From positions 248,001-312,000 of the forward strand of contig BRLC01000002.1 of assembly GCA_024343425.1 (NCBI GenBank): 64,000 nucleotides of DNA, in the 5' to 3' direction. Source of the stretch: Rhizobiaceae bacterium MnEN-MB40S (lineage in GTDB: Bacteria; Pseudomonadota; Alphaproteobacteria; Rhizobiales; Rhizobiaceae). The notes beneath the pieces are model-generated. The model worked only from the letters and a program-made list of their open reading frames with translations. It did not search any database and was not told the DNA's origin. The translations under genes were made by a program, and so were the position numbers. This document shows positions 1-64,000 of the stretch, piece after piece (position 1 is the stretch's first letter; the number at the start of each line of letters is the position of its first letter).

Positions 1-2
1 TC

Positions 3-218
3 ATCGCCTGGAACGAATACGCATTCGCGCTGATGATGACCAACCGTAACGCCCAGACGGCGCCGCCATACATTCCGTCACAGGTCGGTTCCGGGCTGCC
101 TGACTGGAGCGTCATCGCGGCCGGCGCCTTCCTGTTCCTGCTGCCGGTGGCGATATTCACCTTCCTGCTCAGAAATCATCTTCTGAGGGGCATGTCGTTC
201 GGAGCTATCCGGAAATGA
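3..218 (+). CDS. ABC sugar transporter permease, MalG/UgpE type (3' end only)
   Basis: This is the C-terminal part of an inner-membrane permease of a CUT1 carbohydrate/polyol importer; the gene begins before the window. The frame opens with IAWNEYAFALMM, the usual end of the cytoplasmic EAA region and following helix in MalG-like proteins (W-N-E/D-Y/F-x-x-A). A last hydrophobic helix and the typical ending FLLRNHLLRGMSFGAIRK follow. The stop overlaps the next start (ATGA at 215-218), so translation is probably coupled to the small membrane protein and the two ATPases downstream. Substrate is not readable from this fragment; the neighbouring dehydratase and epimerase genes suggest a sugar acid or polyol (inference). 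Confidence 0.85.
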   Translation: MAWNEYAFALMMTNRNAQTAPPYIPSQVGSGLPDWSVIAAGAFLFLLPVAIFTFLLRNHLLRGMSFGAIRK

Positions 219-427
219 CCTTTCGAGAAATGAACGCAAAATGGTTCGAACCGGCGTCCCAGTGGATCATGATCTCCGGATTGATCTTCCTCTGCCAGCC
301 GTGGGTCGAAGTCCTGCACCGGTACGGATTGTCCATCACGATCCTGGGCCTGATCGGCTTTCTCGTGACATCGCACATTCCGCCGGAACCCGAAATCGAG
401 GACGACGAAGAGGAAGAACTCATCTGA
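215..427 (+). CDS. 70-residue acidic-tailed membrane protein in an ABC operon
   Basis: A small protein of unknown biochemical role with two hydrophobic segments (about residues 15-30 and 38-53). A strongly acidic C-terminal tail (EIEDDEEEELI) should lie on one side of the inner membrane. It overlaps the permease stop by four bases and the ATPase start by one base (TGATG), so it is clearly a translated operon member. Some alphaproteobacterial CUT1 systems with two ATPases, such as the GlpSTPQV glycerol importer, also carry a small membrane protein; an accessory role in that kind of transporter is inferred by analogy, not from recognisable homology. Confidence 0.75.
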   Translation: MTFREMNAKWFEPASQWIMISGLIFLCQPWVEVLHRYGLSITILGLIGFLVTSHIPPEPEIEDDEEEELI

Positions 428-1518
428 TGGCGCAGATCAAGCTTCAGAATGTCCAGAAGTTCTTCGGCGCCGTGCAGGTGCTGAGGGACATCAACCTTGA
501 GATCGCGGACGGCGAGTTCGTGGTCATGCTCGGCCAGTCCGGCTGCGGAAAGACGACGACCCTGCGCGCGATCGCAGGTCTGGAAACCGTCTCGTCGGGC
601 ACGATCACGATCGACGGACGCGAAGTCCAGGATCTCAAGGCGGCGGACCGGGACATAGCTTTCGTCTTTCAGTCGTTCTCGCTCTATCCTCACATGACGG
701 TTTACGAGAACATCGCATTTCCTTTGCGTGCGGTCAGGATTCCACAGTCCGACCGCGACAAGGAAGTGAAAGAGGTTGCGAAAGTTCTTGGCATCGAGCG
801 CCTTTTGTCGAAACGGCCGTCGGCCCTTTCAGGTGGAGACATGCAGCGGGTAGCAATCGGCCGGGCGCTCGTCCGCCGACCGAAAGCGCTTCTGATGGAC
901 GAACCCATCGGCGCTCTCGACGCCAAGTTGCGCGAGCAGATGCGCGCGGAGATCAAGCGGCTGCACATTGCCCGCAATTCCACCAGCGTCTACGTGACCC
1001 ATGACCAGGTCGAAGCAATGTCGCTCGCAGACCGGATCGTCGTGATGCATGACGGCGTGCTGCAGCAGGTCGATTCGCCCGAGCAGGTATACCTGCACCC
1101 GGCCAATCTTTTCGTGGCGCAATTCGTGGGATCACCCGTGATGAACATCACCGATGTATCGGTCGAGGGCTCCGGAACAGACGCTCTGCTCCGCATCGGC
1201 AAATCGGAAGGCTTTCGCGTTCCCTCCGCGGTGGTCTCTCATTTGAACGGAGCGCCCGCGAAACTCGGCATCCGACCGGAAGCAATCATCCTGTCGCACA
1301 ATGGCGGAGAAGGTTTCGTTGAGACCGAGACGACCAATGTCGAGCCGCTCGGCAGCCATGACATCGTCGACATCAGAATTGGCGACGAAACGCTGCGCGC
1401 GCGATGCGAGTCAGGTTTCGCCCGCGGCGAAGGCGAGCGGATGTGGGTTTCACTGGATCATCATCGAGCGCATTTCTTCGACGCCGGCAATGGTCAGTCA
1501 CTGAGAAAGGAAGTCTGA
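427..1518 (+). CDS. ABC transporter ATPase 1, MalK/UgpC-like
   Basis: Cytoplasmic ATPase of the CUT1 importer, 363 residues, the normal MalK length. Walker A is GQSGCGKTT, the signature is LSGGDMQR, Walker B is ALLMDEP with the D-loop GALD, and the switch histidine is in YVTHDQ. About 120 residues after the nucleotide-binding domain form a TOBE-like regulatory region. An open frame continues upstream to 241, but ATG 427 is chosen because it overlaps the preceding stop (TGATG) and begins with the family N-terminus (MAQIKLQNVQKFFG). A second complete ATPase follows at once, so the transporter probably uses an ATPase heterodimer. Substrate unknown. Confidence 0.93.
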   Translation: MAQIKLQNVQKFFGAVQVLRDINLEIADGEFVVMLGQSGCGKTTTLRAIAGLETVSSGTITIDGREVQDLKAADRDIAFVFQSFSLYPHMTVYENIAFPLRAVRIPQSDRDKEVKEVAKVLGIERLLSKRPSALSGGDMQRVAIGRALVRRPKALLMDEPIGALDAKLREQMRAEIKRLHIARNSTSVYVTHDQVEAMSLADRIVVMHDGVLQQVDSPEQVYLHPANLFVAQFVGSPVMNITDVSVEGSGTDALLRIGKSEGFRVPSAVVSHLNGAPAKLGIRPEAIILSHNGGEGFVETETTNVEPLGSHDIVDIRIGDETLRARCESGFARGEGERMWVSLDHHRAHFFDAGNGQSLRKEV

Positions 1519-2579
1519 TGGCGCGGGTCGAACTCGAAAATGTTTCAAAACGTTTCGGCGGCACCCGCGCGCTGAAGGAATTGAGCCTCACGGTCGAGGA
1601 CGGCGAGTTCTTCGTCCTGCTCGGCCGCACCGGCGCCGGCAAGACGACGGCGCTCAGGGTCATCGCGGGGCTGGAGAAACCGGACTCCGGCCGGGTGATC
1701 ATTGGCGATGCCGATGTGGTGGGCAAGACCGCAGCGGAGCGCGACGTTGCGCTCGTCCTTCAGCAATATTCCCTCTATCCCCGACTGTCGGTGCGCGGAA
1801 ACCTGGAATTTCCATTGCGGCCGAAAGTCCGGAAGATGAAGGATGACGAAATTGCGCGGCGCGTGGAACGCGCGGCCAATACGCTACAGATAACCCATCT
1901 GCTTGATCGCAAGGTCGAGCGGCTGTCCGGCGGCGAGATGCAGCGCGTCTCCATCGGACGCGCCATCGTTCGAGATCCGCGCGTGTTTCTGATGGACGAA
2001 CCTCTTTCCGCCCTGGACGCGAAATTGCGCGAGTCGTTGCGGGTCGAGTTGAAGAAGCTCCACCAGGACCTCGGAGCCACGTTCCTGTTCGTTACCCACG
2101 ATCAGGTCGAGGCAATGTCGATGGGCGACAAGATCGGCGTGCTCAGAAGCGGCCGACTGGTTCAGGTCGGCTCTCCTTCCGACATCTACGAACGCCCCCG
2201 CAACACCTTCGTCGCGCGCTCTGTCGGATCTCCGCCAATGAACCTCATCGAAGGACGCTTTTCGGATGGCAAGGCGGAAGTGAATGGTTTCAGCCTGCCA
2301 GTCGCTTCCTCCGCAAGCGCCGGTCCAACGGTGACATTCGGCGTCAGACCAGAAAATCTCGTACTGGAATCGGGAGCTCCGGCCGAAGCGAAGATATTCG
2401 ACATTGAGGACCAGGGCGTCGTAAAGATCCTCACGCTCGACATGGGCGAGACGCGACTTCACGCAACCGTACCCGCCGGGTTGCATATACAGCGGGATGA
2501 AACGGTCCGCTTTGGCTGGAAGCCGGATCGCGTGCTGACCTTCGATACAGAGACGGGCCAGAATCTGGCCGTCGCGTAG
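1518..2579 (+). CDS. ABC transporter ATPase 2, MalK/UgpC-like
   Basis: Second ATPase of the same importer, 353 residues, start overlapping the previous stop by one base. Walker A is GRTGAGKTT, signature LSGGEMQR, Walker B VFLMDEP, D-loop SALD, switch histidine in FVTHDQ. All catalytic motifs are intact in both paralogues, so neither looks like a degenerate partner. The C-terminal portion resembles TOBE/OB folds. The stop codon ends at 2579 and the convergent dehydrogenase stop begins at 2580, so the two operons abut tail to tail with no spacer or obvious terminator. Confidence 0.93.
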   Translation: MARVELENVSKRFGGTRALKELSLTVEDGEFFVLLGRTGAGKTTALRVIAGLEKPDSGRVIIGDADVVGKTAAERDVALVLQQYSLYPRLSVRGNLEFPLRPKVRKMKDDEIARRVERAANTLQITHLLDRKVERLSGGEMQRVSIGRAIVRDPRVFLMDEPLSALDAKLRESLRVELKKLHQDLGATFLFVTHDQVEAMSMGDKIGVLRSGRLVQVGSPSDIYERPRNTFVARSVGSPPMNLIEGRFSDGKAEVNGFSLPVASSASAGPTVTFGVRPENLVLESGAPAEAKIFDIEDQGVVKILTLDMGETRLHATVPAGLHIQRDETVRFGWKPDRVLTFDTETGQNLAVA

Positions 2580-3557
2580 TCAGGCGAAGCGTTCGCGATA
2601 TCGTTCAACAGCGTCCGGATTGACGAGTTGAACAGGCAACTCGCCTTCGGCGATGAGCCGTGCTTCAGTCACCACGCCCTCACCCATGCGTAGCATGCTC
2701 TCTTCCGTGATTCCGGCCATATGCGGCGTGAGAACCACGTTCGGAAGATCGAAAAACGCATGTCCAGGCGGCAGTGGCTGCGTGTCGAAGACGTCAATTG
2801 CCGCACCTCCGAGATGTCCACTCCCCAGAGCCTTTAGAAGCGCCTCCTCGACCACAACCGGACCGCGGGCGACGTTGATCAGGATTGCGCCCCGCCGCAT
2901 CGACTGAAGCGCGCGCGCGTCGATCAGCCCTCTGGTCGCATCGGTCAGCGGACAGCACAGGACCAGCACATCGGACGTTTCCAAAAGTTCGGAAAACGAC
3001 ACAGCCTGCACCTCGTCCGGAATGCCGTCCGGCCGGCGCGTGTGGCTGATCACTTTCATAGAGAAACCATTGTGCGCGATGCGGGCGATTTGCCTCCCGA
3101 CATTCCCCATACCGAGGACGCCTATTGTCTTTCCCGACAATTCACGTCCACCGTCCGCATGTGAGCGCCCTGCCGACCACCCGTTGTCGCAAAGGTCGCG
3201 ATTGACCTCCGGATAGCGCCTGAGGAGCGCGAGCGCCGACCAGATGGCGTGTTCGGCGACCGTGACGGCGTTGGCGCCCGGCACATTTGCAACCAGCACG
3301 CCCGCCCGGGTTGCGATATCGACAGGGATCATGTCGAGGCCGGCCCCGTGGCGCACGAGCGCGCGCAGCGCTTTTTCCCTTTCGATTACGCTTGGTGGTA
3401 TCGGCGCCCTGACGACGATCAGTTCGGCGCCCCCGCTTTCGGCGAGAATGGCATCCGGCGTCGGCGCGCTTGCCACCTTGTAGTCGCCAAGCGCCGAAAG
3501 GGCTTCGGTCACCTGCGGGTGCAGAGGGTGCGTGGAAAAAATCGATAGCGCGGGCAT
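2580..3557 (-). CDS. D-2-hydroxyacid dehydrogenase, NAD(P)-dependent
   Basis: Oxidises or reduces a D-2-hydroxyacid/2-oxoacid pair with NAD(P); cytoplasmic. The 325 residues have the two-domain layout of the phosphoglycerate/glyoxylate dehydrogenase family. The Rossmann motif is GVLGMGNVGRQIA, the substrate arginine is in NVARGPVV, and the catalytic histidine is in TPHMAG. The acidic partner region reads DVFDTQP where DVFxxEP is usual, a conservative variation. It is first from the right in a leftward run with GntR, MLE-family and epimerase genes, which suggests a step in sugar-acid catabolism. Exact substrate not determinable. Confidence 0.88.
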   Translation of the reverse strand: MPALSIFSTHPLHPQVTEALSALGDYKVASAPTPDAILAESGGAELIVVRAPIPPSVIEREKALRALVRHGAGLDMIPVDIATRAGVLVANVPGANAVTVAEHAIWSALALLRRYPEVNRDLCDNGWSAGRSHADGGRELSGKTIGVLGMGNVGRQIARIAHNGFSMKVISHTRRPDGIPDEVQAVSFSELLETSDVLVLCCPLTDATRGLIDARALQSMRRGAILINVARGPVVVEEALLKALGSGHLGGAAIDVFDTQPLPPGHAFFDLPNVVLTPHMAGITEESMLRMGEGVVTEARLIAEGELPVQLVNPDAVERYRERFA

Positions 3558-3558
3558 A

Positions 3559-4251
3559 TCAGGAGCCGGGCGCGTGCGGTTCCAGCAGCTCGGTCCAGTA
3601 GCTCATGACGCCCCGCAGATGCGACACCATAAGGGCGGACGTCAGAGCCGCGTCCCGTTTCACAAGAGCCTCGTAGATCTGCTTGTGTTCTTCATGCGAT
3701 TTGCGATTGCGATCAGGATCGCGAAAATACACCTCAAGCCTTTGCCGACCAAGTTCATAGAATGACGTGCAGATGCTCAGAAAAAGCGTGTTTTGCGTGG
3801 CGCGAACGATCTGGAGGTGAAACTCCTGGTCGAGCGCATCGATACCCTCCCCGGCCGCGATCCGTTGCTCGGACCGCTCCAGCACATCCTGCAAACGCTC
3901 GAAATCCTCCTCTGTGGCGCGAACCGCCGCCAGTTCCGCGGCCTTGATCTCGTGGATCTTTCGAACTTCTACTGCTTCATAAATCTGTCGATTCTCGAGC
4001 GGAATGCCGGCGCGCGCAAAAAACGCCATCGCCTCGAAGCCGGACTTGTCGGTATTGACGTAAATGCCGGACTTGGCGCGGCGTTCGATCACCTGCATTG
4101 ATTCCAGGATCGCCAGCGCTTCGCGGACCTGGCCGCGGCTGACCGAGAAATGTTCCGCCAGATCTCTCTCGGAAGGAGCCTTGCCGCCATTGGCGCGCGC
4201 ACTGTCCAGAAGGTGGGCGGCTATCGCCGGAAGGATTTCCTGTCCCTGCAT
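3559..4251 (-). CDS. GntR-family regulator, FadR/FCD subfamily
   Basis: Transcriptional regulator of 230 residues: winged helix-turn-helix at about 10-70 (PSERDLAEHFSVSRGQVREAL) and an all-helical FCD effector domain at about 85-215. The FCD metal-ligand pattern is present: Asp/His in DQEFHLQI and later histidines in EEHKQIY and SHLRG. ATG 4251 is chosen over an in-frame extension to 4335 because homologues begin just before the HTH. It lies one base from the dehydrogenase start and 10 bases after the MLE gene. It probably controls the surrounding catabolic genes through the two TGGT-N3-ACCA palindromes at 6395 and 6540 (inference). Confidence 0.92.
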   Translation of the reverse strand: MQGQEILPAIAAHLLDSARANGGKAPSERDLAEHFSVSRGQVREALAILESMQVIERRAKSGIYVNTDKSGFEAMAFFARAGIPLENRQIYEAVEVRKIHEIKAAELAAVRATEEDFERLQDVLERSEQRIAAGEGIDALDQEFHLQIVRATQNTLFLSICTSFYELGRQRLEVYFRDPDRNRKSHEEHKQIYEALVKRDAALTSALMVSHLRGVMSYWTELLEPHAPGS

Positions 4252-4261
4252 ATTCACTCCA

Positions 4262-5428
4262 TCAGCAGACCGTAAATCTGGAGACGACGTCCTCGTCGAT
4301 CTCAAGGCCAAGGCCAGGCCTGTCGGGAACCGCAATCGTTCCGTCCTTGACTACCACCTTTTCCCGGGAGAGATCGTGAATCATCGGATTCGCACCCAGT
4401 GAGAACTCCACTATAAACCCTGATGGCGCGGCTGCGACAACGTGCAGTCCCGCAAAAAATGCAGGCGCGCCAGCCCATAAATGCGGCGCCAGCCGTAAAT
4501 TGAAGGCGGAAGCCAGCGTCGCGATGCGCATCGCTTCGGTAATCCCGCCGCAAAATGCGGGATCCGGCTGGAGAATATCGACCCCACGCGAGACGATCAG
4601 ATCCCTGAAATCGAAACGCGTGCACTCCGATTCACCAAGCGCCACCGGAATGTGGGTAGTGGCGCGAAATTCCGAGACGCCCAAACGGTCGTCTCCGGTG
4701 ATCGGCTCCTCGAACCAGGCGAGATCACAGTCGGCGACCATATTGGCGAACCGTTTGGCCTCAGCGACGGTATAGGTTCCGTGGGCGTCCACCATCAGGT
4801 CTATTGCTGGTCCGATCGCCTTGCGGGCGGCCTGAACGCGCTCTGCCGAGACATATGGCGCCCCGTCCATCGAGCCCACCCGCATCTTGACCGCGCCAAA
4901 CCCGCCGGAATCGATGTAGCTTTTCAGCTGATCGCCTATGCCGTCGGCGTCGGCCCAACCTCCTGAAGCATAGGCCGGCAGCCTTTCCGCGGATCGGCCG
5001 CCAAGCAGAGACCAGACCGGCGCTCCAAGCGCTTTGCCGCGAATATCCCACAGGGCGATATCGATGGCGCTGATGGCCGCCACCGTCAGTCCGCGACGGG
5101 ACAACTCAGGCATCACATGCCCTCTGGCGGCGGCGCTTTCGCACCGACTGCCGTTGTAGAGGCTCTCCCAGATTGGTGTAATGTCGGACGCATCACGGCC
5201 GATGAGAACCGGGGCATATTCCTCGTTGATGAGGTGAACGAGCGCAGCGTACTGACCAGCGCTGCCTGCGGCGTTCTTGCCTTCGCCCCAGCCGACGACG
5301 CCATCTTCGGTTTCTATCCTGATGATGGCGGCGTCGAATGTCTGCAGACGACCGAAGTCACTGACATGCTGACGAGATTTCTCGATCGGTATCCGCACCC
5401 ACCGAGCATTGACCGATTTTATCCGCAT
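4262..5428 (-). CDS. Enolase-superfamily dehydratase (mandelate racemase/muconate lactonizing type)
   Basis: Likely an acid-sugar dehydratase or racemase of 388 residues. The N-terminal capping domain runs to about 130 and the barrel follows. The KxR base motif is in GAVKMRVG, the metal ligands are Asp in VDAHGTY, Glu in WFEEP and Glu in GESE, and the C-terminal catalytic histidine is in APHLWAG. Lys on strand 2 plus His on strand 7 suits abstraction of a proton alpha to a carboxylate followed by dehydration. Neighbouring epimerases and 2-hydroxyacid dehydrogenase support a sugar-acid route. The precise subgroup needs comparison with characterised dehydratases. Confidence 0.9.
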   Translation of the reverse strand: MRIKSVNARWVRIPIEKSRQHVSDFGRLQTFDAAIIRIETEDGVVGWGEGKNAAGSAGQYAALVHLINEEYAPVLIGRDASDITPIWESLYNGSRCESAAARGHVMPELSRRGLTVAAISAIDIALWDIRGKALGAPVWSLLGGRSAERLPAYASGGWADADGIGDQLKSYIDSGGFGAVKMRVGSMDGAPYVSAERVQAARKAIGPAIDLMVDAHGTYTVAEAKRFANMVADCDLAWFEEPITGDDRLGVSEFRATTHIPVALGESECTRFDFRDLIVSRGVDILQPDPAFCGGITEAMRIATLASAFNLRLAPHLWAGAPAFFAGLHVVAAAPSGFIVEFSLGANPMIHDLSREKVVVKDGTIAVPDRPGLGLEIDEDVVSRFTVC

Positions 5429-5456
5429 CGCATCTCCTTCAGCCGTCTGTATTCGC

Positions 5457-6344
5457 TCACTTCATCAGCGGGAGCAGTGTTTCAGCGGTGATCCGCATCT
5501 GATCCGCGTAGAATTTCTCGGTGAGAAGCGAGGAGCCGTGGTCCTGAATGAACTTCAGTTGCTCCGGTGAAATATCGACCGGATCGGTCTCGACCATATC
5601 GGGGTACATCGTCGCCGGCGTCCGATCGACCGGGGCGACGAACTCGTTGGTGAGAGCGCCGTCATAGCCAATTTCCTTGAGAGTCCCCACGATCTTCGGC
5701 CAGTCGAGGTGACCCAGACCTGCAGCGAAGCGATTGTTGTCGGCCACATGGAAATCGAACAGCCTGTCTCCGGCCAGGCGGATCGCATCGTAAATGTCGT
5801 TCTCTTCGATATTGAGATGGAAGGCGTCGAGACAGACGCCGCATTCCGGGCTAACCGCATCGGCGAGCGCCAAGGCCTGTGCGCAGCGGTTGAAGACATA
5901 GGTCTCGAAACGGTTCAGCGGTTCGATCGCTATCTTGACGCCTTTTTTCTGGGAATGCTCGAAACATTCCTTCGTCGCATCGACCAGCCAGTTCCACTCC
6001 TCCTCGGGAGTGCCATCGGGCACGACCTTGCCAACGGTCGCCGGCACGAGCGTTATGATCTCGCCATCCAGCTCCGAGACCATGGTGATGACCGACTTCA
6101 CGTAGTCCACAGATTTCGCGCGCTGCCCCTCGTCTTTAGCCGCCAGGTTGCGTTCACCCAGCATCAGGGTCACCGCTCCCCAGCAGCGCATGCCGGTATC
6201 CTTGAGCAGAGCGCGCGTTTCCTTGACGTCATACTGTTCAGGCTCACCGGAAATCTCGATGGATTCGTAGCCATACTGCTTGATGCGGCGCACCGTCGTC
6301 TCCAATGGTTCCGCGCGCATCCAGTTGTGTGTCGACAGATGCAT
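5457..6344 (-). CDS. Sugar phosphate isomerase/epimerase family protein (TIM barrel) A
   Basis: A 295-residue xylose-isomerase-like TIM-barrel protein, probably a metal-dependent sugar epimerase or isomerase. Likely metal ligands are Glu in AIEPLNRFETY, Asp/His in CLDAFHLN, His in FHVADNNR and Glu in TNEFV. An in-frame extension reaches 6392, but ATG 6344 has a strong ribosome site (GGGAGGAG) four bases upstream and opens with MHLSTHNWMR, so it is preferred. It is the leading gene of the leftward operon and faces paralogue B across a 231-base intergenic region with two operators. Confidence 0.87.
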   Translation of the reverse strand: MHLSTHNWMRAEPLETTVRRIKQYGYESIEISGEPEQYDVKETRALLKDTGMRCWGAVTLMLGERNLAAKDEGQRAKSVDYVKSVITMVSELDGEIITLVPATVGKVVPDGTPEEEWNWLVDATKECFEHSQKKGVKIAIEPLNRFETYVFNRCAQALALADAVSPECGVCLDAFHLNIEENDIYDAIRLAGDRLFDFHVADNNRFAAGLGHLDWPKIVGTLKEIGYDGALTNEFVAPVDRTPATMYPDMVETDPVDISPEQLKFIQDHGSSLLTEKFYADQMRITAETLLPLMK

Positions 6345-6394
6345 TAATCTCCTCCCGCACCGTGTGCTGTTTAAAATCATTCCACAAAACAAAT

Positions 6395-6409
6395 TCTGGT
6401 TAGACCAGA
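6395..6409. promoter_or_regulatory. Palindromic operator TCTGGT-TAG-ACCAGA (probable GntR site 1)
   Basis: A perfect 6+3+6 inverted repeat 51 bases upstream of the leftward epimerase start. Its core TGGT-N3-ACCA matches the general form of FCD-type GntR operators, and the same core recurs at 6540-6550. The regulator encoded at 3559-4251 is the obvious candidate ligand (inference). Confidence 0.65.
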
Positions 6410-6539
6410 TTGCTGCAGTTCAGACAAGTGGTCAAGTGACATAACATCGCAGAAGGCCTTCAATTCCACACGTATCAGCTGTTTACCAGTGAGCTCAGCA
6501 AGTTATCCGTTTTCGCGACTGGCGAAGCTCAACCCGATC

Positions 6540-6550
6540 TGGTATTACCA
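6540..6550. promoter_or_regulatory. Palindromic operator TGGT-ATT-ACCA (probable GntR site 2)
   Basis: A perfect 4+3+4 inverted repeat with the same half-sites as the 6395 palindrome, 25 bases before the TTG start of the rightward epimerase and directly before its ribosome site. It could block transcription or initiation there. One site per divergent transcript fits a local autoregulating GntR protein. Confidence 0.6.
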
Positions 6551-6575
6551 ATAATCGAACGGGAGGGTCAGGTTC

Positions 6576-7433
6576 TTGAAAATCGGAATGTGTATGTTTC
6601 TCTGGACGACGCGTGTCGGGCCGGAGCATGAAACCCTGCTGGAGGACATTCGAGAAACAGGGTTCAACGGAGTCGAAATACCCGTTTTCGAAGGCAGTCC
6701 GGCAGACTACGAGAAACTTGGAAAAATGCTCGACGGCCTGGAACTGGAGCGAACGGCCGTCAGCGCTATCGGCGATCCGCGGTTCGACCTGATCTCGCCT
6801 TCGAAGGCCGTGCGAACCGCGGCTGTCGATCACATGCGTTGGGTTCTGGATTGCACGTCCGCCCTGGGCGCCAACACGGTGTCCGGACCGCTGCATTCCG
6901 TTCTTGGTCAGTTTTCCGGCGCAGGCCCCACGTCGGATGAAATTGCACGCGCGGTCGAAAGCCAGAAGCTGGTGGCGGAGCACGCCGCGAAGGTCGGGGT
7001 AACGGTTGGGCTGGAGGCGCTGAACCGCTTCGAATGCTACCTGGTCAACACGATGGACGATCTGTGCTCGTTCCTGCACATGGTCGATCATCCCAACATC
7101 AAGGCCATGTACGACACGTTCCACGCCAATATCGAGGAGAAGGACCCGATCGGCGCGCTGACGCGCAACGCCGCAGACGTCGTGCACATCCATATCTCCG
7201 AAAACGACAGGGGCGTTCCCGGGAAAGGCAATATTCCCTGGCCGGAGACTTTTTCCGCCATCAATGCGATCGGTTACGATTCATGGCTGACGATCGAGGC
7301 TTTCGGCCGGGGGCTCGCAGACCTTGCCGCAGCGACCAAGGTATGGCGCGACCTCGCCGACAGCCCCGAGCAGGTCTACCGGGACGGATACAGGCACATC
7401 GTGGACGGGATGAGCCTGGCGAGACAGTCCTGA
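6576..7433 (+). CDS. Sugar phosphate isomerase/epimerase family protein (TIM barrel) B
   Basis: A 285-residue relative of D-tagatose/D-psicose 3-epimerases and hydroxypyruvate isomerase. Metal-binding positions are visible as Glu in GLEALNRFE, Asp/His in YDTFHAN, His in IHISEND and Glu in TIEAFGRG; the LNRFE stretch is characteristic of ketose 3-epimerases. Translation starts at TTG 6576, with GGGAGG nine bases upstream; the next in-frame ATG would cut into the first barrel strand (KIGMCMFLWT). It is transcribed alone rightward and converges on the amidohydrolase operon 11 bases away. It shares family but not close identity with protein A. Confidence 0.88.
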   Translation: MKIGMCMFLWTTRVGPEHETLLEDIRETGFNGVEIPVFEGSPADYEKLGKMLDGLELERTAVSAIGDPRFDLISPSKAVRTAAVDHMRWVLDCTSALGANTVSGPLHSVLGQFSGAGPTSDEIARAVESQKLVAEHAAKVGVTVGLEALNRFECYLVNTMDDLCSFLHMVDHPNIKAMYDTFHANIEEKDPIGALTRNAADVVHIHISENDRGVPGKGNIPWPETFSAINAIGYDSWLTIEAFGRGLADLAAATKVWRDLADSPEQVYRDGYRHIVDGMSLARQS

Positions 7434-7444
7434 GCAGAGATCAT

Positions 7445-8332
7445 CTATGCCGGACGATAGACCCGCGCTGCGGTGTCGTGAAGGATGGACGATTTCGCAT
7501 TTTCGTCCAGCTTGTCAGCAGCAAGCCGGTAGGAATCCACCATGGTCTTGTGATCGGTCCAGAGCTTCTCTATCGGAAAATTTGAACCGAACATCAGCCG
7601 ATCGCCGCCGAAAATGTCGACCGCCCGGGAAACGATGAAATCAATCAGTTCCGGATCGTTGCGATGGATAAATGTGCCAAGGCCTGAGAGTTTTGCGAAA
7701 ACATTCGGGTGCGCCGCAAGGCGCCGCAAGCCCTCCTCCCAGGCAGCAACTGTTGCAGGCTCCGTATCCGTCAGCATTCCAACGTGGGTCAGGATGAAAT
7801 CCACATCCGGATTTTCCTCGACGAGCATCGCCCCATCGGCCATCTGCGCCGGGAACAGCTGGAGGTCGAAGGAAAGCCCGTAGTCCTTTAGAAACGCCAC
7901 GTTTTTCCTGACATTCGGCTCCAATACCTGCGTGGCCGAGACAGCAAAACGATAGTTTGGGTTTTCGTGCCAGTGAAGCTGCATGCGGACGCCACGCAAA
8001 AGGGGATATTTCGCAAGCCGGTCGATTTGCGGGCGCACGTCGTCGACCGTCATGTCCGCATAGCCTACGATCGCGTGCGGCCAGCCGGTGCGGTCCGCGG
8101 TTTCCTGCACCCAGGCAGTTTCCTTTTCGAAGTCCTCCTTCGCCCAGTTGGTCTGGACGTAAACCGCTTTCTCAATTCCTGACGCCTCCTGATCGGCCAG
8201 AAACTCCTCGATTGGATAGTCACGCCGGATTGGATCATACGGACCGAAGATGCGCGGAACCATGGGACCGATCAGCCATGGCAGATCCTGCTGACGCCAG
8301 ATGTGAAAATGAGAATCGATGATCGGCTGCAT
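7445..8332 (-). CDS. Amidohydrolase_2-family hydrolase/lactonase
   Basis: A 295-residue metal-dependent hydrolase of the amidohydrolase-2 family, related to L-fuconolactonase and 2-pyrone-4,6-dicarboxylate lactonase. It begins with the metal motif DSHFHIW; later elements are RGVRMQLHWH, LTHVG and the near-C-terminal FGSNFP aspartate-equivalent region. Start ATG 8332 shares one base with the CoxE-like stop (TGATG) and has GGAGG upstream; a longer frame to 8608 only reflects antisense overlap. As the last gene of the molybdenum-hydroxylase operon it may hydrolyse the hydroxylated (lactam or lactone) product, which is inference. Confidence 0.87.
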   Translation of the reverse strand: MQPIIDSHFHIWRQQDLPWLIGPMVPRIFGPYDPIRRDYPIEEFLADQEASGIEKAVYVQTNWAKEDFEKETAWVQETADRTGWPHAIVGYADMTVDDVRPQIDRLAKYPLLRGVRMQLHWHENPNYRFAVSATQVLEPNVRKNVAFLKDYGLSFDLQLFPAQMADGAMLVEENPDVDFILTHVGMLTDTEPATVAAWEEGLRRLAAHPNVFAKLSGLGTFIHRNDPELIDFIVSRAVDIFGGDRLMFGSNFPIEKLWTDHKTMVDSYRLAADKLDENAKSSILHDTAARVYRPA

Positions 8333-9474
8333 CAGGAAGCCCTCCGCCAGATGGTTTTTGCACCAGTCGCGGATCGCGCCAGCGACAAGAGAAAACCGGT
8401 TATGCTCGCCACCGACGAACCGTCTATGAGATCGTCGAGCAACGGAAGGATCGCCTTCATCGCAGCTGTTTCGGGACGAAAGCGCGGATCGCCGGCCAAA
8501 GGCGTCACGAAGGTCAGGCGCCAGGCCCTGCCACGCAAGCGGCTTATCGCGAGTTCCATTGGCGCCGGATCGCCGCGCTCCAGACCGTCGGAAAGGATCA
8601 CGACACAAGCTCCATTCGCAAGAGTGGCGAAACGCGGTATCGACAGAAATGCGAGAAGCGATGGCCCGATGCGCGTTCCGCCGTCCCAGTCGTCAACCAG
8701 CGACGCAGCCCTTGCAACCGCCATCGACCTTTCGCGGATACGCAATGCCGCTGTCAGGCGGGTCAGCCGTGTGCCGAAGGTAAAAACCTCGGCACGCGCC
8801 GCCCCCTGAACGGCCGCATGCGCCACATCAAGATATCCGGGTGTATATCGTTTCATCGAGCCGGAAACATCGATCAGCAATAAAAGCCTGCGCGGCGCCT
8901 CGCGCCGCTTGCGCCAGACAGGTGACGGGATATCACCATCACTGCGAACAATGAATCGCAGCGACCGATGCAGATCAAGCGCGCCGGGAGATTTGGCAAC
9001 CTCCGTCCGGAACGAGCGCCGTTGCGGCAGGGCTTGACCAATTTGTCGCTGGAAGGTGAGCAAACTGTCTGTCCGGAGCGAAAACTCACGTCGCGCCAGT
9101 CGTTCCTCGGTCGAGGCATGCTCGCCGCCCGCTTCGCCTTGCTCAGGCGCCACTTGTTCCAGGCCGGCGCTGTTTTCCTTGACCGCGGTTTCCTCGTCCT
9201 CACCGTCTTTATCTTGCTGAACCTGCTCCTCACCATGCAGCCACATGCGAAAGAGCATGTCGAATTTGCCGCGCCTGTCCGGCGGCGGCGCGAGAGTGGC
9301 GTACGCAGCTTCGCGGATATGATCGACCGATTTCGGACCCAAAAGGGCGATCGCCTGCATGAAGGTCGTCGCCTGCTCCGACGACGTCACGAATCCATGA
9401 CTTCGAAGAAGCCGCGCGAAACCGAGAAGAGGCGCGGCCGCCCGCGGCATGTCCGAGGCGGCGGACGGCGTCAC
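8332..9474 (-). CDS. CoxE-like VWA-domain protein
   Basis: A 380-residue protein with a C-terminal von Willebrand A domain (about 180-350). MIDAS ligands are all visible: DVSGS, Thr in GGTRIG and Asp in LSDGLE. The middle (about 75-115) is acidic and low in complexity. VWA/CoxE proteins act with MoxR-type AAA ATPases in metal-site maturation, for example CoxD/CoxE in carbon monoxide dehydrogenase. It starts at GTG 9474, overlapping the ATPase stop (GTGA), so the pair is coupled. Here the client is probably the xanthine-dehydrogenase-like enzyme encoded just upstream (inference). Confidence 0.9.
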   Translation of the reverse strand: MTPSAASDMPRAAAPLLGFARLLRSHGFVTSSEQATTFMQAIALLGPKSVDHIREAAYATLAPPPDRRGKFDMLFRMWLHGEEQVQQDKDGEDEETAVKENSAGLEQVAPEQGEAGGEHASTEERLARREFSLRTDSLLTFQRQIGQALPQRRSFRTEVAKSPGALDLHRSLRFIVRSDGDIPSPVWRKRREAPRRLLLLIDVSGSMKRYTPGYLDVAHAAVQGAARAEVFTFGTRLTRLTAALRIRERSMAVARAASLVDDWDGGTRIGPSLLAFLSIPRFATLANGACVVILSDGLERGDPAPMELAISRLRGRAWRLTFVTPLAGDPRFRPETAAMKAILPLLDDLIDGSSVASITGFLLSLARSATGAKTIWRRAS

Positions 9475-10349
9475 GATAGCGCCCCTTCAAGAATGGCATC
9501 GAGCTCGGGTTCGATCACGCTAAGGTCGTCTTCGTCCTTGATCAGCAGACCCACGGCGCGGCGCAATGCGATCGGCCATGGGCTACCTCCTTTTTCAAGT
9601 ATCGTCGCTGCGTTGGCCCAGTCGACTGCCTCGGCGATACCCGGCGGCTTGGCCAGCGGCCGCGCGCGTACATCGCGCACCGCAGCGGCGACGGCTGCCG
9701 CCGTGGCCCTTGCCACGTCGCCGCTGCGAAGCATGATGATCTGCGCCTCGCGCTCGGCGTCCGGATAGTCGATCCAGTGATAGACGCACCGCCGGCGCAG
9801 CGCTTCCGCCAACTCCCGGGTGCGGTTGGAGGTCAAGATCACAAGGGGTCGAGAGACCGCCCGGATCGTTCCGCGTTCGGGAATGGAGATTTGAAAGTCC
9901 GCCAGGAATTCGAGCAGCAGCGCCTCGAATTCGTGGTCGGACCGATCGATTTCGTCGACGAGCAGCACGCAGCTTTCGGGTGATCTCAGAACTTGCAGCA
10001 GTGGCCGCGCGATGAGAAAGCGGTCGTCGTAAAGATTAATTTCGGCGTCGCCGGCCTGGCGAATGGCAAGCAACTGGCGCTGGTAGTTCCACTCATACAG
10101 CGCCTGGCTTGCATCGATGCCTTCGTAGCACTGCAGCCGGATCAGTTCGCGGCCGAGAGCCCCGGCCATCGCCTTTGCCGCTTCGGTTTTTCCAACGCCA
10201 GGAGGGCCTTCTATCAGAAGCGGTTTGCCGAGCTGAATTGCGAGAAAGATGGCCGTCGCCAGGCTGTCATCGGCAACGTAGTGCAGTATTGACAGTTGCC
10301 TGGCGACCTCATCCGGAGATTCCATGCCGTCGGAACCCGCAATAACCAT
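9471..10349 (-). CDS. MoxR/CoxD-like AAA+ ATPase
   Basis: A 292-residue AAA+ ATPase of the MoxR group. Walker A is EGPPGVGKTE (near residue 45), Walker B is LLVDEIDR, and a sensor/arginine region includes LTSNRTRELAEALRRRC. In cox clusters CoxD helps install the active-site sulfur/copper centre; the general role is chaperone-like remodelling with a VWA partner. Start ATG 10349 overlaps the preceding molybdenum-subunit stop by one base; an upstream open frame to 10487 lies inside that subunit and is dismissed. It forms a coupled pair with the CoxE-like gene. Confidence 0.9.
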   Translation of the reverse strand: MVIAGSDGMESPDEVARQLSILHYVADDSLATAIFLAIQLGKPLLIEGPPGVGKTEAAKAMAGALGRELIRLQCYEGIDASQALYEWNYQRQLLAIRQAGDAEINLYDDRFLIARPLLQVLRSPESCVLLVDEIDRSDHEFEALLLEFLADFQISIPERGTIRAVSRPLVILTSNRTRELAEALRRRCVYHWIDYPDAEREAQIIMLRSGDVARATAAAVAAAVRDVRARPLAKPPGIAEAVDWANAATILEKGGSPWPIALRRAVGLLIKDEDDLSVIEPELDAILEGALS

Positions 10350-11365
10350 CAGCCTGCCGGCGCCTCTCGCGACTGGGCCTTCAGGGCCCGCAATACGCGT
10401 TCCGGCGTGATCGGCATGGTGTCGACGCGAACGCCGACCGCATCGAAAATGGCGTTCGCGACCGCTGGAATCTGAGGATTGGCGCACATTTCGCCAACGC
10501 CCTTGGCGCCATACGGACCGTCCGCCGCCGGACGCTCGATAACGATCGTCTCGGTGTCCGCAAGATTCCCCGGCCCCGGCATGAGATACTGGTTGAAATC
10601 GGTCCCGCCATTGTCGCGATCCGGATAATAGGGTTCGGTCGTTTCAAAAAGCGCGTGGCTGATGCCCATCCACGACCCGCCGACAAGCTGCTGCTCGACC
10701 ATCTTCGGGTTCAGCGCGCGACCGACATCATAGACGTTCTTGACGGATAGCACCGAGACTTCGCCAGTTTCGTCGTCGACCTCGACGTCCGCTACGACAC
10801 AGGCATGGGCGTAGCACGTCGCAGGTTTCATCGCGCCGGTTTCTGTTTCCGGAAAAGACCGCGGGACGAGGAACATGCCGCGCCCCGATATCGATCTGCC
10901 GTGTTTGAAGTGCGCTGCCAGCGCCGTATCGAAAACAGATATCGACTTTTGGGGCGCGCCCTTTACGTGAATATTGCCTGTCCCGTCGGTCTCGAGATCT
11001 CCGGCGTCAACTTCGAGTTCTTCCGCCGCAACTTCCAGCATGACGTCACGGGCTTCGCGGGCCGCCTGCACGATGGCGTTGCCAATGCGGTGGGTTCCAC
11101 GCGATGCGAACGTTCCCATGCAGTGCGGTCCCGTATCGGTGTCAGCCGTATCGATCGTCACGGCTTCCGTCGGCACGCCAATCGTTTCGGCGCAGATCTG
11201 CGACATTACCTGTCTCAGTCCCTGACCCAGATCGACGCTCGACAGGGTCACCATGAAGCTGCCTGTCGGCGTGGAATGGACCAGCGCCTGGCTCGGATCG
11301 CCTCCCAGGTTCATGCCGGTCGGATAGTTGATGGCCGCAACGCCGCGGCCCCGTTTCAAAGCCAT
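10349..11365 (-). CDS. Molybdenum hydroxylase large subunit, C-terminal half (separate gene)
   Basis: A 338-residue protein matching the C-terminal half of xanthine-dehydrogenase-type molybdopterin subunits. It contains the SSVDLGQG cofactor-binding loop, the CYAHACVVADVEVD strand and the catalytic glutamate in GAKGVGEMC. Its own ATG (11365) has GGGAGG six bases upstream, placed inside the last codons of the N-terminal gene, and it begins two bases after that gene's stop. The frames differ by one, yet the dedicated ribosome site and precise inter-domain break argue for a genuine split subunit rather than a frameshift. Together the two chains total 793 residues, the normal single-chain length. 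Confidence 0.88.
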   Translation of the reverse strand: MALKRGRGVAAINYPTGMNLGGDPSQALVHSTPTGSFMVTLSSVDLGQGLRQVMSQICAETIGVPTEAVTIDTADTDTGPHCMGTFASRGTHRIGNAIVQAAREARDVMLEVAAEELEVDAGDLETDGTGNIHVKGAPQKSISVFDTALAAHFKHGRSISGRGMFLVPRSFPETETGAMKPATCYAHACVVADVEVDDETGEVSVLSVKNVYDVGRALNPKMVEQQLVGGSWMGISHALFETTEPYYPDRDNGGTDFNQYLMPGPGNLADTETIVIERPAADGPYGAKGVGEMCANPQIPAVANAIFDAVGVRVDTMPITPERVLRALKAQSREAPAG

Positions 11366-11366
11366 G

Positions 11367-12734
11367 TCACGCCTCCCTGCTCCGCGAGGACATCTCGTAA
11401 AAGCGATCGGCGACCGGCCAGTCGGCAACGCGCGAAGCCTCCTGCATGCATTCGATCAGCGCCGCCCCCTCGGTCGGCTGTCGATGCGCTTTCATGTCGC
11501 CGTCGCGATAGGCGTTGATGAAGCGGAACTCCAGCGGATCCATGCCGATCAGCCGGGCAAGCTTGTCCATCTGCACTTCGAGGGCAAAATCGGCGATCGT
11601 CACGCCAAATCCGCGCATCGCGCTCGACGGCGTCCGGTTGGTGTAGACGCAGTAGGTGTCGATCCAGACATTTTCGACTGTGTAGGGACCTGGGTAGTGC
11701 GCGGCCCCCTTCTGGGCGCCGTAGGGCGAATGGCGAGAATAGGCGCCGGCGTCGGTGTAACCGGTGACCTTCCGGGCGACAAGGCGACCGTCATTCATCA
11801 CCCCGTCCCTGATCACGATCCTTTCGGCGGCGCGTGGCGAGGAAATCTGCATCTCCTCCTCCCGGCTGTAGATGAACGAGACCGGTCTGCCGGTCAACTT
11901 CGCGGCGAGAATGGCGATCGGCTCGACGATGACATCGACCTTCCCGCCGAAGCCTCCGCCTACGGTGCCGCCGACCATGTGCAGCTTGTGGCCGGGCATC
12001 TGCAGAATGATCGAGGCGTTGTCCAGCGTGAAGAACATGGCCTGGGTATCAGTGTAGCAGGTGAACCGGTCGTTCCCGTCTGGCGTGACGATACACCCGG
12101 TTGTCTCAAGGGGCGCCTGCTCGATCGGCGAGGAATTATATGTCTGCTCGAGAATGTGGTCGGCCATCGCGAAGCCTGCTTCCACATCGCCGAAACGGAC
12201 CTTGCGATGGTCACCGCTGTCATAGAGATAAAAGTTGCCCGGATGGTGCTCGTTGACCAGCGGCGCATCCGGCTTGAGCGCTTCCTCCATGTCGAAGACG
12301 GCCGGCAGAACCTCGTACTCCACCTTGACCTTCGCCGCCCCTTCCTGGGCGGCGCGCTCGCTTGTGGCGAGCACAGCCACGACCGCTTCGCCCTTCCAAC
12401 TCACCTTCTTGTCGGCGAGAACCGTTTCGTCCTCCGGACCGACCTGGATGAGGATCAGGATCGTGTAAAGATTATGCGGGACATCCTTGGCGGTGAGCAC
12501 GCGGATGACGCCCGGATGTTTTTCCGCTTCGGAGACATCGATGGATCGGATATTGGCGTGATGATGCGGACTGCGCATCATCTTGAGATGCAGCAGGCCG
12601 GGGAACGTCCGGTCTGCGAAATAGGCCGTCCTGCCTGTGACATGACCCGGCGTGTCCGAACGCGTCCGCGAATGACCGATCTCGTTGAGATCGTCGTTGC
12701 GTTCGTCCGAGAAATAGTCTTTTCGAAGTTCCAT
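11367..12734 (-). CDS. Molybdenum hydroxylase large subunit, N-terminal half (separate gene)
   Basis: A 455-residue protein covering the N-terminal Ald_Xan_dh_C domain and first molybdopterin-binding segment. Recognisable are GRTAYFADR, GGTVGGGFGGK (the cofactor-proximal glycine loop) and the active-site loop SSAMRGFG. MRGFG marks the xanthine dehydrogenase-like group; it is neither the AYxCSFR loop of form I nor AYRGAGR of form II carbon monoxide dehydrogenase. The gene stops in the linker just before KRGRG, where the partner gene starts. Its substrate is probably an N-heterocycle or aldehyde (family-level inference). The 2Fe-2S subunit gene ends 9 bases upstream. Confidence 0.9.
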   Translation of the reverse strand: MELRKDYFSDERNDDLNEIGHSRTRSDTPGHVTGRTAYFADRTFPGLLHLKMMRSPHHHANIRSIDVSEAEKHPGVIRVLTAKDVPHNLYTILILIQVGPEDETVLADKKVSWKGEAVVAVLATSERAAQEGAAKVKVEYEVLPAVFDMEEALKPDAPLVNEHHPGNFYLYDSGDHRKVRFGDVEAGFAMADHILEQTYNSSPIEQAPLETTGCIVTPDGNDRFTCYTDTQAMFFTLDNASIILQMPGHKLHMVGGTVGGGFGGKVDVIVEPIAILAAKLTGRPVSFIYSREEEMQISSPRAAERIVIRDGVMNDGRLVARKVTGYTDAGAYSRHSPYGAQKGAAHYPGPYTVENVWIDTYCVYTNRTPSSAMRGFGVTIADFALEVQMDKLARLIGMDPLEFRFINAYRDGDMKAHRQPTEGAALIECMQEASRVADWPVADRFYEMSSRSREA

Positions 12735-12743
12735 CGTCGATCC

Positions 12744-13226
12744 TCAACCGGCCTTTTGGGAATTTGATCGCGCGGCTTTCAGCACCGCCTGGATGATCGG
12801 CTCGTAGCCGGTGCAACGGCAGATGTTCCCGGAGATCGCCTCGATGACGTCTTCGCGGGTCGGATTCGGCGTATGGTCGAGCAAGGTTTTCGCAGCCATG
12901 ATCATGCCAGGGGTGCAAAAGCCGCACTGGGCGGCGAAACCGTCGACGATGGCGCGCTGCAATGGATGCAGGACGCCTTCACTGGCAAGACCGGCGGCGG
13001 TTTCGATGGAAGCGCCCTCGCATGTTTCCGCCAGCGTGAGGCAGCTCAGCCTCAGTTCGCCATCGACAATCACGGAACAGGCGCCGCATGCGCCTTGCTG
13101 ACAGCCGCCTTTCGGCGACGTGTCGCCCATCGTGTCGCGCAAGGCATGCAGCAACGTGACGCCGCTTTCAACGAACTCGGCCCTCTCCTGGCCGTTGAGC
13201 GTGAACTGAACGGGAACTCTGGCCAT
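12744..13226 (-). CDS. Molybdenum hydroxylase 2Fe-2S subunit (XdhC/CoxS-like)
   Basis: A 160-residue small subunit that passes electrons from the molybdenum site to FAD through two 2Fe-2S clusters. The plant-ferredoxin-like cluster is bound by CQQGACGAC and a later Cys in LRLSC; the second by CGFC and CRC (NICRCTGY). ATG 13226 follows a strong GGAGGAG ribosome site and the family N-terminus (VQFTLNGQ); a longer open frame to 13418 is not homologous-looking. It sits between FAD and molybdenum subunit genes in the order M-S-L. Confidence 0.94.
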   Translation of the reverse strand: MARVPVQFTLNGQERAEFVESGVTLLHALRDTMGDTSPKGGCQQGACGACSVIVDGELRLSCLTLAETCEGASIETAAGLASEGVLHPLQRAIVDGFAAQCGFCTPGMIMAAKTLLDHTPNPTREDVIEAISGNICRCTGYEPIIQAVLKAARSNSQKAG

Positions 13227-13276
13227 TTCTCCTCCTCGTGCTCCGGCAATCAATCCGCCGAACACCTCTTGTTTTC

Positions 13277-14077
13277 TCAGCCGAGCAAAAGTCGACTGAA
13301 ATGCACCGGCAATACCTCGCTGCGATACCAGGCGCTGGCGACCGGATCGGTAATCGGGTTCGTTCCCTCTCCGATAACCGCAACTGCATTGCGGATATCG
13401 TCCTTCTCCAATTTGCAACCGATCAGCGCCTGTTCGGCGGCTTGGGCGCGTATCGGACGGTCCGCCATGCAGCCGAGCGCAATCCGGGCGGACTTGACCT
13501 TGTTTGCGTCATCCAGCGCCAATGCGGCGGCGATCGTCACGACGGAAACACCCCTGGGCTTCACCCGCGAAACCTTCAGAAATCGCAGAACACCAGCGGA
13601 CGGAACATCAAGGCTCACCGCCGTGACGATGCCGCGCTTACGCCTGTCATCCCGGCCGGCAAGAAAGTCTTCGATCGGCGATTCACCGTCAGCGCCATGG
13701 ACCGTTGCTTCCAGCGCCAGCAGCCCGACGGTGAAATCGCCATAGGGCGCCGGCGCAAACAGATTGCCGCCGACCGTCGCCATGTTGCGAACGGTCGGGC
13801 CTCCGACGGCTTTCGCAACGGGATGGAGACCGGCAAGACCGGCGTTGCCCAGAACGGCCGCCATTGTCACCGAAGCGCCGATGGTCGCCCTGCCTTCGGT
13901 TATGTCGATGGTCTGTAGCGTCGGGGCCGTTGAGCGCACATATCCCGTGATGGAAACGTCGCCCTCGTTGACCGCCCGCACCACCAGCGTACCGCCGCCG
14001 AGATAGCATATTCCGTCTGGCTTCAGTGCGTCGGACGCGTCCCGAACCGATGAGTATGTCTGAACAGCAAGCGACAT
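13277..14077 (-). CDS. Molybdenum hydroxylase FAD-binding subunit (CoxM/XdhB-like)
   Basis: A 266-residue FAD-binding medium subunit. FAD contacts are seen in YLGGGTLVVR near residue 25 and TVRNMATVGGNLFAP near residue 95; the C-terminal CO_deh_flav_C domain ends in the usual ALPVHF-like stretch (EVLPVHFSRLLL). It accepts electrons from the 2Fe-2S subunit and reduces NAD or another acceptor. It lies 19 bases downstream of the SRPBCC gene and 50 bases before the 2Fe-2S gene, in one leftward transcript. Confidence 0.92.
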   Translation of the reverse strand: MSLAVQTYSSVRDASDALKPDGICYLGGGTLVVRAVNEGDVSITGYVRSTAPTLQTIDITEGRATIGASVTMAAVLGNAGLAGLHPVAKAVGGPTVRNMATVGGNLFAPAPYGDFTVGLLALEATVHGADGESPIEDFLAGRDDRRKRGIVTAVSLDVPSAGVLRFLKVSRVKPRGVSVVTIAAALALDDANKVKSARIALGCMADRPIRAQAAEQALIGCKLEKDDIRNAVAVIGEGTNPITDPVASAWYRSEVLPVHFSRLLLG

Positions 14078-14096
14078 GTGGCGCCCTTCCGAGAGA

Positions 14097-14540
14097 TCAG
14101 GATTTGCCGGTGAAATGGTCCTGCAACGCGTTGAACCCGCCCTGGAAGACGTTGGCCCCCATTCCTGCCGCCACCTTGTCTGCCTCCTCCTCGGGCGCGT
14201 CGAAAGTGGCCGTCCATTCGGCGAAGGTCCGATCGCCGTCGGTGACCCTGCGCAATTGCAGCGTGGCGCTGTGGTTGGTGATCGGCTGGGGCGTTTCGAG
14301 GATCGAATAGCTCACCAGATAGTCGTCGTCCGAGAAGGCGGTCAGTTGTTCACGCAGCTTCGGACCGCTCGCCAGCGTGAAGTTGCGCACGCAGCCGATT
14401 TCCGTAGCGGATTTTCCATCTTCGATGTGGCTCTCCACCATGCGCGGATGCCATTCGGGCAATCCGTTGAAATCCCGGATGCGCGCCCAGACCTTTTCGA
14501 CCGGCGCATCGATGATGCTGGAGACAGTGATTGTTGCCAT
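14097..14540 (-). CDS. SRPBCC-family protein (polyketide cyclase/START-like), first gene of the Mo-hydroxylase operon
   Basis: A 147-residue single-domain protein with the START/Bet v 1 pattern: a beta start (MATITVSSIIDAP), then VWARIRDFNGLPEWHP, and a long C-terminal helix. Such proteins bind hydrophobic ligands. In cox clusters the SRPBCC protein CoxG occupies a comparable position, but this sequence looks more like the general polyketide-cyclase-2 group than CoxG. It may bind the enzyme's hydrophobic substrate or help membrane association (inference). The operon promoter should lie in 14541-14654. Confidence 0.82.
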   Translation of the reverse strand: MATITVSSIIDAPVEKVWARIRDFNGLPEWHPRMVESHIEDGKSATEIGCVRNFTLASGPKLREQLTAFSDDDYLVSYSILETPQPITNHSATLQLRRVTDGDRTFAEWTATFDAPEEEADKVAAGMGANVFQGGFNALQDHFTGKS

Positions 14541-14654
14541 GGATTCTTGCCCTCATGAATTCATATTGGCAAAACCATAGCGCGCCAGAATTGCCGCGCT
14601 TATCAATGCGTCTTCGCGCCTTATCAATCAGTCGGAAAATCGAACCGCTCTAAA

Positions 14655-14730
14655 CTAGTGGTCCGGTTCCGACATAGCATCCTTATGCTGCTCGTCCTGC
14701 GGCAAATGTTGGAATCTTCAGGACCGCTAG
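14655..14730. repeat. CTAG-bounded imperfect palindrome, copy 1 (76 bp)
   Basis: Outer arms CTAGTGGTCC and GGACCGCTAG pair with one wobble; inner arms TTCCGACAT and ATGTTGGAA pair with one mismatch. Directly inside the left arm is a second small hairpin (AGCAT-CCTT-ATGCT), followed by CGTCCTGCGG. The same architecture, length and CTAGTGG terminus are repeated 13 bases later, so the two are probably copies of one repeat or structured-RNA family. Confidence 0.6.
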
Positions 14731-14743
14731 CCAGATTATATTT

Positions 14744-14820
14744 CTAGTGGAGCTTCAAATTTGACATTTGAAGACGAGTTCGCGTCTTGCGGGGATCAAA
14801 TGTCAAATTAGCTCCACTAG
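14744..14820. repeat. CTAG-bounded palindrome, copy 2 (77 bp), supplies the AraC stop codon
   Basis: Arms 14744-14771 and 14796-14820 are perfectly complementary over 25 base pairs apart from a three-base bulge (TCA at 14755-14757). A nested hairpin AGACG...CGTCT and a CTTGCGGGG loop mirror copy 1. The terminal CTA of the right arm (14817-14819) is the TAG stop of the leftward AraC gene. The structure could act as a 3' mRNA hairpin or a mobile palindromic repeat; no run of T follows, so it is not a standard terminator. Confidence 0.7.
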
Positions 14821-15644
14821 TGTTGGCTGCGCGCCGCCTCGCGGTACTGGATTGGTGGAACACCTACGTGATCCCTGAAAAACCGGGAAAAATTGCCTTG
14901 CGTCGTGAATCCAAGATTGCAGGCGACCGAAATGAGCGGATCCGGCGAACTCTGCAACTGGCGCCGCGCCTCTTCCATGCGCAGCATGTTCCAATACACA
15001 TTCGGCGTCAGCCGGGTCTGTTCCTTGAAGAGGGCGAAAAAGTGCGCCCGCGACATGCCGACCTTTCGCGCGACATCATCGAAGCAGATGCGCTCGCAGA
15101 TGTTCGCTTTCATCAGTTCGACCGCCTTGCGGACGCGGAAATCATGGGCGGCCACAGGATCGCTTGCCCATCGCGTCCGGTTACGCGCGCACCGGGCGGC
15201 GGCGACCACCTTGTCAATCAGCTTCGTGATCTCGCTTTCAACGCCGTCGTCTTCGGGAGCATCGATGCGCAGACGCCGTTCGAGATGAACCGCGTCGAGG
15301 TAGAGCCAGTCGTCCAATTCAATCGTGGACTTGGTGAACAGCGGCGCTCCGTCCGCCAAACCGTATTGGCGCTCCGCCCATTCGGGGTTGATGTAGAAGG
15401 CAAGGAAAACTCCCGGACATTCGGCGTTGGAAAAGGCATGGCTGTGCGGAATAAGGGAATTGACGCCGGCGGCGACGCCGGGTCCAGGCAACACGGTCTC
15501 GCCGCCAATTGTCATTGTGCCGGCTGCGCCTTCGAGCCAGATGATGATATGGGCTTCCGGATGAGCGTGCGTCACCAGATCGCTGGCGACGTTAAGCACA
15601 GAGACATGGCCGAACCGGCCCCGAAAGAGCTTGATCGAAGTCAT
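14817..15644 (-). CDS. AraC-family regulator with N-terminal cupin sensor
   Basis: A 275-residue regulator. Residues about 20-110 form a cupin-like effector domain (THAHPEAHIIIWLEG, with histidines in the metal/ligand loop), and 170-270 a double helix-turn-helix with the pattern FDDVARKVGMSRAHFFALFK and GFTTQGNFSRFFRDHVGVPPIQYR. It is upstream of, and co-directional with, the molybdenum-hydroxylase operon and separated from it by the two palindromic repeats, so it is a candidate activator of that operon (inference). Its stop codon lies in the palindrome end, but the normal AraC C-terminus is complete. Confidence 0.9.
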   Translation of the reverse strand: MTSIKLFRGRFGHVSVLNVASDLVTHAHPEAHIIIWLEGAAGTMTIGGETVLPGPGVAAGVNSLIPHSHAFSNAECPGVFLAFYINPEWAERQYGLADGAPLFTKSTIELDDWLYLDAVHLERRLRIDAPEDDGVESEITKLIDKVVAAARCARNRTRWASDPVAAHDFRVRKAVELMKANICERICFDDVARKVGMSRAHFFALFKEQTRLTPNVYWNMLRMEEARRQLQSSPDPLISVACNLGFTTQGNFSRFFRDHVGVPPIQYREAARSQH

Positions 15645-15845
15645 CGCAATTTCCTCCCGAAACGCCTCTCAGTGCGCTTCGAAAGGAAATCTAGGTCCGG
15701 GGCAAAGGCGGCGTCAAGCGCATGCCGTGTCGGGTCGACAAGAAAAGCCGGGTCATATCGAACGACGACAATTCAAGACGACGTTCAAAGGGCCTGAGGT
15801 CCAGGTCGCAAGACAGGTGTCCGGCACGAAACTTTGTCCCGGCAT

Positions 15846-16106
15846 TTATGCAGCCGCCAAATAGACATGAAGAACACCGACTTTTTGAAAACCTTTGACG
15901 AAGAGACCGGCCGTCTCTCCTTCGTCAGACGGATCAATCCAAACATCGAAAGCGAGTTGCGCCTGGAAACCGCACGCGCGCAGACGCGATGTCTGCACCT
16001 TTGAGACCGTCAAAACGATTTCGCTGTGACGCAGGGTATCGGAGACGCGGGACATACCGCTCCAGTCCAGTTTCAGGCAATCACCGGGAAACCAAGGATT
16101 TTCCAT
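15846..16106 (-). CDS. Small hypothetical protein, 86 residues
   Basis: An open frame with codon use that looks coding and a plausible globular composition (for example FQAQLAFDVWIDPSDEGE). No family recognised, no signal peptide or membrane helix. No convincing ribosome site precedes ATG 16106, and the start could differ. It lies between the AraC gene and tRNA-Pro. It could be a remnant of a longer gene; moderate to low confidence that it is real. Confidence 0.4.
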   Translation of the reverse strand: MENPWFPGDCLKLDWSGMSRVSDTLRHSEIVLTVSKVQTSRLRACGFQAQLAFDVWIDPSDEGETAGLFVKGFQKVGVLHVYLAAA

Positions 16107-16181
16107 GGACTACCATGCGGCTGCCGGAAAATAGCCGCCACTCGAACTGCCTCTACAAGTTATTGATTTTATTGGAATTTT

Positions 16182-16258
<77 letters not shown>

Positions 16259-16420
16259 AACCGCGCAAACCCATATATAGTCCGCGCATCCGGCGCAACC
16301 CAAAAACGACAGTTCCGAGCAAAACGCAGAACTCATGCGCCCACTTCCAAGCTGGGATGCCGAATTACTATCGACAAAATGGCTATCAATCGGTCAGTCA
16401 TGGCCGCATTGCAAAGGGGC

Positions 16421-17017
16421 CTAGTAAAAAGCCCATATCGGATGTCCGCGCTCTCCCCAGTATCGATACCATTTTCCGGCTGATTCGATTATCTCCAGTT
16501 TTTCTTCATCCGGCATGTCCGCAATTTGCGCCCGTCTCCGCCGGCCGAACAATTTGGCCAAAAACCCTGAAGATAATTGGCGCCGTTCGCCGAAATTGCG
16601 AAACTGTTCCGCAGCTTCCAGCAACTGCTTCCCGTAGTCTTCCGCCTCATCAGGCCGCATAACATCTGTCCAGGCCCTTTTCAGAAGGTCGCTCCCGATG
16701 ATGTCCTCACAGTCTTCGAGAAATGAACCGCGAAAGGAACAGCGATCAACACCATCATACGCTCCGGCGTTCGAGTAATTTGATATGCCGTCCGAAGGGC
16801 CGAGGAGCGCGAAAACCCTGTAACACTTGTGTTCCTCAAGGAACTCTGCATCCGGGAGATCGCTGTCGGCCGATTTGTTTTGCAGCGCCCAGGCGTCGGC
16901 CTCCGTATGCGTCCCGACAATTGGCGCGCCTATCGTCTCGCCGGGTTCTATCGAAATTTCAAACAACCTTGCCTGCACTTGATCCGAAATATCCGGGTTG
17001 CGGTAGAGATCGATCAT
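16421..17017 (-). CDS. Hypothetical protein, 198 residues
   Basis: No family recognised. The protein is hydrophilic with many Asp/Glu residues, a basic patch near 155-163 (LFGRRRRAQ) and an aromatic C-terminus (WYRYWGERGHPIWAFY). There is no signal peptide or membrane helix, so it is probably cytoplasmic. ATG 17017 has a good ribosome site (AGGAGAG) four bases upstream. It is monocistronic and divergent from the ferritin-like gene. The 161 bases between it and the tRNA show nothing recognisable. Confidence 0.65.
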   Translation of the reverse strand: MIDLYRNPDISDQVQARLFEISIEPGETIGAPIVGTHTEADAWALQNKSADSDLPDAEFLEEHKCYRVFALLGPSDGISNYSNAGAYDGVDRCSFRGSFLEDCEDIIGSDLLKRAWTDVMRPDEAEDYGKQLLEAAEQFRNFGERRQLSSGFLAKLFGRRRRAQIADMPDEEKLEIIESAGKWYRYWGERGHPIWAFY

Positions 17018-17244
17018 GATGCTCTCCTATTCGTCCCTGAATTCCGGTTTCGCAGCGCCCAAAGGCACACAATCGAGCCCCATATCCAAGGTCCTTCAGC
17101 TGAATGCGATTTCAAGCTTTTCACAAAACGCCTTCTGGTTGCAATCCTTCCAGCGATTTCTCCTCTCTCTTTCGTGGAACAAAAACCCCGTTCCCGCATT
17201 CTTCAGGCCAGGACTACAAACCTCAAAGGGAAAGGAACCACAGC

Positions 17245-17733
17245 ATGGCTCTCAAGAACCTGGAAGACCTGTTTGAGCACACGCTTCAGGATGTGTATTT
17301 CGCGGAGAACTTCATTCACAAGAAGCTGCCGACGATGATCGAGAAGAGCACCAACGCTTCGCTTGGAAAGCTGTTCAAGGACCATCGCGCGGAAACCGAG
17401 GGACAGATTGAACGCTTGAAGACGGTGTTCAAACTCATCGGCAAGGAACCCTCCTCCGAAGAATGCCCGGCGATAGAAGGCATCATCGAGGAAGCCGAGG
17501 AACTGATCGAGGAGATCGAGGACTCGGAAACGCTGGACGCTGCTTTGATCGCCGCCGCGCAGGCGGTCGAACACTATGAGATCACGCGCTACGGCACGCT
17601 GCTCACCTGGGCGAAGCTTCTCGGCTACGAAGACGCAATCAATCCGTTGCGTGACAATATCGAGGAAGAAAAGAGCGCCGACGCCAAGCTTACCCGGCTC
17701 GCCGAAGACAAGCTCAACAAGAAGGCCGCGTAA
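17245..17733 (+). CDS. Ferritin-like DUF892 (YciE/YciF) family protein
   Basis: A 162-residue all-helical ferritin-like protein of the DUF892 family, whose members are often stress-induced and bind a di-metal centre. Signature features are LEDLFEHTLQDVYFAE at the start, the central EIEDSETLDAALIAAAQAVEHYEI helix with Glu/His metal-ligand candidates, and a second EHYEITRYGTL stretch. ATG 17245 with AAGGAA upstream is preferred to upstream in-frame starts. A strong hairpin (17778) separates it from the convergent TetR gene. Confidence 0.9.
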   Translation: MALKNLEDLFEHTLQDVYFAENFIHKKLPTMIEKSTNASLGKLFKDHRAETEGQIERLKTVFKLIGKEPSSEECPAIEGIIEEAEELIEEIEDSETLDAALIAAAQAVEHYEITRYGTLLTWAKLLGYEDAINPLRDNIEEEKSADAKLTRLAEDKLNKKAA

Positions 17734-17777
17734 CACGGTCTTGAACAGCGCTACCCGGCGTCAGGCCGGGTTGCGCC

Positions 17778-17814
17778 ACCGGAACCGGATCCCATCCCCC
17801 CTTCCGGTTCCGGT
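17778..17814. terminator. 12-bp hairpin between convergent genes
   Basis: Arms 17778-17789 (ACCGGAACCGGA) and 17803-17814 (TCCGGTTCCGGT) pair perfectly around a C-rich loop, between the ends of the ferritin-like and tetR genes. There is no T-run, so it may be a weak bidirectional terminator or mRNA 3' end structure rather than a classical intrinsic terminator. Confidence 0.45.
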
Positions 17815-18476
17815 CACCCTACCGGCTGCAAATCCAGACACGCAGCGATCATTCTCAGAGCGTTGCGCATGAACGTCTCATCGTCGATCGGCTGTAGCGC
17901 AGCAGGGCGTTGGGCGGGATCGATTCGCGACCTGAGCATGGCCGATATCTGGTCGATCGCAAATGCAGCCGCCTCATCGGCGTCGGCAACGCCGATTTCC
18001 TCCCGACGGGCAAGCACAAGTTTCAGGAGCGCACGGCGGGAATTGCCCTGTATTTCGGCATAGTGCGCGGCAAGCTCGGGATAGTCCGCGACAACCGCGG
18101 ATACGGCCGCCTTCGCCGCGGGATCCTCCCGCGCGGCGTTCAGGGTAATTTCCATATAGCCGCGGAAAAGATCGAGCACGGTGGCGCCGCGCCAGATTTC
18201 GGGATCCGAGGCTTTGGCGTTGAGCGCCTCGTAGGCGTCGGTCATTCGGTCGAAAAGCGCCAGGAACAACGCTTTCTTGTCCTTGAAATGGTGATAGACG
18301 GCGCCCACCGAAAATCCCGCCTTTGCGGCGATGTCGGCGATCGACGTGGCCTCCGTGCCTTTTTCGAAAATCAGCGCCTCCGCCGCGTCGAGCAAAGCCG
18401 ACTGCGTGCGTTCACTGCGCGACTGCTGGCCGGCACGGCGCCAGTGAAGTTCCGATATCCAGCGGTTTTCGGTCAT
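17814..18476 (-). CDS. TetR-family transcriptional regulator
   Basis: A 220-residue repressor. The N-terminal TetR HTH is TSIADIAAKAGFSVGAVYHHF preceded by the usual LLDAAEALIFEKG helix; the rest is an all-helical ligand domain. ATG 18476 is chosen because an extension to 18536 would translate the operator itself. It is divergent from an SDR oxidoreductase across 105 bases with a large inverted repeat, the standard arrangement for a TetR repressor of itself and its neighbour. Confidence 0.92.
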   Translation of the reverse strand: MTENRWISELHWRRAGQQSRSERTQSALLDAAEALIFEKGTEATSIADIAAKAGFSVGAVYHHFKDKKALFLALFDRMTDAYEALNAKASDPEIWRGATVLDLFRGYMEITLNAAREDPAAKAAVSAVVADYPELAAHYAEIQGNSRRALLKLVLARREEIGVADADEAAAFAIDQISAMLRSRIDPAQRPAALQPIDDETFMRNALRMIAACLDLQPVG

Positions 18477-18491
18477 GACCACACCAAAACA

Positions 18492-18552
18492 GAATTCATG
18501 TTCGGTTTTATTGACAGCGAATGCGCGCCATGTCAAAACCGAATGTAAATTC
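18492..18552. promoter_or_regulatory. Large inverted repeat in the tetR/SDR intergenic region (probable TetR operator)
   Basis: Left arm GAATTCATGTTCGGTTTT plus TTGACA (18492-18516) faces right arm TGTCAAAACCGAATGTAAATTC (18531-18552) across a 14-base spacer. The core TTCGGTTTT...AAAACCGAA pairs perfectly, and TTGACA hexamers sit on both strands in the arms, so overlapping divergent promoters are likely. Probable binding site for the adjacent TetR protein. Confidence 0.6.
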
Positions 18553-18581
18553 GCTTTCTGATCACCTCAAGGATTCCTGCA

Positions 18582-19367
18582 ATGAAGAACACGGCACTGA
18601 TCACTGGCGCGTCCAGCGGCATTGGCAAGGAAATGGCCCGGCTGCATGCGAGCCGCGGCGGAGATCTCGTTCTCGTCGCCCGTCGCGCGGATAAACTGAA
18701 CGTCCTGAAGGAAGAACTCGAATCCCGGCATGGCGCGAAAGTGCTCGTTCTGGCGGAGGATCTTAATGACGAGGCCGCGCCACAGCGCATATTCGACCGG
18801 GTGACGGCCGAAAACATCGACCTTTCCATCCTCATCAACAATGCGGGGTTTGGCCATCGCGGCAAGTTCCACGAGCTCGACTGGGAAGACAATCGCTCCA
18901 TGATACAGGTCAATGTCGTGGCGCTTGCAGCGCTGACCCGGCTTTTCCTGCCCGGCTTCGTCGCGCGCAATACCGGACGCATTCTGAATGTCGCATCCAC
19001 CGCGGCCCTGACGCCAGGCCCCCTGCAGGCGACCTATTTCGCGACGAAGGCCTTCGTCATGTATCTGGGCAACGCTATCGCCGAGGAAATCAGCGACACG
19101 TCCGTAACCGTGACGACCCTTTTGCCGGGCGCGACCGCAAGCGAGTTCGCGAAAACAGCCGGGATGGACAAGACATCCCTGTTCAACCGGACGACGCCGG
19201 CGGCCGACGTCGCCCTGACCGGTTACGAGGCCATGCTGCGCGGCGACCTCAACGTCTTTGCCGGCGTGACGCGCAAGCGCAAGATCATGATGTGGATCGC
19301 GCCGCTTCTGCCCAGGCGCTACGTTCTCAAGAGCGTCCGCGAAATGCAGGAGGCGCAGCCGGCTTGA
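18582..19367 (+). CDS. Short-chain dehydrogenase/reductase (SDR)
   Basis: A 261-residue classical SDR: NAD(P) motif TGASSGIG near residue 8, NNAG near 88, and the catalytic Ser (NVASTAAL), Tyr and Lys in TYFATKAF. The C-terminal region (KRKIMMWIAPLLPRRYVLKSV) is hydrophobic and basic and resembles the DltE/YqjQ-type SDRs. ATG 18582 has AAGGA upstream. It is divergent from, and presumably repressed by, the TetR protein. Substrate unknown. Confidence 0.9.
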   Translation: MKNTALITGASSGIGKEMARLHASRGGDLVLVARRADKLNVLKEELESRHGAKVLVLAEDLNDEAAPQRIFDRVTAENIDLSILINNAGFGHRGKFHELDWEDNRSMIQVNVVALAALTRLFLPGFVARNTGRILNVASTAALTPGPLQATYFATKAFVMYLGNAIAEEISDTSVTVTTLLPGATASEFAKTAGMDKTSLFNRTTPAADVALTGYEAMLRGDLNVFAGVTRKRKIMMWIAPLLPRRYVLKSVREMQEAQPA

Positions 19368-19370
19368 GCG

Positions 19371-20830
19371 TCAAGCAGACATTGCGTCCTTGTAAATCCT
19401 GCCGTCCTTCATGATCATCAGGAAGTTTCTTTCGGGATCAGCGATCAGATTGATGTCATCCAGAGGGTTTCCGTCAACGATCAGAAGGTCCGCCAGGGCT
19501 CCGGCCTCGATCACGCCCAGCTTGCCTGGATAGGGATTTCTGGGGCCTGAAAGACCAAGCAGTTCTGCGTTTCGGCTAGTGCCCATTTTGAGAACGTCGG
19601 CGTTGGAAAACCATCGGGAAATCTTCGCCAGTTGCTTGCCCTGGGTGGAGGTCTTTGCGGGGTCAAACAGGATATCAGTGCCCCAGGCCATATTGGCCTT
19701 GTATTTCTGTCCGAGTTCAAAGGCTGCATCGTCCCTTCCGCGATCATCTTCTGCTGCTCTCTTTGCTCGGGCAACTGCTTTGGATTGGCGTCCTCGTCGG
19801 CAAGAAAAGGCTGCAAGCTCCACCAGACGCCAGTATCGGCCATACGGCGCACAGTGTCCTCGTCGGCGAGTTGACCGTGCTCTATGCTCCTGACGCCGTT
19901 GTCGATCGCCCGGTTTATACCCTTTGATGTATAGACATGGCTGCACACATAGGTGCCCCAGTCGGCGGCGGCGTCAACGGCGGCCCGGATCTCTTCCGGC
20001 CGCAACTGGGTGGAATCGATCGGATCGAACAACGACGAAACGCCGCCGCCCACCATGATCTTGATCTGACTCGCGCCGAGCGCGAGCTGCTCACGTGTCC
20101 GGCGCAACACTTCCGCATCTCCGTCGGCGATCGCGGAAATGCCGGCAGCCTCCGCAGCGCTCAGGCCAGATTGCGCGCTACGGGGTATCTCGTTGCGGAA
20201 CCGGAAATCACCATGACCGGAGGTCTGTGAAATCATCGCACCAGACGGAAAAATGCGCGGCCCCATAACAATCTGCTCGTCGATCGCGCGTTTCAGCGCA
20301 AAAGACGGGCCGCCGACATCCCTGATGGTGGTAAAGCCGCGCATCAAAGTGCGTCCGGCCTCGTCACCGGCGACGTAGTGGACATAGGCGATGTCGGCGG
20401 TCACCGCGACAACCTGCGGGATGGCCGCCATGATCGAGTGCCAATGGGCATCGATCAGTCCCGGCATCATCACGCGCCCGCCGCCGCTGATGACGCGCGC
20501 ATCGCCAACCGCCTCTCCCGCCGGCACCAGCGCCTCAATTCTATTGCCAGAGACAAGAATGTTCACGCCTTCCAACAATGCGTCCGAATGGCCGTCGAAA
20601 ACCCGCACATCGGTAAAGAGGAGAGGACGAGAATCCGGTTGCGCCGCGGCCAGCGGCGGAGTGAACGACGCGGCGGCCAACGAAGCGATGATTCCCTTCA
20701 GCGCCGAGCGCCGGGAAAGCCCCTCGAAGAGCCTGTCATTGATCCACAGGAATTCCGGCGAGTGACAAACGCAGCCAAAGCCGTGTTCGAACCGGCTGTA
20801 TCTGCCGCCAAGTCGCGCCCGTATGGTCAT
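19371..20830 (-). pseudogene. Tat-exported amidohydrolase, disrupted by a frameshift near 19730
   Basis: A periplasmic imidazolonepropionase/prolidase-like metal-dependent amidohydrolase in two frames. The first 360 or so residues read from 20830: cysteine-containing CHSPEFLWINDRLFEG, twin-arginine motif SRRSALKG, metal motif DAHWHS, and Lys/His regions (SQIKIMVGGG, CSHVYT, SIEHGQL). Near AEGT (about 19730) the frame ends in nonsense, while the other frame carries AAFELGQKYKANMAWGTDILFDP and the normal C-terminus with GALADLLIVDGNPL. Adding one G between ACG and ATG would restore one protein of about 485 residues. It may be a true pseudogene or a sequencing error. Confidence 0.82.
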
Positions 20831-21060
20831 CGTTCGGTTCCTTTTTACGCCAAGCCGAGTCGAATCGACTTGTACTTGTGTGCGCAGGTACTTGCATCGG
20901 GATTTATTTCCAAAGTCTTATGCAGTTGTCATAAGGGCGTTCTCACTATGTTTAAGACGCATACCATAGGTGATCATACCAGGCATCAAATCGCCCCAGA
21001 ATTGCGGAACCCTTCGGTCGTACGGAAGTTTGAAGTGCGTATAACCGAAAGGGTGATCCA

Positions 21061-21459
21061 ATGAGAAATGTCGCAACAATTACCTTCGCGTCGCTGCTGC
21101 TCGGACTGGCGGCTTGCTCGGACTCCGGCGAGACGGAGACCAGTTCAACCGACCAGCCCGCAACAAGCGAGACGACATCGGCCATGGAAACGACCGAACC
21201 GGGCGCGTCCGACAGCACTGTGACGGGGTCGATTTCCTCTGACGCAGAAATGGCCTCGAACGTTCCCGACGTCGCCGTGGACGCGTGTCTCGATGCAGTT
21301 CAGATGGAGGCCTCAGCCACCGAAACCGACGTTATCGGCGCGGAATATTCGGAAGCGAATTCCATCGTGACAGTTGGCGTGGGCGCCGAGCAGACGCCGT
21401 GGCGTTGCCTTGTATCGAATGAAGGTCAGGTTGAGGAAGTAACCCAGGAGACCAACTGA
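21061..21459 (+). CDS. Small putative lipoprotein, Ser/Thr-rich
   Basis: A 132-residue secreted protein with a signal peptide ending in a lipobox (LGLAAC, Cys about 19). A disordered stretch rich in Ser, Thr, Glu and Asp follows (about 20-65). The globular C-terminal half has two cysteines (VDACLDAV and PWRCLVSNEG) that could form a disulfide; the end resembles small proteins that pack a beta sheet of the YXWRCxV type. Function unknown; periplasmic or membrane-anchored. The start at 21061 follows the AAAGGGTG ribosome-site-like sequence. Confidence 0.75.
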   Translation: MRNVATITFASLLLGLAACSDSGETETSSTDQPATSETTSAMETTEPGASDSTVTGSISSDAEMASNVPDVAVDACLDAVQMEASATETDVIGAEYSEANSIVTVGVGAEQTPWRCLVSNEGQVEEVTQETN

Positions 21460-21486
21460 TATCGGCCGCAAGACCAAACAAACATA

Positions 21487-21511
21487 CGCCCGGCGGAGCC
21501 TCCGGCGGGCG
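21487..21511 (+). terminator. GC-rich hairpin after the lipoprotein gene
   Basis: An 11-bp stem with one G-G mismatch and a 3-base loop, 28 bases after the lipoprotein stop and before the convergent SGNH-like gene end. No T-run follows, so terminator function is only probable. Confidence 0.4.
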
Positions 21512-21531
21512 CACTGTATTTGCCAGGTTGA

Positions 21532-22563
21532 TCAGACCGATGCGAGCGCCTGTGCGATCACGGGCCGAAAGCGGCTCGCCACTTTCGCAAATCCGGCGCT
21601 CGTTCCATGGATTTCGTCGTTCCAGTCGGACACGTCCGGCATGGCGCCGCGGCAGTCCACCAGCCAGACCTGGGTCTGGCTCGAATCTCCGGCAAATTCC
21701 TCCAGCATCTCGTAAAGCCGGTCGATAAGATAGGCGCAGACGCCCCTGCGCAAGGCGGGATGCATGATGCCTCGCGCGTCCAGGGGCGCGCCAAGCCATT
21801 CATTGTTGTCCGCATAGGCCGGATTTCGCGGATCGCTGCTCCCCCAGGGATAGGGGAAAACATAGTCGTAGCCGTGAATGAAGATCGGCAATCTGCTGAA
21901 ACCGGGCTCCTTGCGGACGTTCTCGATCACCGTCGAATAGGCCTGCCTTAGAAAATCCAGCTTGTCGCGCAGCAGCGAGTGGTTGATATGGCCTTCGACG
22001 TCGTCCGGGTCGCCGTTGAAGGGCGTTAGTATGTTCAGAAGCACTGCCTCGCCCGTAACCGTATCCTCGCCGATAATATCGTTTCCCGCCGCCGAGAAGA
22101 TGAACCCCTTCACCGCCTGCTTCTGCTGGCGCAGCGCAAGCATGTATTCCGTCCTGCCGGGTTGCTGCGGCCCGAAGACCATGTTCTGCGCCGTATCTCC
22201 GGCGGCGCCGACGGACCATACAAGAAAGTCGTCGTAGAGCTGATCGATGATCTCCTTGATAAGCAGCGGGAACTGGCCCCAGCTGTCGCATTCGGAAACC
22301 AGAACCGGCAGCGACGACCCCAGAGCCTTTCGGGTGCGGAAATGTGCCTGCCGACGGTAACGCGCAAGGCCGTTTCCCATCTGCATGGCGTTTTCGAGTT
22401 CCACGTCTTCCGCGGACATCTCGACCATCTCCGGGTCGGGCTCCACAACAATACTGAAGGCGCCCTCCCCGCGCCTGACCGTGGAATAGCGAAGAAGCTC
22501 TTCGTCGCTGACATCGGGATTGCGCGCTATCCGCAGGTAGTCGTCGTAGCTGATCTTGGGCAT
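21532..22563 (-). CDS. SGNH/GDSL-like hydrolase family protein
   Basis: A 343-residue protein with an SGNH-hydrolase pattern: block I VLVSECDSWGQFP (usual form EGDSWFDYP), a block with GAAGDT, the oxyanion-like FSAAGNDIIGE, and the C-terminal Asp-His block WNDEIHGTSAGFAKVA. The N-terminal 60 residues (ISYDDYLRIARNPDVSDEELLRY) are an extra helical region. The block I glycine is Cys here, but Asp-Ser is retained. ATG 22563 is chosen for its GGAG ribosome site; frames extending to 22647 lack one. It may be an esterase or carbohydrate deacetylase; substrate unknown. No signal peptide. Confidence 0.7.
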   Translation of the reverse strand: MPKISYDDYLRIARNPDVSDEELLRYSTVRRGEGAFSIVVEPDPEMVEMSAEDVELENAMQMGNGLARYRRQAHFRTRKALGSSLPVLVSECDSWGQFPLLIKEIIDQLYDDFLVWSVGAAGDTAQNMVFGPQQPGRTEYMLALRQQKQAVKGFIFSAAGNDIIGEDTVTGEAVLLNILTPFNGDPDDVEGHINHSLLRDKLDFLRQAYSTVIENVRKEPGFSRLPIFIHGYDYVFPYPWGSSDPRNPAYADNNEWLGAPLDARGIMHPALRRGVCAYLIDRLYEMLEEFAGDSSQTQVWLVDCRGAMPDVSDWNDEIHGTSAGFAKVASRFRPVIAQALASV

Positions 22564-22902
22564 CGTCCACTCCGCCATTGCCGCCGGCTTGCCTGCGCTA
22601 CGCCCGTTCTCAGACCAGCCGTGTTGTTCATTCCGATCCGAGCGCATTGAAGAAATATAGTTCTATTTATTCAGGATAATGTGCGATTTCACACGCATTC
22701 CTTGAAATATCCGGAAGTGAAAGTCGTACAAAACGCTATGTTACTCGGTATCAATATTGTAATTAATTGAAACATGACTTGAGTATCTCGACACTTTTTC
22801 GCCCCAAACCCTGCCTAACCGCGAGCGATCAGTAACGGCCGGGTGAGATCCCGCGCCTTCGTCAAACCACCGATTGCGGCCAGCAGGTTAGTATCCCCCA
22901 CA

Positions 22903-23475
22903 ATGAAGAAACATCGTTTTACCGGCGTCAGGGCCGCCGGTCTCGTCGTCGCGGCGCTTTGCGCGATCTCCACCGCCACACCTTTGGCCCAGGCCGTTGC
23001 GAATGACGGCGCAGCGTCAGTCTTTCCGATCGCATTCAAGCCAAACCGGGTTCAGTTCAATACGCTGAAAGGCTACAACAAATCTCAGGTCTCGATCGCC
23101 AACAAGATCGCGGGCGGCTTCGCCAAGGCGGGGTATGGCCGACAACATCAGATCGCCGCCGTCTCTGTCGCCATTCGCGAATCCACGCTGAATCCGAAGG
23201 CGGTCAACCGGGGGTGTGGATGCTACGGTCTGTTTCAGCTCAACAAAAGGGGCGGTCTCGGCCGCGGTCACAGCGTCGGCACGCTGACCTCCGCTGACAG
23301 CAACATCGCGCTTATCATCGGTGAAGCCAACCGTTTTCCGCAGTTTCGCAAGGCAAGGACAGTCGACCAGGCGGTCAACGCCTTCGTGCGCTACGTCACT
23401 CGGCCTGCGAACAAATCCAGTGTTGTCGGCAGGACAGTCAAGACCGCCAGAATGGTGGAGAAACACGCCCAGTAG
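22903..23475 (+). CDS. Secreted lytic-transglycosylase-like protein
   Basis: A 190-residue exported protein with a cleavable signal (residues about 1-32, ATPLAQA). The catalytic region resembles phage-type lysozyme-like/transglycosylase domains: glutamate in AIRESTLNPKAVN followed by CGCYGLFQLNKRGGLG, the usual E...GLFQLN combination. It probably cleaves peptidoglycan in the periplasm. The Cys pair (GCGC) could form a disulfide. There are no phage structural genes nearby, so this is a host-encoded or stranded copy. ATG 22903 is preferred to an upstream in-frame start because it gives a proper signal peptide. Confidence 0.8.
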   Translation: MKKHRFTGVRAAGLVVAALCAISTATPLAQAVANDGAASVFPIAFKPNRVQFNTLKGYNKSQVSIANKIAGGFAKAGYGRQHQIAAVSVAIRESTLNPKAVNRGCGCYGLFQLNKRGGLGRGHSVGTLTSADSNIALIIGEANRFPQFRKARTVDQAVNAFVRYVTRPANKSSVVGRTVKTARMVEKHAQ

Positions 23476-23485
23476 ATACCGAACA

Positions 23486-23513
23486 GGCGCCGGACTTCTT
23501 GTCATCCGGCGCC
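23486..23513. terminator. 9-bp hairpin after the transglycosylase-like gene
   Basis: GGCGCCGGA (23486-23494) pairs perfectly with TCCGGCGCC (23505-23513), 11 bases after the stop and between convergent reading frames. A T-poor tail makes it a possible, not certain, terminator. Confidence 0.45.
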
Positions 23514-23542
23514 GTTGGGGGCTAGTCAACATTTTCCGTATT

Positions 23543-23719
23543 TCAGCTGATGTGCAGACCACGCATCATCAGCGGGTTGGGCCGCCTTTCGCCGCGTCGT
23601 TTGCTGTAGGCGTCCTTGCAAGATGCGAAGCTGCGTTTGAACCACCTCGCGCGATGATCGCGTGCGATCAGGCCGGCTTCGACGTGGTCTGCGCTGCGAT
23701 TGCTCTTGAAGATATTCAT
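23543..23719 (-). CDS. Small basic protein, 58 residues
   Basis: A short reading frame beginning MNIFKSNRSADHVEAGLIAR, rich in Arg/His, with one Cys and the end MMRGLHIS. ATG 23719 has GGGAG at a good distance, and third codon positions are GC-rich, both supporting translation. A second frame of 66 residues (23526-23726) overlaps it and starts seven bases earlier, but its composition is Arg/Gln-rich and less protein-like. No family recognised; could be a small stress or nucleic-acid-binding protein. Confidence 0.45.
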   Translation of the reverse strand: MNIFKSNRSADHVEAGLIARDHRARWFKRSFASCKDAYSKRRGERRPNPLMMRGLHIS

Positions 23720-23875
23720 CTGTCATCTCCCGTTGGATTGCTCGACAACCTGAATATGGAGGACCGCAGATGAACAGCGCCTGTCCGGAACGTTAATTGC
23801 GTGACAGAAACAGCTAAATTTATGGTTGTATTATTCGATAATCTCGCAGGTTGAGAATGCGCATCTACGGACAAA

Positions 23876-24265
23876 CTATTCCGCTGCGGCCATCACCTCG
23901 ATTTCAACCTTGAATTCCTCTCGCGTGAAGCCGCTGACGATGATCAGCGTTGAAGCCGGCGGAGGCTCAATCCCGGCCACATAGGCGTCGCGCGCCTGCA
24001 TGTAACCCTGCATCCATGCGCGGTCGGTAACATAAGCCGTGACATGCAAAATGCAGCTTCGATCCATCCCGGCCTCGGCCAGAATGGCGTCGATATTGGC
24101 AAAACAGATCTCGGCCTGTGATCGCACATCGTCCGGCACGACGCCGTCGTCTCGCAGCCCAAGTTGCCCGGAAGTTCGGACAATGCGACTTCCCGGCGGC
24201 GCCTCCACGCCATGGGAATAATGCGCGAAAGGGGGAGCAATCTGTTTCGGCTTCAAAGCTCTCAT
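23876..24265 (-). CDS. RidA/YjgF-family protein lacking the usual catalytic arginine
   Basis: A 129-residue member of the Rid family, which normally hydrolyses reactive enamine/imine intermediates from PLP enzymes. The fold is clear: GSRIVRTSGQLGL at the start and the C-terminal strand FKVEIEVMAA. In RidA the imine-binding arginine lies in PxRS before the VEV strand; here the matching stretch is PPASTLIIV, so Arg appears replaced by Ala. It may therefore have another Rid-type role. It is divergent from the NMT1-type transporter operon, suggesting linked function. Confidence 0.88.
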   Translation of the reverse strand: MRALKPKQIAPPFAHYSHGVEAPPGSRIVRTSGQLGLRDDGVVPDDVRSQAEICFANIDAILAEAGMDRSCILHVTAYVTDRAWMQGYMQARDAYVAGIEPPPASTLIIVSGFTREEFKVEIEVMAAAE

Positions 24266-24453
24266 GGTCTTCTATCCCTGTTTCTGCCTCTCAATGCGGC
24301 AACGATGAACAATATTTGCGCATTACGAGGTGTTTTTGCATAGTAATTAATCTCAAAATTCTATTGAATATATTTTAATCAGAAATTCGTTGACAATCCA
24401 TATGCTCATGCCAAGTCTGGCGTCGGATCGATAGAGAAACATGGAGAGTTTTC

Positions 24454-25446
24454 ATGAAAACCGTATTCCTGGCGGCCGGCATCGCGGCGCTTACTGCATC
24501 GACTTCGGCTTTCGCGCTTGAGAAAGTCGCATTCGGAACGAACTGGCTGGCCCAGGCCGAGCACGGCGGCTTCTACCAGTCCGTCGCTGACGGCACTTAT
24601 GAGGCATGCGGGCTGGAAGTCGAGATCGTTCCGGGCGGACCCCAGGTCAACAACCGGGCGTTGATGCTTGCCGGGAAGCTGCAGTTTCATATGGGCGGCG
24701 ACATGCTGCAGGCATTCTCCGCCGTGGAGCAGAACATTCCGGTGGTCGCCGTCGCCGCGATCTTCCAGAAGCATCCGCAGGTTATCCTTGCACATCCCGG
24801 GGAAGCCGAGAAATGGGAAGATCTGAAAAACCTGACGCTGCTGATCGGCGACAACGGGTTCCAGAGCTACTATCAGTGGATGATCGCAGCCTATGGCTTC
24901 ACCGCAGAACAGCGCGAGCCGTACACGTTCAACCCCGCGCCTTTCATCGCCGATTCGAAGAAAGGCATGCAGGGCTATCTCTCTTCAGAACCCTACCTTG
25001 TTGAGAAGGAAGCCGGATTCACGCCGGGCGTGTTCCTGATCGCCGACGCCGGCTACTCGACCTACGCCACGACGATCGAAACCATGGCCGACACGATCAA
25101 GAACAAGCCGGAAGTCGTCAAGTGCTTCGTCGACGGTTCGATCAAGGGCTGGTACACCTACCTCTATGGCGACCGCTCCGGCGCTGACGAGTTGATCAAG
25201 GCCGACAATCCGGAAATGACCGATGACAAGATCGCCTACGCCGTCGAAAAGATGAAAGAATACGGCATTGTCGACAGCGGCGACTCTCTGGAAATGGGCA
25301 TCGGCGTCATCACTCCCGAGAAGGTTAAGGACTTCTATGACAAGATGGTTGAAGTCGGCGTCGTTGGCGGAGACATCGACTGGGAAGCGACGTTTGACGC
25401 CCAGTTCGTCGGCGACGGCGTCGGCATGGACCTCAAGAAAGACTGA
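24454..25446 (+). CDS. ABC substrate-binding protein, NMT1/THI5-like
   Basis: A periplasmic solute-binding protein of 330 residues with a Sec signal (about residues 1-22, ASTSAFA). The mature protein starts KVAFGTNWLAQAEHGGFYQSVADGTYEACGL, the NMT1/THI5 signature with the N-W pair and tyrosine close to the ligand site. This family carries sulfonates, nitrate, riboflavin or thiamine pyrimidine precursors. It heads an operon of at least eight genes. A TTGACA-like box at 24390 is a possible -35 element but its -10 is poor. Ligand is probably a small nitrogenous aromatic (inference from the deaminase and creatininase downstream). Confidence 0.92.
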   Translation: MKTVFLAAGIAALTASTSAFALEKVAFGTNWLAQAEHGGFYQSVADGTYEACGLEVEIVPGGPQVNNRALMLAGKLQFHMGGDMLQAFSAVEQNIPVVAVAAIFQKHPQVILAHPGEAEKWEDLKNLTLLIGDNGFQSYYQWMIAAYGFTAEQREPYTFNPAPFIADSKKGMQGYLSSEPYLVEKEAGFTPGVFLIADAGYSTYATTIETMADTIKNKPEVVKCFVDGSIKGWYTYLYGDRSGADELIKADNPEMTDDKIAYAVEKMKEYGIVDSGDSLEMGIGVITPEKVKDFYDKMVEVGVVGGDIDWEATFDAQFVGDGVGMDLKKD

Positions 25447-25476
25447 CACTAGACTTACTCACATAAACTCTGGCCT

Positions 25477-25503
25477 CAACGGGCGGATCAAATCCGCCCG
25501 TTG
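25477..25503 (+). promoter_or_regulatory. Perfect 12-bp hairpin between SBP and ATPase genes
   Basis: CAACGGGCGGAT (25477-25488) pairs perfectly with ATCCGCCCGTTG (25492-25503) around a three-base loop, with no T-run. Such hairpins after the first gene of binding-protein ABC operons stabilise the 5' message so the binding protein is made in excess over the membrane parts. Partial termination is an alternative. Confidence 0.6.
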
Positions 25504-25520
25504 TCCACTGGACAGAAATT

Positions 25521-26318
25521 ATGGAAATTCAGGTTTCAGCGACCAACCAAACAGCGTCGCGCGACAAGCTCCTCACACTTCACAAAGTCGACAAGGTTTT
25601 CGGGCGCGACGTGGTCGCGCTCCAGAACATGTCGCTTGATATCTGCGAGGGCGATTTCATCAGCCTGCTCGGCCCCTCGGGCTGTGGCAAGTCGACGGCG
25701 CTTAGACTGATAGCGGGTCTGATGCAACCAACGAACGGCTTCATCCGGTGGGAAGACGGACGCCAGGGCGAATCCCTGAGCGTCGTGTTCCAGGAACCGA
25801 CGCTGATGCCATGGGCGACCGTCGAAAAGAATGTCTGGCTGCCGATGCGGCTCAAGGGCGTGTCTTTTGCGAAGGTCAGGGACGACATTCACGAGGCTTT
25901 GGAACTCGTCGGTCTTGCGGGCTTCGAACACGCCTATCCCCGGGAACTCTCCGGCGGCATGAAGATGCGCGTGTCCATTGCGCGCGCCATGGTGACCAAG
26001 CCAAAGCTCGTCCTCATGGACGAACCGTTCGCCGCTCTCGACGAGATCACGCGTTTCAAACTCAACAACGACCTGCTGCAGATGAAAGCGAAGATTGACT
26101 GTACGGTGGTCTTCGTCACGCATTCGGTCTTCGAGAGCGTGTTCCTGTCCGACCGGATCGTCATCATGGCGGCGCGACCCGGCCGGGTCATGCAGGAACT
26201 CCAGGTGGACAAGCCCTACCCGCGGGAAGAAGAATTCAGGACGTCCAACGACTACGCCGCCTATTGCCGCGCTGCGTCTCAGGCGCTGAAAGAAGCCCAG
26301 GAAGGACCGCGGCAATGA
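25521..26318 (+). CDS. ABC transporter ATPase, SsuB/TauB type
   Basis: A 265-residue ATPase for the NMT1-type importer. Walker A is GPSGCGKST, signature LSGGMKMR, Walker B LVLMDEPFAALDE and the switch histidine FVTHSV. The ELSGGMKMRVS form is typical of the nitrate/sulfonate/bicarbonate group. It starts 74 bases after the binding protein, across the hairpin, and overlaps the permease start by four bases. Confidence 0.93.
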   Translation: MEIQVSATNQTASRDKLLTLHKVDKVFGRDVVALQNMSLDICEGDFISLLGPSGCGKSTALRLIAGLMQPTNGFIRWEDGRQGESLSVVFQEPTLMPWATVEKNVWLPMRLKGVSFAKVRDDIHEALELVGLAGFEHAYPRELSGGMKMRVSIARAMVTKPKLVLMDEPFAALDEITRFKLNNDLLQMKAKIDCTVVFVTHSVFESVFLSDRIVIMAARPGRVMQELQVDKPYPREEEFRTSNDYAAYCRAASQALKEAQEGPRQ

Positions 26319-27172
26319 GCGACCTCGCCCAAGATCCCGCAGCCTCCTTCGTCGACGAGGAGGAACGCGCAAGTGCGCGCAGGGAATTGCGCAATCGCGT
26401 AGGCAAATGGATTCTTCCCGTCCTCGTGTTCGCCGTCGGAATTCTCGCCTGGGACTGGATCATCAGGATCAACGAGATCCCGCACTACATCCTGCCCGGA
26501 CCAGGCCTTGTCTTCCAGACGCTCATTCAGGACAGGGCGATCCTGCTCGACGCCCTGATGGTCACCCTGCAGATCACACTGCTCGCCCTGCTGGTCGCCG
26601 TCATCGGCGGCGCCGGGCTTGCGATCTTGTTCAATCAATCGCGTCTCGTGGAAATGTCGTTTTATCCATACGCCGTCGTTCTGCAGGTGACGCCGATCGT
26701 GGCGATCGCGCCGCTGATCTTCATCTATGTCGAAAACAAGCTCGTAGGCCTGCTGATCTGCGCCTGGATTGTCGCATTCTTTCCGGTGTTGTCGAATACG
26801 ACCCTGGGCCTCAAGAGCGCCGATCACAATTTGCGCGACCTTTTCAGCATTTACGGGGCCAGTCGCTGGCAGCGGCTACTTTATCTGCAGCTTCCTTCCG
26901 CCCTGCCCTATTTTCTCGGCGGCCTGCGGATCGCAGGCGGTCTGGCGCTGATCGGTTCGGTGGTCGCAGAATTCGTCGCCGGAACCGGCGGCATCGGCTC
27001 CGGGCTCGCCTTCCGTATTCTGGAGGCCGGCTACCGGCTGAACATTCCCCGCATGTTCGCAGGCCTGATCCTGATCGCAGGAACGGGCGTCATGATCTAT
27101 GCGGTTTTGAGCCTGGTGAGTCATCTCCTGCTGCGGAAATGGCATGAAAGCGCAATAAAGCGGGAAAGTTGA
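26315..27172 (+). CDS. ABC transporter permease, SsuC/TauC type
   Basis: A 285-residue permease with five to six membrane helices. The EAA-like cytoplasmic loop reads DLFSIYGASRWQRLLYLQLPSALPYFLGGLRIAGG, matching the nitrate/sulfonate family (G...R...LP). ATG 26315 forms ATGA with the ATPase stop; an upstream in-frame start at 26264 would overlap the ATPase more and is dismissed. The next gene begins one base after its stop. Confidence 0.93.
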   Translation: MSDLAQDPAASFVDEEERASARRELRNRVGKWILPVLVFAVGILAWDWIIRINEIPHYILPGPGLVFQTLIQDRAILLDALMVTLQITLLALLVAVIGGAGLAILFNQSRLVEMSFYPYAVVLQVTPIVAIAPLIFIYVENKLVGLLICAWIVAFFPVLSNTTLGLKSADHNLRDLFSIYGASRWQRLLYLQLPSALPYFLGGLRIAGGLALIGSVVAEFVAGTGGIGSGLAFRILEAGYRLNIPRMFAGLILIAGTGVMIYAVLSLVSHLLLRKWHESAIKRES

Positions 27173-27173
27173 G

Positions 27174-28445
27174 ATGGATTTCAGGACACTGCCCGCAGGC
27201 GGCGCCTTTACGCTGACGAACTGCGTCACGCCATCCGGGCTCAGCGGCGCCGATGGCGACTTTATTCCTGTTGACCTCGCAATTGCCGACGGAAAGATCG
27301 CCTCCGGAGCGAATGGCCCGGAGATCGACATGGGCGGGTCGATCGTCCTTCCGGCTTTCACCGACATGCATACGCATCTCGACAAGGGGCATATCTGGCG
27401 CCGCGCAAGCAATCCAGACGGTACGTTCATGGGCGCCCTGACGACTGTAGGCGCCGACAGAGAAGCGAACTGGTCGGCGGAGGACGTCCGCGCACGCATG
27501 GATTTCGCGCTGCGCTGCGCCTTTGCCCACGGAACGCGCGCAGTTCGCACACACATCGACAGCCTCGCGCCGCAGGACGCGATCTCCTGGCCGGTTTTCC
27601 GCGAGGTCAGGGAAGATTGGAAGGACCGCATCGAGCTCCAAGCAAGCTGCCTGCTGACGATTGAAGCCGTCGAGCCGGACAGTCCGTTTGTTGAAACGGC
27701 CGATCGGGTCGTGAACAGCGGCGGCGTACTCGGCACTGTCACATTCCCTGTTCCCGATCTCAAGAAACGCCTGGAATTCTTCTTCCGAACCGCCGCCGAC
27801 CGTGATCTGGTCGTCGATTTCCATGTCGACGAAACGGGTGATCCGGCCGTGCGGACGTTGCGCTCTATTGCGGAGACGGCGATCGAGATGAAATTCGACG
27901 CTCCAATCGTCGTCGGACACTGCTGTTCGCTGGCTGTTCAGGAGGAAGACTACGCCGACCGGACCATGGACCTGATGGCCGAGGCAGGCATCTCTGTCGT
28001 GTCGCTTCCGATGTGTAATATGTATTTGCAGTCGCGCCAGCGCGGCCGCACGCCGCGCTGGCGCGGCGTTACGCTGGTGCACGAAATGAAATCCCGCGGA
28101 ATTCCGGTTGCCTTCGCCTCCGACAATACGCGCGACCCGTTCTACGCCTATGGCGATCTGGACATGATGGAGGTGCTGCGCGAAGCAACCCGCATCGCCC
28201 AGCTCGACCATTCCGATCCGGACTGGATCCGCTCTTTCAGCGCCACGCCGTCCGAAGTATGCGGGTTCTCGAGCCAGACGCTCAAACCCGGCGACCCGGC
28301 CGATCTGGTGATCTGCAATGCAAGGGACTGGACAGAACTCTTCGCCCGCCCCCAGTCTGACCGCATTGTCGTGCGCGACGGAAAATCGATCGACAGAAGA
28401 TTGCCCGATTACCGGGAACTCGACCACCTCATGGAGGATTCATGA
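27174..28445 (+). CDS. Cytosine-deaminase-like amidohydrolase
   Basis: A 423-residue metal-dependent amidohydrolase of the cytosine deaminase/CodA group. Metal and catalytic motifs are HTHLDK, FHVDE (catalytic Glu), GHC and the C-terminal ASDNTRDP. It should hydrolyse an exocyclic amine or ring amide of an N-heterocycle in the cytoplasm. It starts one base after the permease stop and overlaps the oxidase start by four bases, so it is probably the first internal enzyme acting on the imported compound (inference). Confidence 0.9.
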   Translation: MDFRTLPAGGAFTLTNCVTPSGLSGADGDFIPVDLAIADGKIASGANGPEIDMGGSIVLPAFTDMHTHLDKGHIWRRASNPDGTFMGALTTVGADREANWSAEDVRARMDFALRCAFAHGTRAVRTHIDSLAPQDAISWPVFREVREDWKDRIELQASCLLTIEAVEPDSPFVETADRVVNSGGVLGTVTFPVPDLKKRLEFFFRTAADRDLVVDFHVDETGDPAVRTLRSIAETAIEMKFDAPIVVGHCCSLAVQEEDYADRTMDLMAEAGISVVSLPMCNMYLQSRQRGRTPRWRGVTLVHEMKSRGIPVAFASDNTRDPFYAYGDLDMMEVLREATRIAQLDHSDPDWIRSFSATPSEVCGFSSQTLKPGDPADLVICNARDWTELFARPQSDRIVVRDGKSIDRRLPDYRELDHLMEDS

Positions 28446-29842
28446 CGCCGAACGTAGCCGCAGCCAAGGAGAAGCTCTCCCATCTGGAAATCGACGACAA
28501 CCCGGTGACCATCAAGAACAAGAGCCGGGATTTTTTCTGGTATTCTCCGGTCCTGAAAACGCGGCTCGATCATGTCGTTGGTGATTTCGTCGTCTCGCCA
28601 TGCAACGAGGCCGAAGTCATCGAGGTTCTCAAAGTCTGCTACGAACATGACTGCCCGGTAACAACGCGCGGCGCCGGAACCGGCAATTATGGCCAAGCAA
28701 TGCCCTTCTCCGGCGGTTGCGTCATGCACATGAAGAACATGGCCAAGGTCAAGGAAGTGCAGCCGGGCCGCGTGATCGTGGAGCCGGGCTGTTTGCTCAA
28801 GGACCTGGATGCCGCCTGCATCGCGGACTCGGGTCAGGAAATCCGAATGTTTTCATCGACCTGGGCGACCGCCACCATCGGCGGCTTCATCGCCGGCGGA
28901 TCCGGCGGCGTCGGTTCGGTGCGCTGGGGATCGCTGCGCGATCTCGGCAACATCATCCGGTTGCGGGTCGTGACGATGGAGGAAGAGCCACAGGTCCACG
29001 AATTCACCGGCGAGGAACTCGCCCGCGTCTCCCACGCCTATGGCACCAATGGCATCATCACCGAGCTCGAAATGCCGCTTGCTCCGGCCTATGAATGGGT
29101 CGACGTCACCGTCGCATTCGACGACTTCATGGACGGCGCGAAATACGCCGACGACCTTGCCAACGAGGACGGCGTATTGCTGAAACTGGCGACGCCCATC
29201 GAAGCGCCGATCCCCTACGATTATTTCCAGCGCTTCAAACCCTATATCCGGCGCGAGCAGAACCTCGTCATGCTAATGGTTGCTCCGCAGTCGATCGACG
29301 CATTCGAAACCTTCACCAAACGCGTCCGGAGCGCAGAGATCATCTACCGCTCGGACGACAATGACTGGGCGCGTAATCCTGGTCATATTTTCGAGTACGC
29401 CTGGAACCATACAACCCTGCGCGGTCTCAAATTCGATCCGACCATCACCTATCTGCAGGTCCGCTACGGCTTTCCCGATCACCTGGAAAAGGTTGCGGAA
29501 ATCAGGAAAATCTTTGGCGACGAAGTCCCGCAGCATCTTGAAGCCATTCGCGGCACCGGCAAGATCCATTTCGCCGGACTGCCCATCGTGCGCTTCACCA
29601 CCGAGGAGCGCCTGGACGAGATCATCCGCATTCACGAAGACCTGGGCTGCATGATCTTCAATCCGCATCGCTACACGCTCGAGGAAGGCGGTCGCCAGAT
29701 GGCCGATGCGCGCCAGCTCGACTTCAAGCGTGAAGCCGATCCGAAGGGCTTGCTCAACCCGGGAAAGATGATTGCCTGGGACAAGCCCGACTGGAGCTAC
29801 GAGACGATGTATGATTACTCCGGAATGCGGAAGGCTGGCTGA
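28442..29842 (+). CDS. FAD-linked oxidase (GlcD/lactate-oxidase-like)
   Basis: A 466-residue flavoprotein with an FAD_binding_4 domain: PVTTRGAGTGNYGQA (pyrophosphate loop) followed by VIVEPGCLLKDLD, TATIGGFIAGGSGG and a C-terminal cap ending LLNPGKMI. It probably oxidises a hydroxy-acid or heterocycle product with FAD; the final acceptor is unknown, but the adjacent NAD(P)H:quinone reductases make a quinone or flavin acceptor plausible (inference). Immediately coupled to the deaminase upstream; the next gene starts one base after its stop. Confidence 0.9.
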   Translation: MTPNVAAAKEKLSHLEIDDNPVTIKNKSRDFFWYSPVLKTRLDHVVGDFVVSPCNEAEVIEVLKVCYEHDCPVTTRGAGTGNYGQAMPFSGGCVMHMKNMAKVKEVQPGRVIVEPGCLLKDLDAACIADSGQEIRMFSSTWATATIGGFIAGGSGGVGSVRWGSLRDLGNIIRLRVVTMEEEPQVHEFTGEELARVSHAYGTNGIITELEMPLAPAYEWVDVTVAFDDFMDGAKYADDLANEDGVLLKLATPIEAPIPYDYFQRFKPYIRREQNLVMLMVAPQSIDAFETFTKRVRSAEIIYRSDDNDWARNPGHIFEYAWNHTTLRGLKFDPTITYLQVRYGFPDHLEKVAEIRKIFGDEVPQHLEAIRGTGKIHFAGLPIVRFTTEERLDEIIRIHEDLGCMIFNPHRYTLEEGGRQMADARQLDFKREADPKGLLNPGKMIAWDKPDWSYETMYDYSGMRKAG

Positions 29843-30424
29843 ATGCGCACCCTGGTCCTGTTCGCACACCCCGTCCCCGAGAGCTTCTCGTCCTCGCTGC
29901 ACACCACAGTGGTTGAAACACTGTCGGCGCGTGGATGGGCAATCGATGATTGCGACTTGAACGCCGAAGGCTTTTCACCGGTTCTGACCACCGAAGAGCG
30001 GCGCAACTACCATGAAGAAGATATCAACACCGGTCCGGTGGCCGAATATGTCGAACGGCTGCAGGCGGCCGAAGCGCTGGTTCTCGTCTTTCCCGTCTGG
30101 AACTTCGGCTACCCCGCCATTCTCAAGGGATTCTTCGACCGGGTGTTCCTGCCCGGGATTTCCTTCAAGCTTGTCGACGAGAAGGTGGTGCCCAATCTGA
30201 CCAATATTCGCAAGCTTGCGGCCGTCACCACCTATGGCGGCAGCAGGATGCGCGCCTTCCTTTCCGGCGACCCGCCGCGAAAGGTCGTAACCCGGCCATT
30301 GCGCTTTGTCATGCACCCGCAAGTCAAGACGCGTTATCTTGCTCTCTATGACATGAACCGCGCCGACGAGGAGAAGCGGGCCGGCTTCGTGGAGCGCGTG
30401 AAGACCGAAATGGAGCGGTTTTAG
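29843..30424 (+). CDS. NAD(P)H dehydrogenase (quinone)/flavodoxin-fold reductase 1
   Basis: A 193-residue flavodoxin-like NQO family protein (KefF/MdaB type). Flavin-binding features are the N-terminal strand LVLFAHPVPESFSS and FPVWNFGYPAILKGFFDRVF near residue 80. It would transfer two electrons from NAD(P)H to a quinone or reduce a heterocycle. It is followed four bases later by a paralogue with the same fold, an unusual duplication in one operon. Confidence 0.88.
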   Translation: MRTLVLFAHPVPESFSSSLHTTVVETLSARGWAIDDCDLNAEGFSPVLTTEERRNYHEEDINTGPVAEYVERLQAAEALVLVFPVWNFGYPAILKGFFDRVFLPGISFKLVDEKVVPNLTNIRKLAAVTTYGGSRMRAFLSGDPPRKVVTRPLRFVMHPQVKTRYLALYDMNRADEEKRAGFVERVKTEMERF

Positions 30425-30428
30425 TTCG

Positions 30429-31037
30429 ATGAACACACTGGTGGTCTATTGCCACCCGCACGAAGGCAGTTTTACGTCCGCCGTGCGCGATGTCGTGACC
30501 GGCCACCTCCGGAAGATCGGCGCAGAATTGCGGGTGATCGACCTTTATGGGGAAGCCTTCCAGCCGGTGCTGTCTGAAAGCGAGTGGTCCAGCTACGAAG
30601 CAACGGAAGGCAGAAGCGACGATATCGCGCGGCACGCCGAAGCACTCGCATGGTGCGACACGCTCATATTTGTCTATCCGACGTGGTGGTACGGGCATCC
30701 CGCCATGCTGAAGGGCTGGATGGAGCGAATTCTGCTTCCCGGGGTAGCTTTCGAAATGCCGGATGGCGGAGACATCAAGCCTCTGCTGCGCAACGTTCGG
30801 CGGCTCGCCGTCTATACGACCTGCGGGGCGTCATGGTGGCTGACATTTTTCATCGGGGCGCCGGGCCGGAAGACGATATTGCGCGGCATCGGCCTGCTTT
30901 GCCATCCACGCGTCCGCAAATCTTTCGCAGCCCATTACAGCATGGACAGTTCGACTTCAGAAAGCCGCGCACGGCATCTTGAAAAGGTCAAAAGAGCAAT
31001 TGCAAATCTGACGGCAAACCGGAGAGACCAGGCATGA
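30429..31037 (+). CDS. NAD(P)H dehydrogenase (quinone)/flavodoxin-fold reductase 2
   Basis: A 202-residue paralogue of the preceding gene: VVYCHPHEGSFTS at the start and YPTWWYGHPAMLKGWMERIL in the middle. The paralogues share fold and length but have clearly diverged, suggesting a heterodimer or two reduction steps. The stop overlaps the creatininase start (ATGA). Confidence 0.88.
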   Translation: MNTLVVYCHPHEGSFTSAVRDVVTGHLRKIGAELRVIDLYGEAFQPVLSESEWSSYEATEGRSDDIARHAEALAWCDTLIFVYPTWWYGHPAMLKGWMERILLPGVAFEMPDGGDIKPLLRNVRRLAVYTTCGASWWLTFFIGAPGRKTILRGIGLLCHPRVRKSFAAHYSMDSSTSESRARHLEKVKRAIANLTANRRDQA

Positions 31038-31843
31038 AAGATCAGCACCTTTGGGCCGCCTACAAGACAACCGAATACAGAGACATCGATCCTCAAAAAA
31101 CGATCGCGATTCTGCCGACAGCGGCGATCGAGCAGCATGGTCCGCACCTTCCGGTCGGCGTCGACACGATGATCAACCAAGGCATGCTGGAGACGATGAG
31201 CGAACGCGCTCCGGAAGTGCTCGACGTCCGCATTCTGCCGGTTCAGGCAGTCGGCAAATCGAACGAGCATCTGCACGCGCCTGGAACGTTGACCCTGCCG
31301 GCTGAGCTTGTGATTGGCATGTGGACCGAGATCGGCCTTTCCGTTGCGCGGGCCGGCGTGCGCAAGATGGTGATCGTCAATTCCCACGGCGGCAATCTCG
31401 ACATTATCGGCATCGTGGCGCGCGAACTGCGCGTGCGCGCCGGCATGCTGGTCGCCAAGTGCCAATGGGGGGGCTTGGGCCATCCGGAAGGCATGTATTC
31501 GGACCACGAGCGCGCCTACGGTATTCACGGCGGCGACGTCGAAACCTCGCTGATGCTCCATTTCCAGCCCGACCTCGTCGACATGGCGAAGGCGGAAAAC
31601 TTTCGCTCGACGGCGGAAGACATAGCGCCCGATGACCGACTGATGCCGACAGGACCGACCTCCTACGGATGGATCGCATCGGACCTGAGTTCCGCCGGAG
31701 TCGTCGGCGACGCGTCGGCCGCCACCGCCGAAAAGGGCAAGGCCACCGCCATACACCAGGCGGACGGCTTCATTGAGTATCTCAAGGAAATCGAACGGTT
31801 CGACATCACCCGTTTTCCACTTCCATCTGAAAACAATCCGTGA
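31034..31843 (+). CDS. Creatininase-family amidohydrolase
   Basis: A 269-residue member of the creatininase family (creatinine amidohydrolase, FAPy deaminase ArfB, MftE). Metal-binding motifs are visible: EQHGPHLPVGVD (Glu/His/Asp) and NSHGGN, with a further Glu in GGDVETS. It hydrolyses a cyclic amide or formamide in the cytoplasm. As last enzyme of the operon it probably opens a ring made by the deaminase and oxidase steps (inference). Confidence 0.92.
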   Translation: MKDQHLWAAYKTTEYRDIDPQKTIAILPTAAIEQHGPHLPVGVDTMINQGMLETMSERAPEVLDVRILPVQAVGKSNEHLHAPGTLTLPAELVIGMWTEIGLSVARAGVRKMVIVNSHGGNLDIIGIVARELRVRAGMLVAKCQWGGLGHPEGMYSDHERAYGIHGGDVETSLMLHFQPDLVDMAKAENFRSTAEDIAPDDRLMPTGPTSYGWIASDLSSAGVVGDASAATAEKGKATAIHQADGFIEYLKEIERFDITRFPLPSENNP

Positions 31844-31932
31844 TGCAGCCGCGGTAACGCCCTGTTCATCTGAACAGGACAAAATCACCATATGTGATAA
31901 TCTTGCGGGACTTTCGGGAGCAAGCCCACGCA

Positions 31933-32385
31933 ATGCTGCATCTTCTGGTCGATTTTCTTTCGGGCATCATCCGCATCCTGGCGGCGGCCTGTATCGTCGC
32001 CGGCACAGTGTACGGCTATGTGCAGGCGCCGGTCATGCAGGTTGAGCCTTGGGTCGGCGGCCTGATCGGTTTCTCTGCCGGTTTCCTGGCTGCATCGCTG
32101 GGCGGCGGTCTCCTCGCCTGCCTGATCCTGATTGAAAACCATCTGCGCGTACTGGCGGACGCCCAGCGCCGCATCGACAGGGCAAAGCCGGCCTCAAGGG
32201 CGCGCCGCGTGGAGGAAAAACCGGCTGAAAAACCGGAGCTGGATCCGGAGCCTGAATCTGAGCCCAAGACGACCGACTACGCCGCCTATCGCAAACAATA
32301 CGCTTTCCAGCCAAGGCCGCCGGACGACGCGGCGTCGGATGCGGCAAAGGCGGAATCCGGGATAAACGGAAAACCTGACACGTAA
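31933..32385 (+). CDS. Small membrane-anchored protein with Pro/Glu-rich tail
   Basis: A 150-residue protein with two hydrophobic segments (about 4-27 and 37-63) rich in Ala/Gly and a hydrophilic, proline- and glutamate-rich cytoplasmic tail (KPAEKPELDPEPESEPK). No family recognised. ATG 31933 is preferred to a GTG at 31894 because no ribosome site precedes the latter. It lies after the creatininase gene but 89 bases away, so it may be transcribed separately. Confidence 0.65.
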   Translation: MLHLLVDFLSGIIRILAAACIVAGTVYGYVQAPVMQVEPWVGGLIGFSAGFLAASLGGGLLACLILIENHLRVLADAQRRIDRAKPASRARRVEEKPAEKPELDPEPESEPKTTDYAAYRKQYAFQPRPPDDAASDAAKAESGINGKPDT

Positions 32386-32445
32386 CAGGGATCGGCCGTC
32401 TGATCGCGCATTCCATCTTGCACGGCGCAAGACGCAACTCCGGAC

Positions 32446-32991
32446 CTACCGCGCCTGATCCAAAATGCGCTTGCATTCCAGCAATTCGTAGAGCGTTTCC
32501 TGCAGCAACGCCTTGTCATCAGCCGCAAGATCGGGCTCGCCGTTGCTCTCGCCTTCCTTGCCGCCGCCGAAGCCGAACAGCCTCTTGCCCTTCGGAACCC
32601 TGGCCTGGCCGACCAGCCGGTCATCCTCGAAGCCCGTATCCTCGCGCGCCTTCGGCGTTTGTTCGGGTTCAGGCGCCTGCGTCTTGTCAAAGGCTGACAG
32701 AGCCTCGGCCGCTGTAACCTCTCCTGCGCCGATGGAAATCGCAAAGCGAGATCCGTTCTGCTTGAGCAGCTTCTGCACGCCCTTGATTGTGAAGCCCTGA
32801 TCATAAAGAAGATGGCGGATGCCCTTCAGAAGCTCGACGTCGTCCGGCCGATAGTATCGACGACCGCCGCCGCGTTTCATGGGCTTTATCTGGTTGAAAC
32901 GGGTCTCCCAAAAACGGAGAACATGCTGCGGCAGATCCAGTTCGTCAGCGACTTCGCTGATGGTTCGGAAAGCGTCAGGGCTCTTGTCCAT
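32446..32991 (-). CDS. MerR-family regulator of the ihfA locus
   Basis: A 181-residue MerR protein. Helix-turn-helix and wing are in [25 protein letters not shown] and [14 protein letters not shown]; after a proline-rich linker, the C-terminus forms a helix ([15 protein letters not shown]) that could be the dimer coil. ATG 32991 has AGGAGGT upstream; extension to 33090 is disregarded. In Hyphomicrobiales this gene follows ihfA in a conserved block whose regulator role is unassigned. Confidence 0.9.
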
Positions 32992-33146
32992 TTCACCGAC
33001 CTCCTGTTGGGTCACAGTCGCCGGTCGGAGCATTCCGGCAATCGAAATGACGCCTAGAGCGCGGGCCGACTCGGCTTGCGCTGATTGCACCGCTAAATTG
33101 TGGATTTTTCAAGTAAAAAGAACGTACTCAGCTGCGGGCCCTGGCC

Positions 33147-33464
33147 CTATCCGCTCTTCTTGCGTTTCAGGTGCGCATCGAGAACGCGCTGCTTGAGCAC
33201 ATTGGAGGCCTTGAACGTCATGACCCGGCGCGGCGAAATAGGCACTTCCTCGCCCGTCTTCGGATTGCGACCGATCCGCTCGTTCTTGTCCCTAATCTGG
33301 AATGTGGCGAAGGAAGAGAGCTTGACGCTTTCACCCCTGACAATGGCGTTGCAGATCTCGTCGATTACCATTTCGACGAGAGACGCGGATTCTGTACGCG
33401 ACAGTCCAACCTTTCGGAACACTGCTTCCGCAAGATCCGCCCTGGTGACCGTTTTCCCGCTCAT
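33147..33464 (-). CDS. ihfA: Integration host factor subunit alpha
   Basis: A 105-residue IHF-alpha of normal length. It bends DNA as a heterodimer with IhfB. Diagnostic features are [47 protein letters not shown] (the arm region with GRNPxTGE) and the ending [14 protein letters not shown]. It follows fabH by 143 bases with a promoter-length gap and precedes merR, the conserved order in this order. Confidence 0.95.
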
Positions 33465-33607
33465 TTATGTTTCGCCGTCCCCGAATGCTTATCAAATGAT
33501 TATTTTGCAGCGCTTAGACACTATTGACGTATTCTGGACCGGTCAAGCCGTGATTTTCCCCGCCAGCAACCGAAAAGGGTTGCAAAACATCAAATTACGG
33601 TGGTCGC

Positions 33608-34579
33608 CTACCAGCGAACCAACACCGCCCCCCAGGTAAATCCGCCGCCCATCGCTTCAAGGAGCACGACGTCGCCCTGCTTGATCCGACCCGCGTCCAG
33701 CGCATCGCAAAGCGCCAGCGGAATGGACGCCGCCGATGTGTTTCCATAGCTATCGACGGTTATGACGACCTTGTCGGGGTCAATACCGAGTTTGCGCGCA
33801 GACGCGTCGATAATTCGCTTGTTGGCCTGATGCGGCACGAACCAGTCGATATCGTCTGCGTTCATGCCTGTTGCGTCGAAGACGGATTCGATCACATCGG
33901 TTATCATTCCGACAGCATGTTTGAAGACTTCACGCCCCTGCATGCGCAGATGCCCGACTGTCTGTGTCGAGGATGGACCGCCGTCAACGTAGAGCTTGTT
34001 CTTGTGACATCCGTCGGACCGCAGCTTGCTTGCAAGGACGCCCCGGTCGTCGAGCGTTCCGGCGGATTCAACCGCCTCTACCACCAAGGCCCCGGCGCCG
34101 TCTCCGAACAACACGCAGGTTGTGCGATCCGTCCAGTCGAGAATCCGCGAGAACGTTTCGGCGCCGATCACCAAAGCGCGTTTGGCAAGCCCCGTGCGCA
34201 GATAGGCGTCGGCCGTCGTAAGAGCGAAAACGAAGCCTGAGCACACGGCCTGCACGTCGAAGGCTGCGCCCTGCGTAATCCCGAGGCGATTCTGAATATC
34301 GACGGCTGCGGCCGGAAAGGTGTTGTCTGGCGTCGACGTCGCCACAATGATCAGGTCGATATCCTGCGGCTCGAAACCGGCGTTTTTCAGCGCGGCCCGC
34401 GCTGCGCCTGCGCCCAGAGAACAGGTCGTCTCGCCCTCGCCTGCGACATAACGCTGGCGGATGCCCGTGCGCTGGACAATCCATTCGTCCGACGTCTCAA
34501 CGAGGCTTTCCAGATCCTTGTTGGTCACTGCCTTTTCGGGAAGGCAAGACCCGTAACCCCGCACCACTGTTCGGATCAT
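33608..34579 (-). CDS. fabH: 3-oxoacyl-ACP synthase III
   Basis: A 323-residue ketoacyl-ACP synthase III, which condenses acetyl-CoA with malonyl-ACP to start fatty acid synthesis. The catalytic triad is visible: Cys in AVCSGFVFA, His in VPHQAN and Asn in SYGNTSAAS; the C-terminal glycine-rich GGGFTWGA is normal. It starts two bases after the plsX stop. Complete and unremarkable. Confidence 0.96.
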
Positions 34580-34581
34580 CG

Positions 34582-35637
34582 TTACCCCTGACTCACTGCC
34601 GCCTGCACGCTGCCAATCGTCTGTTTCGCGTGGTAGAGTTTTAGATCATTTTCGATTTTCGATATCAGATCGTTTCGCGCCATATCGTGCGCAACATCGA
34701 CAGCGGCTGCGAAGCCGTCCGCGTCCGTCCCGCCGTGACTCTTGATGACGATGCCGTTCAGCCCCAAAAAGACGCCGCCATTGACCCGGCGCGGGTCCAT
34801 CTTCTCTCGAAGCCTGTCGAAGGCGCTTTTCGCCAGAACATAGCCGAGACGGGCAAGGATTGTGCGGCCCATGGCGGCGCGCAGATATTCTGCAATCTGC
34901 CGCGCCGTGCCTTCCGCGGTCTTCAGAGCGATATTGCCCGCAAAACCTTCTGTGACGACGACATCGACCGTTCCCTTGCCAAGATCGTCGCCTTCGACGA
35001 AACCGTGATAATACATACCCGGAAGCTCGCTCGCCTTGAGGATGCGACCCGCTTCCTTGACCTCTTCCAGACCCTTGACCTCCTCGACGCCGACGTTGAG
35101 CAGACCCACGGATGGCCGGTCGATCTCGAAGAGCGCGCGCGCCATGGCGGCGCCCATCATCGCATAGTCGGTCAGTTGCTGGGCGTCCGCGCCCACCGTC
35201 GCGCCGACATCGAGCACGATGCTCTCGCCGCGCAGGGTTGGCCAGATGGCCGCGATCGCCGGACGTTCGATATTCGCCATGGTTCTGAGGCAAAACCTCG
35301 ACATCGCCATCAGCGCGCCGGTGTTTCCCGCAGACACGCAGACATTCGCCTCGCCGTTCTTGACTGCCTCAATGCTACGCCACATGGATGAGCGCCAGCG
35401 CCCCTGGCGCAACGCCTTGCTGGGCTTGTCGTCCATGCGCACCGAAATGTCGCAGTGATGAAACGTGCTTGCCGCCGCGAGCTTCGGGTGCTCGGCGATC
35501 AGAGCCGTGCACTTGTCCTCCTCACCGTAGAGAAGGAATTTCAGTTCGGGATGCCGGTCCAGTGACTTCGCCAGACCCGGTATGGCTACCTCCGGCCCGA
35601 AATCACCGCCCATCACGTCCACGGAAATGGTGATCAA
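34582..35637 (-). CDS. plsX: Phosphate acyltransferase
   Basis: A 351-residue PlsX, converting acyl-ACP to acyl-phosphate for phospholipid synthesis. The family motifs are [12 protein letters not shown] at the start, [10 protein letters not shown], and [16 protein letters not shown]. Translation starts at TTG 35637 with GAGGG upstream; no ATG is available before ISVDVMGG. It heads the plsX-fabH pair. The 215 bases upstream to DUF177 hold no gene I can see. Confidence 0.95.
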
Positions 35638-35852
35638 ACTAGATTTTCCCTCTTATTCTTTTTCTGGTCGCGGCAATCTAGTTCTGACGCCATATCCGGA
35701 CAGTATTGGGGTCTTGATACGCATGATCTGTTACTGAAGCTTTTCACAGGGCGCCATAAATAGACTCTTTCCAAGTTGATACAACCGGTTTGTCGTGTTT
35801 TTCCGGCATTTCCGCCACCTGTCGCGGGTAAATTACACTGAGACCAAACGCT

Positions 35853-36410
35853 CTACTGTTTCGTTCCGCTCCAGCCCTTCAATCCTGCAAAGGGAGAAAC
35901 TTTCTCACTCTCATCGGGGGCGTCATCAGAAGGTGGCGTGAAAGCCGCGCCCTCTTTACGCGGATAAGGATTGATTGCCAACACTATAAACTCCTCGCAT
36001 ATGGCGGCGATGTCGACGCTTTCGCCAGTGAAAGTCTCGGGCATGTCCGGCCCTTCCGCATCGACCACCATCTCTCCCGTCTCGTCCATGTCCACACGGG
36101 CGAGCCTTGAGCCTTCCGGAACGAATAGCGCCTCCACGTCTTCGTCTACGGTCTCATGCACCGGCTCCAGCGTCACGACGCAATTCTGAATCAGCGACGC
36201 CTTCACCCGGCCCTTCACGCGCACGCCGTCGCGCTTCCAGCGGGACAGGTCGAAATCGCCCTCAACCGATTCCACCGCCGGAATGTTCCAGCGTCGCGCC
36301 AGCGCCTCACGCTGACGTTCATCGGCCTCGATGTGAACCGTCACCGGATTTTTGGAGATATGGCCGACATTGACCGGCCAGGAGAATATTTCGGACTTCT
36401 TGTCAGACAT
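35853..36410 (-). CDS. DUF177/YceD-family protein (23S rRNA accumulation)
   Basis: A 185-residue DUF177 protein, required for 23S rRNA accumulation in some bacteria and plants. Recognisable are FDLSRWKRDGVRVKGRVKAS and the conserved CVVTLEPV and the acidic FTGESVDIAAICEEFIVLAINPYPRK (C..C replaced by IC and P-Y-P). ATG 36410 with AGGAAG is chosen over an extension to 36533 in the preceding gene. It usually sits next to rpmF/plsX; here rpmF is absent. Confidence 0.9.
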   Translation of the reverse strand: MSDKKSEIFSWPVNVGHISKNPVTVHIEADERQREALARRWNIPAVESVEGDFDLSRWKRDGVRVKGRVKASLIQNCVVTLEPVHETVDEDVEALFVPEGSRLARVDMDETGEMVVDAEGPDMPETFTGESVDIAAICEEFIVLAINPYPRKEGAAFTPPSDDAPDESEKVSPFAGLKGWSGTKQ

Positions 36411-36426
36411 TTGCGACCACTTCCTG

Positions 36427-36984
36427 TTAAACCGATTCAGCCGGGCGCTGCAGGATATCCCCGGACAGGATGCCCGCCTCCCCGCGACCGGAGAACTCTT
36501 CCTCGAGACGCAGCACCGCTTCCGCGAGCGCACTCATATCCGCGCCCGACTCCGCCGCGGCCTCGCCCGCGAGGCCGGGATGAATATTGCGCCTTAACGC
36601 CTCAGCCAGCGCGGCGGCGTCTCCTGCATCGAGAGCCGCGCGATAGGCTTCCGCGCGCCCGTAGAACATGCGGGCGAGCTTTTTCATGCGTTTCGGCACG
36701 CTGTTGTCGCCAACGCCAAGCTCCCTGATCGAATGGTCGATCTCGGCGAAGAAGCTGTCGACAACATCCTGCGCCAGTTCCTGGACGGGCGTCGAAGCCT
36801 GACCCGTTCGGCGCAGAAAGAGAATCATCATGATGCTGATCATCTCATAGCGCCCCATCACGGTATCCGGGACATTCATGTGGATGTAGTAGGACGGGTC
36901 GCGCGCCACTCCGGTCAGTTGACCGTAAATTGAACGAACGATTTCCTGATTTTTGCGGTTTCTGCTAAAATAGCCGAATATCAT
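36427..36984 (-). CDS. Ubiquinol-cytochrome c chaperone (CBP3-type)
   Basis: A 185-residue bacterial homologue of CBP3/UQCC, which helps cytochrome b assemble into the bc1 complex. Characteristic are VRSIYGQLTGVARDPSYYIHMNVPDTVMGRYEMISI and the later MKKLARMFYGRAEAYRAAL. ATG 36984 starts the family N-terminus MIFGYFSRNRK. It overlaps nothing; 17 bases separate it from DUF177. Confidence 0.93.
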   Translation of the reverse strand: MIFGYFSRNRKNQEIVRSIYGQLTGVARDPSYYIHMNVPDTVMGRYEMISIMMILFLRRTGQASTPVQELAQDVVDSFFAEIDHSIRELGVGDNSVPKRMKKLARMFYGRAEAYRAALDAGDAAALAEALRRNIHPGLAGEAAAESGADMSALAEAVLRLEEEFSGRGEAGILSGDILQRPAESV

Positions 36985-37120
36985 GTGTTTGCCTTTGCGC
37001 GCCATAATTTCGGCGCTGGATTGCTGCAAAGCATGAGGCGCGTTCATATTGGCCTGTTGCATCGCTTGCGATCGTGGTTTACCGAAGCATTCGGGAAAAG
37101 CAACTCAGCCAGACTGTCAG

Positions 37121-37630
37121 ATGGAGATGCTGTTGACACGGCGTGTTTTCAACCGAACGAAAGAATATTTTTACTGCACGACCGTCGCTGTCGGACTTTC
37201 GGCCGTGGCCCTTTCGGGCTGCTCGATGACCGAAGAACTGACGCATGGTTACGTTCTGGAGCAACAGACGCTGGAACTCGTCCCTCCCGGCTCCAGCAAG
37301 GAGCAGGTTCTTCTGTCGCTGGGCACCCCGACCGTTGAGGGCGACTACGGCGGCGAAGCCTACTACTATATCTCCCAGAAGAAGGTCAAACGGGCCGAAT
37401 TCCTGAAGCCGCGGCTGGTGGACCAGTCCATTCTCGCTGTTTATTTCAACGAGGAGGACGGGACAGTGACCCGGCTTGCCAACTATACGCTTGAAGACGG
37501 CAAAGTTTTCGACACGATCAGCCGCACGACGCCGACGGGCGGCAGGGAAGAAACCTTCCTGACGCGCGTCCTGTCTTCTGTCAGCGGCGGCGGCAAGGAG
37601 GCCGCGACAAGAGGGCTGTTCGGCGGATAA
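37121..37630 (+). CDS. Outer-membrane lipoprotein BamE/OmlA family
   Basis: A 169-residue SmpA/OmlA-family lipoprotein, a small component or relative of the BAM outer-membrane-protein assembly machine. Signal and lipobox are seen in VALSGCS (Cys about 35); the BamE fold begins HGYVLEQQTLELVPPGSSKEQVLLSLGTPT, with the family motif GTP and YYYISQKK strand. ATG 37121 or 37127 are equally possible starts. Divergent from the chaperone gene. Confidence 0.9.
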   Translation: MEMLLTRRVFNRTKEYFYCTTVAVGLSAVALSGCSMTEELTHGYVLEQQTLELVPPGSSKEQVLLSLGTPTVEGDYGGEAYYYISQKKVKRAEFLKPRLVDQSILAVYFNEEDGTVTRLANYTLEDGKVFDTISRTTPTGGREETFLTRVLSSVSGGGKEAATRGLFGG

Positions 37631-37688
37631 GACCAACAGCATTTCGCAACAGTCGGCTCAACAATCGCCAGACCGTCAGACCAAACAA

Positions 37689-37719
37689 AACCCGCGGCTC
37701 TTTCGAACCGCGGGTTTTT
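37689..37719. terminator. Bidirectional intrinsic terminator
   Basis: AACCCGCGG (37689-37697) pairs with CCGCGGGTT (37708-37716), preceded by A-run and followed by T-run (TTTTT at 37714-37718). It lies between convergent omlA and hppA and can terminate both. Confidence 0.88.
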
Positions 37720-37745
37720 CATTGATGCGAAATGGTTGCGTTTGA

Positions 37746-39884
37746 TCACATGCCCGAATGAGCGAGGATCGCAAGCAGCAGCAGCGCCATGATGTTGGTG
37801 ATCTTGATCGCCGGATTGACGGCCGGACCAGCGGTGTCCTTGTAGGGATCGCCAACCGTATCGCCCGTCACCGACGCCTTGTGGGCTTCGCCGCCCTTTT
37901 CGTGACGAACGCCGTCAGCGTCGACGAAGCCGTCCTCGAAGGACTTCTTGGCGTTGTCCCACGCGCCGCCGCCGGACGTCATCGAAATAGCGACGAACAG
38001 GCCGTTGACGATCACACCGAGAAGCGATGCGCCGAGCGCCGCAAAGGCAGACGCTTTCGAGCCTGAAATCAGCAATACGCCGAAATAGACCACGAGCGGC
38101 GCCAGCACCGGCAGCAGCGAAGGAATGATCATTTCCTTGATCGCAGACTTGGTCAGCATGTCGACCGCCCGCGCATAGTCGGGACGCTCGGTGCCTTCCA
38201 GGATTCCAGGCTTCTCACGGAACTGACGACGCACTTCCTGCACCACCGTGCCGCCTGCGCGACCCACCGCCGTCATGGCGATGCCGCCGAACAGATACGG
38301 GATCAGACCGCCGAAGATCAGACCGGCCACGACATAAGGGTTGGACAGGCTGAAAGAGATGGTTCCGACATCCGCGAAATACGGAAACGACTCCGAATTG
38401 TTCACGAAGAACTCGAGGTCGTTCGAATAGGCTGCGAACAGCACCAGGGCTCCCAGTCCGGCTGAACCGATAGCATAACCCTTGGTTACGGCTTTCGTCG
38501 TGTTGCCGACCGCGTCGAGCGCGTCCGTCGATTTGCGGACTTCAGACGGCAACCCGGCCATTTCCGCGATACCGCCGGCATTGTCGGTCACCGGACCGAA
38601 GGCGTCGAGCGCAACGATCATGCCGGCGATGCCGAGCATTGCGGTGACCGCGATGCCGGTGCCGAAAAGGCCGCCGAGCTGATAGGTGGCGATGATGCCG
38701 GCGATGATCACGATTGCCGGCAGCGCCGTCGCCTCAAGCGAGACAGCAAGCCCCTGGATGACGTTGGTGCCATGACCGGTGACGGAAGCCTGGGAAATCG
38801 AATTCACCGGACGCTTGTTCGTTCCGGTGTAATATTCGGTGATCCAGACGATCAGACCGGTCACGATGAGGCCCACGATGCCGCAGACGAAAAGATCGAA
38901 CCCGGTGAACGCTGCATCGCCAACCTGGCCCCATCCGATGGTAAGCTGGGTTGCGATGGCAAGCCCGACAATCGAAAGAATGCCCGTTACAAACAGCCCC
39001 TTGTAGAGGGCGCCCATGATCGAGCCGTTCGATCCCAGACGGACGAAGAACACGCCGACGATCGACGTGATGATGCAGGTCCCGCAGATGGCGAGCGGAT
39101 AGATCATGATATCCGCGAGCACCGCCGAGCCGGTAAAGAAGATTGCGCCGAGCACCATGGTCGCCACCACCGAAACCGCATAGGTTTCGAAGAGGTCGGC
39201 GGCCATGCCGGCGCAGTCTCCGACATTGTCGCCGACATTGTCGGCGATCGTGGCCGGGTTGCGTGGATCGTCCTCCGGAATTCCAGCTTCGACCTTGCCG
39301 ACGAGATCGCCGCCGACGTCAGCGCCCTTGGTGAAGATGCCGCCGCCGAGACGCGCGAAGATTGAAATCAGGGACGCGCCGAAACCAAGCGCCACCAGCG
39401 CATCGATCACCGTGCGGTCGCCAATGGCGAATCCGGCGATGTAGGTCATATAATAATAGTAGATCGCAACGCCCAGCAGAGCGAGGCCAGCCACGAGCAT
39501 GCCCGTGATGGCGCCCGACTTGAAGGCGATATCAAGACCTTCGGCAAGGCTGTTGGACGCCGCCTGCGCCGTGCGCACGTTGGCGCGGACCGAGACATGC
39601 ATGCCGATGAAGCCCGCGGCTCCGGACAGAACAGCGCCGATCAGAAAGCCGATCGCCGCATATCCCGACAGCAGGATCCACGCAATGATGAAGACGACGA
39701 CCCCCACGATCGCTATCGTTGTATACTGACGGGCGAGATAGGCTTGCGCGCCTTCCCTGATTGCGCCGGCAATTTCCTGCATGCGCGCGTTGCCCTGATC
39801 CGCAGCCAAAACCGATCGCGTCGCCCAAATGGCGAATACGATCGAAAGCAGGCCACAGGCGATAACGGCCAATAATAGTGTCAA
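37746..39884 (-). CDS. hppA: Membrane-bound proton-translocating pyrophosphatase
   Basis: A 712-residue H+-PPase with about 16 membrane helices, hydrolysing PPi to pump protons. The PPi site is in [35 protein letters not shown]. The K+-dependence site near residue 455 reads GNTTKA, where Lys marks the K+-independent H+-pumping subclass. TTG 39884 has GGAGG eight bases upstream and is preferred to TTG 39890, which would leave only two. The terminator at 37689 follows its end. Core in Hyphomicrobiales. Confidence 0.95.
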
Positions 39885-40054
39885 TGCCAATTCCTCCAGT
39901 TTGCCGGCTCACACTCCCTCCGGCAGTTGAAACAGACGGCCGTATGACAATTGGTCGCGGGCCGCTCTATCGGGCGGATGTTTGGCGACAGCGCGGGCGG
40001 TCGTCAAGCTTTCAGTGGCGAATCTCTCGTGCTTTCCGACGAAAGGCACATATA

Positions 40055-41293
40055 TCAGCCCGCAATCTCGCGGTTTTTTCGATCGCTTCTAACCTGCAAG
40101 GCCAGCAGCAGCAGGCAGAGAAGCGCCGCTGGCCACAGAACCTGGCTGATCGCATCCCAGCCGAAGGAGTTCAGGACGCGGCCCGACATCAGCGAAGCGA
40201 ATGCGACAGTTCCGAAAAGAATGACGTCATGGACGCCTTGCACCTTGTTCTTTTCCGCAGGCCGGTATGTGGTGCTGACCATGGTCGTCGCGCCGATGAA
40301 GCCGAAGTTCCAGCCGACGCCCAGCAGGACGAGCGCGCCCCAGAAATTCCAGAGTTCGATGCCCATGCCCGCGATGACGGCGCAGGCGATCAGAATCACA
40401 AGGCCGCTGGCGATGATCGGCGCATATCCGAAACGGGCGATAAGCTTGCCGGTAAAGAAGCTTGGCGCGAACATGGCGAGCACATGCCACTGGATGCCAA
40501 GCGCCGCCATGTCGGTTGAAAACCCGCATCCGACCATGGCGAGCGGCGCGCCGGTCATCATGAAGGACATCATCGCATAGGAGCAGACGCCGCAGGCGAG
40601 CGCCGTGAGGAACTTTTGCTGGAGCAGGATCTGCATAAGCGGCCGCTCAGGGGTCTCCGAGCGGTGTTCGAGCAGGACCGTGTTCTCCTTGATCCGAAGC
40701 ATTGAGAGGATAACGACGCCAATCGCTGCAAGTCCCAAAATGGAAGCATAGGCGCCTGCAAACATAACCGGAGCGAAGAAATCGCGAGTGAAAATCACCA
40801 GCTGCGGTCCAATGACGGCGGAGATGACGCCCCCCATGAGAACCCAGGAGATCGCCTGCCCCTTGAATCTGTCCGGCGCATTGTCGGTCGCGGCAAATCG
40901 GTACTGCTGGATGAAGGAGTTGCCCATCCCGATAATCAGGAGACCGAAGGCGAACAACCAGAAACTGGACTGAAACAGCGCAATGGTCGCGACAGCGCCG
41001 CCAAGGCCGTTGAGGCATGCCCCGCCCATGAAACCCAGCCGACGCCCGATCAGCCGCATCAGCCAGGCCGCCGGCAGGGCGCCGACCGCCACACCGAGTG
41101 TAAAGCCGGTGACCGGAGCGGTCGCCAGCGACTTGTCTTCGCCCAGCATGTAGTCGCCAGCCAGACCTCCCAGCGATACGGCGATAGGCGCGCCGGCGCC
41201 GAGAAAGGCGTTAGAGGCAGCGAGAATCAGTGCATTGCGCTTTGCCAGAGCGAGATCGACGCCCGACCCCGGCACGGTTTGATTGACATTCAT
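40055..41293 (-). CDS. MFS transporter
   Basis: A 412-residue, 12-helix major facilitator protein. The loop 2-3 motif is relaxed (LPAAWLMRLIGRRLGFMGG), and the C-half has VLLGVGWNFGFIGATTMVS typical of uncharacterised drug/metabolite carriers. The N-terminus is hydrophilic (MNVNQTVPGSGVDLALAKRN). It is upstream of neither partner in an obvious operon; 141 bases separate it from the DMGDH-like gene, so it may be co-transcribed and carry a methylated amine or product (inference). Substrate unknown. Confidence 0.85.
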   Translation of the reverse strand: MNVNQTVPGSGVDLALAKRNALILAASNAFLGAGAPIAVSLGGLAGDYMLGEDKSLATAPVTGFTLGVAVGALPAAWLMRLIGRRLGFMGGACLNGLGGAVATIALFQSSFWLFAFGLLIIGMGNSFIQQYRFAATDNAPDRFKGQAISWVLMGGVISAVIGPQLVIFTRDFFAPVMFAGAYASILGLAAIGVVILSMLRIKENTVLLEHRSETPERPLMQILLQQKFLTALACGVCSYAMMSFMMTGAPLAMVGCGFSTDMAALGIQWHVLAMFAPSFFTGKLIARFGYAPIIASGLVILIACAVIAGMGIELWNFWGALVLLGVGWNFGFIGATTMVSTTYRPAEKNKVQGVHDVILFGTVAFASLMSGRVLNSFGWDAISQVLWPAALLCLLLLALQVRSDRKNREIAG

Positions 41294-41434
41294 GAATATA
41301 TCCCGGCCGCCGTACGTCGGTTCAGCGCGCCTTGCTCATAATCAATGATCCGCCGCAAACGGCAAATTTACCGGGCGATGAATATATCAGCGATTGGTAA
41401 TAGGCAATCGCGCTGTTGTGCGGACGGGCTTCAC

Positions 41435-43984
41435 TCACCCGCGCATGCGTTCGCCCTGCGGGTCGAAAGGCGGTTTGGTGAGAATACGGGCCGGGCGTCG
41501 TTTGCCGAGAATCTCGATCTCGAAAACGCCTTTTTCCTCGATATCGGCCATGGCGGCCGGAACGTAGCCTTGAGCGAGCGACATGTCGACATAGTGACCA
41601 TATCCGCCCGAGGTGACCCATCCTACAACGCGCCATTCCCCATCCCTTTGGGGATGTATTTTCGGCATCTCCGCGCCAGACTCATCGAATCGGGGCGCGC
41701 CATAGCCGTGCGGCGGACTGACCAGACCATGATCGACGTCGCCAACCCTGGCCCACACGGGTTCGTCGCCCATCACATCCGTGTCGTCCGCCTCGATCAC
41801 AAAACTGACGCGTCGCGCCTTCGGGCCCTTTTCGTGTTCCTCCGCCGCCTTACCCACCCCAATAAAGTCGTTTTTGGACAGTTTCACAAAACGCTCCATA
41901 GCGCCTTCATATGGGCCATAGATCGGCCTGAGTTCGGCAAACCACGTCGGGAAGTTTTTCTCCAACCGCATGGACGACAACGCCCGCATGCCGAAATCGG
42001 CGATGCCGAATTCCGCGCCGGCGTCCTTGATCGCCAGGTAAACCGTCCGTTCATAGGCCGGCTCCATCCAGATCTCGTATCCGAGATCGCCGGTATAGCT
42101 GATCCGGTTGACCTTGCAGGGGCAGCCCGCGACATCCATTTCGCGATAATCCATGAACCGGAACGCTTCGTTCGAGACATCGATGTCAGCAAGTTTTTCA
42201 AGCAAGGCGCGCGACTGAGGTCCAGCGATGGACAGACCGACAAGCTCCTGCCCGAAGCGCCGCAGACGTACAGTTCCATCAGTGGGCAGATGGCGCTCGA
42301 ACCAGCGCATGTGATAAATTTGCGCGGCCGTGGATCCCCAGACCATGAAACGTTCGTCGCCGGCGCTGGCGATCGTGAAGTCCCCGATCAACTTGCCTTC
42401 ATGATTGAGCATCGGCGTCAGCACAATGCGGCCGGGCTTCGGCATCGTGTTGGTCATCAGCCTGGACAGCCACCCGCCCGCCCCCGGGCCCGATACTTCG
42501 TATTTGGCGAAATTGGCGATCTCCGTGACGCCGACGCGTTCCCTGACGGCGCGCACCTCAGCGCCGACATGAGCGAAATCATTGGACCGATGGAAGGACA
42601 GGTCGTCTTTTGCTTCCGCGGCGCTCGGCGCAAACCATAGAGGCGTTTCCAGACCCCAGCTGTCTCCCATGACTGCGTGGTTGTCCCGCACCATGATATC
42701 GTATAGCGGCGTCGTCTGCTGCGGTCTCGCCGCCGGCAGCTCCTCGTTGGGAAAACGGATCGAGAATCTTCGGGAATAGTTTTCCCGGACCTTGGCGTTG
42801 GTGTAGCGCAGCGACGTGAAATCCCCGAATCGGGCGACATCCATGCCGAAAATGTCGTGGCCCGGATCGCCGTCGGTCATCCAGTTCGCCAAAGCAAGAC
42901 CGACGCCGCCGCCCTGCGAGAAGCCGGCCATCACGGCGCAGGCGCACCAGAAATTCGTTAGTCCCTGGACCGGTCCGACAAGCGGATTGCCATCCGGCGC
43001 GAACGTGAATGGGCCGTTGACTATCTGCTTTATGCCGGCTCTTCCGAAGGCCGGGAAGTGCTCAAACCCGACTTCAAGAGACGGCGTGATACGATCGAGA
43101 TCCGGCTGCAGCAATTCGTGCCCGAAATCCCATGGGGTCTCTTTTGCAGACCATGGCACACAGGCCTTCTCGTAGGTGCCGAGCAGCAGACCCTCGCGCT
43201 CCTGCCTGGTGTAGATCTCACCCTTGAAGTCGATGACCCCGACGAGTTCACGGCCCGAAGCCTCATTGAACTCACGGACTTCCGGCATCGATTCTGTCAG
43301 CAGATACATATGCTCCATGGCGAGCAACGGCAGTTCGAGCCCGACCATGCGTCCGACCTCCCGCGCCCACAGGCCGCCAGCATTGACGACATGATCGGTT
43401 CTGACTGTTCCCTTTTCCGTCGTCACGATCCATGTTCCATCGGGGCTCTGGGCGATATCGGTCACGCGGTTGCGCAGCTCTATCTTCGCGCCAAGTTTGC
43501 GCGCCGCCATGGCGTAGGCGTGGGTCGTCCCGGAGGGATCGAGATGGCCTTCCACCGGATCCCATAACGCACCGACAAAACGGCTTTCATCCATCAGCGG
43601 GAACATCGCCTTGGCCTCGGAAGGCGTGATAATCTCGGTATCCATCCCGAGCGCCCTGCCCGTCGCCTGCGTATAGCGCAGGAAATTCAGTCGTTCCTCG
43701 CTGTCCGCCAACATCACGCCGCCAGTGAGATGCAGCCCGCAGGACTGGCCAGACAGTTCCTCCAGTTCGCTGTAGAGGGAGACGGTATAGGCCTGCAGGC
43801 GCGCGACGTTCGGGTCACCGTTGAGCGTATGAAAGCCGCCGGCCGCGTGCCACGATGAACCCGACGTCAGTTCCGACCGCTCGACCAGAAGCACGTTCTT
43901 CCAGCCGGCCTTCGCCAGATGGTAAAGCACCGAACACCCGACAACCCCGCCGCCTATCACCACTGCGCTTGCATGTTCCTGCAT
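41435..43984 (-). CDS. Dimethylglycine/sarcosine dehydrogenase-like flavoprotein
   Basis: An 849-residue fusion, the usual DMGDH length. Residues about 1-370 form a DAO-type FAD domain (GGGVVGCSVLYHLAKAG), about 370-440 the FAO_M linker, 450-720 an aminomethyltransferase (GCV_T) fold and 740-849 its C-terminal barrel. The site for covalent FAD in DMGDH, SSWHAAGG, is intact (His about 60). It oxidatively demethylates an N-methyl amino acid; the GcvT part receives the one-carbon unit on tetrahydrofolate. ATG 43984 is preferred to an extension to 44074. Divergent from the cyclase module. Confidence 0.93.
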   Translation of the reverse strand: MQEHASAVVIGGGVVGCSVLYHLAKAGWKNVLLVERSELTSGSSWHAAGGFHTLNGDPNVARLQAYTVSLYSELEELSGQSCGLHLTGGVMLADSEERLNFLRYTQATGRALGMDTEIITPSEAKAMFPLMDESRFVGALWDPVEGHLDPSGTTHAYAMAARKLGAKIELRNRVTDIAQSPDGTWIVTTEKGTVRTDHVVNAGGLWAREVGRMVGLELPLLAMEHMYLLTESMPEVREFNEASGRELVGVIDFKGEIYTRQEREGLLLGTYEKACVPWSAKETPWDFGHELLQPDLDRITPSLEVGFEHFPAFGRAGIKQIVNGPFTFAPDGNPLVGPVQGLTNFWCACAVMAGFSQGGGVGLALANWMTDGDPGHDIFGMDVARFGDFTSLRYTNAKVRENYSRRFSIRFPNEELPAARPQQTTPLYDIMVRDNHAVMGDSWGLETPLWFAPSAAEAKDDLSFHRSNDFAHVGAEVRAVRERVGVTEIANFAKYEVSGPGAGGWLSRLMTNTMPKPGRIVLTPMLNHEGKLIGDFTIASAGDERFMVWGSTAAQIYHMRWFERHLPTDGTVRLRRFGQELVGLSIAGPQSRALLEKLADIDVSNEAFRFMDYREMDVAGCPCKVNRISYTGDLGYEIWMEPAYERTVYLAIKDAGAEFGIADFGMRALSSMRLEKNFPTWFAELRPIYGPYEGAMERFVKLSKNDFIGVGKAAEEHEKGPKARRVSFVIEADDTDVMGDEPVWARVGDVDHGLVSPPHGYGAPRFDESGAEMPKIHPQRDGEWRVVGWVTSGGYGHYVDMSLAQGYVPAAMADIEEKGVFEIEILGKRRPARILTKPPFDPQGERMRG

Positions 43985-44101
43985 CAAATCCGCCCTTTGT
44001 TCCGCAATCAGGTGAAGCCAGTCTAATGGTTGTAGTGCCAATGGACTAGCGGCAGGATACACACTAACAATCAAAGTGGACCAGTCAGATTAGGTTATGC
44101 A

Positions 44102-46297
44102 ATGGGCAAGACACCTACAGCGTTGAACGAAAGCATTCCGCGCGATGCGACGCCAGGCAGGCGCCGGCGGTTTTCCGTGCCGTTGAAGGCGACCATCCTC
44201 CTCGTCTTCGTCCTGACCACAGTGCCGGTGCTTCTCGCCATCATCGAGATCGACCAGCGCACCGGCAGTAAAGTCGTACGCACTCACGCGGCCGAGATGG
44301 TGGAACGCTTCCGGAACGAGACAATTCGTGAGATCGTGACCGAGTTCAACGCCCTCAAGGTGCTGATTTCGACCGCAGCCGAACTCGGCCGTCAAGCGCC
44401 TGACGTCTTCGAGGACGACCGCGCGCTCCGGTATCTCTTCAGCCTGCTACAACACGGCGAAACGATGCTGAACGTCTATGTCGGGCTTGAGGACGGGTCC
44501 TTCCGACAAGCACGGCGGATCCATGATCCGAACATGGATATCCACGGCGCCCGCCCGCCCGCGGGCACGGAATATGCCTATCGCCTGCTGGAACCCGATC
44601 TCGGACCATCGACACTCGACCGCTACATCTTCCTCGACAATGAACAGAATTTTCTTGGCGAGGTCTCGGCGGAAAGCGGCTACGACCCGCGCCAGCGCGC
44701 CTGGTACAAAGTGGCGGTGGACGCCGGTGCGAAGACGATTACGGATCCGGAATTGTTCTGGGCCTTCGGACTGGTGGGTTTCACGGTGGCCGAACCCTAC
44801 GAGGTCGACGGCAAGCTCGCCGGTGTGGTCGCGGCGGATGTGACTCTCGACAGCTTTTCGTCCTATCTCGCCCAGAAGCCAGTGAGTCCGAACAGCCTCA
44901 GCTACCTGCTGGACGACCACGGGATGGTCCTGGCAGCCTCGGACGGCACCACGACCTATGGTAGCGACAACGATCAGGTGTCCCTGCCGCATGTCGCGGA
45001 CGTCGAGAACCGGCTCGTCTCTTTGGCCTATTCGCAGCGGCCCGAGACTGCTGGCGCGGAAGTCTACAGGTTCAGTCACGAGGGAAGTGACTACATTGTC
45101 GGACTGTCGTCACTGGAAGAGGATCTGGACAAGCCCTGGCGGCTGATGGTGCTGACGCCGCTGAGTGATTTTACAGCCGAGTTCACGCGCAACAGCCAGC
45201 GTATGCTGGTCATCGGCCTCGTGGCCATTGCCGTTCAACTGACGATCATCTACGTGATCGCCGGCCTGATCGCCTCGCCTCTGCAGCGGCTGACCCGCAA
45301 GGTGGCGCAGATCCAGTCGCTGGAAAGCAGCGCCGACCTTCCGATGAAGCGCTCACAAATCCGCGAGGTGGACGTGCTGTCCCAGGCCATCGACACGCTC
45401 GATACCGTGGTCCAGGCATTTGCCCGCTTCGTACCCGTAGGCCTGGTGCGCGAGCTGCTGAAATCGGACCGCCAACTGGAACTGGGCGGGCAGAGCCGGT
45501 TTCTGACGATTCTCTTCTGCGATGTCGAGGCGTTCTCTACCCTCGCCGAACGGATCGCTGCGCGCGACCTGCTGGCCCGGGTCTCTGTGCTTCTGGGAGA
45601 TATCACGAAAAGGGTTCACGACCAGAAGGGAACGATCGACAAGTTCATGGGCGACGGCGTGATGGCCTTTTGGGGCGCCCCGGTGGCGCTTGACGACCAT
45701 GCCTGGCGCGGCTGTGTTGCGGCGCTGGCGATCCAGCGCGATCTCGAACGGCTAAACGCTGAATGGCGCGGCAACGATGCGCCCGAGATGCGGCTCAGGG
45801 TCGGCATCCATTCCGACGTGGTGCTGGTCGGCAATATCGGCTCGAAGGATCGGATGAGCTACACTGTCCTGGGCGACGGTGTGAACATCGCGTCGCGACT
45901 GGAAGGCTGCAACAAGATGTACGGCACGCTCGTCTGCATCAGCCACGACACGTTTAGCGAGGCGGGCGACCGGATTTGCGTGCGTCCAATCGACGAAGTG
46001 CAGGTCAAGGGTCGGCGGGCCACGATCACCATTTACGAACTGCTCGGGGCCTATGGCGCAGGCGAGATCTTCGAGCCCGACACAGAGACGCAGGAAATCG
46101 CACGGATCACCCGCACCGCCTTCGATGCGCACGTCGGCGGCGACCGGCCCGCTGCGCTAGCCGCCTATCGCGAGGTGCTGGCGATCCGCCCGGACGATCC
46201 TGTGGCAAAGCTGCACGTCAGCCGGCTGGAAGCGGACGAAGCTCTTCCGCGCGCGCAGGTCAAAATGATGGAGGGCCATGATGGCAAGTTCTCCTGA
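44102..46297 (+). CDS. Membrane adenylate cyclase (class III) with Cache sensor domain
   Basis: A 731-residue sensor cyclase. Layout: helix at about 25-45, a periplasmic dCache-like sensor (about 55-350), helix at about 365-390 with a HAMP-like segment, then a class III cyclase domain (about 455-640) and a short helical C-terminus. Cyclase residues are complete: metal aspartates in FCDVEAFST and FMGDGVMAFWGAP, adenine-site Lys in IDKFMGD and Thr in YTVLGD, transition-state Asn/Arg in GVNIASRLEG. The Cache has RQRAWYK and an Asp in VAADVTLD, part of the amino-acid Cache motif, but not its second Tyr. Makes cAMP on a periplasmic cue (inference). Confidence 0.93.
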   Translation: MGKTPTALNESIPRDATPGRRRRFSVPLKATILLVFVLTTVPVLLAIIEIDQRTGSKVVRTHAAEMVERFRNETIREIVTEFNALKVLISTAAELGRQAPDVFEDDRALRYLFSLLQHGETMLNVYVGLEDGSFRQARRIHDPNMDIHGARPPAGTEYAYRLLEPDLGPSTLDRYIFLDNEQNFLGEVSAESGYDPRQRAWYKVAVDAGAKTITDPELFWAFGLVGFTVAEPYEVDGKLAGVVAADVTLDSFSSYLAQKPVSPNSLSYLLDDHGMVLAASDGTTTYGSDNDQVSLPHVADVENRLVSLAYSQRPETAGAEVYRFSHEGSDYIVGLSSLEEDLDKPWRLMVLTPLSDFTAEFTRNSQRMLVIGLVAIAVQLTIIYVIAGLIASPLQRLTRKVAQIQSLESSADLPMKRSQIREVDVLSQAIDTLDTVVQAFARFVPVGLVRELLKSDRQLELGGQSRFLTILFCDVEAFSTLAERIAARDLLARVSVLLGDITKRVHDQKGTIDKFMGDGVMAFWGAPVALDDHAWRGCVAALAIQRDLERLNAEWRGNDAPEMRLRVGIHSDVVLVGNIGSKDRMSYTVLGDGVNIASRLEGCNKMYGTLVCISHDTFSEAGDRICVRPIDEVQVKGRRATITIYELLGAYGAGEIFEPDTETQEIARITRTAFDAHVGGDRPAALAAYREVLAIRPDDPVAKLHVSRLEADEALPRAQVKMMEGHDGKFS

Positions 46298-46988
46298 AGT
46301 TTCCGCCACCGACAAATTTCGCCCGAGTGATTACTCGGCGGCGCTGGTCTACTGCCTCCTGCAACACGGAACCTGGGCGCACGGTGCGCGAGTGCTCGAT
46401 GTCGGCTGCGGCAGCGGCGTTCTCCTTGCGGCGGCCGGCTCGGCCGGAGCGGTTCATCTTTGCGGAGTCGATATCGAGGCCGACGCCGTCGCCGCGACGA
46501 GCGCGCTACTGGACAGGCTCGGCCACTCGGGCGCCCGCGAAGTCCACCTCGGCAAAATGTTCGAGCCAGTCGCGGGACTCCGCTTTGACCTTGTCCTGGC
46601 CAATCTACCCCACTTTCCCATGGACGGGCCGCCGGTCGACGGACGACATATGTCGTGGAGCAACGGCGGCGCAGACGGGCGCAGACTGATAGATCGCTTC
46701 CTCGACGGCCTTGCCGCGCATCTGGAGCCAGACGGACATGCGCTGGTCATGCACAACGATTTCATCGGTCTCGACCGTACGCGGGAGTTGGCCGGGCAGC
46801 ACGGACTGGCAGTCGAGATCGCCGACAAGATCATGGTTCCGATTCCGGACGCCAAGCTTGCCGTAATGTCCGATGACGTCCTGGAGCGCGAGACGGGGCT
46901 GTCGATTCGCCGCTTTGGCGACTATACCTTCGGCGCGATCTCGGTCCTGGTGATCAAACATGCGACAAAGGGGAAGGAGCCGTCATGA
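46281..46988 (+). CDS. SAM-dependent methyltransferase, HemK/PrmC-like
   Basis: A 235-residue class I methyltransferase. SAM motif I is VLDVGCGSGVLLAAAG, motif II VDIEADAVAA, and the catalytic loop reads LANLPHFPM, a variant of the NPPY signature of Gln/Asn N-methyltransferases. A GGADGRRLIDRFL block is also typical of HemK proteins. ATG 46281 has GGAGGG five bases upstream (46278 is the alternative). It overlaps the cyclase end by 17 bases and the next gene by four, so it is coupled within the module. Target unknown: it may modify a module protein or a small ligand. Confidence 0.9.
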   Translation: MASSPEVSATDKFRPSDYSAALVYCLLQHGTWAHGARVLDVGCGSGVLLAAAGSAGAVHLCGVDIEADAVAATSALLDRLGHSGAREVHLGKMFEPVAGLRFDLVLANLPHFPMDGPPVDGRHMSWSNGGADGRRLIDRFLDGLAAHLEPDGHALVMHNDFIGLDRTRELAGQHGLAVEIADKIMVPIPDAKLAVMSDDVLERETGLSIRRFGDYTFGAISVLVIKHATKGKEPS

Positions 46989-48658
46989 TCGGTGCGCTAC
47001 GGGGCACTTTGGCAGTGCTTGTACTCGTCCTTCTGGCGGCGCTCTCACCTGCACGCGCCGAAACACCGGACGAGGCGCTGGACGCCCTGCTTGCCAAGGT
47101 CCGGTCCGAGATTCCCGAGGCCTGCGACAAGGAGGACGCCGACACACTGGTCCGCATCCTGTGTACGGGCACGATGCGGGTTGGGGTCCGTTGGAACTAT
47201 CCGATGTTCTCGACCCTGGTCGGAGACACCGACGAGCGGATCGGCTACGACACCGCCGTGGCCAGCGCCATTGCGGCGCGGCTGGGGGTGAAGACGGAAT
47301 GGATCCATGTCCGCGCGGCCACCCGGATCTCGACCCTGGCCGAGGGCGGAGCCGATGTCGTCATCGCCACGATGGGGCACACCAAGCAACGCGACGGGCA
47401 GACCCGGTACATCCGCCCGCACTACTACAGCTCGGAGACCATCGTCGTGGGTGCGCGCGAACTGGACATCTCCAGCTGGGACGATATCAAAGGCTGGCGC
47501 GTTTGCAGCACCATCGGCAACCACGCAAACAGCTATCTCGTCACCCAGGACGTCCGGCTGATGTTGTTCGAGAGCGCCGTCCGCCTGCCGGAGGCGCTCG
47601 AAGACGGGACCTGCAGGCTCGCCTCCCAGGACGACAGCTTTTTCGCTTCCTTTATCGCCGTGCCGGAGTTCGGGGACCGGTTCGAGCGCAAGTTCGGCTT
47701 CCACGCGGTGCCTTGGGGCATGGCGGTGGCGCAAACCGGAAGCGATGAATTCGCCATGGCGCTGGAGCTCATCAGCGCGATCATGCATCGCGATGGCGAA
47801 TTCCTCAAAATCGGCATCGAGAACAGCGTCTTCACAGGGTTTCTCGAAGAACAGCACGACAAGTGGCAAACACCGGCCTGCGTTGATGCCTCGGCCGTCA
47901 CCGATGCGAGCTGTGTCCTGCCTGCACTCGACAACACTCCGTTGCCGACCCGCTACGCGGACGAGGTGAACGCGACCGTGGACTGGATAAAAGCCAATCT
48001 CGGCCTCGCCCTGGAACTGCCGATGCTGACCAGCGTACCGGCCTTCGAACTCTTCACCGCCGGAATCGTCAATTCCTTGATCCTGGTGATGGGCGCACTG
48101 GGTGCGACGCTCGGTTTCTCCCTCTTTTTCGGGTTCTTCGCAATGATTCCCCTGCGGGTGTCTCGTTTCGTGACCTGGGGCATCGTCACGACGATCCAGT
48201 CCTCGCCCGTTATCCTGACGCTGGTGGTCGCAGGAACGGTGGCAACCACAATCTTCACCTATTCGCCCGCCGTGGCGCTCGGCTCGGCCATCGTTGCGCT
48301 CGGGCTCATGAACGGGGCCAACGCGGGCCAGGCGATCGGCGAGGCCGCAGAGAGCCTGCAGCGGGACGGCCGGTACGGATCCGGTTTCAATGGAGCTCTC
48401 TACGGGGCTGCGGTCAGGCGGTCGTTAACGCAGATCCTGTCCTTCCTGACCAACGCGGCAAAAGGCACGCCAATCGCGAGCTTCACCGGCGCCCCGGAAC
48501 TGCTGAGCGCACTGACCGACATCACCTCCTTTTCCGCGGGCCGCGGGACAATGTACACGATGGTGCTGATATTCTACATCGCCGTCGTCTTCCTCGTCGT
48601 CTGGGCCTGCGAACGGGTCCGGACCCGGCTGAACAAGCGGGAGGAGGCGCAGGCATGA
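46985..48658 (+). CDS. Solute-binding protein/ABC permease fusion
   Basis: A 557-residue fusion: signal peptide (about 1-25), a periplasmic amino-acid-type binding domain (about 55-285; MRVGVRWNYPMFS, DVVIATMGHT), a linker with two cysteine pairs, then a HisM-like permease (about 355-550) with five or so helices. The permease has PVILTLVVAGTVA and a degenerate EAA loop (GEAAESLQRDGRYGSGFNGALYGAAVRRSLTQIL). Ligand class by family is a polar amino acid or related cation. Start overlaps the methyltransferase stop, end overlaps the second permease (ATGA). No ATPase follows. Confidence 0.9.
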   Translation: MIGALRGTLAVLVLVLLAALSPARAETPDEALDALLAKVRSEIPEACDKEDADTLVRILCTGTMRVGVRWNYPMFSTLVGDTDERIGYDTAVASAIAARLGVKTEWIHVRAATRISTLAEGGADVVIATMGHTKQRDGQTRYIRPHYYSSETIVVGARELDISSWDDIKGWRVCSTIGNHANSYLVTQDVRLMLFESAVRLPEALEDGTCRLASQDDSFFASFIAVPEFGDRFERKFGFHAVPWGMAVAQTGSDEFAMALELISAIMHRDGEFLKIGIENSVFTGFLEEQHDKWQTPACVDASAVTDASCVLPALDNTPLPTRYADEVNATVDWIKANLGLALELPMLTSVPAFELFTAGIVNSLILVMGALGATLGFSLFFGFFAMIPLRVSRFVTWGIVTTIQSSPVILTLVVAGTVATTIFTYSPAVALGSAIVALGLMNGANAGQAIGEAAESLQRDGRYGSGFNGALYGAAVRRSLTQILSFLTNAAKGTPIASFTGAPELLSALTDITSFSAGRGTMYTMVLIFYIAVVFLVVWACERVRTRLNKREEAQA

Positions 48659-49305
48659 CCAGTCTGACCGATCTTCTCGCAAGCAACTATCCCCGGGACC
48701 TGGCGACCGGGATGGTCGTCAATTTCCAGATCGCAGCCATCGCGCTGGGGCTGGGTCTCGCACTCGGGGCGCCCTTCGTTCTCCTGCTGCTCGGAGGCAA
48801 GCTGACGCGCCGGCTGGCGAGCCCGCTGATCGGGCTGATGCGGGCGGCTCCGACATTCGTGGTGATGTTCTTCCTTCTCAACATCATTCCCCGTCCCTTC
48901 CTCTTCTTCGGGACCGAAGTGTATTTGCCCCCTTCGCTGATCGTCGCCCTGTCGCTGACGCCCTATGCAGCAGCCTACGTCGCCGACAACGGCCGCGCCG
49001 CGCTTTTAGGGTTGCGCGCCGGATCGCAGACCGAGGCGCTGTTGTTCATGCCGAATCTGATCCGGGCCTTCACCGTTCTGGTCATGTCGTCGAGCGCGGG
49101 CGTCGCCATCGGTGTGAACGAAGGCGTCGCCGTCGTCCTGCGCGAGGCCGAGCGCTTGCCGACACTGGGCGAACAGATGCTGTGCTTCGCCTTCGGTGTC
49201 TTCGCCTTCGGCGCGGTGTTCCAGGTCGGCTTTGCCATTGTCCGCGTGATGATGCGCCACCTGTCCCGGCGCAAGGACGCCGACGCCATCCATGCTGGTG
49301 AATAG
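48655..49305 (+). CDS. ABC permease, HisMQ-type (second subunit)
   Basis: A 216-residue polar-amino-acid-type permease with five helices: NFQIAAIALGLGLALGAPFVLLLLGGKLTRR, RAAPTFVVMFFLLN. The EAA loop region is only weakly preserved (GLRAGSQTEALLFMPNLIRAFTVLVM). It closes the four-gene module, presumably pairing with the fusion permease. The expected ATPase gene is absent before nusB; 244 non-coding bases and a terminator come next. Confidence 0.9.
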   Translation: MTSLTDLLASNYPRDLATGMVVNFQIAAIALGLGLALGAPFVLLLLGGKLTRRLASPLIGLMRAAPTFVVMFFLLNIIPRPFLFFGTEVYLPPSLIVALSLTPYAAAYVADNGRAALLGLRAGSQTEALLFMPNLIRAFTVLVMSSSAGVAIGVNEGVAVVLREAERLPTLGEQMLCFAFGVFAFGAVFQVGFAIVRVMMRHLSRRKDADAIHAGE

Positions 49306-49542
49306 TCGCTAACGCGAAACAACAGGCCCATATGGTTCAGGTCACGTGCGAATGCCTTGTCGCTAAAGCAGCGAGTCATGGATTAGATGCATATCCTGCT
49401 TCATAGCAGCAGTTCGTGCATTCCGCCCTGTTGCACAGATCGCAGATATTCCCCACTGCCTGCCCTTGCAGATCATGGAACCGGCCATATTGTTGTCGGT
49501 CGGGACAAGGTTTTTCTCTGGGCAGAACCGATTTTCGCGACC

Positions 49543-49567
49543 GTCTCCGCTAATCGGAGACCTTTTT
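49543..49567 (+). terminator. Intrinsic terminator of the cyclase module
   Basis: GTCTCCG (49543-49549) pairs with CGGAGAC (49555-49561) around CTAAT, followed directly by CTTTTT. It overlaps the convergent nusB 3' end, whose TAG stop lies in the loop. The 237 bases from 49306 to 49542 carry no gene I recognise. Confidence 0.75.
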
Positions 49568-50038
49568 CGGGGGCCGCAATTTCTTCGCCAGACGATCAAG
49601 AACGGCGTTGACCATCTTCGGTTCGTCTTCGTCGAAGAACGCGCCGGCGACATCGACATACTCCGTCACGATGACGGCGACAGGCACGTCGCGTCGATTG
49701 ATAAGCTCGTATGTCCCGGCCCTGAGGATCGCGCGAAGAGTGGAGTCGATCCGCGACAGCGGCCAGTCTTCAAGAAGCGCCGAACGGATCAGGGGATCAA
49801 GTTGTTTCTGCTGCTCGACCACGCCCGAGACAATGGCGCGAAACCATGCGGCGTCGGCCTCGCGATACTGGTCGCCGTCGATCTCCTTGCCCAGCCGGTG
49901 AAGTTCGTATTCCCTGACCACCTCAAGGACGCCGGTTCCGCCGACATCCATCTGGTACAGAGCCTGGACTGCAGAAAGACGCGCGGCGCCGCGTTTGTTG
50001 GCCGGCCGAAAAGGCCGGTTTCGTCCGTCTTCGGTCAC
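49550..50038 (-). CDS. nusB: Transcription antitermination factor NusB
   Basis: A 162-residue NusB, which binds rRNA leader BoxA RNA with NusE for antitermination. Characteristic are [40 protein letters not shown] and [33 protein letters not shown] 50038 overlaps the ribH stop (GTGA); an open frame to 50143 lies in ribH. Ends within the terminator of the converging module. Confidence 0.95.
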
Positions 50039-50502
50039 GCGCCGAGCCTTTTCTTGATATCGATCATCGTCAAAGCCGCCCTGGCCGCAAAGCCGCCCTT
50101 GTCTTTCTCGCCGACGCCGTCGTGCTGGCTGGCGCGTTTCCACGCCTGCTCCCAGTTCTCGACCGTGAGTATGCCGTTGCCGATCGCCAGCGATTCGCTG
50201 ACAGCAAGATCCATCAGAGCCCGGCTGGACTCGTTCGAGACGATGTCGAAATGGTAGGTTTCGCCGCGAATGACGGTTCCCAAGGCGACGAAGCCGTCAT
50301 ACGCCTTGCCGCCCTCGTCCGCGCCGTCCAGAGCCATGGCGATCACGGCCGGAATTTCCAGCGCGCCCGGAACGGTCATGATATCATAGGTCGCATTCGC
50401 TTCCTTGAGAGCGGCGGTTGCGCCTTCGAGCAGCGTGTCGGCGAGATCATCATAGAATCGGGCTTCGACGATCAGAAGATGCGGGTTTGATTTCGCGCCC
50501 AT
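50035..50502 (-). CDS. ribH: 6,7-dimethyl-8-ribityllumazine synthase
   Basis: A 155-residue lumazine synthase catalysing the penultimate riboflavin step. Motifs are [25 protein letters not shown] (catalytic His) and the ending [20 protein letters not shown] 50502 is chosen over 50565. Follows ribE after 102 bases, which contain no gene. Confidence 0.95.
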
Positions 50503-50604
50503 GGGTTCTGTCCTTTGGAAAAGTGTGCCGCGGTAATTACAGCAACGCGGCCCGGAGGCAAGCACAATCCGACCAATCGAATCACAATTGCATCGCGGCT
50601 GAAA

Positions 50605-51228
50605 TCAGTCGGCAGCCGTGCGGAAACCGATCAGGCGGTCAGCGTATCGCGCCATCTGGTCGATTTCGAGATTGACCGTGTCTCCGGCGCTGCGCTCCGA
50701 CCACGTGGTTACTTCAAGCGAATGCCGAATCAAAAGCACATCGAATATCTCAGCCTCGACGCTGTTGACAGTGAGGGACGTTCCGTCAAGCGCGACCGAA
50801 CCTTTGGGCGCTATGTATTTCGCCAGATGGGATGGCGCGCGCAGCCGAAAACGGCGGGCCTCGCCCTCATCGAGGATCGAAACAATGTCCGCCTGCCCGT
50901 CGACATGACCTGAAACAAGATGCCCGCCGAGTTCATCGCCCATGCGCAGCGACCGTTCGAGATTGATTTTTGCACCCTCATTCCAGCTCCCAATAGTCGT
51001 CAGCCGAAGCGCCTCTTCCCAAGCTTCGACCTCGAACCATTTCGCGTTGTCTTGCGGCCCCGGAAGCCCGGTCACGGTAAGGCAGACGCCGGCGCAGGCA
51101 ATCGATGCGCCAATATCGATCGTCGCCGGATCGTATTGTGTGGCGATGCGAAGCCGCACGCCCTCATCCATCTCCGAAATCTTGTCAATCCTGCCGATAT
51201 CCGTGACGATCCCGGTGAACACGATCAT
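50605..51228 (-). CDS. ribE: Riboflavin synthase alpha chain
   Basis: A 207-residue riboflavin synthase, dismutating two lumazines to riboflavin. It has the tandem duplicated barrel with IVFTGIVTDIG and the repeats GVCLTV (first) and GTSLTVN (second). ATG 51228 overlaps the ribD stop by four bases and has GAGAGGG upstream. Confidence 0.95.
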   Translation of the reverse strand: MIVFTGIVTDIGRIDKISEMDEGVRLRIATQYDPATIDIGASIACAGVCLTVTGLPGPQDNAKWFEVEAWEEALRLTTIGSWNEGAKINLERSLRMGDELGGHLVSGHVDGQADIVSILDEGEARRFRLRAPSHLAKYIAPKGSVALDGTSLTVNSVEAEIFDVLLIRHSLEVTTWSERSAGDTVNLEIDQMARYADRLIGFRTAAD

Positions 51229-52349
51229 ACCCTCTCGTAAATTCGGCACACGTCCCGGCCGTAGGAAAGCGTGTCCGCAAGCCTGAAGCCGTCCGGAGTG
51301 TCGTCAGCGTCAAGCGGCGCATCCACCCCGTCCGGGCCGATTTCGTCCGAACCGGTGTAGAGCACGATACGGTCGACGAGCCCCGCTTTCAGAAACGACC
51401 GTGCAACCCGTGCGCCGCCCTCGACCATTACCGTAAAATAGCCCCGTCCGGCCAGATCATCGAGGAGTTCTGCGAGAGCAACGCCGTCATCGGCCGGTTC
51501 ACACGCCATCATTTGGCATCCGGCGTCCGACAGAGCGCGATAATCGACAGAGTCCGGCGACGCAGTGGTGGCCACGATCACCGGCGTGGTTGCTGCTGAT
51601 TGCACCAGCCTGGACGAAAAAGGCAGCCTCAGGCGACTGTCGAGCACGAGCCTGGCGGGAGAACGGGACTGAAGTCCAGGCAGCCTGCATGTCAATTCGG
51701 GATCGTCCGCCAGCGCGGTCTCGACGCCGATCAAGATAACATCGCTGACAGCGCGCAAAATATGGGTCGCCGCACGGCTCTCCTCCCCGGTGATAGCGAC
51801 CTGCCCCGCCCCTTTCCTGCCGATTTTACCATCGGCGGAAAGCGCCATCTTGAGAGTCACATGCGCGCGATTCTTGTTGCGTTGCATGAGGTATCCCGCC
51901 ATCGCGAAGTCGGCGTCCGCCTTGAGAACGTCCGTCAGCACCTCGACGCCGGCATCCCTCAGGATCGCATAGCCCTTGCCGGAAACTCTGTGATCGGGAT
52001 CGGTGGTGGCGGCCACGACTCTTTTGATGCCGGCTGCGACCAGCGCGTTGGCGCAGGGCGGCGTGCTACCATGGTGGGCGCATGGCTCCAGCGTCACATA
52101 GGCGGTGGCCCCTCTCGCAAGTTCTCCTGCTTCGGCGAGCGCCTCGGTTTCGGCATGCGGCCGACCGCCGATTGCAGTCACGCCCCGTCCGACGATCACC
52201 GGACCTCGCTCTGTGTCGCGGACGATCAGAGTGGCGACAGACGGATTGGTGCCCGTTCGGCCAAGATGCCGATAGGAATAGCGAATTGCGGCGGCCATCA
52301 TCCGCCGGTCGAAGTCACTTGCCTTTGACGAAACTGCAGGTCTGTTCAT
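51225..52349 (-). CDS. ribD: Bifunctional riboflavin deaminase/reductase
   Basis: A 374-residue RibD. The N-terminal deaminase has zinc/catalytic motif HAETEAL and EPCAHHGSTPPC; the C-terminal reductase (about 165-374) has LKMALSADGKIGRKG and VMVEGGARVARSFL. Acts on diaminohydroxyribosylaminopyrimidine phosphate. Nine bases after nrdR. No FMN riboswitch seen upstream of the block. Confidence 0.95.
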   Translation of the reverse strand: MNRPAVSSKASDFDRRMMAAAIRYSYRHLGRTGTNPSVATLIVRDTERGPVIVGRGVTAIGGRPHAETEALAEAGELARGATAYVTLEPCAHHGSTPPCANALVAAGIKRVVAATTDPDHRVSGKGYAILRDAGVEVLTDVLKADADFAMAGYLMQRNKNRAHVTLKMALSADGKIGRKGAGQVAITGEESRAATHILRAVSDVILIGVETALADDPELTCRLPGLQSRSPARLVLDSRLRLPFSSRLVQSAATTPVIVATTASPDSVDYRALSDAGCQMMACEPADDGVALAELLDDLAGRGYFTVMVEGGARVARSFLKAGLVDRIVLYTGSDEIGPDGVDAPLDADDTPDGFRLADTLSYGRDVCRIYERV

Positions 52350-52358
52350 GGAGATCTT

Positions 52359-52838
52359 CTAACCGTCCGGCTCGACTTCGGCGTCGATCTTGGCGGTCAG
52401 TTCGTTGATGACGTTCTCGAAATCCTTGGGATCGCTGAAATCCCGATAGACGGAGGCGTAGCGCACGAAGGCGACATCGTCGATCGCCCGCAACGCCTCG
52501 ATAACCATCAGTCCGATACGGTCGGACGGGATGTCGGTTTCACCGGAGCTTTCGAGGCGTCGCACGATGCCCGAAACGGCGCGTTCGACGCGGTCGCGTT
52601 CGACCGGACGTTTTCTCAACGCAATCTCGAAGGAGCGTATCAGCTTGTCACGGTCGAACGGCACTCGCCTACCGGTTTTCTTGATAACCTGCAGGTCGCG
52701 AAGTTGCACGCGCTCGAACGTGGTGAAACGACCGCCGCAATCCGGGCACACCCTGCGCCTGCGAATGGCGGTCCCATCTTCCGCGGGTCGAGAATCCTTG
52801 ACCTGGGTGTCTTCCGAGCTACAGAAGGGACAGCGCAT
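52359..52838 (-). CDS. nrdR: Transcriptional repressor NrdR
   Basis: A 159-residue NrdR, which represses ribonucleotide reductase genes. The zinc ribbon is [17 protein letters not shown]...[12 protein letters not shown], and the ATP-cone spans about 45-140 ([21 protein letters not shown]). First of the nrdR-ribD-ribE-ribH-nusB run. Confidence 0.96.
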
Positions 52839-53003
52839 GGCCTAGACCGCGATCTGGTTAAGTTGAAAAATTTGAACGAAGCTATTCCGCTTGCTGGCCA
52901 AGCAAAATGCGCGTCGTTGCACATCCCGGGCGCAACCATGGCTCAACGCAGTCTGGAGCCGGAGCCGCCCGGTCCGTTCGCGGATTTGTCCAATCATCTT
53001 GCT

Positions 53004-53849
53004 CTATGCTTTGCCTGTAAGCCTTCGTGCTCGCTCGACGACCACGCCGGCGAATCTGCGAACGTACTTAACAGAACTGCTCCATGCATGGAAATAGGCG
53101 CCGGGAAAGCTGCCCGCAGCGTCGGACCAGACGCCGGCGACCGTAAACTCTTGGCGATGGCGATTAATGTCGAACAGGCGATAAAGCAGAACGCAAATCA
53201 AGGTGCAGAACAGAATTGCAAAGATGGTGTCGCTGGTGAAGTGCCGTCCAAGCATGATCCGCAGCATGGCCGCAACGCCTGCCGCCGCGACGATAAGCCA
53301 GGACAGCGGCTTCCAGGCGAAGACCCTGGCTTCTTTTCCCATTAGGATTATAAGAACAGCCGCAAACGTCGCCGCAGCCGATCCTTCGCCGGAGACGAAC
53401 GAACAATTCTGCATACACTGGTCGCTTATGGAAAAGGCGGACGAAAAATTCGCATTGCCGCCGAACTCCAGCACCTGTTGCGGCCGCGCCCTGCCCCAAT
53501 ATTCCTTCAGGATCCCGTTGACCAGGAGGCCCGGCCCAAGCAGGAAGGAGGAGCAGACAAACGCCCAGACGTTTCTGTGAACTTTCACCCGTCCGGGCTC
53601 ATAGAAGCTCGTGAGATACATCAGCAGGCTGAAGATAATGCCGGCTGTGATGACCCAGATGAAGGCGGAGCGAAGAAAGCGGACATAGGGATTCCAGGTC
53701 AGGAAAAACCGTCCGCTGTCATTCGTAAACAGCGAGCTGATCCAGATGTCGATTCCTGGCAATCCGACGAACAGGACAGTCGTGAACAGGCAGACGGAGA
53801 GCAAGACGGCCAGTGTTTTCCAGAACTCCAGCTCGCTGTTCATCCTCAT
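53004..53849 (-). CDS. PAP2-family phosphatase, multi-pass membrane protein
   Basis: A 281-residue integral membrane acid phosphatase with about six helices. PAP2 motifs are KEYWGRARPQQ (KX6RP-like), SFVSGEGSAAA (SGEGS, PSGH variant) and RIMLGRHFTSDT (SRX5HX3D-like). It may dephosphorylate lipid A, undecaprenyl-PP or phosphatidylglycerophosphate. It sits between glyA and nrdR, which usually are direct neighbours. The 41 bases to glyA hold nothing. Confidence 0.88.
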   Translation of the reverse strand: MRMNSELEFWKTLAVLLSVCLFTTVLFVGLPGIDIWISSLFTNDSGRFFLTWNPYVRFLRSAFIWVITAGIIFSLLMYLTSFYEPGRVKVHRNVWAFVCSSFLLGPGLLVNGILKEYWGRARPQQVLEFGGNANFSSAFSISDQCMQNCSFVSGEGSAAATFAAVLIILMGKEARVFAWKPLSWLIVAAAGVAAMLRIMLGRHFTSDTIFAILFCTLICVLLYRLFDINRHRQEFTVAGVWSDAAGSFPGAYFHAWSSSVKYVRRFAGVVVERARRLTGKA

Positions 53850-53890
53850 TTGTTCCCGTGCATTATCCGAATGAAGCGACGCCGCGACCC

Positions 53891-55204
53891 TCAGAGGTCC
53901 TGATAGATCGGGAAACGGTCTGTCAGGGCGATGACCTTTTGCTTGACGGCCTGTTCAACGGATGCGTTGCCTTCTTCCGAGTTCGCCGTGCGCAGTCCGT
54001 CCATCACCTCGAGAATCAGAATGCCGATTTCGCGGAATTCGGCAGGTCCGAAGCCACGGGTCGTGCCGGCAGGCGTTCCGAGCCGTATGCCGGACGTGAT
54101 CGTCGGCTTTTCCGGATCGTTCGGCACACCGTTCTTGTTGCAGGTGATGAATGCGCGGCCAAGCGCCTGTTCGGACGCCTTGCCGGTCAGGTTCTTTGGA
54201 CGCAGATCAACAAGCATCAGATGCGTGTCGGTTCCGCCCGAAACGATGTCGAGGCCGCCCTCGACCAGCGTTGACGCAAGCACCTTGGCGTTTTCAACGA
54301 CCTGTCGCGCATAGTTGGAGAATTCCGGGGTCAAAGCCTCGCCGAACGCGACCGCCTTGGCGGCGATCACATGCATCAACGGGCCGCCCTGCAGGCCGGG
54401 AAAGACCGCTGAATTGATTTTCTTTGCGATGTCCTCGTCATTTGTCAGCACGAGGCCTCCGCGCGGCCCGCGCAGGGTCTTGTGGGTGGTCGAGGTCGCG
54501 ACATGGGCGTGCGGAAACGGGCTGGGATGAACGCCGCCGGCGACCAACCCCGCGAAATGCGCCATATCAACCCAGAACCACGCGCCGACACTGTCGGCGA
54601 TGGCCCGAAAACGCGCAAAGTCGATTTCTCGGGAATAAGCTGATCCGCCGGCGATGATGATCGCTGGACGGTGCTCGCGCGCCAGCGCTTCCACCTGGTC
54701 GAAATCGATCAGGCCGGTCTCCGGCACGACGCCGTACTGGACGGCGTTGAACCACTTTCCGGACATATTGGGACGCGCGCCATGCGTCAGGTGTCCGCCG
54801 GCGTCCAGACTCAAGCCGAGGATCGTGTCGCCCGGCTTCGCCAGCGCCATCATGACCGCCTGGTTCGCCTGACTGCCGGAATTCGGCTGGACATTGGCGA
54901 AAGCGCAGTCGAACAGCTTGGTGACGCGCTCGATTGCAAGGTTTTCCGCGATGTCGACGAACTGACAGCCACCATAGTAACGCCTGCCCGGATACCCTTC
55001 CGCGTATTTGTTGGTCATCACCGAACCCTGTGCCTCCAGCACGGCGCGGGAGACGATGTTTTCGGAAGCAATCAATTCGATTTCGTGACGCTGACGATCA
55101 AGTTCATCCCCGATCGCCCCGAACAGAGCCGGATCAGCCTCCTGCAGGGACCGCGTGAAAAACGTGTCGGTGGAAGGCGCCGGAGATCTGGCTACGTCTG
55201 ACAT
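53891..55204 (-). CDS. glyA: Serine hydroxymethyltransferase
   Basis: A 437-residue SHMT interconverting serine and glycine with tetrahydrofolate. The PLP lysine is in [15 protein letters not shown]; other motifs are [34 protein letters not shown] and the ending [18 protein letters not shown] 55204 starts a typical alphaproteobacterial N-terminus. Complete. Confidence 0.96.
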
Positions 55205-55438
55205 TCGGAGGTTTCCCTTCAGCTGTTCGGTTCGATCTTGCTGATTCAGCAGGTCCGCGCGGGCCGGATACCCAGCCCTCTCTTGCGCTCGTCTGGCGAC
55301 TCAATAATGCGATGCGGCAAAATACTCAAGAACGACGGCGCAATCCTGTGCCGCAAGCGAATTGCAGCAACGGATTTTGCGACATAGGAAATGTTTTCGA
55401 TGCTTCCGACCCGGAGCTCGAATGGCGCAAGGCTCTCT

Positions 55439-55465
55439 AAAAAAGCCCGCTCTTACTGGAGAGCG
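55439..55465 (-). terminator. Intrinsic terminator of the L,D-transpeptidase gene
   Basis: On the minus strand CGCTCT (55465-55460) pairs with AGAGCG (55453-55448), spanning the TAA stop, and is followed by GGCTTTTTT (55447-55439). The stop codon sits in the loop. Confidence 0.75.
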
Positions 55466-56739
55466 AGTTCTTCCACGCCGTCACGGTGGTAAATGTCGTC
55501 GCGGAACTGGACGACGCCATCGGATGTCGACCAGGCGGTGATGTAGGTGAAATACACCGGCACCGGATCAGCAAGCGCAATTTCCGTGTTCTCTCCGGTC
55601 GCGATGACGGTTTCCATCGTCTGGCGATCCCAGCCCGCGGTGTTTTCCAGCAGCCAAGTCGTCAGGTCCCGCACGTTCTGCACGCGGACGCATCCGGATG
55701 ACTCGAAACGCATCAGCTGGCCGAACGTCGACTGCTGCGGCGTGTCGTGCATGTAGACGGCGTGCGGATTGTGGAAATTGATCTTGGTCGACGCCATGGC
55801 GTTGATCTTACCGGGATCCTGCCGAAACATCAGCTTCGGCGCCTCAGCGACGTTCCAGTCGATCGTCTGCGGGGAAACCTCGTTTCCGCGATAGTCGAAG
55901 AGCCGGATGTTGTTGCGGGTCAGATAGGTCGGATCCTCCCGCATCAGCGGCATGATATCTTTCTCGATGATCGAACGCGGCGCCGTCCAGTACGGGTTGA
56001 GAATAATCTCGTGTATCTTGGAGTTCAGGATCGGCGTCTGGCGACTGATCTTGCCGACGATGGCCGTATGGCGTTGCACCACGCGATTGCCCTCGACCGC
56101 TTCGATCTGCGCCGCGGGAATATTGACGACCACGTAACGATCTCCGAGGAAACCGGACATCGACTTCAACCGAACCAGATTGGTTTCAAGCTGACCGAGA
56201 CGGATATTGGCGGGAACGTTCAGCGCCGCAAAGCTGAATTGACCGAGAACGCCATCCGCAGGCAGGCCGTGACGCGCCTGGAAGCGCTTGACGGCTCCCT
56301 CGACATAGGTGTCGAAGGCGTTGGAGGCGCCTGCTGCGCGCGGCAGATCACCGGAAATGAAAAGACGTTGACGCAACACCGACACCGCAGGATCGTTATC
56401 GCCAAGCTGAAGCTTGTTCGAGGCGGGCACCATCGGCCAGCCGCCCTGCATCACGATATTGTTGTAGGTGCGAATGGCGTCTTCGACGTAAATCACCGTC
56501 TCGGGACTCAGCATCGGCACGCGCGAACTGACTTCCTGCCCGCCGCGAGACCCTTGCGCGTCGAATTGATCGTCCCAGGAACCACGCTGGGGAGCGTTGA
56601 TTATACTTTGGATAGCAGACTGCGAGAGATTCTGGGCCGCGGCGCCGGAAGCTGCAAGGCCTAGTCCCGTCATCGCGGCGCCTCTTACAAACGCGCGTCG
56701 CGACAGATGTTTACCGATCTTCATTTTCGACATTTGCAT
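55453..56739 (-). CDS. Tat-exported L,D-transpeptidase (YcbB/LdtP-like)
   Basis: A 428-residue periplasmic transpeptidase that makes 3-3 crosslinks in peptidoglycan. Twin-arginine signal KHLSRRAFVRGAA at residues about 10-25; peptidoglycan-binding helix region VSVLRQRLFISGDLP; YkuD domain with catalytic cysteine in ESSGCVRVQN and His in MHDTPQQ. Several ATGs (56739, 56733, 56724) are possible starts. In Liberibacter, LdtR controls ldtP; the LdtR gene is at 59615, so a regulatory link is probable. Confidence 0.93.
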   Translation of the reverse strand: MQMSKMKIGKHLSRRAFVRGAAMTGLGLAASGAAAQNLSQSAIQSIINAPQRGSWDDQFDAQGSRGGQEVSSRVPMLSPETVIYVEDAIRTYNNIVMQGGWPMVPASNKLQLGDNDPAVSVLRQRLFISGDLPRAAGASNAFDTYVEGAVKRFQARHGLPADGVLGQFSFAALNVPANIRLGQLETNLVRLKSMSGFLGDRYVVVNIPAAQIEAVEGNRVVQRHTAIVGKISRQTPILNSKIHEIILNPYWTAPRSIIEKDIMPLMREDPTYLTRNNIRLFDYRGNEVSPQTIDWNVAEAPKLMFRQDPGKINAMASTKINFHNPHAVYMHDTPQQSTFGQLMRFESSGCVRVQNVRDLTTWLLENTAGWDRQTMETVIATGENTEIALADPVPVYFTYITAWSTSDGVVQFRDDIYHRDGVEELALQ

Positions 56740-57050
56740 TTACCGTCCGGCGAAGAAAACTGTCATCCATCGTTCATAACAGCCATATGCTTAACAAAAC
56801 GCGATCATACGCGCTACGACCCTCCTGCGCTCTTCACGATATTGCGAGTGCGCGGCTCTGGATCACAGGATCGCGGCGCCAACCAGGAGCAACGATAGGG
56901 TCTCGAGTTTCACAGCAATATGGCCAATTCAAGGACTATTACTAACCGATCCCCTGCAAGGTCGCAAATCCGGTAAGACCGAATATGTTTGCTCCCCCGT
57001 GATCATTTTGTCAGATAGGTCGACGTCACTCATTTTGCCAGGAGGCCGCC
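56740..57050. other. Divergent intergenic region, no gene seen
   Basis: The 311 bases between the L,D-transpeptidase and saccharopine dehydrogenase starts contain no supported reading frame or hairpin. Both promoters should be here, and possibly an LdtR site, which I cannot pick out by eye. Confidence 0.5.
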
Positions 57051-58121
57051 TTGAAATTTCACCTTAGGGACGAGGATCGCTCCACCGAGCGCCGCGCGCC
57101 GGTGACCCCAAAGCATGCGCAGACACTCATCGAGGCTGGGTGGGAAGTCGACGTTGAAACCAGCGCCAAGCGGATCTTCTCCGACAGCGACTATGCTGCG
57201 GCTGGTTGTCATATCAAGCCAGCCGGAAGCTGGATCGATGCGCCCGGCGATACGGTGATCCTCGGCCTGAAGGAACTGCCTCCCCTTCCAGAGACACTGC
57301 CTCACCGGATGATCCACTTCGCCCATATCTACAAGGATCAGCATGGCTGGCGGGACGAACTGCGCCGCTTCGCGCGCGGAGGCGGCCGACTTTATGACCT
57401 GGAGTTTCTGGTCGACTCGGAAGGCCGCCGGAAAGCCGCTTTCGGATACTGGGCAGGCTGGGTCGGAGCCGCCCTGGCGCTTTGGCGTCACCTCGCGCGT
57501 GATCATGGCGTCGCCGGCCCTTCGAAAGGCTTGAGCAGTTTCGAAAACCGGGAAGCGCTGCGCTCGGAAATAGAAACGCTCGCGCAGGGCGGCAGGCGCC
57601 GTCCCCGCGCAATCGTCATCGGAGCGAAGGGTCGTTCCGGACAGGGCGCGGTCGATGCGCTCAGCATTGCCTGCGACGAGATTACCGAGTGGGACAAGGA
57701 AGAGACCGCCGACCTCGACCGGACGGCGCTTACCAATCACGACATCCTGGTGAATTGCGTGCTGGTTTCCGGCCCCGGATTGCTGCTGCTTACTCCGGAA
57801 GACCTTGAAGGGCTGAACCAGAGAATCAGAACGGTTTCAGATGTATCGTGCGATCCCTTGAGCGACTACAACCCGCTGCCAATCTATCGCGAGCCGACAA
57901 GCTGGGAGCGACCATTCATCACAGTTGGCAGGAATGGCGACGGGGAAGAGATTGAACTGACCGCTGTCGACAATTTGCCGTCTTTGCTGCCGAAGGAAGC
58001 CTCCGAGGACTTCTCCAGGCAATTGCTTCCCTCTCTTCTCGCCTTCGACCACGGAGAGGAATGGCGGACGGCGCTCGATATTTTCGAAAGCAAGATCAGG
58101 GAACTGGAGACTGCCGGATAA
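57051..58121 (+). CDS. Saccharopine dehydrogenase (NAD+, L-lysine-forming)
   Basis: A 356-residue LYS1-type enzyme, splitting saccharopine into lysine and 2-oxoglutarate (or running in reverse). Family features: RDEDRSTERRAPVTP at the start, HFAHIYKDQ, GYWAGWVGAALAL, IVIGAKGRSGQGA (Rossmann) and SDVSCDP. The TTG start at 57051 with GGAGG upstream is chosen because the frame matches MKFHLR from there. An 84-base gap separates it from fumC. Confidence 0.93.
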   Translation: MKFHLRDEDRSTERRAPVTPKHAQTLIEAGWEVDVETSAKRIFSDSDYAAAGCHIKPAGSWIDAPGDTVILGLKELPPLPETLPHRMIHFAHIYKDQHGWRDELRRFARGGGRLYDLEFLVDSEGRRKAAFGYWAGWVGAALALWRHLARDHGVAGPSKGLSSFENREALRSEIETLAQGGRRRPRAIVIGAKGRSGQGAVDALSIACDEITEWDKEETADLDRTALTNHDILVNCVLVSGPGLLLLTPEDLEGLNQRIRTVSDVSCDPLSDYNPLPIYREPTSWERPFITVGRNGDGEEIELTAVDNLPSLLPKEASEDFSRQLLPSLLAFDHGEEWRTALDIFESKIRELETAG

Positions 58122-58205
58122 CCGGGTGAGCAGTATTGCCAATGGACGCAGCATCACCTTAAGGACTTCACCAATCTATCCAAATACTGGAACCGGAGAA
58201 TGACG

Positions 58206-59606
58206 ATGACGAATTTTCGCAACGAATCAGACAGTCTCGGAACGGTTCAGGTGCCCGCCGACAGGCTTTGGGGCGCCCAGACCCAGCGATCACTGCACTA
58301 TTTCAGCATCGGCGACGACATCATGCCCGAGGATATGATCACCGCCTATGCAACGGTGAAGCGGGCGGCGGCGACCGTCAACCATCGCGGCGGCAGGCTG
58401 GAAAAGAAGCAGCACGATCTCATCGTGCAGGTGTGCGATGAAATTCTGGCTGGCGAACATCGCCAGGAGTTTCCGCTTCACGTCTGGATGACCGGCAGCG
58501 GCACCCAGTTCAACATGAATGTAAACGAGGTCATTTCCAATCGCGCCTGCCAGATCGCAGGCACGGAGGTCGGCGGCAAATCCCCGGTTCACCCCAACGA
58601 CCACGTGAATATGGGCCAGTCCACGAACGATTCCTTTCCAACCGCCATGTGCATCGCCGCCGCCGAAGGCTCCGCCAAGCGGCTCCTGCCGGCCGTTCGC
58701 GCACTACGGGATTCGCTGGACGCGAAGGCGAAGGCGTGGGACGACATCGTCAAGATCGGCCGCACCCACATGCAGGATGCGACGCCGCTGACGCTGGGCC
58801 AGGAGTTTTCCGGCTATGTCGGGATGCTGGACGACGCTGCGCGGCATGTTGAGCAATCGCTTGAGAGCGTCTACCGTCTGGCGCTCGGCGGCACTGCGGT
58901 CGGCACGGGAATCAACACATCGGCCGGTTTCGACGTGGAAACCGCAGGCGAGATCGCGTCTCTCACAGGGTTGCCTTTCGTGACTGCGCCCAACAAGTTC
59001 ACGGTGCAGGGCTCGCACGACGCGCTGGTGCATCTGCATGGCGCTCTGAAGGTGCTCGCCACTGCGCTCTTCAAGATCGCCAACGATATTCGTCTTCTGT
59101 CCTGCGGACCGCGCTGCGGATTTCAGGAACTGATTATTCCCGAAAACGAACCGGGTTCGTCAATCATGCCCGGCAAGGTCAACCCGACGCAGTGCGAAGC
59201 GCTGGCCATGCTGGCCGCGCAGGTGATGGGCAACGACGTTGCGGTGACGATCGGGGGCGGCGCGGGATACCTGGAAATGAACGTCTACAAGCCGCTGATC
59301 ATATTCAACCTGTCGAAATCCATCCGGCTGTTGACCGACGGTTGCGACAATTTCCGTCAGTTCCTGGTCGAGGGCATGGAGCCCAATCGCAAACAGATCG
59401 ACGCCTATGTGGAGCGCTCGCTGATGCTTGTGACCGCTCTCAGCCCCGTCATCGGCTACGACAAGGCCTCGAAGGTGGCGCATCACGCGCATCACCACGA
59501 CCTGTCGCTGCGCGAGGCGGCGCTTGCTCTCGGCTTCGTCGATGCAGAAGAGTTCGACCGTATCGTCGACCCGGCCGCGATGGTGCGGCCGGCCAAGGCC
59601 GAATAG
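58206..59606 (+). CDS. fumC: Fumarate hydratase class II
   Basis: A 466-residue FumC with the superfamily signature [16 protein letters not shown] and [33 protein letters not shown] and [20 protein letters not shown] 58206 with GGAG seven bases upstream is preferred to 58200. Converges with ldtR eight bases apart and no terminator hairpin seen. Confidence 0.95.
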
Positions 59607-59614
59607 GTCTCCGC

Positions 59615-60130
59615 CTACAGCCGGTAGAGGATCTGGTCGTTCCAGAAACGATCCAGACGCTGCAACGCCTTGTTCATCGTCTGGAATTCTTCGGCGCTGA
59701 TGCCTCCGACCTGTTCGATCGAACCGATATGGCGGTCATAAAGGGCGGCCACGACGTCGGCGACTTCCCTGCCCTTGTCGGTCAGGCTGATGCGGACCGA
59801 ACGACGATCGACGCGCGAGCGGCTGTGGTTGATGAAATCGAGATCGACCAGCTTCTTCAGATTGTATGAAACATTCGATCCGAGATAGTAGCCGCGGCTA
59901 CGCAACTCGCCGGCCGTCAATTCCGAATTGCCGATATTGAACAGCAGCAGCGCCTGAATGGCGTTGATGTCGTTGCGGCCATTGCGGTCGAACTCGTCCT
60001 TGATTACGTCGAGCAACCGGCGATGCAGGCGCTCGACGAGCTGAAGGGATTCCATGTAGAGCGAACGCAAAGCATCGCGTTCGACCTTCGGCGGAGACTG
60101 CTCCGCGCGCTGTCTGTTTTCCATTGTCAT
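59615..60130 (-). CDS. ldtR: MarR-family regulator LdtR
   Basis: A 171-residue winged-helix regulator matching LdtR of alphaproteobacteria: RDALRSLYMESLQLVERLHRRLLDVIKDEFDR at the N-terminus, recognition helix LGSNVSYNLKKLVDLDFINHSRSRVDRRSVRISLT. LdtR controls L,D-transpeptidase and osmotic/cell-wall genes in Liberibacter and rhizobia (established). The ldtP-like gene is 2.9 kb to the left. Start could be 60130 or the ATG six bases later. Confidence 0.9.
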   Translation of the reverse strand: MTMENRQRAEQSPPKVERDALRSLYMESLQLVERLHRRLLDVIKDEFDRNGRNDINAIQALLLFNIGNSELTAGELRSRGYYLGSNVSYNLKKLVDLDFINHSRSRVDRRSVRISLTDKGREVADVVAALYDRHIGSIEQVGGISAEEFQTMNKALQRLDRFWNDQILYRL

Positions 60131-60254
60131 GCCTCACTGTTTATTGCCGGTTGTTTTTTCCGGCTTGAGGCAACACTATCGAATACGTCTAAAATTCACC
60201 TTAAAATGCAGCATTAACAGGAAGTTACCTGAACGAATGCAAATTGAGGGTGAA

Positions 60255-60686
60255 TCAAATATTACTTCCGCCCATTTCACTGCGCGGATTGAAGTAGATG
60301 ATAAGCCGCAAAATCACATAGGTAATGACGACCACGCAGTGGATGGCGAGCAGGTACCAATAGTTTCCGTAAAGGGACGAAAACCCGCCATACATCAGGG
60401 ATTCCGCCGCCGCCGCCACGATCCATACGACCGGTCCCCAGGACACCAGCATCCACAGACCGATGCCGGCGACAGGCCACAGCACGGCGAGGATGGCCAC
60501 CGCGGCTTTCCAGTGCGATGGCAGAACATCGAACCGCCATGCACCGCCGCCATAGACGCCAATAAGGAGCGACCAGTACCACAGACCAGCCCCAAGACAG
60601 TAGAAAGCCACGACCCTCTGGAAGATATCGAAAGCTGTTTCGGCCGCAGTGGGACGCGGCGGCATCGGCTCCTGGACATCGGTCAC
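60255..60686 (-). CDS. Small membrane protein (DUF6163-like)
   Basis: A 143-residue protein with four hydrophobic segments and a characteristic end YYWYLLAIHCVVVITYVILRLIIYFNPRSEMGG-like stretch. It starts at GTG 60686, coupled to the CoA hydrolase stop (GTGA), and ends 125 bases before ldtR. A neighbour of ldtR in related genomes (from memory). Function unknown. Confidence 0.78.
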   Translation of the reverse strand: MTDVQEPMPPRPTAAETAFDIFQRVVAFYCLGAGLWYWSLLIGVYGGGAWRFDVLPSHWKAAVAILAVLWPVAGIGLWMLVSWGPVVWIVAAAAESLMYGGFSSLYGNYWYLLAIHCVVVITYVILRLIIYFNPRSEMGGSNI

Positions 60687-61738
60687 GCGTCGGGCACTCC
60701 CTCAAGATCGCCGGTTTCCAATGGCCTGAAATAGGCGTCCACCATGTCTTTTGTAACCCTGTCGAGACTATCTGGATGCCATTGCGGCGCCGCGTCCTTG
60801 TCGATGATGACGGCGCGAATGCCCTCATAGAAATCATGTCCCTGCAACATTCTCACGAGGATTCGATACTCCATAAGCATGCATTCCGCCAGACTGCGCC
60901 CGCGGCCTTCGGCCAGCTGACGGAACGTTACGGCCATGCTCACCGGACATTTGGAAGACATCTTTTCCAGACAGATCGTAGCAACCGGATCGGACTCCGT
61001 CCGAGACTGGAGATTGTTCACAACATCCGTAAGCGTGTCGCCCGCAAAGATATGCCTGATATGTTTGTGATCGTGGCTGGCCGGCGCCGCCTTCGCCGGA
61101 TCGCACAGATCTGACAGAACCTTCTCCGGATCTCCGGTCTCGACAAGCGCGCGTAGAATTTCGTCCAGATCAACAGACTGGGCGGCATGGGTGGCGATCC
61201 CGCATTTCAGCGCGTCGCCGGATTTGATGCGGTCGCCCGTCAGCGCAAGATAGAGGCCAAAATTTTCATCCAGGCGGGGCAGGAAATGGCTTCCGCCGAC
61301 ATCCGGGAAGAAGCCGATGCCAACTTCCGGCATGGCGAAAACCGCATTCTCGGTCATGACGCGATACTGGCCATGGACCGATATGCCGACGCCGCCGCCC
61401 ATGACGATGCCGTCAATCAGAGACACGATCGGCTTGGGATAGACGCCCAGCCATGCATTGAGACGATACTCGTCAGCGAAGAAACCGTAAGGCGGATCGT
61501 TCGCCACGCTGCGCGTGTAAACCTCCAGCAGATCTCCGCCAGCGCTGAAAGCGCGACCTCTGGCCGTAATCACGATGACCTGGACCTGCTTATCTGCCCG
61601 CCACTCCCCGAGCGCGGCTGATATGGCTTTGATCATGAGATGGCTGAGCGCGTTCAGCGCCTTTTCACGAACAAGCGTGATGACGCCAGCCCGTCCGCTG
61701 ATTTCAAACTCGATCTGGCCGGCTATGTCGAACTGCAT
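60683..61738 (-). CDS. 3-hydroxyisobutyryl-CoA hydrolase/enoyl-CoA hydratase family
   Basis: A 351-residue crotonase-fold protein; the length and GGGVGISVHGQYRVMTENAVFAMPEVGIGFFPDVGGSHFLPRL motif fit the HIBYL-CoA hydrolase subgroup of valine catabolism. The oxyanion loop is AFSAGGDLLEVY. It is first of a three-gene leftward run with the small membrane protein and ldtR. Confidence 0.88.
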   Translation of the reverse strand: MQFDIAGQIEFEISGRAGVITLVREKALNALSHLMIKAISAALGEWRADKQVQVIVITARGRAFSAGGDLLEVYTRSVANDPPYGFFADEYRLNAWLGVYPKPIVSLIDGIVMGGGVGISVHGQYRVMTENAVFAMPEVGIGFFPDVGGSHFLPRLDENFGLYLALTGDRIKSGDALKCGIATHAAQSVDLDEILRALVETGDPEKVLSDLCDPAKAAPASHDHKHIRHIFAGDTLTDVVNNLQSRTESDPVATICLEKMSSKCPVSMAVTFRQLAEGRGRSLAECMLMEYRILVRMLQGHDFYEGIRAVIIDKDAAPQWHPDSLDRVTKDMVDAYFRPLETGDLEGVPDA

Positions 61739-61906
61739 TGCAGGCCCTCCCCGTCAGAAATTACCCTTCGTCTATGCAAAGCCTTGCGCGTGGCGTCAAT
61801 GGCCGCGACGAAATGTTGTCGCATGGTTCCGGTTACGGGTTTGGCGCAACAGCAACGACATGATAAGGAAGCGGCAAGGTAAAAACTGGACATCAGCGGA
61901 GCACAC

Positions 61907-62938
61907 ATGAACCGCCAATTCTCCCGGAACACACTCGGCCGCAGCGTTGACGACATTACCGGCAGCCGGCGCATGCGCCGCAACAGAAAGGCTGACTGGA
62001 CGCGCAGGCTGGTGCAGGAAAACCGGCTCACCGCCGACGACCTGATCCTGCCGATCTTTGTCGTCGCCGGCGAAAAACGCAGCGAACCGATCGAAGCGAT
62101 GCCTGGTCTGTTCCGCTTGTCGCCGGATCTTGCGGCGCGCAAGGCCGAAAGAGCGGCCGAACTCGGCATCCCGGCAATCGCCACATTCCCGGCGATCGAA
62201 GCCGAACTGAAGGACAATTCCGGTTCGCATATCCTGAACCCGGATAATGTCATCAACCAGGCGTCGGCCGCGATCAAGAAAGCGGTTCCGGAAATCGGAG
62301 TGATCACCGATGTCGCTCTCGACCCGTTCACCGACCACGGCCATGACGGCGTCCTGCGGGACGGCGAGATCCTGAATGATGAAACCGTCGCGCAGCTGAC
62401 CGAAGCCGCATTGCTGCAGGCGGAAGCCGGCGCCGACATCATCGCGCCTTCCGACATGATGGACGGTCGCATCGGCGCGATCCGCGAGGCGCTGGACCGC
62501 AATGGCCACCAGAATGTCGGCATCATGTCCTACGCGACCAAATTCGCTTCCGCATTCTACGGTCCCTATCGCGAGGCGATCGGCACACAAGGTCTTCTGA
62601 AGGGCGACAAGCGCACCTACTATGTCGATCCAGCCAACACCGACGAGGCGGTGCGCGAGGCCGCGCTCGATATCGAGGAAGGCGCAGACATGATCATGGT
62701 CAAGCCGGGCCTGCCCTATCTCGACATTATTTTCCGACTGAAACAGACCTTCGAGATGCCGACCTTCGCCTATCAGGTTTCAGGCGAATATTCGATGATC
62801 AAGGCCGCTGCGCAAAACGGCTGGATTGACGGCGAAAAGGTGATGATGGAAAGCTTGCTCGCTTTCAAGCGCGCCGGTTGCGATGGAATTCTCAGTTACT
62901 TTGCAGAGGAAGCTGCTGAACTTCTCCAGAATACCTGA
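61907..62938 (+). CDS. hemB: Delta-aminolevulinic acid dehydratase (porphobilinogen synthase)
   Basis: A 343-residue HemB, condensing two ALA to porphobilinogen. Schiff-base lysines are in MSYATKFASAFYGPYREA and MVKPGLPYLDI. The metal site reads DPFTDHGHDG instead of the Cys-rich zinc form, marking the Mg/K-type alphaproteobacterial enzyme. Divergent from the hydrolase across 168 bases. Confidence 0.96.
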   Translation: MNRQFSRNTLGRSVDDITGSRRMRRNRKADWTRRLVQENRLTADDLILPIFVVAGEKRSEPIEAMPGLFRLSPDLAARKAERAAELGIPAIATFPAIEAELKDNSGSHILNPDNVINQASAAIKKAVPEIGVITDVALDPFTDHGHDGVLRDGEILNDETVAQLTEAALLQAEAGADIIAPSDMMDGRIGAIREALDRNGHQNVGIMSYATKFASAFYGPYREAIGTQGLLKGDKRTYYVDPANTDEAVREAALDIEEGADMIMVKPGLPYLDIIFRLKQTFEMPTFAYQVSGEYSMIKAAAQNGWIDGEKVMMESLLAFKRAGCDGILSYFAEEAAELLQNT

Positions 62939-63053
62939 CCCTGGCGCGCCCCGGCGACAGCTTGATATCAAAGGTTAAAATACCCACTTGCTATATGTTC
63001 ACGTACGGCCATGCGACCGTGCGAAAGAACAACAACGGGCTGGAGATGAACTT

Positions 63054-63530
63054 ATGTCGCTTGCGGAAGCAGATGTCATTGTGGACAGAAACCCCGATCT
63101 GGACAGCTGGAAAAGTTTCAGCGGCGTTCGGTCGCGGCGTGTTTTCGCGTTCCTGATCGACTACGCTTTGATCCTGGCGCTTTGCGTGCCGGCGGCGGTG
63201 CTTGTTTTCTTTATCGGTGTTTTCAGTCTTGGCCTTGGCTGGATGCTCTATTCCATCCTCTTCTTCCTCGTCGCCGTGCCTTATATCGGGCTGACGCTGG
63301 GCGGCCTGAACCAGGCGACGCCCGGAATGCGCCTGAATGGCATAAAGATGGTGCGTCTCGATGGCGCGCCGGTCGATTCGATGCTCGCGATCGCCCATGG
63401 CGCACTGTTCTGGATCGCAAACGCGGTGCTGACACCGCTGATCCTGCTTGTTAGCCTGTTTTCCGGCAGAAAACGCCTGCTACACGACATGCTTCTGGGC
63501 GTCGTCGTCATCCGCGACGAGGCAGCATAG
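63054..63530 (+). CDS. RDD-family membrane protein
   Basis: A 158-residue protein with an RDD domain: SRRVFAFLIDYALIL, three hydrophobic helices, TPGMRLNGIKMVRLDGAP. ATG 63054 has GGAG six or so bases upstream. RDD proteins are small membrane proteins of uncertain, possibly ion-exchange, role. Follows hemB by 115 bases. Confidence 0.9.
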   Translation: MSLAEADVIVDRNPDLDSWKSFSGVRSRRVFAFLIDYALILALCVPAAVLVFFIGVFSLGLGWMLYSILFFLVAVPYIGLTLGGLNQATPGMRLNGIKMVRLDGAPVDSMLAIAHGALFWIANAVLTPLILLVSLFSGRKRLLHDMLLGVVVIRDEAA

Positions 63531-63631
63531 GCGGCAAAACAACCTATGCGGTCATATTGAGGCCTTGGTTCCCATAAAGATGGCGAAGCGGATTATTTCA
63601 TCTGCTTCAAATCTCCCGAGGGATACCCCAA

Positions 63632-64000
63632 GTGTCATTTCTGAACGGCATCGCGAGGCGCGCGCCTTCGTTTTCAAAGACATTCGGACGATTTCCGCTG
63701 CCTGTGCTAGCAAGCGTGATTGCGACGGTGATCGCCAATCTCGACATTGCCAAACTCTACAAGCTCGCTGATTACAACAACGAAATTCCTGGCTACAGCC
63801 AGTTTTCCTCCACTCAGATATATGCTGCGCTGATAGCCGCCTTCTTTGCATCCGGCGCGGCCCACCTGTTCGCGGAAAGCGGGCGGTGGAAAACAGGCGC
63901 AAATTATGCTTTTGCCGGAGTGGTCGCTCTGATCGCCGCTGCACCCTTCTGGCTCGTGAGCGGCCTCGGGATGAGTGTTTTGCTCACATTCTGGCTGCCG
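63632..64000 (+). CDS. DUF4153-like membrane protein (5' end only)
   Basis: The first 123 residues of a multi-helix protein; the gene runs off the window. It starts at GTG 63632 with GAGGGA eight bases upstream. RFPLPVLASVIATVIANLDIAK opens the DUF4153-type pattern, and further hydrophobic segments follow (AALIAAFFASGAAHLF, YAFAGVVALIAAAPFWLV). The family is poorly characterised and often lies near core genes. Call is moderate because only the N-terminus is visible. Confidence 0.7.
   Translation, partial: MSFLNGIARRAPSFSKTFGRFPLPVLASVIATVIANLDIAKLYKLADYNNEIPGYSQFSSTQIYAALIAAFFASGAAHLFAESGRWKTGANYAFAGVVALIAAAPFWLVSGLGMSVLLTFWLP

Follow-up and report, generated by a model that had tools for sequence, protein, structure and literature searches.

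Four overlapping open reading frames, all on the forward strand, occupy positions 44102 to 49305 of the window (the whole stretch of 64,000 nucleotides that was analysed). The ORF listing confirms their preliminary description as genes for a Cache-adenylate cyclase (cyc, gene 1; 44102..46297, 731 aa), a methyltransferase (mt, gene 2; 46278..46988, 236 aa), a fusion of a binding protein with a permease (fus, gene 3; 46985..48658, 557 aa) and a second permease (perm, gene 4; 48655..49305, 216 aa). All junctions overlap, as had been described, by 20 bases (17 if counted from the second ATG of mt), 4 bases and 4 bases. The next gene after 49305, read by eye, is nusB, and in agreement with the earlier reading the ORF listing contains no long open reading frame able to encode an ATPase before it. 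The module was also thought to be rich in GC. Its GC content is indeed raised, 63.2% compared with 59.7% and 59.4% in the flanking 10 kb, but the difference is smaller than the earlier samples implied.

The adenylate cyclase

The cyclase consists of a transmembrane segment, a periplasmic dCache domain, a second transmembrane segment, a linker, a class III cyclase domain and a short C-terminal tail, the transmembrane segments being assigned by eye. The periplasmic sensor noted before is found above the Pfam cut-off: the matched part of dCache_1 covers residues 176-335 (44627..45106; 51.8 bits, cut-off 45), as expected of a dCache receptor. The catalytic domain (Guanylate_cyc, residues 468-646, 45503..46039) scores 57.4 bits against a cut-off of 21.9. 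Its site is complete, as previously stated, with Asp474 and Asp518, which we take to be the metal-binding aspartates, Lys514 and Thr588, presumably the base-selecting pair, and Asn595 and Arg599, presumably the transition-state pair. All six residues are kept in 67/67 aligned cyclases. For this and the other conservation counts short sequences were dropped, which left 67 of 71 cyclases, 74 of 76 methyltransferases, 78 of 81 fusions and 81 of 81 permeases. A Lys/Thr base-selecting pair suggests ATP as the substrate, and the sequence suggests that the predicted product is cAMP rather than cGMP. Domain order and catalytic residues are those of Cache-containing class III adenylate cyclases. The similarity of the C-terminal tail to TPR repeats is weak (E 0.008). 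As cyc has its own Cache sensor it may also work without the permeases, and 13 further cyclase matches are found in the same genome.

The methyltransferase

Gene 2 matches several SAM-methyltransferase families in Pfam, the MTS match reaching 39.6 bits (cut-off 23), and the glycines of the SAM-binding motif, Gly43 and Gly45, are present in 74/74 aligned sequences, as expected of this superfamily. The earlier label 'HemK-like' fits only in a loose sense. Even the best-scoring families stay below their NCBIfam cut-offs (62.4 versus 87 for TIGR00537, and 41.4 versus 199.1 for PrmC), and motif IV reads NLPHF instead of NPPY, the motif IV of the HemK/PrmC/MTQ2 glutamine methyltransferases. Neither feature supports an assignment of mt to the latter enzymes. 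The variant NLPHFP, also present in the window, occurs in 67/76 sequences and NPPQFP in 1/76, with Asn109 and Pro111 invariant (74/74).

The binding domain and the permease fold

A family 3 solute-binding domain (SBP_bac_3, E 4e-18 in Pfam) lies at 47177..47812 in fus. Its Arg136 and Asp216 align with one Arg and one Asp in the ancestral arginine-binding protein 4zv1, are presumably the anchors for an amino acid and are both kept in 78/78 fusions. The predicted structure of fus matches amino-acid binding proteins. These fill its list of fold matches, and the permease half (48035..48655) was assigned by sequence alignment to permeases together with the helices of the AlphaFold model. Pfam family PF00528 is found neither in this half nor anywhere in gene 4, which has no Pfam match at all. 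A search of PDB sequences with the permease profile A1 gave 4yms_D as its sole match, a weak one (E 5.4e-05). The AlphaFold-type model of perm (pLDDT 87.3) superposes on the ArtQ-type chain 4yms_C with Z 19.0 and rmsd 3.3 over 192 aligned residues, which identifies the fold of an ABC-importer permease. 4yms is an importer of the ArtQ/ArtN type. The alignments used for structure prediction were thinned by hand and held 58/76 listed fusions and 61/80 listed permeases plus those of the window.

The coupling loop and the missing ATPase

The loop that couples such permeases to their ATPase is 67 aa long in 7/7 canonical permeases, in 3/3 members of the group L105/L106/L108 and in 30/30 ordinary permeases taken as controls. 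The controls are the loci returned from a longer match list for an ordinary permease, and they include L215, whose gene is that of L048. The corresponding loop of perm is 47 aa in 18/18 module permeases measured and in 8 further ones, and 40 aa in a Vibrio permease. The stretch from Asp111 to Glu156 of perm (48985..49122) holds this 20-residue deletion, in place of the EAA loop of polar amino acid importers, and is 46 aa in 81/81 permeases of the cyclase clade, i.e. the window and 80 loci. We relied on loop length; a motif expression also matches the fusions L042, L044, L045 and L096 and misses two canonical permeases. The perm of L101, cut by its contig, was left out of the loop counts and the tree. 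In fus the loop is 58 aa compared with 67. It ranges from 49 to 58 aa in 19 fusions, from 57 to 63 aa in 8 more and from 52 to 66 aa in the 78 fusions of the cyclase clade, one fusion being a single residue under 67. The tripeptide EA(A/M) persists in some fusions, and alternative gap placements are possible. As read from these alignments, coupling is lost cleanly in perm, while the loop of fus is shortened to a variable degree. In a tree of 44 permeases computed with the loop excluded, the canonical and L105-group sequences unite with support 100/99, apart from all loop-deleted ones.

The preliminary description left room for an ordinary importer that borrows its ATPase from another locus. 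Other importers are reported to share ATPases (PMC7658222, in the parts consulted). A search of the genome itself (G000) with an ordinary polar-amino-acid permease gives 7 matches, whose ATPases could serve, and the loop of fus is longer than that of perm. However, the loop of perm, which would bind the ATPase, carries the deletion in the window, in all 80 relatives and thus in each module sequence measured, whereas it is 67 aa in 30/30 ordinary permeases. Matches to a polar-amino-acid ATPase query occur in 10/80 loci at 28-34% identity, none adjoining the module, and 4/30 ordinary permeases with a full loop likewise have no ATPase match in the fetched flanks. Since the deletion runs through the whole clade, borrowing is very improbable.

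Recurrence across genomes

The module recurs widely, as a search of gene neighbourhoods confirms, and its cultured carriers include Flavimaribacter and Ruegeria. Among 80 loci gathered by a search with the second permease, fus is found in 80/80, mt in 75/80 and cyc in 70/80, in this order before perm. In 4 of the 70 the cyclase is only partial, and 8/10 loci that lack it are cut by a contig end. Neither of the two observations named earlier as refuting was made: the four genes do co-occur elsewhere as one unit, and a paired ATPase gene was not seen in the relatives. Within the sequence at hand, which extends less than 1 kb 3' of perm in 11 loci, a polar-amino-acid ATPase adjoins the module in 0/80. 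The genes fus and perm overlap in 66/66 complete loci, 63 of which show an overlap of 4 bases. Distances between module genes are correlated (0.84-0.94), which shared species history would also produce through co-inheritance. One genome set contributed 21 others examined out of 39 matching genomes (own included), and another contributed three new ones out of 17 matching. A first locus set and the 80-locus set overlap (e.g. L059/L116 and L060/L117), and their counts are never summed.

Could the permeases be the remnant of an importer decaying beside a cyclase by chance? Decay would indeed show itself as the loss of a functional part. But the deletion in perm has an invariant length in the clade, the reading frames are intact despite wide divergence, neither the binding anchors nor the membrane motifs vary, and the gene order is held in many genera. 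We give this possibility hardly any credence.

The transfer suspected earlier is suggested by the distribution of the family, the tree and the GC content, and a comparison with GlyA gave a mixed result. A scan of viral contigs found no relative of the second permease, and plasmids contained no match to the permease of the window. The fusion matches 608 plasmid records, only one of which covers at least 80% of it, and two of these matches that were inspected are importers annotated with an ATPase. The genes flanking the module vary among lineages. A DAO-GcvT gene nearby was at first weighed as a possible hint to the ligand and then dropped, because its matches are confined to the same genus (2/80 loci). 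Recurring neighbours, mostly in Reyranella loci, encode an amidase, a galactarate dehydratase, an SDR protein, TctC and a Cu/Zn SOD, and look lineage-specific.

Related loci with other outputs

Related loci that share the loop deletion of perm carry a SpoIIE phosphatase. A HATPase_c_2-like, i.e. anti-sigma-kinase-like, domain was sought in 10 of them and is fused to the permease in 4, separate in 4 and not found in 2; for example, it is fused in L096 and separate in L062. In L044 and L061 both the SpoIIE and the HATPase_c_2 domain score above the Pfam cut-off. These are the domains of partner switching of the RsbU/RsbW type, in which a SpoIIE phosphatase acts with an anti-sigma kinase. The related loci differ from that scheme in that the kinase-like domain is fused to, or lies beside, a permease without an ATPase, and the module of the window has the cyclase in place of these parts. 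Two loci of the L105/L106/L108 group combine intact loops and an ATPase with SpoIIE phosphatase and kinase-like genes, and by their gene content resemble a putative intermediate. In the third, L108, the loops are intact, and no close ATPase and no SpoIIE were seen in its 15 kb. The C-terminus of the Vibrio receptor has no Pfam match at thresholds up to E 10. An ion channel was considered for it and rejected, the best PDB matches, one of them a proton-gated channel, having E 0.96.

Across the output types, the permeases are repeatedly accompanied by a methyltransferase. Another family than that of mt is found in 9/11 loci of the SpoIIE type (counting L044, the locus of the query itself), in L105, L106, L209 and the Vibrio locus L243, and is absent from L108 and from canonical ABC loci (0/14). 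It lies directly 5' of the fusion in L097, L098, L209 and L243. Furthermore, three relatives (L172, L195 and L212) keep mt, fus and perm without a cyclase alongside, so the gene arrangement suggests that the methyltransferase may be a closer partner of the permeases than the cyclase. One could go further and regard it as the main output or target of a solute-sensing permease complex, with the cyclase as an add-on and cAMP as a side branch in most lineages. Both these three loci and the presence of the other family in related systems would favour such a view. Against it, nearly all loci of the cyclase clade with upstream sequence carry the cyclase, and its absence from the three concerns only the surroundings of the module, the contig of L212 being 7.8 kb long. 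The two methyltransferase families also differ, so that a common substrate is not evident. We consider this view unlikely, but of all the alternatives the one to be taken most seriously.

A proposed receptor derived from an importer

The reading that we favour, and regard as probable, is that an importer has been converted to an ATP-independent receptor which probably controls the cyclase. By homology, fus and perm would pair as the two permeases that once formed the membrane part of a polar-amino-acid ABC importer, whose binding protein would be tethered outside as part of fus. Perm has no ATPase-coupling loop, the loop of fus is shortened and an ATPase gene is absent alongside, so far as the sequence tells. 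An amino-acid-like ligand would shut the binding domain onto the permease pair, and the change would be relayed across the membrane to the adjacent Cache-adenylate cyclase and alter its output of cAMP. We infer this relay from the fixed gene linkage and from the related permeases with a fused kinase-like domain beside a SpoIIE phosphatase. The constant companion mt would probably modify a component of the complex, for example to tune its sensitivity, which is speculative. Sensing rather than uptake had been proposed before. It is favoured by the loop deletion and by the signalling genes that adjoin related permeases or, in some cases, are fused to them. While the transporter fold and the loss of transport coupling are read from the proteins themselves, the signalling partnership is deduced from linkage and from the fusions in 4/10 related loci.

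An alternative would be an ATP-independent facilitator or channel, through which the solute passes passively while the cyclase senses the same solute by its own Cache domain. The strong conservation seen in the membrane core of the permease is what a solute path would require, and solitary transporter cores that work without an ATPase exist elsewhere. However, a passive pore would gain little from a tethered binding protein, and the fusions to anti-sigma-kinase-like domains and the pairing with varied signalling proteins would be left unexplained. Thus a facilitator appears improbable.

If the permeases are receptors, the locus could belong to an undescribed class in Proteobacteria, derived from amino-acid ABC importers via one 20-residue deletion that took away the hold on the ATPase. 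Its members would have been connected to several outputs, namely cAMP synthesis, SpoIIE/anti-sigma-kinase switching and, with Vibrio in mind, perhaps more. They would act together with a dedicated methyltransferase, which would serve adaptation or signal relay. We put this wider proposal forward tentatively, with slightly more doubt than belief. We found neither an ATPase-free receptor of the amino-acid permease type nor this combination of genes described in the open-licence PMC literature. Few membrane machines are as common as ABC importers that depend on a binding protein, and permeases like these are readily annotated as transporters. For the whole class this annotation would then be wrong. 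The conversion could be traced stepwise, from an importer to an importer with signalling genes, then through loss of the loop and the ATPase to swaps of the output. The loop deletion is recognisable from sequence alone, and a receptor role would provide a handle on the signals heard by some alphaproteobacterial adenylate cyclases.

Comparison with known systems

The module shares with polar amino acid ABC importers of the ArtQ/ArtN type (4yms) the family 3 binding domain, two homologous permeases and the fold of gene 4. It differs from them in the absence of an ATPase gene, in the deleted loop of perm and the shortened loop of fus, and in the linkage to a cyclase and a methyltransferase. A comparable arrangement in Actinobacteria is GlnH-GlnX-PknG, where an importer-derived amino-acid binding protein is proposed to signal via a membrane protein to a cytoplasmic enzyme, all in a single operon (PMC6069109). 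In the parts of that source consulted, GlnX has four-helix-bundle sensor domains and is not presented as a pair of permeases, a Ser/Thr kinase serves as the output, and a cyclase or methyltransferase is not mentioned. Further parallels come from the consulted parts of PMC8534201. KsAmt5, which joins an ammonium-transporter domain with a histidine kinase in one protein, likewise has a transporter fold that is reported to bind rather than to transport efficiently and to control an attached signalling enzyme, but its transporter family and its histidine kinase output are different. In BceAB-BceS an ABC transporter is a co-sensor, BceAB being described there as a transporter whose activity is sensed. 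BvgS, described there without a permease part, uses binding-protein domains as its sensor.

Architecture of the module

The module consists of four open reading frames on the forward strand (44102-49305) with successive overlaps of 20, 4 and 4 bases. Pfam/NCBIfam domain searches identify the first gene product as a dCache protein with a class III cyclase and the second as a SAM methyltransferase. The third is a fusion in which a family 3 binding domain is followed by a permease domain, and the fourth is a second permease. PF00528 is not matched in the permease parts of genes 3 and 4 in the Pfam search, likely because the loop has been lost or shortened. Structure prediction gives gene 4 the fold of an ABC-importer permease (pLDDT 87.3, pTM 0.80), with 4yms as the closest structure (Z 19.0, rmsd 3.3, 192 aligned). 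In the gene 3 model (pLDDT 87.8, pTM 0.73) an amino-acid binding domain with the usual fold is predicted, and the assignment of its C-terminal half as a permease rests on sequence alignment. The catalytic residues are invariant in all 67 cyclases aligned. Arg136 and Asp216, the anchor residues of the binding domain, are invariant in 78 of 78 fusions, which indicates an amino-acid-like ligand.

The simplest account of the module is a receptor. The ligand-loaded binding domain would be its input, the permease pair would relay the signal across the membrane and the cyclase would be its output. We infer the relay from permeases to cyclase from the gene linkage and from related permeases that are fused. 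The same genome has 13 further places matching the cyclase besides the window, and its cAMP inputs may be numerous.

Coupling loop and ATPase

According to PMC7658222, each membrane domain of an importer has an EAA motif, and this motif contains the coupling helix through which the ATPase is contacted. We measured the loop as the length of the segment spanning this motif. It is 67 residues in canonical polar-amino-acid importers, both in second permeases (7/7) and in first permeases (10/10). The same length is found in all 30 control permeases, which were taken among the matches listed from 61 genomes belonging to the window's order and include one gene already counted as canonical (L215); 26 of the 30 have an ATPase match within the fetched flank. 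In second permeases of the module the segment is 47 residues (18/18, and eight more), and in a Vibrio relative 40. The inner stretch Asp111-Glu156 is 46 residues in the window and in all 80 loci matched among named genomes. The fusions vary more, with 49-58 residues in 19 of 19 and 57-63 in eight more. When the segment is defined one residue longer, 78 fusions of the cyclase clade (window-type modules) span 53-67, so that the nearest is one short of canonical length. Many fusions retain an EA(A/M) tripeptide, and an alternative gap placement is possible. Judged from sequence, the second permease would offer no place for an ATPase; the fusions are less clear. A polar-amino-acid ATPase query matches in 10 of the 80 loci, 11 of which have less than 1 kb of sequence after the permease; identities are 28-34%, and the nearest match lies about 1 kb off on the opposite strand.

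In the literature searched, the closest published ideas are GlnH-GlnX-PknG (PMC6069109) and kinases coupled or fused to transporters, among them the Bce systems and KsAmt5 (PMC8534201). None of these has an ATPase-less importer permease pair. No receptor built from such a pair was found described in the literature searched. Transporter-derived sensors are already known, and the ABC-importer version appears undescribed in that literature.

Recurrence of the four-gene set

The second permease was used to scan 297 genomes from 109 genera of Rhizobiaceae (order Hyphomicrobiales), the family of Flavimaribacter, the window's genus, which includes Flavimaribacter sediminis. Eight genomes match. Three carry the module, all in the window's genus, and the window's two relatives there have it at the same place with permease identities of 94-96%. 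Three more have the SpoIIE-type system, and in two (L064, L065) the permease adjoins a polar-amino-acid-type ATPase. The carriers among the 80 loci of the wider scan of named genomes include Flavimaribacter, a Pararhizobium-labelled MAG, Chachezhania, Ruegeria, Pseudodonghicola, Marinibacterium, Reyranella, Nisaea, Enhydrobacter and Acetobacteraceae; a few loci labelled Betaproteobacteria or Lautropia MAGs may be binning errors.

The fusion precedes the permease in all 80 loci, and the two genes overlap in every one of the 66 complete loci. The methyltransferase is found in 75 loci and the cyclase in 70, four of them with a partial cyclase only. Eight of the ten loci without a cyclase stop at a contig edge; in the other two (L172, L195) the upstream sequence is present and contains no cyclase, and the methyltransferase-fusion-permease trio is kept. 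The same trio occurs in a separately found locus (L212) on a 7.8 kb contig, with no cyclase found adjoining. The genes flanking the four vary from lineage to lineage.

Two methyltransferase families occur among module-like loci. The window's family is present throughout the cyclase clade. The other occurs in L105, L106, L209 and L243 and, with the locus of the query included, in 9 of the 11 SpoIIE-type loci; it was not found in L108, L096, L101 and L210, nor in any of 14 canonical loci. From this distribution, a methyltransferase seems to be a genuine component of the system. Motif IV of the window's family is NLPHF in 67 of 76 sequences and not NPPY, the motif IV of glutamine methyltransferases. 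NLPY-type motifs are linked with base-amino methylation, and the target may be a protein or a nucleotide.

Related loci with other possible outputs

In further Hyphomicrobiales, and also outside that order, a fusion and permease with the same kind of loop deletion adjoin a SpoIIE phosphatase. This ATPase-free set forms a related signalling module at L044:3865-8545, and likewise in L042, L043, L045, L061-L063 and L096-L098. Both phosphatases scanned (L044, L061) carry HAMP. Of these ten loci, four (L042, L043, L044, L096) encode a HATPase_c_2-like domain in frame with the permease and four (L045, L061, L062, L063) encode one separately; none was found in L097 or L098. A free-standing second family 3 binding protein lies divergently beside this SpoIIE-type module (L044:8627-9508; also L042, L061-L063) and may share the receptor. 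A xanthine/uracil-type permease (L044:1041-2798) recurs downstream of it in L042, L043, L062 and L063 and is distant in L061; its C-terminal extension looks, by eye, like a degenerate kinase-like domain.

L105 and L106 have genes for SpoIIE, a HATPase_c_2-like protein, a methyltransferase and an ABC ATPase near those for a binding protein, fusion and permease, all on one strand in L106. Together with L108 they form one family, in which both permeases have loops of 67 residues; L105 also gives a PF00528 match. In the 15 kb of L108 no SpoIIE gene was seen, and the ATPases present there are distant. The complete-looking importers with signalling genes close by, at L105:4416-12627 and L106:6268-13484, are a possible evolutionary intermediate. 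When a tree was calculated from 44 second permeases with the loop left out, canonical permeases and L105/L106/L108 clustered together at 100/99, separate from the loop-deleted permeases. This arrangement would fit a single loss of the loop followed by a change of output, although the tree contains long branches and unresolved forks and is unrooted as given.

Loop-deleted fusion-permease pairs are also found in genomes from another class of the phylum (L209, L210). A methyltransferase directly precedes the pair in L209; the two neighbour genes scanned in L210 matched no family. On a plasmid of Vibrio sp. THAF191d (L243:4531-9666), a methyltransferase, fusion, permease and Cache-type membrane protein each overlap the next. 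The last scores 36.0 for dCache_1, below the cut-off of 45, and 28 for PDC, just above the cut-off of 27; no recognised family was found in its C-terminal half.

Probable horizontal transfer

Of the 109 genera sampled in the family, only one has the module, and the window's permease sits among Paracoccaceae and Roseobacteraceae permeases in the tree. From this distribution and tree, the module was likely acquired by transfer. Its GC content is 63.2% vs about 59.5% in the flanks. Identities of the window to Flavimaribacter and Chachezhania, respectively, are 95% and 77% for the cyclase, 93% and 69% for the methyltransferase, 95% and 72% for the fusion and 96% and 78% for the permease; for GlyA (named by eye) they are 99% and 70%, the Chachezhania match containing a stop. 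For Ruegeria, Marinibacterium, Pseudodonghicola, Reyranella and Nisaea, identity to the window is higher for GlyA (67-75%) than for the module. The GlyA comparison thus helps the case for transfer only for the Chachezhania lineage. A DAO-GcvT fused oxidoreductase/aminomethyltransferase gene (41435-44074, reverse strand), divergent from the module, adjoins it only in the same genus.
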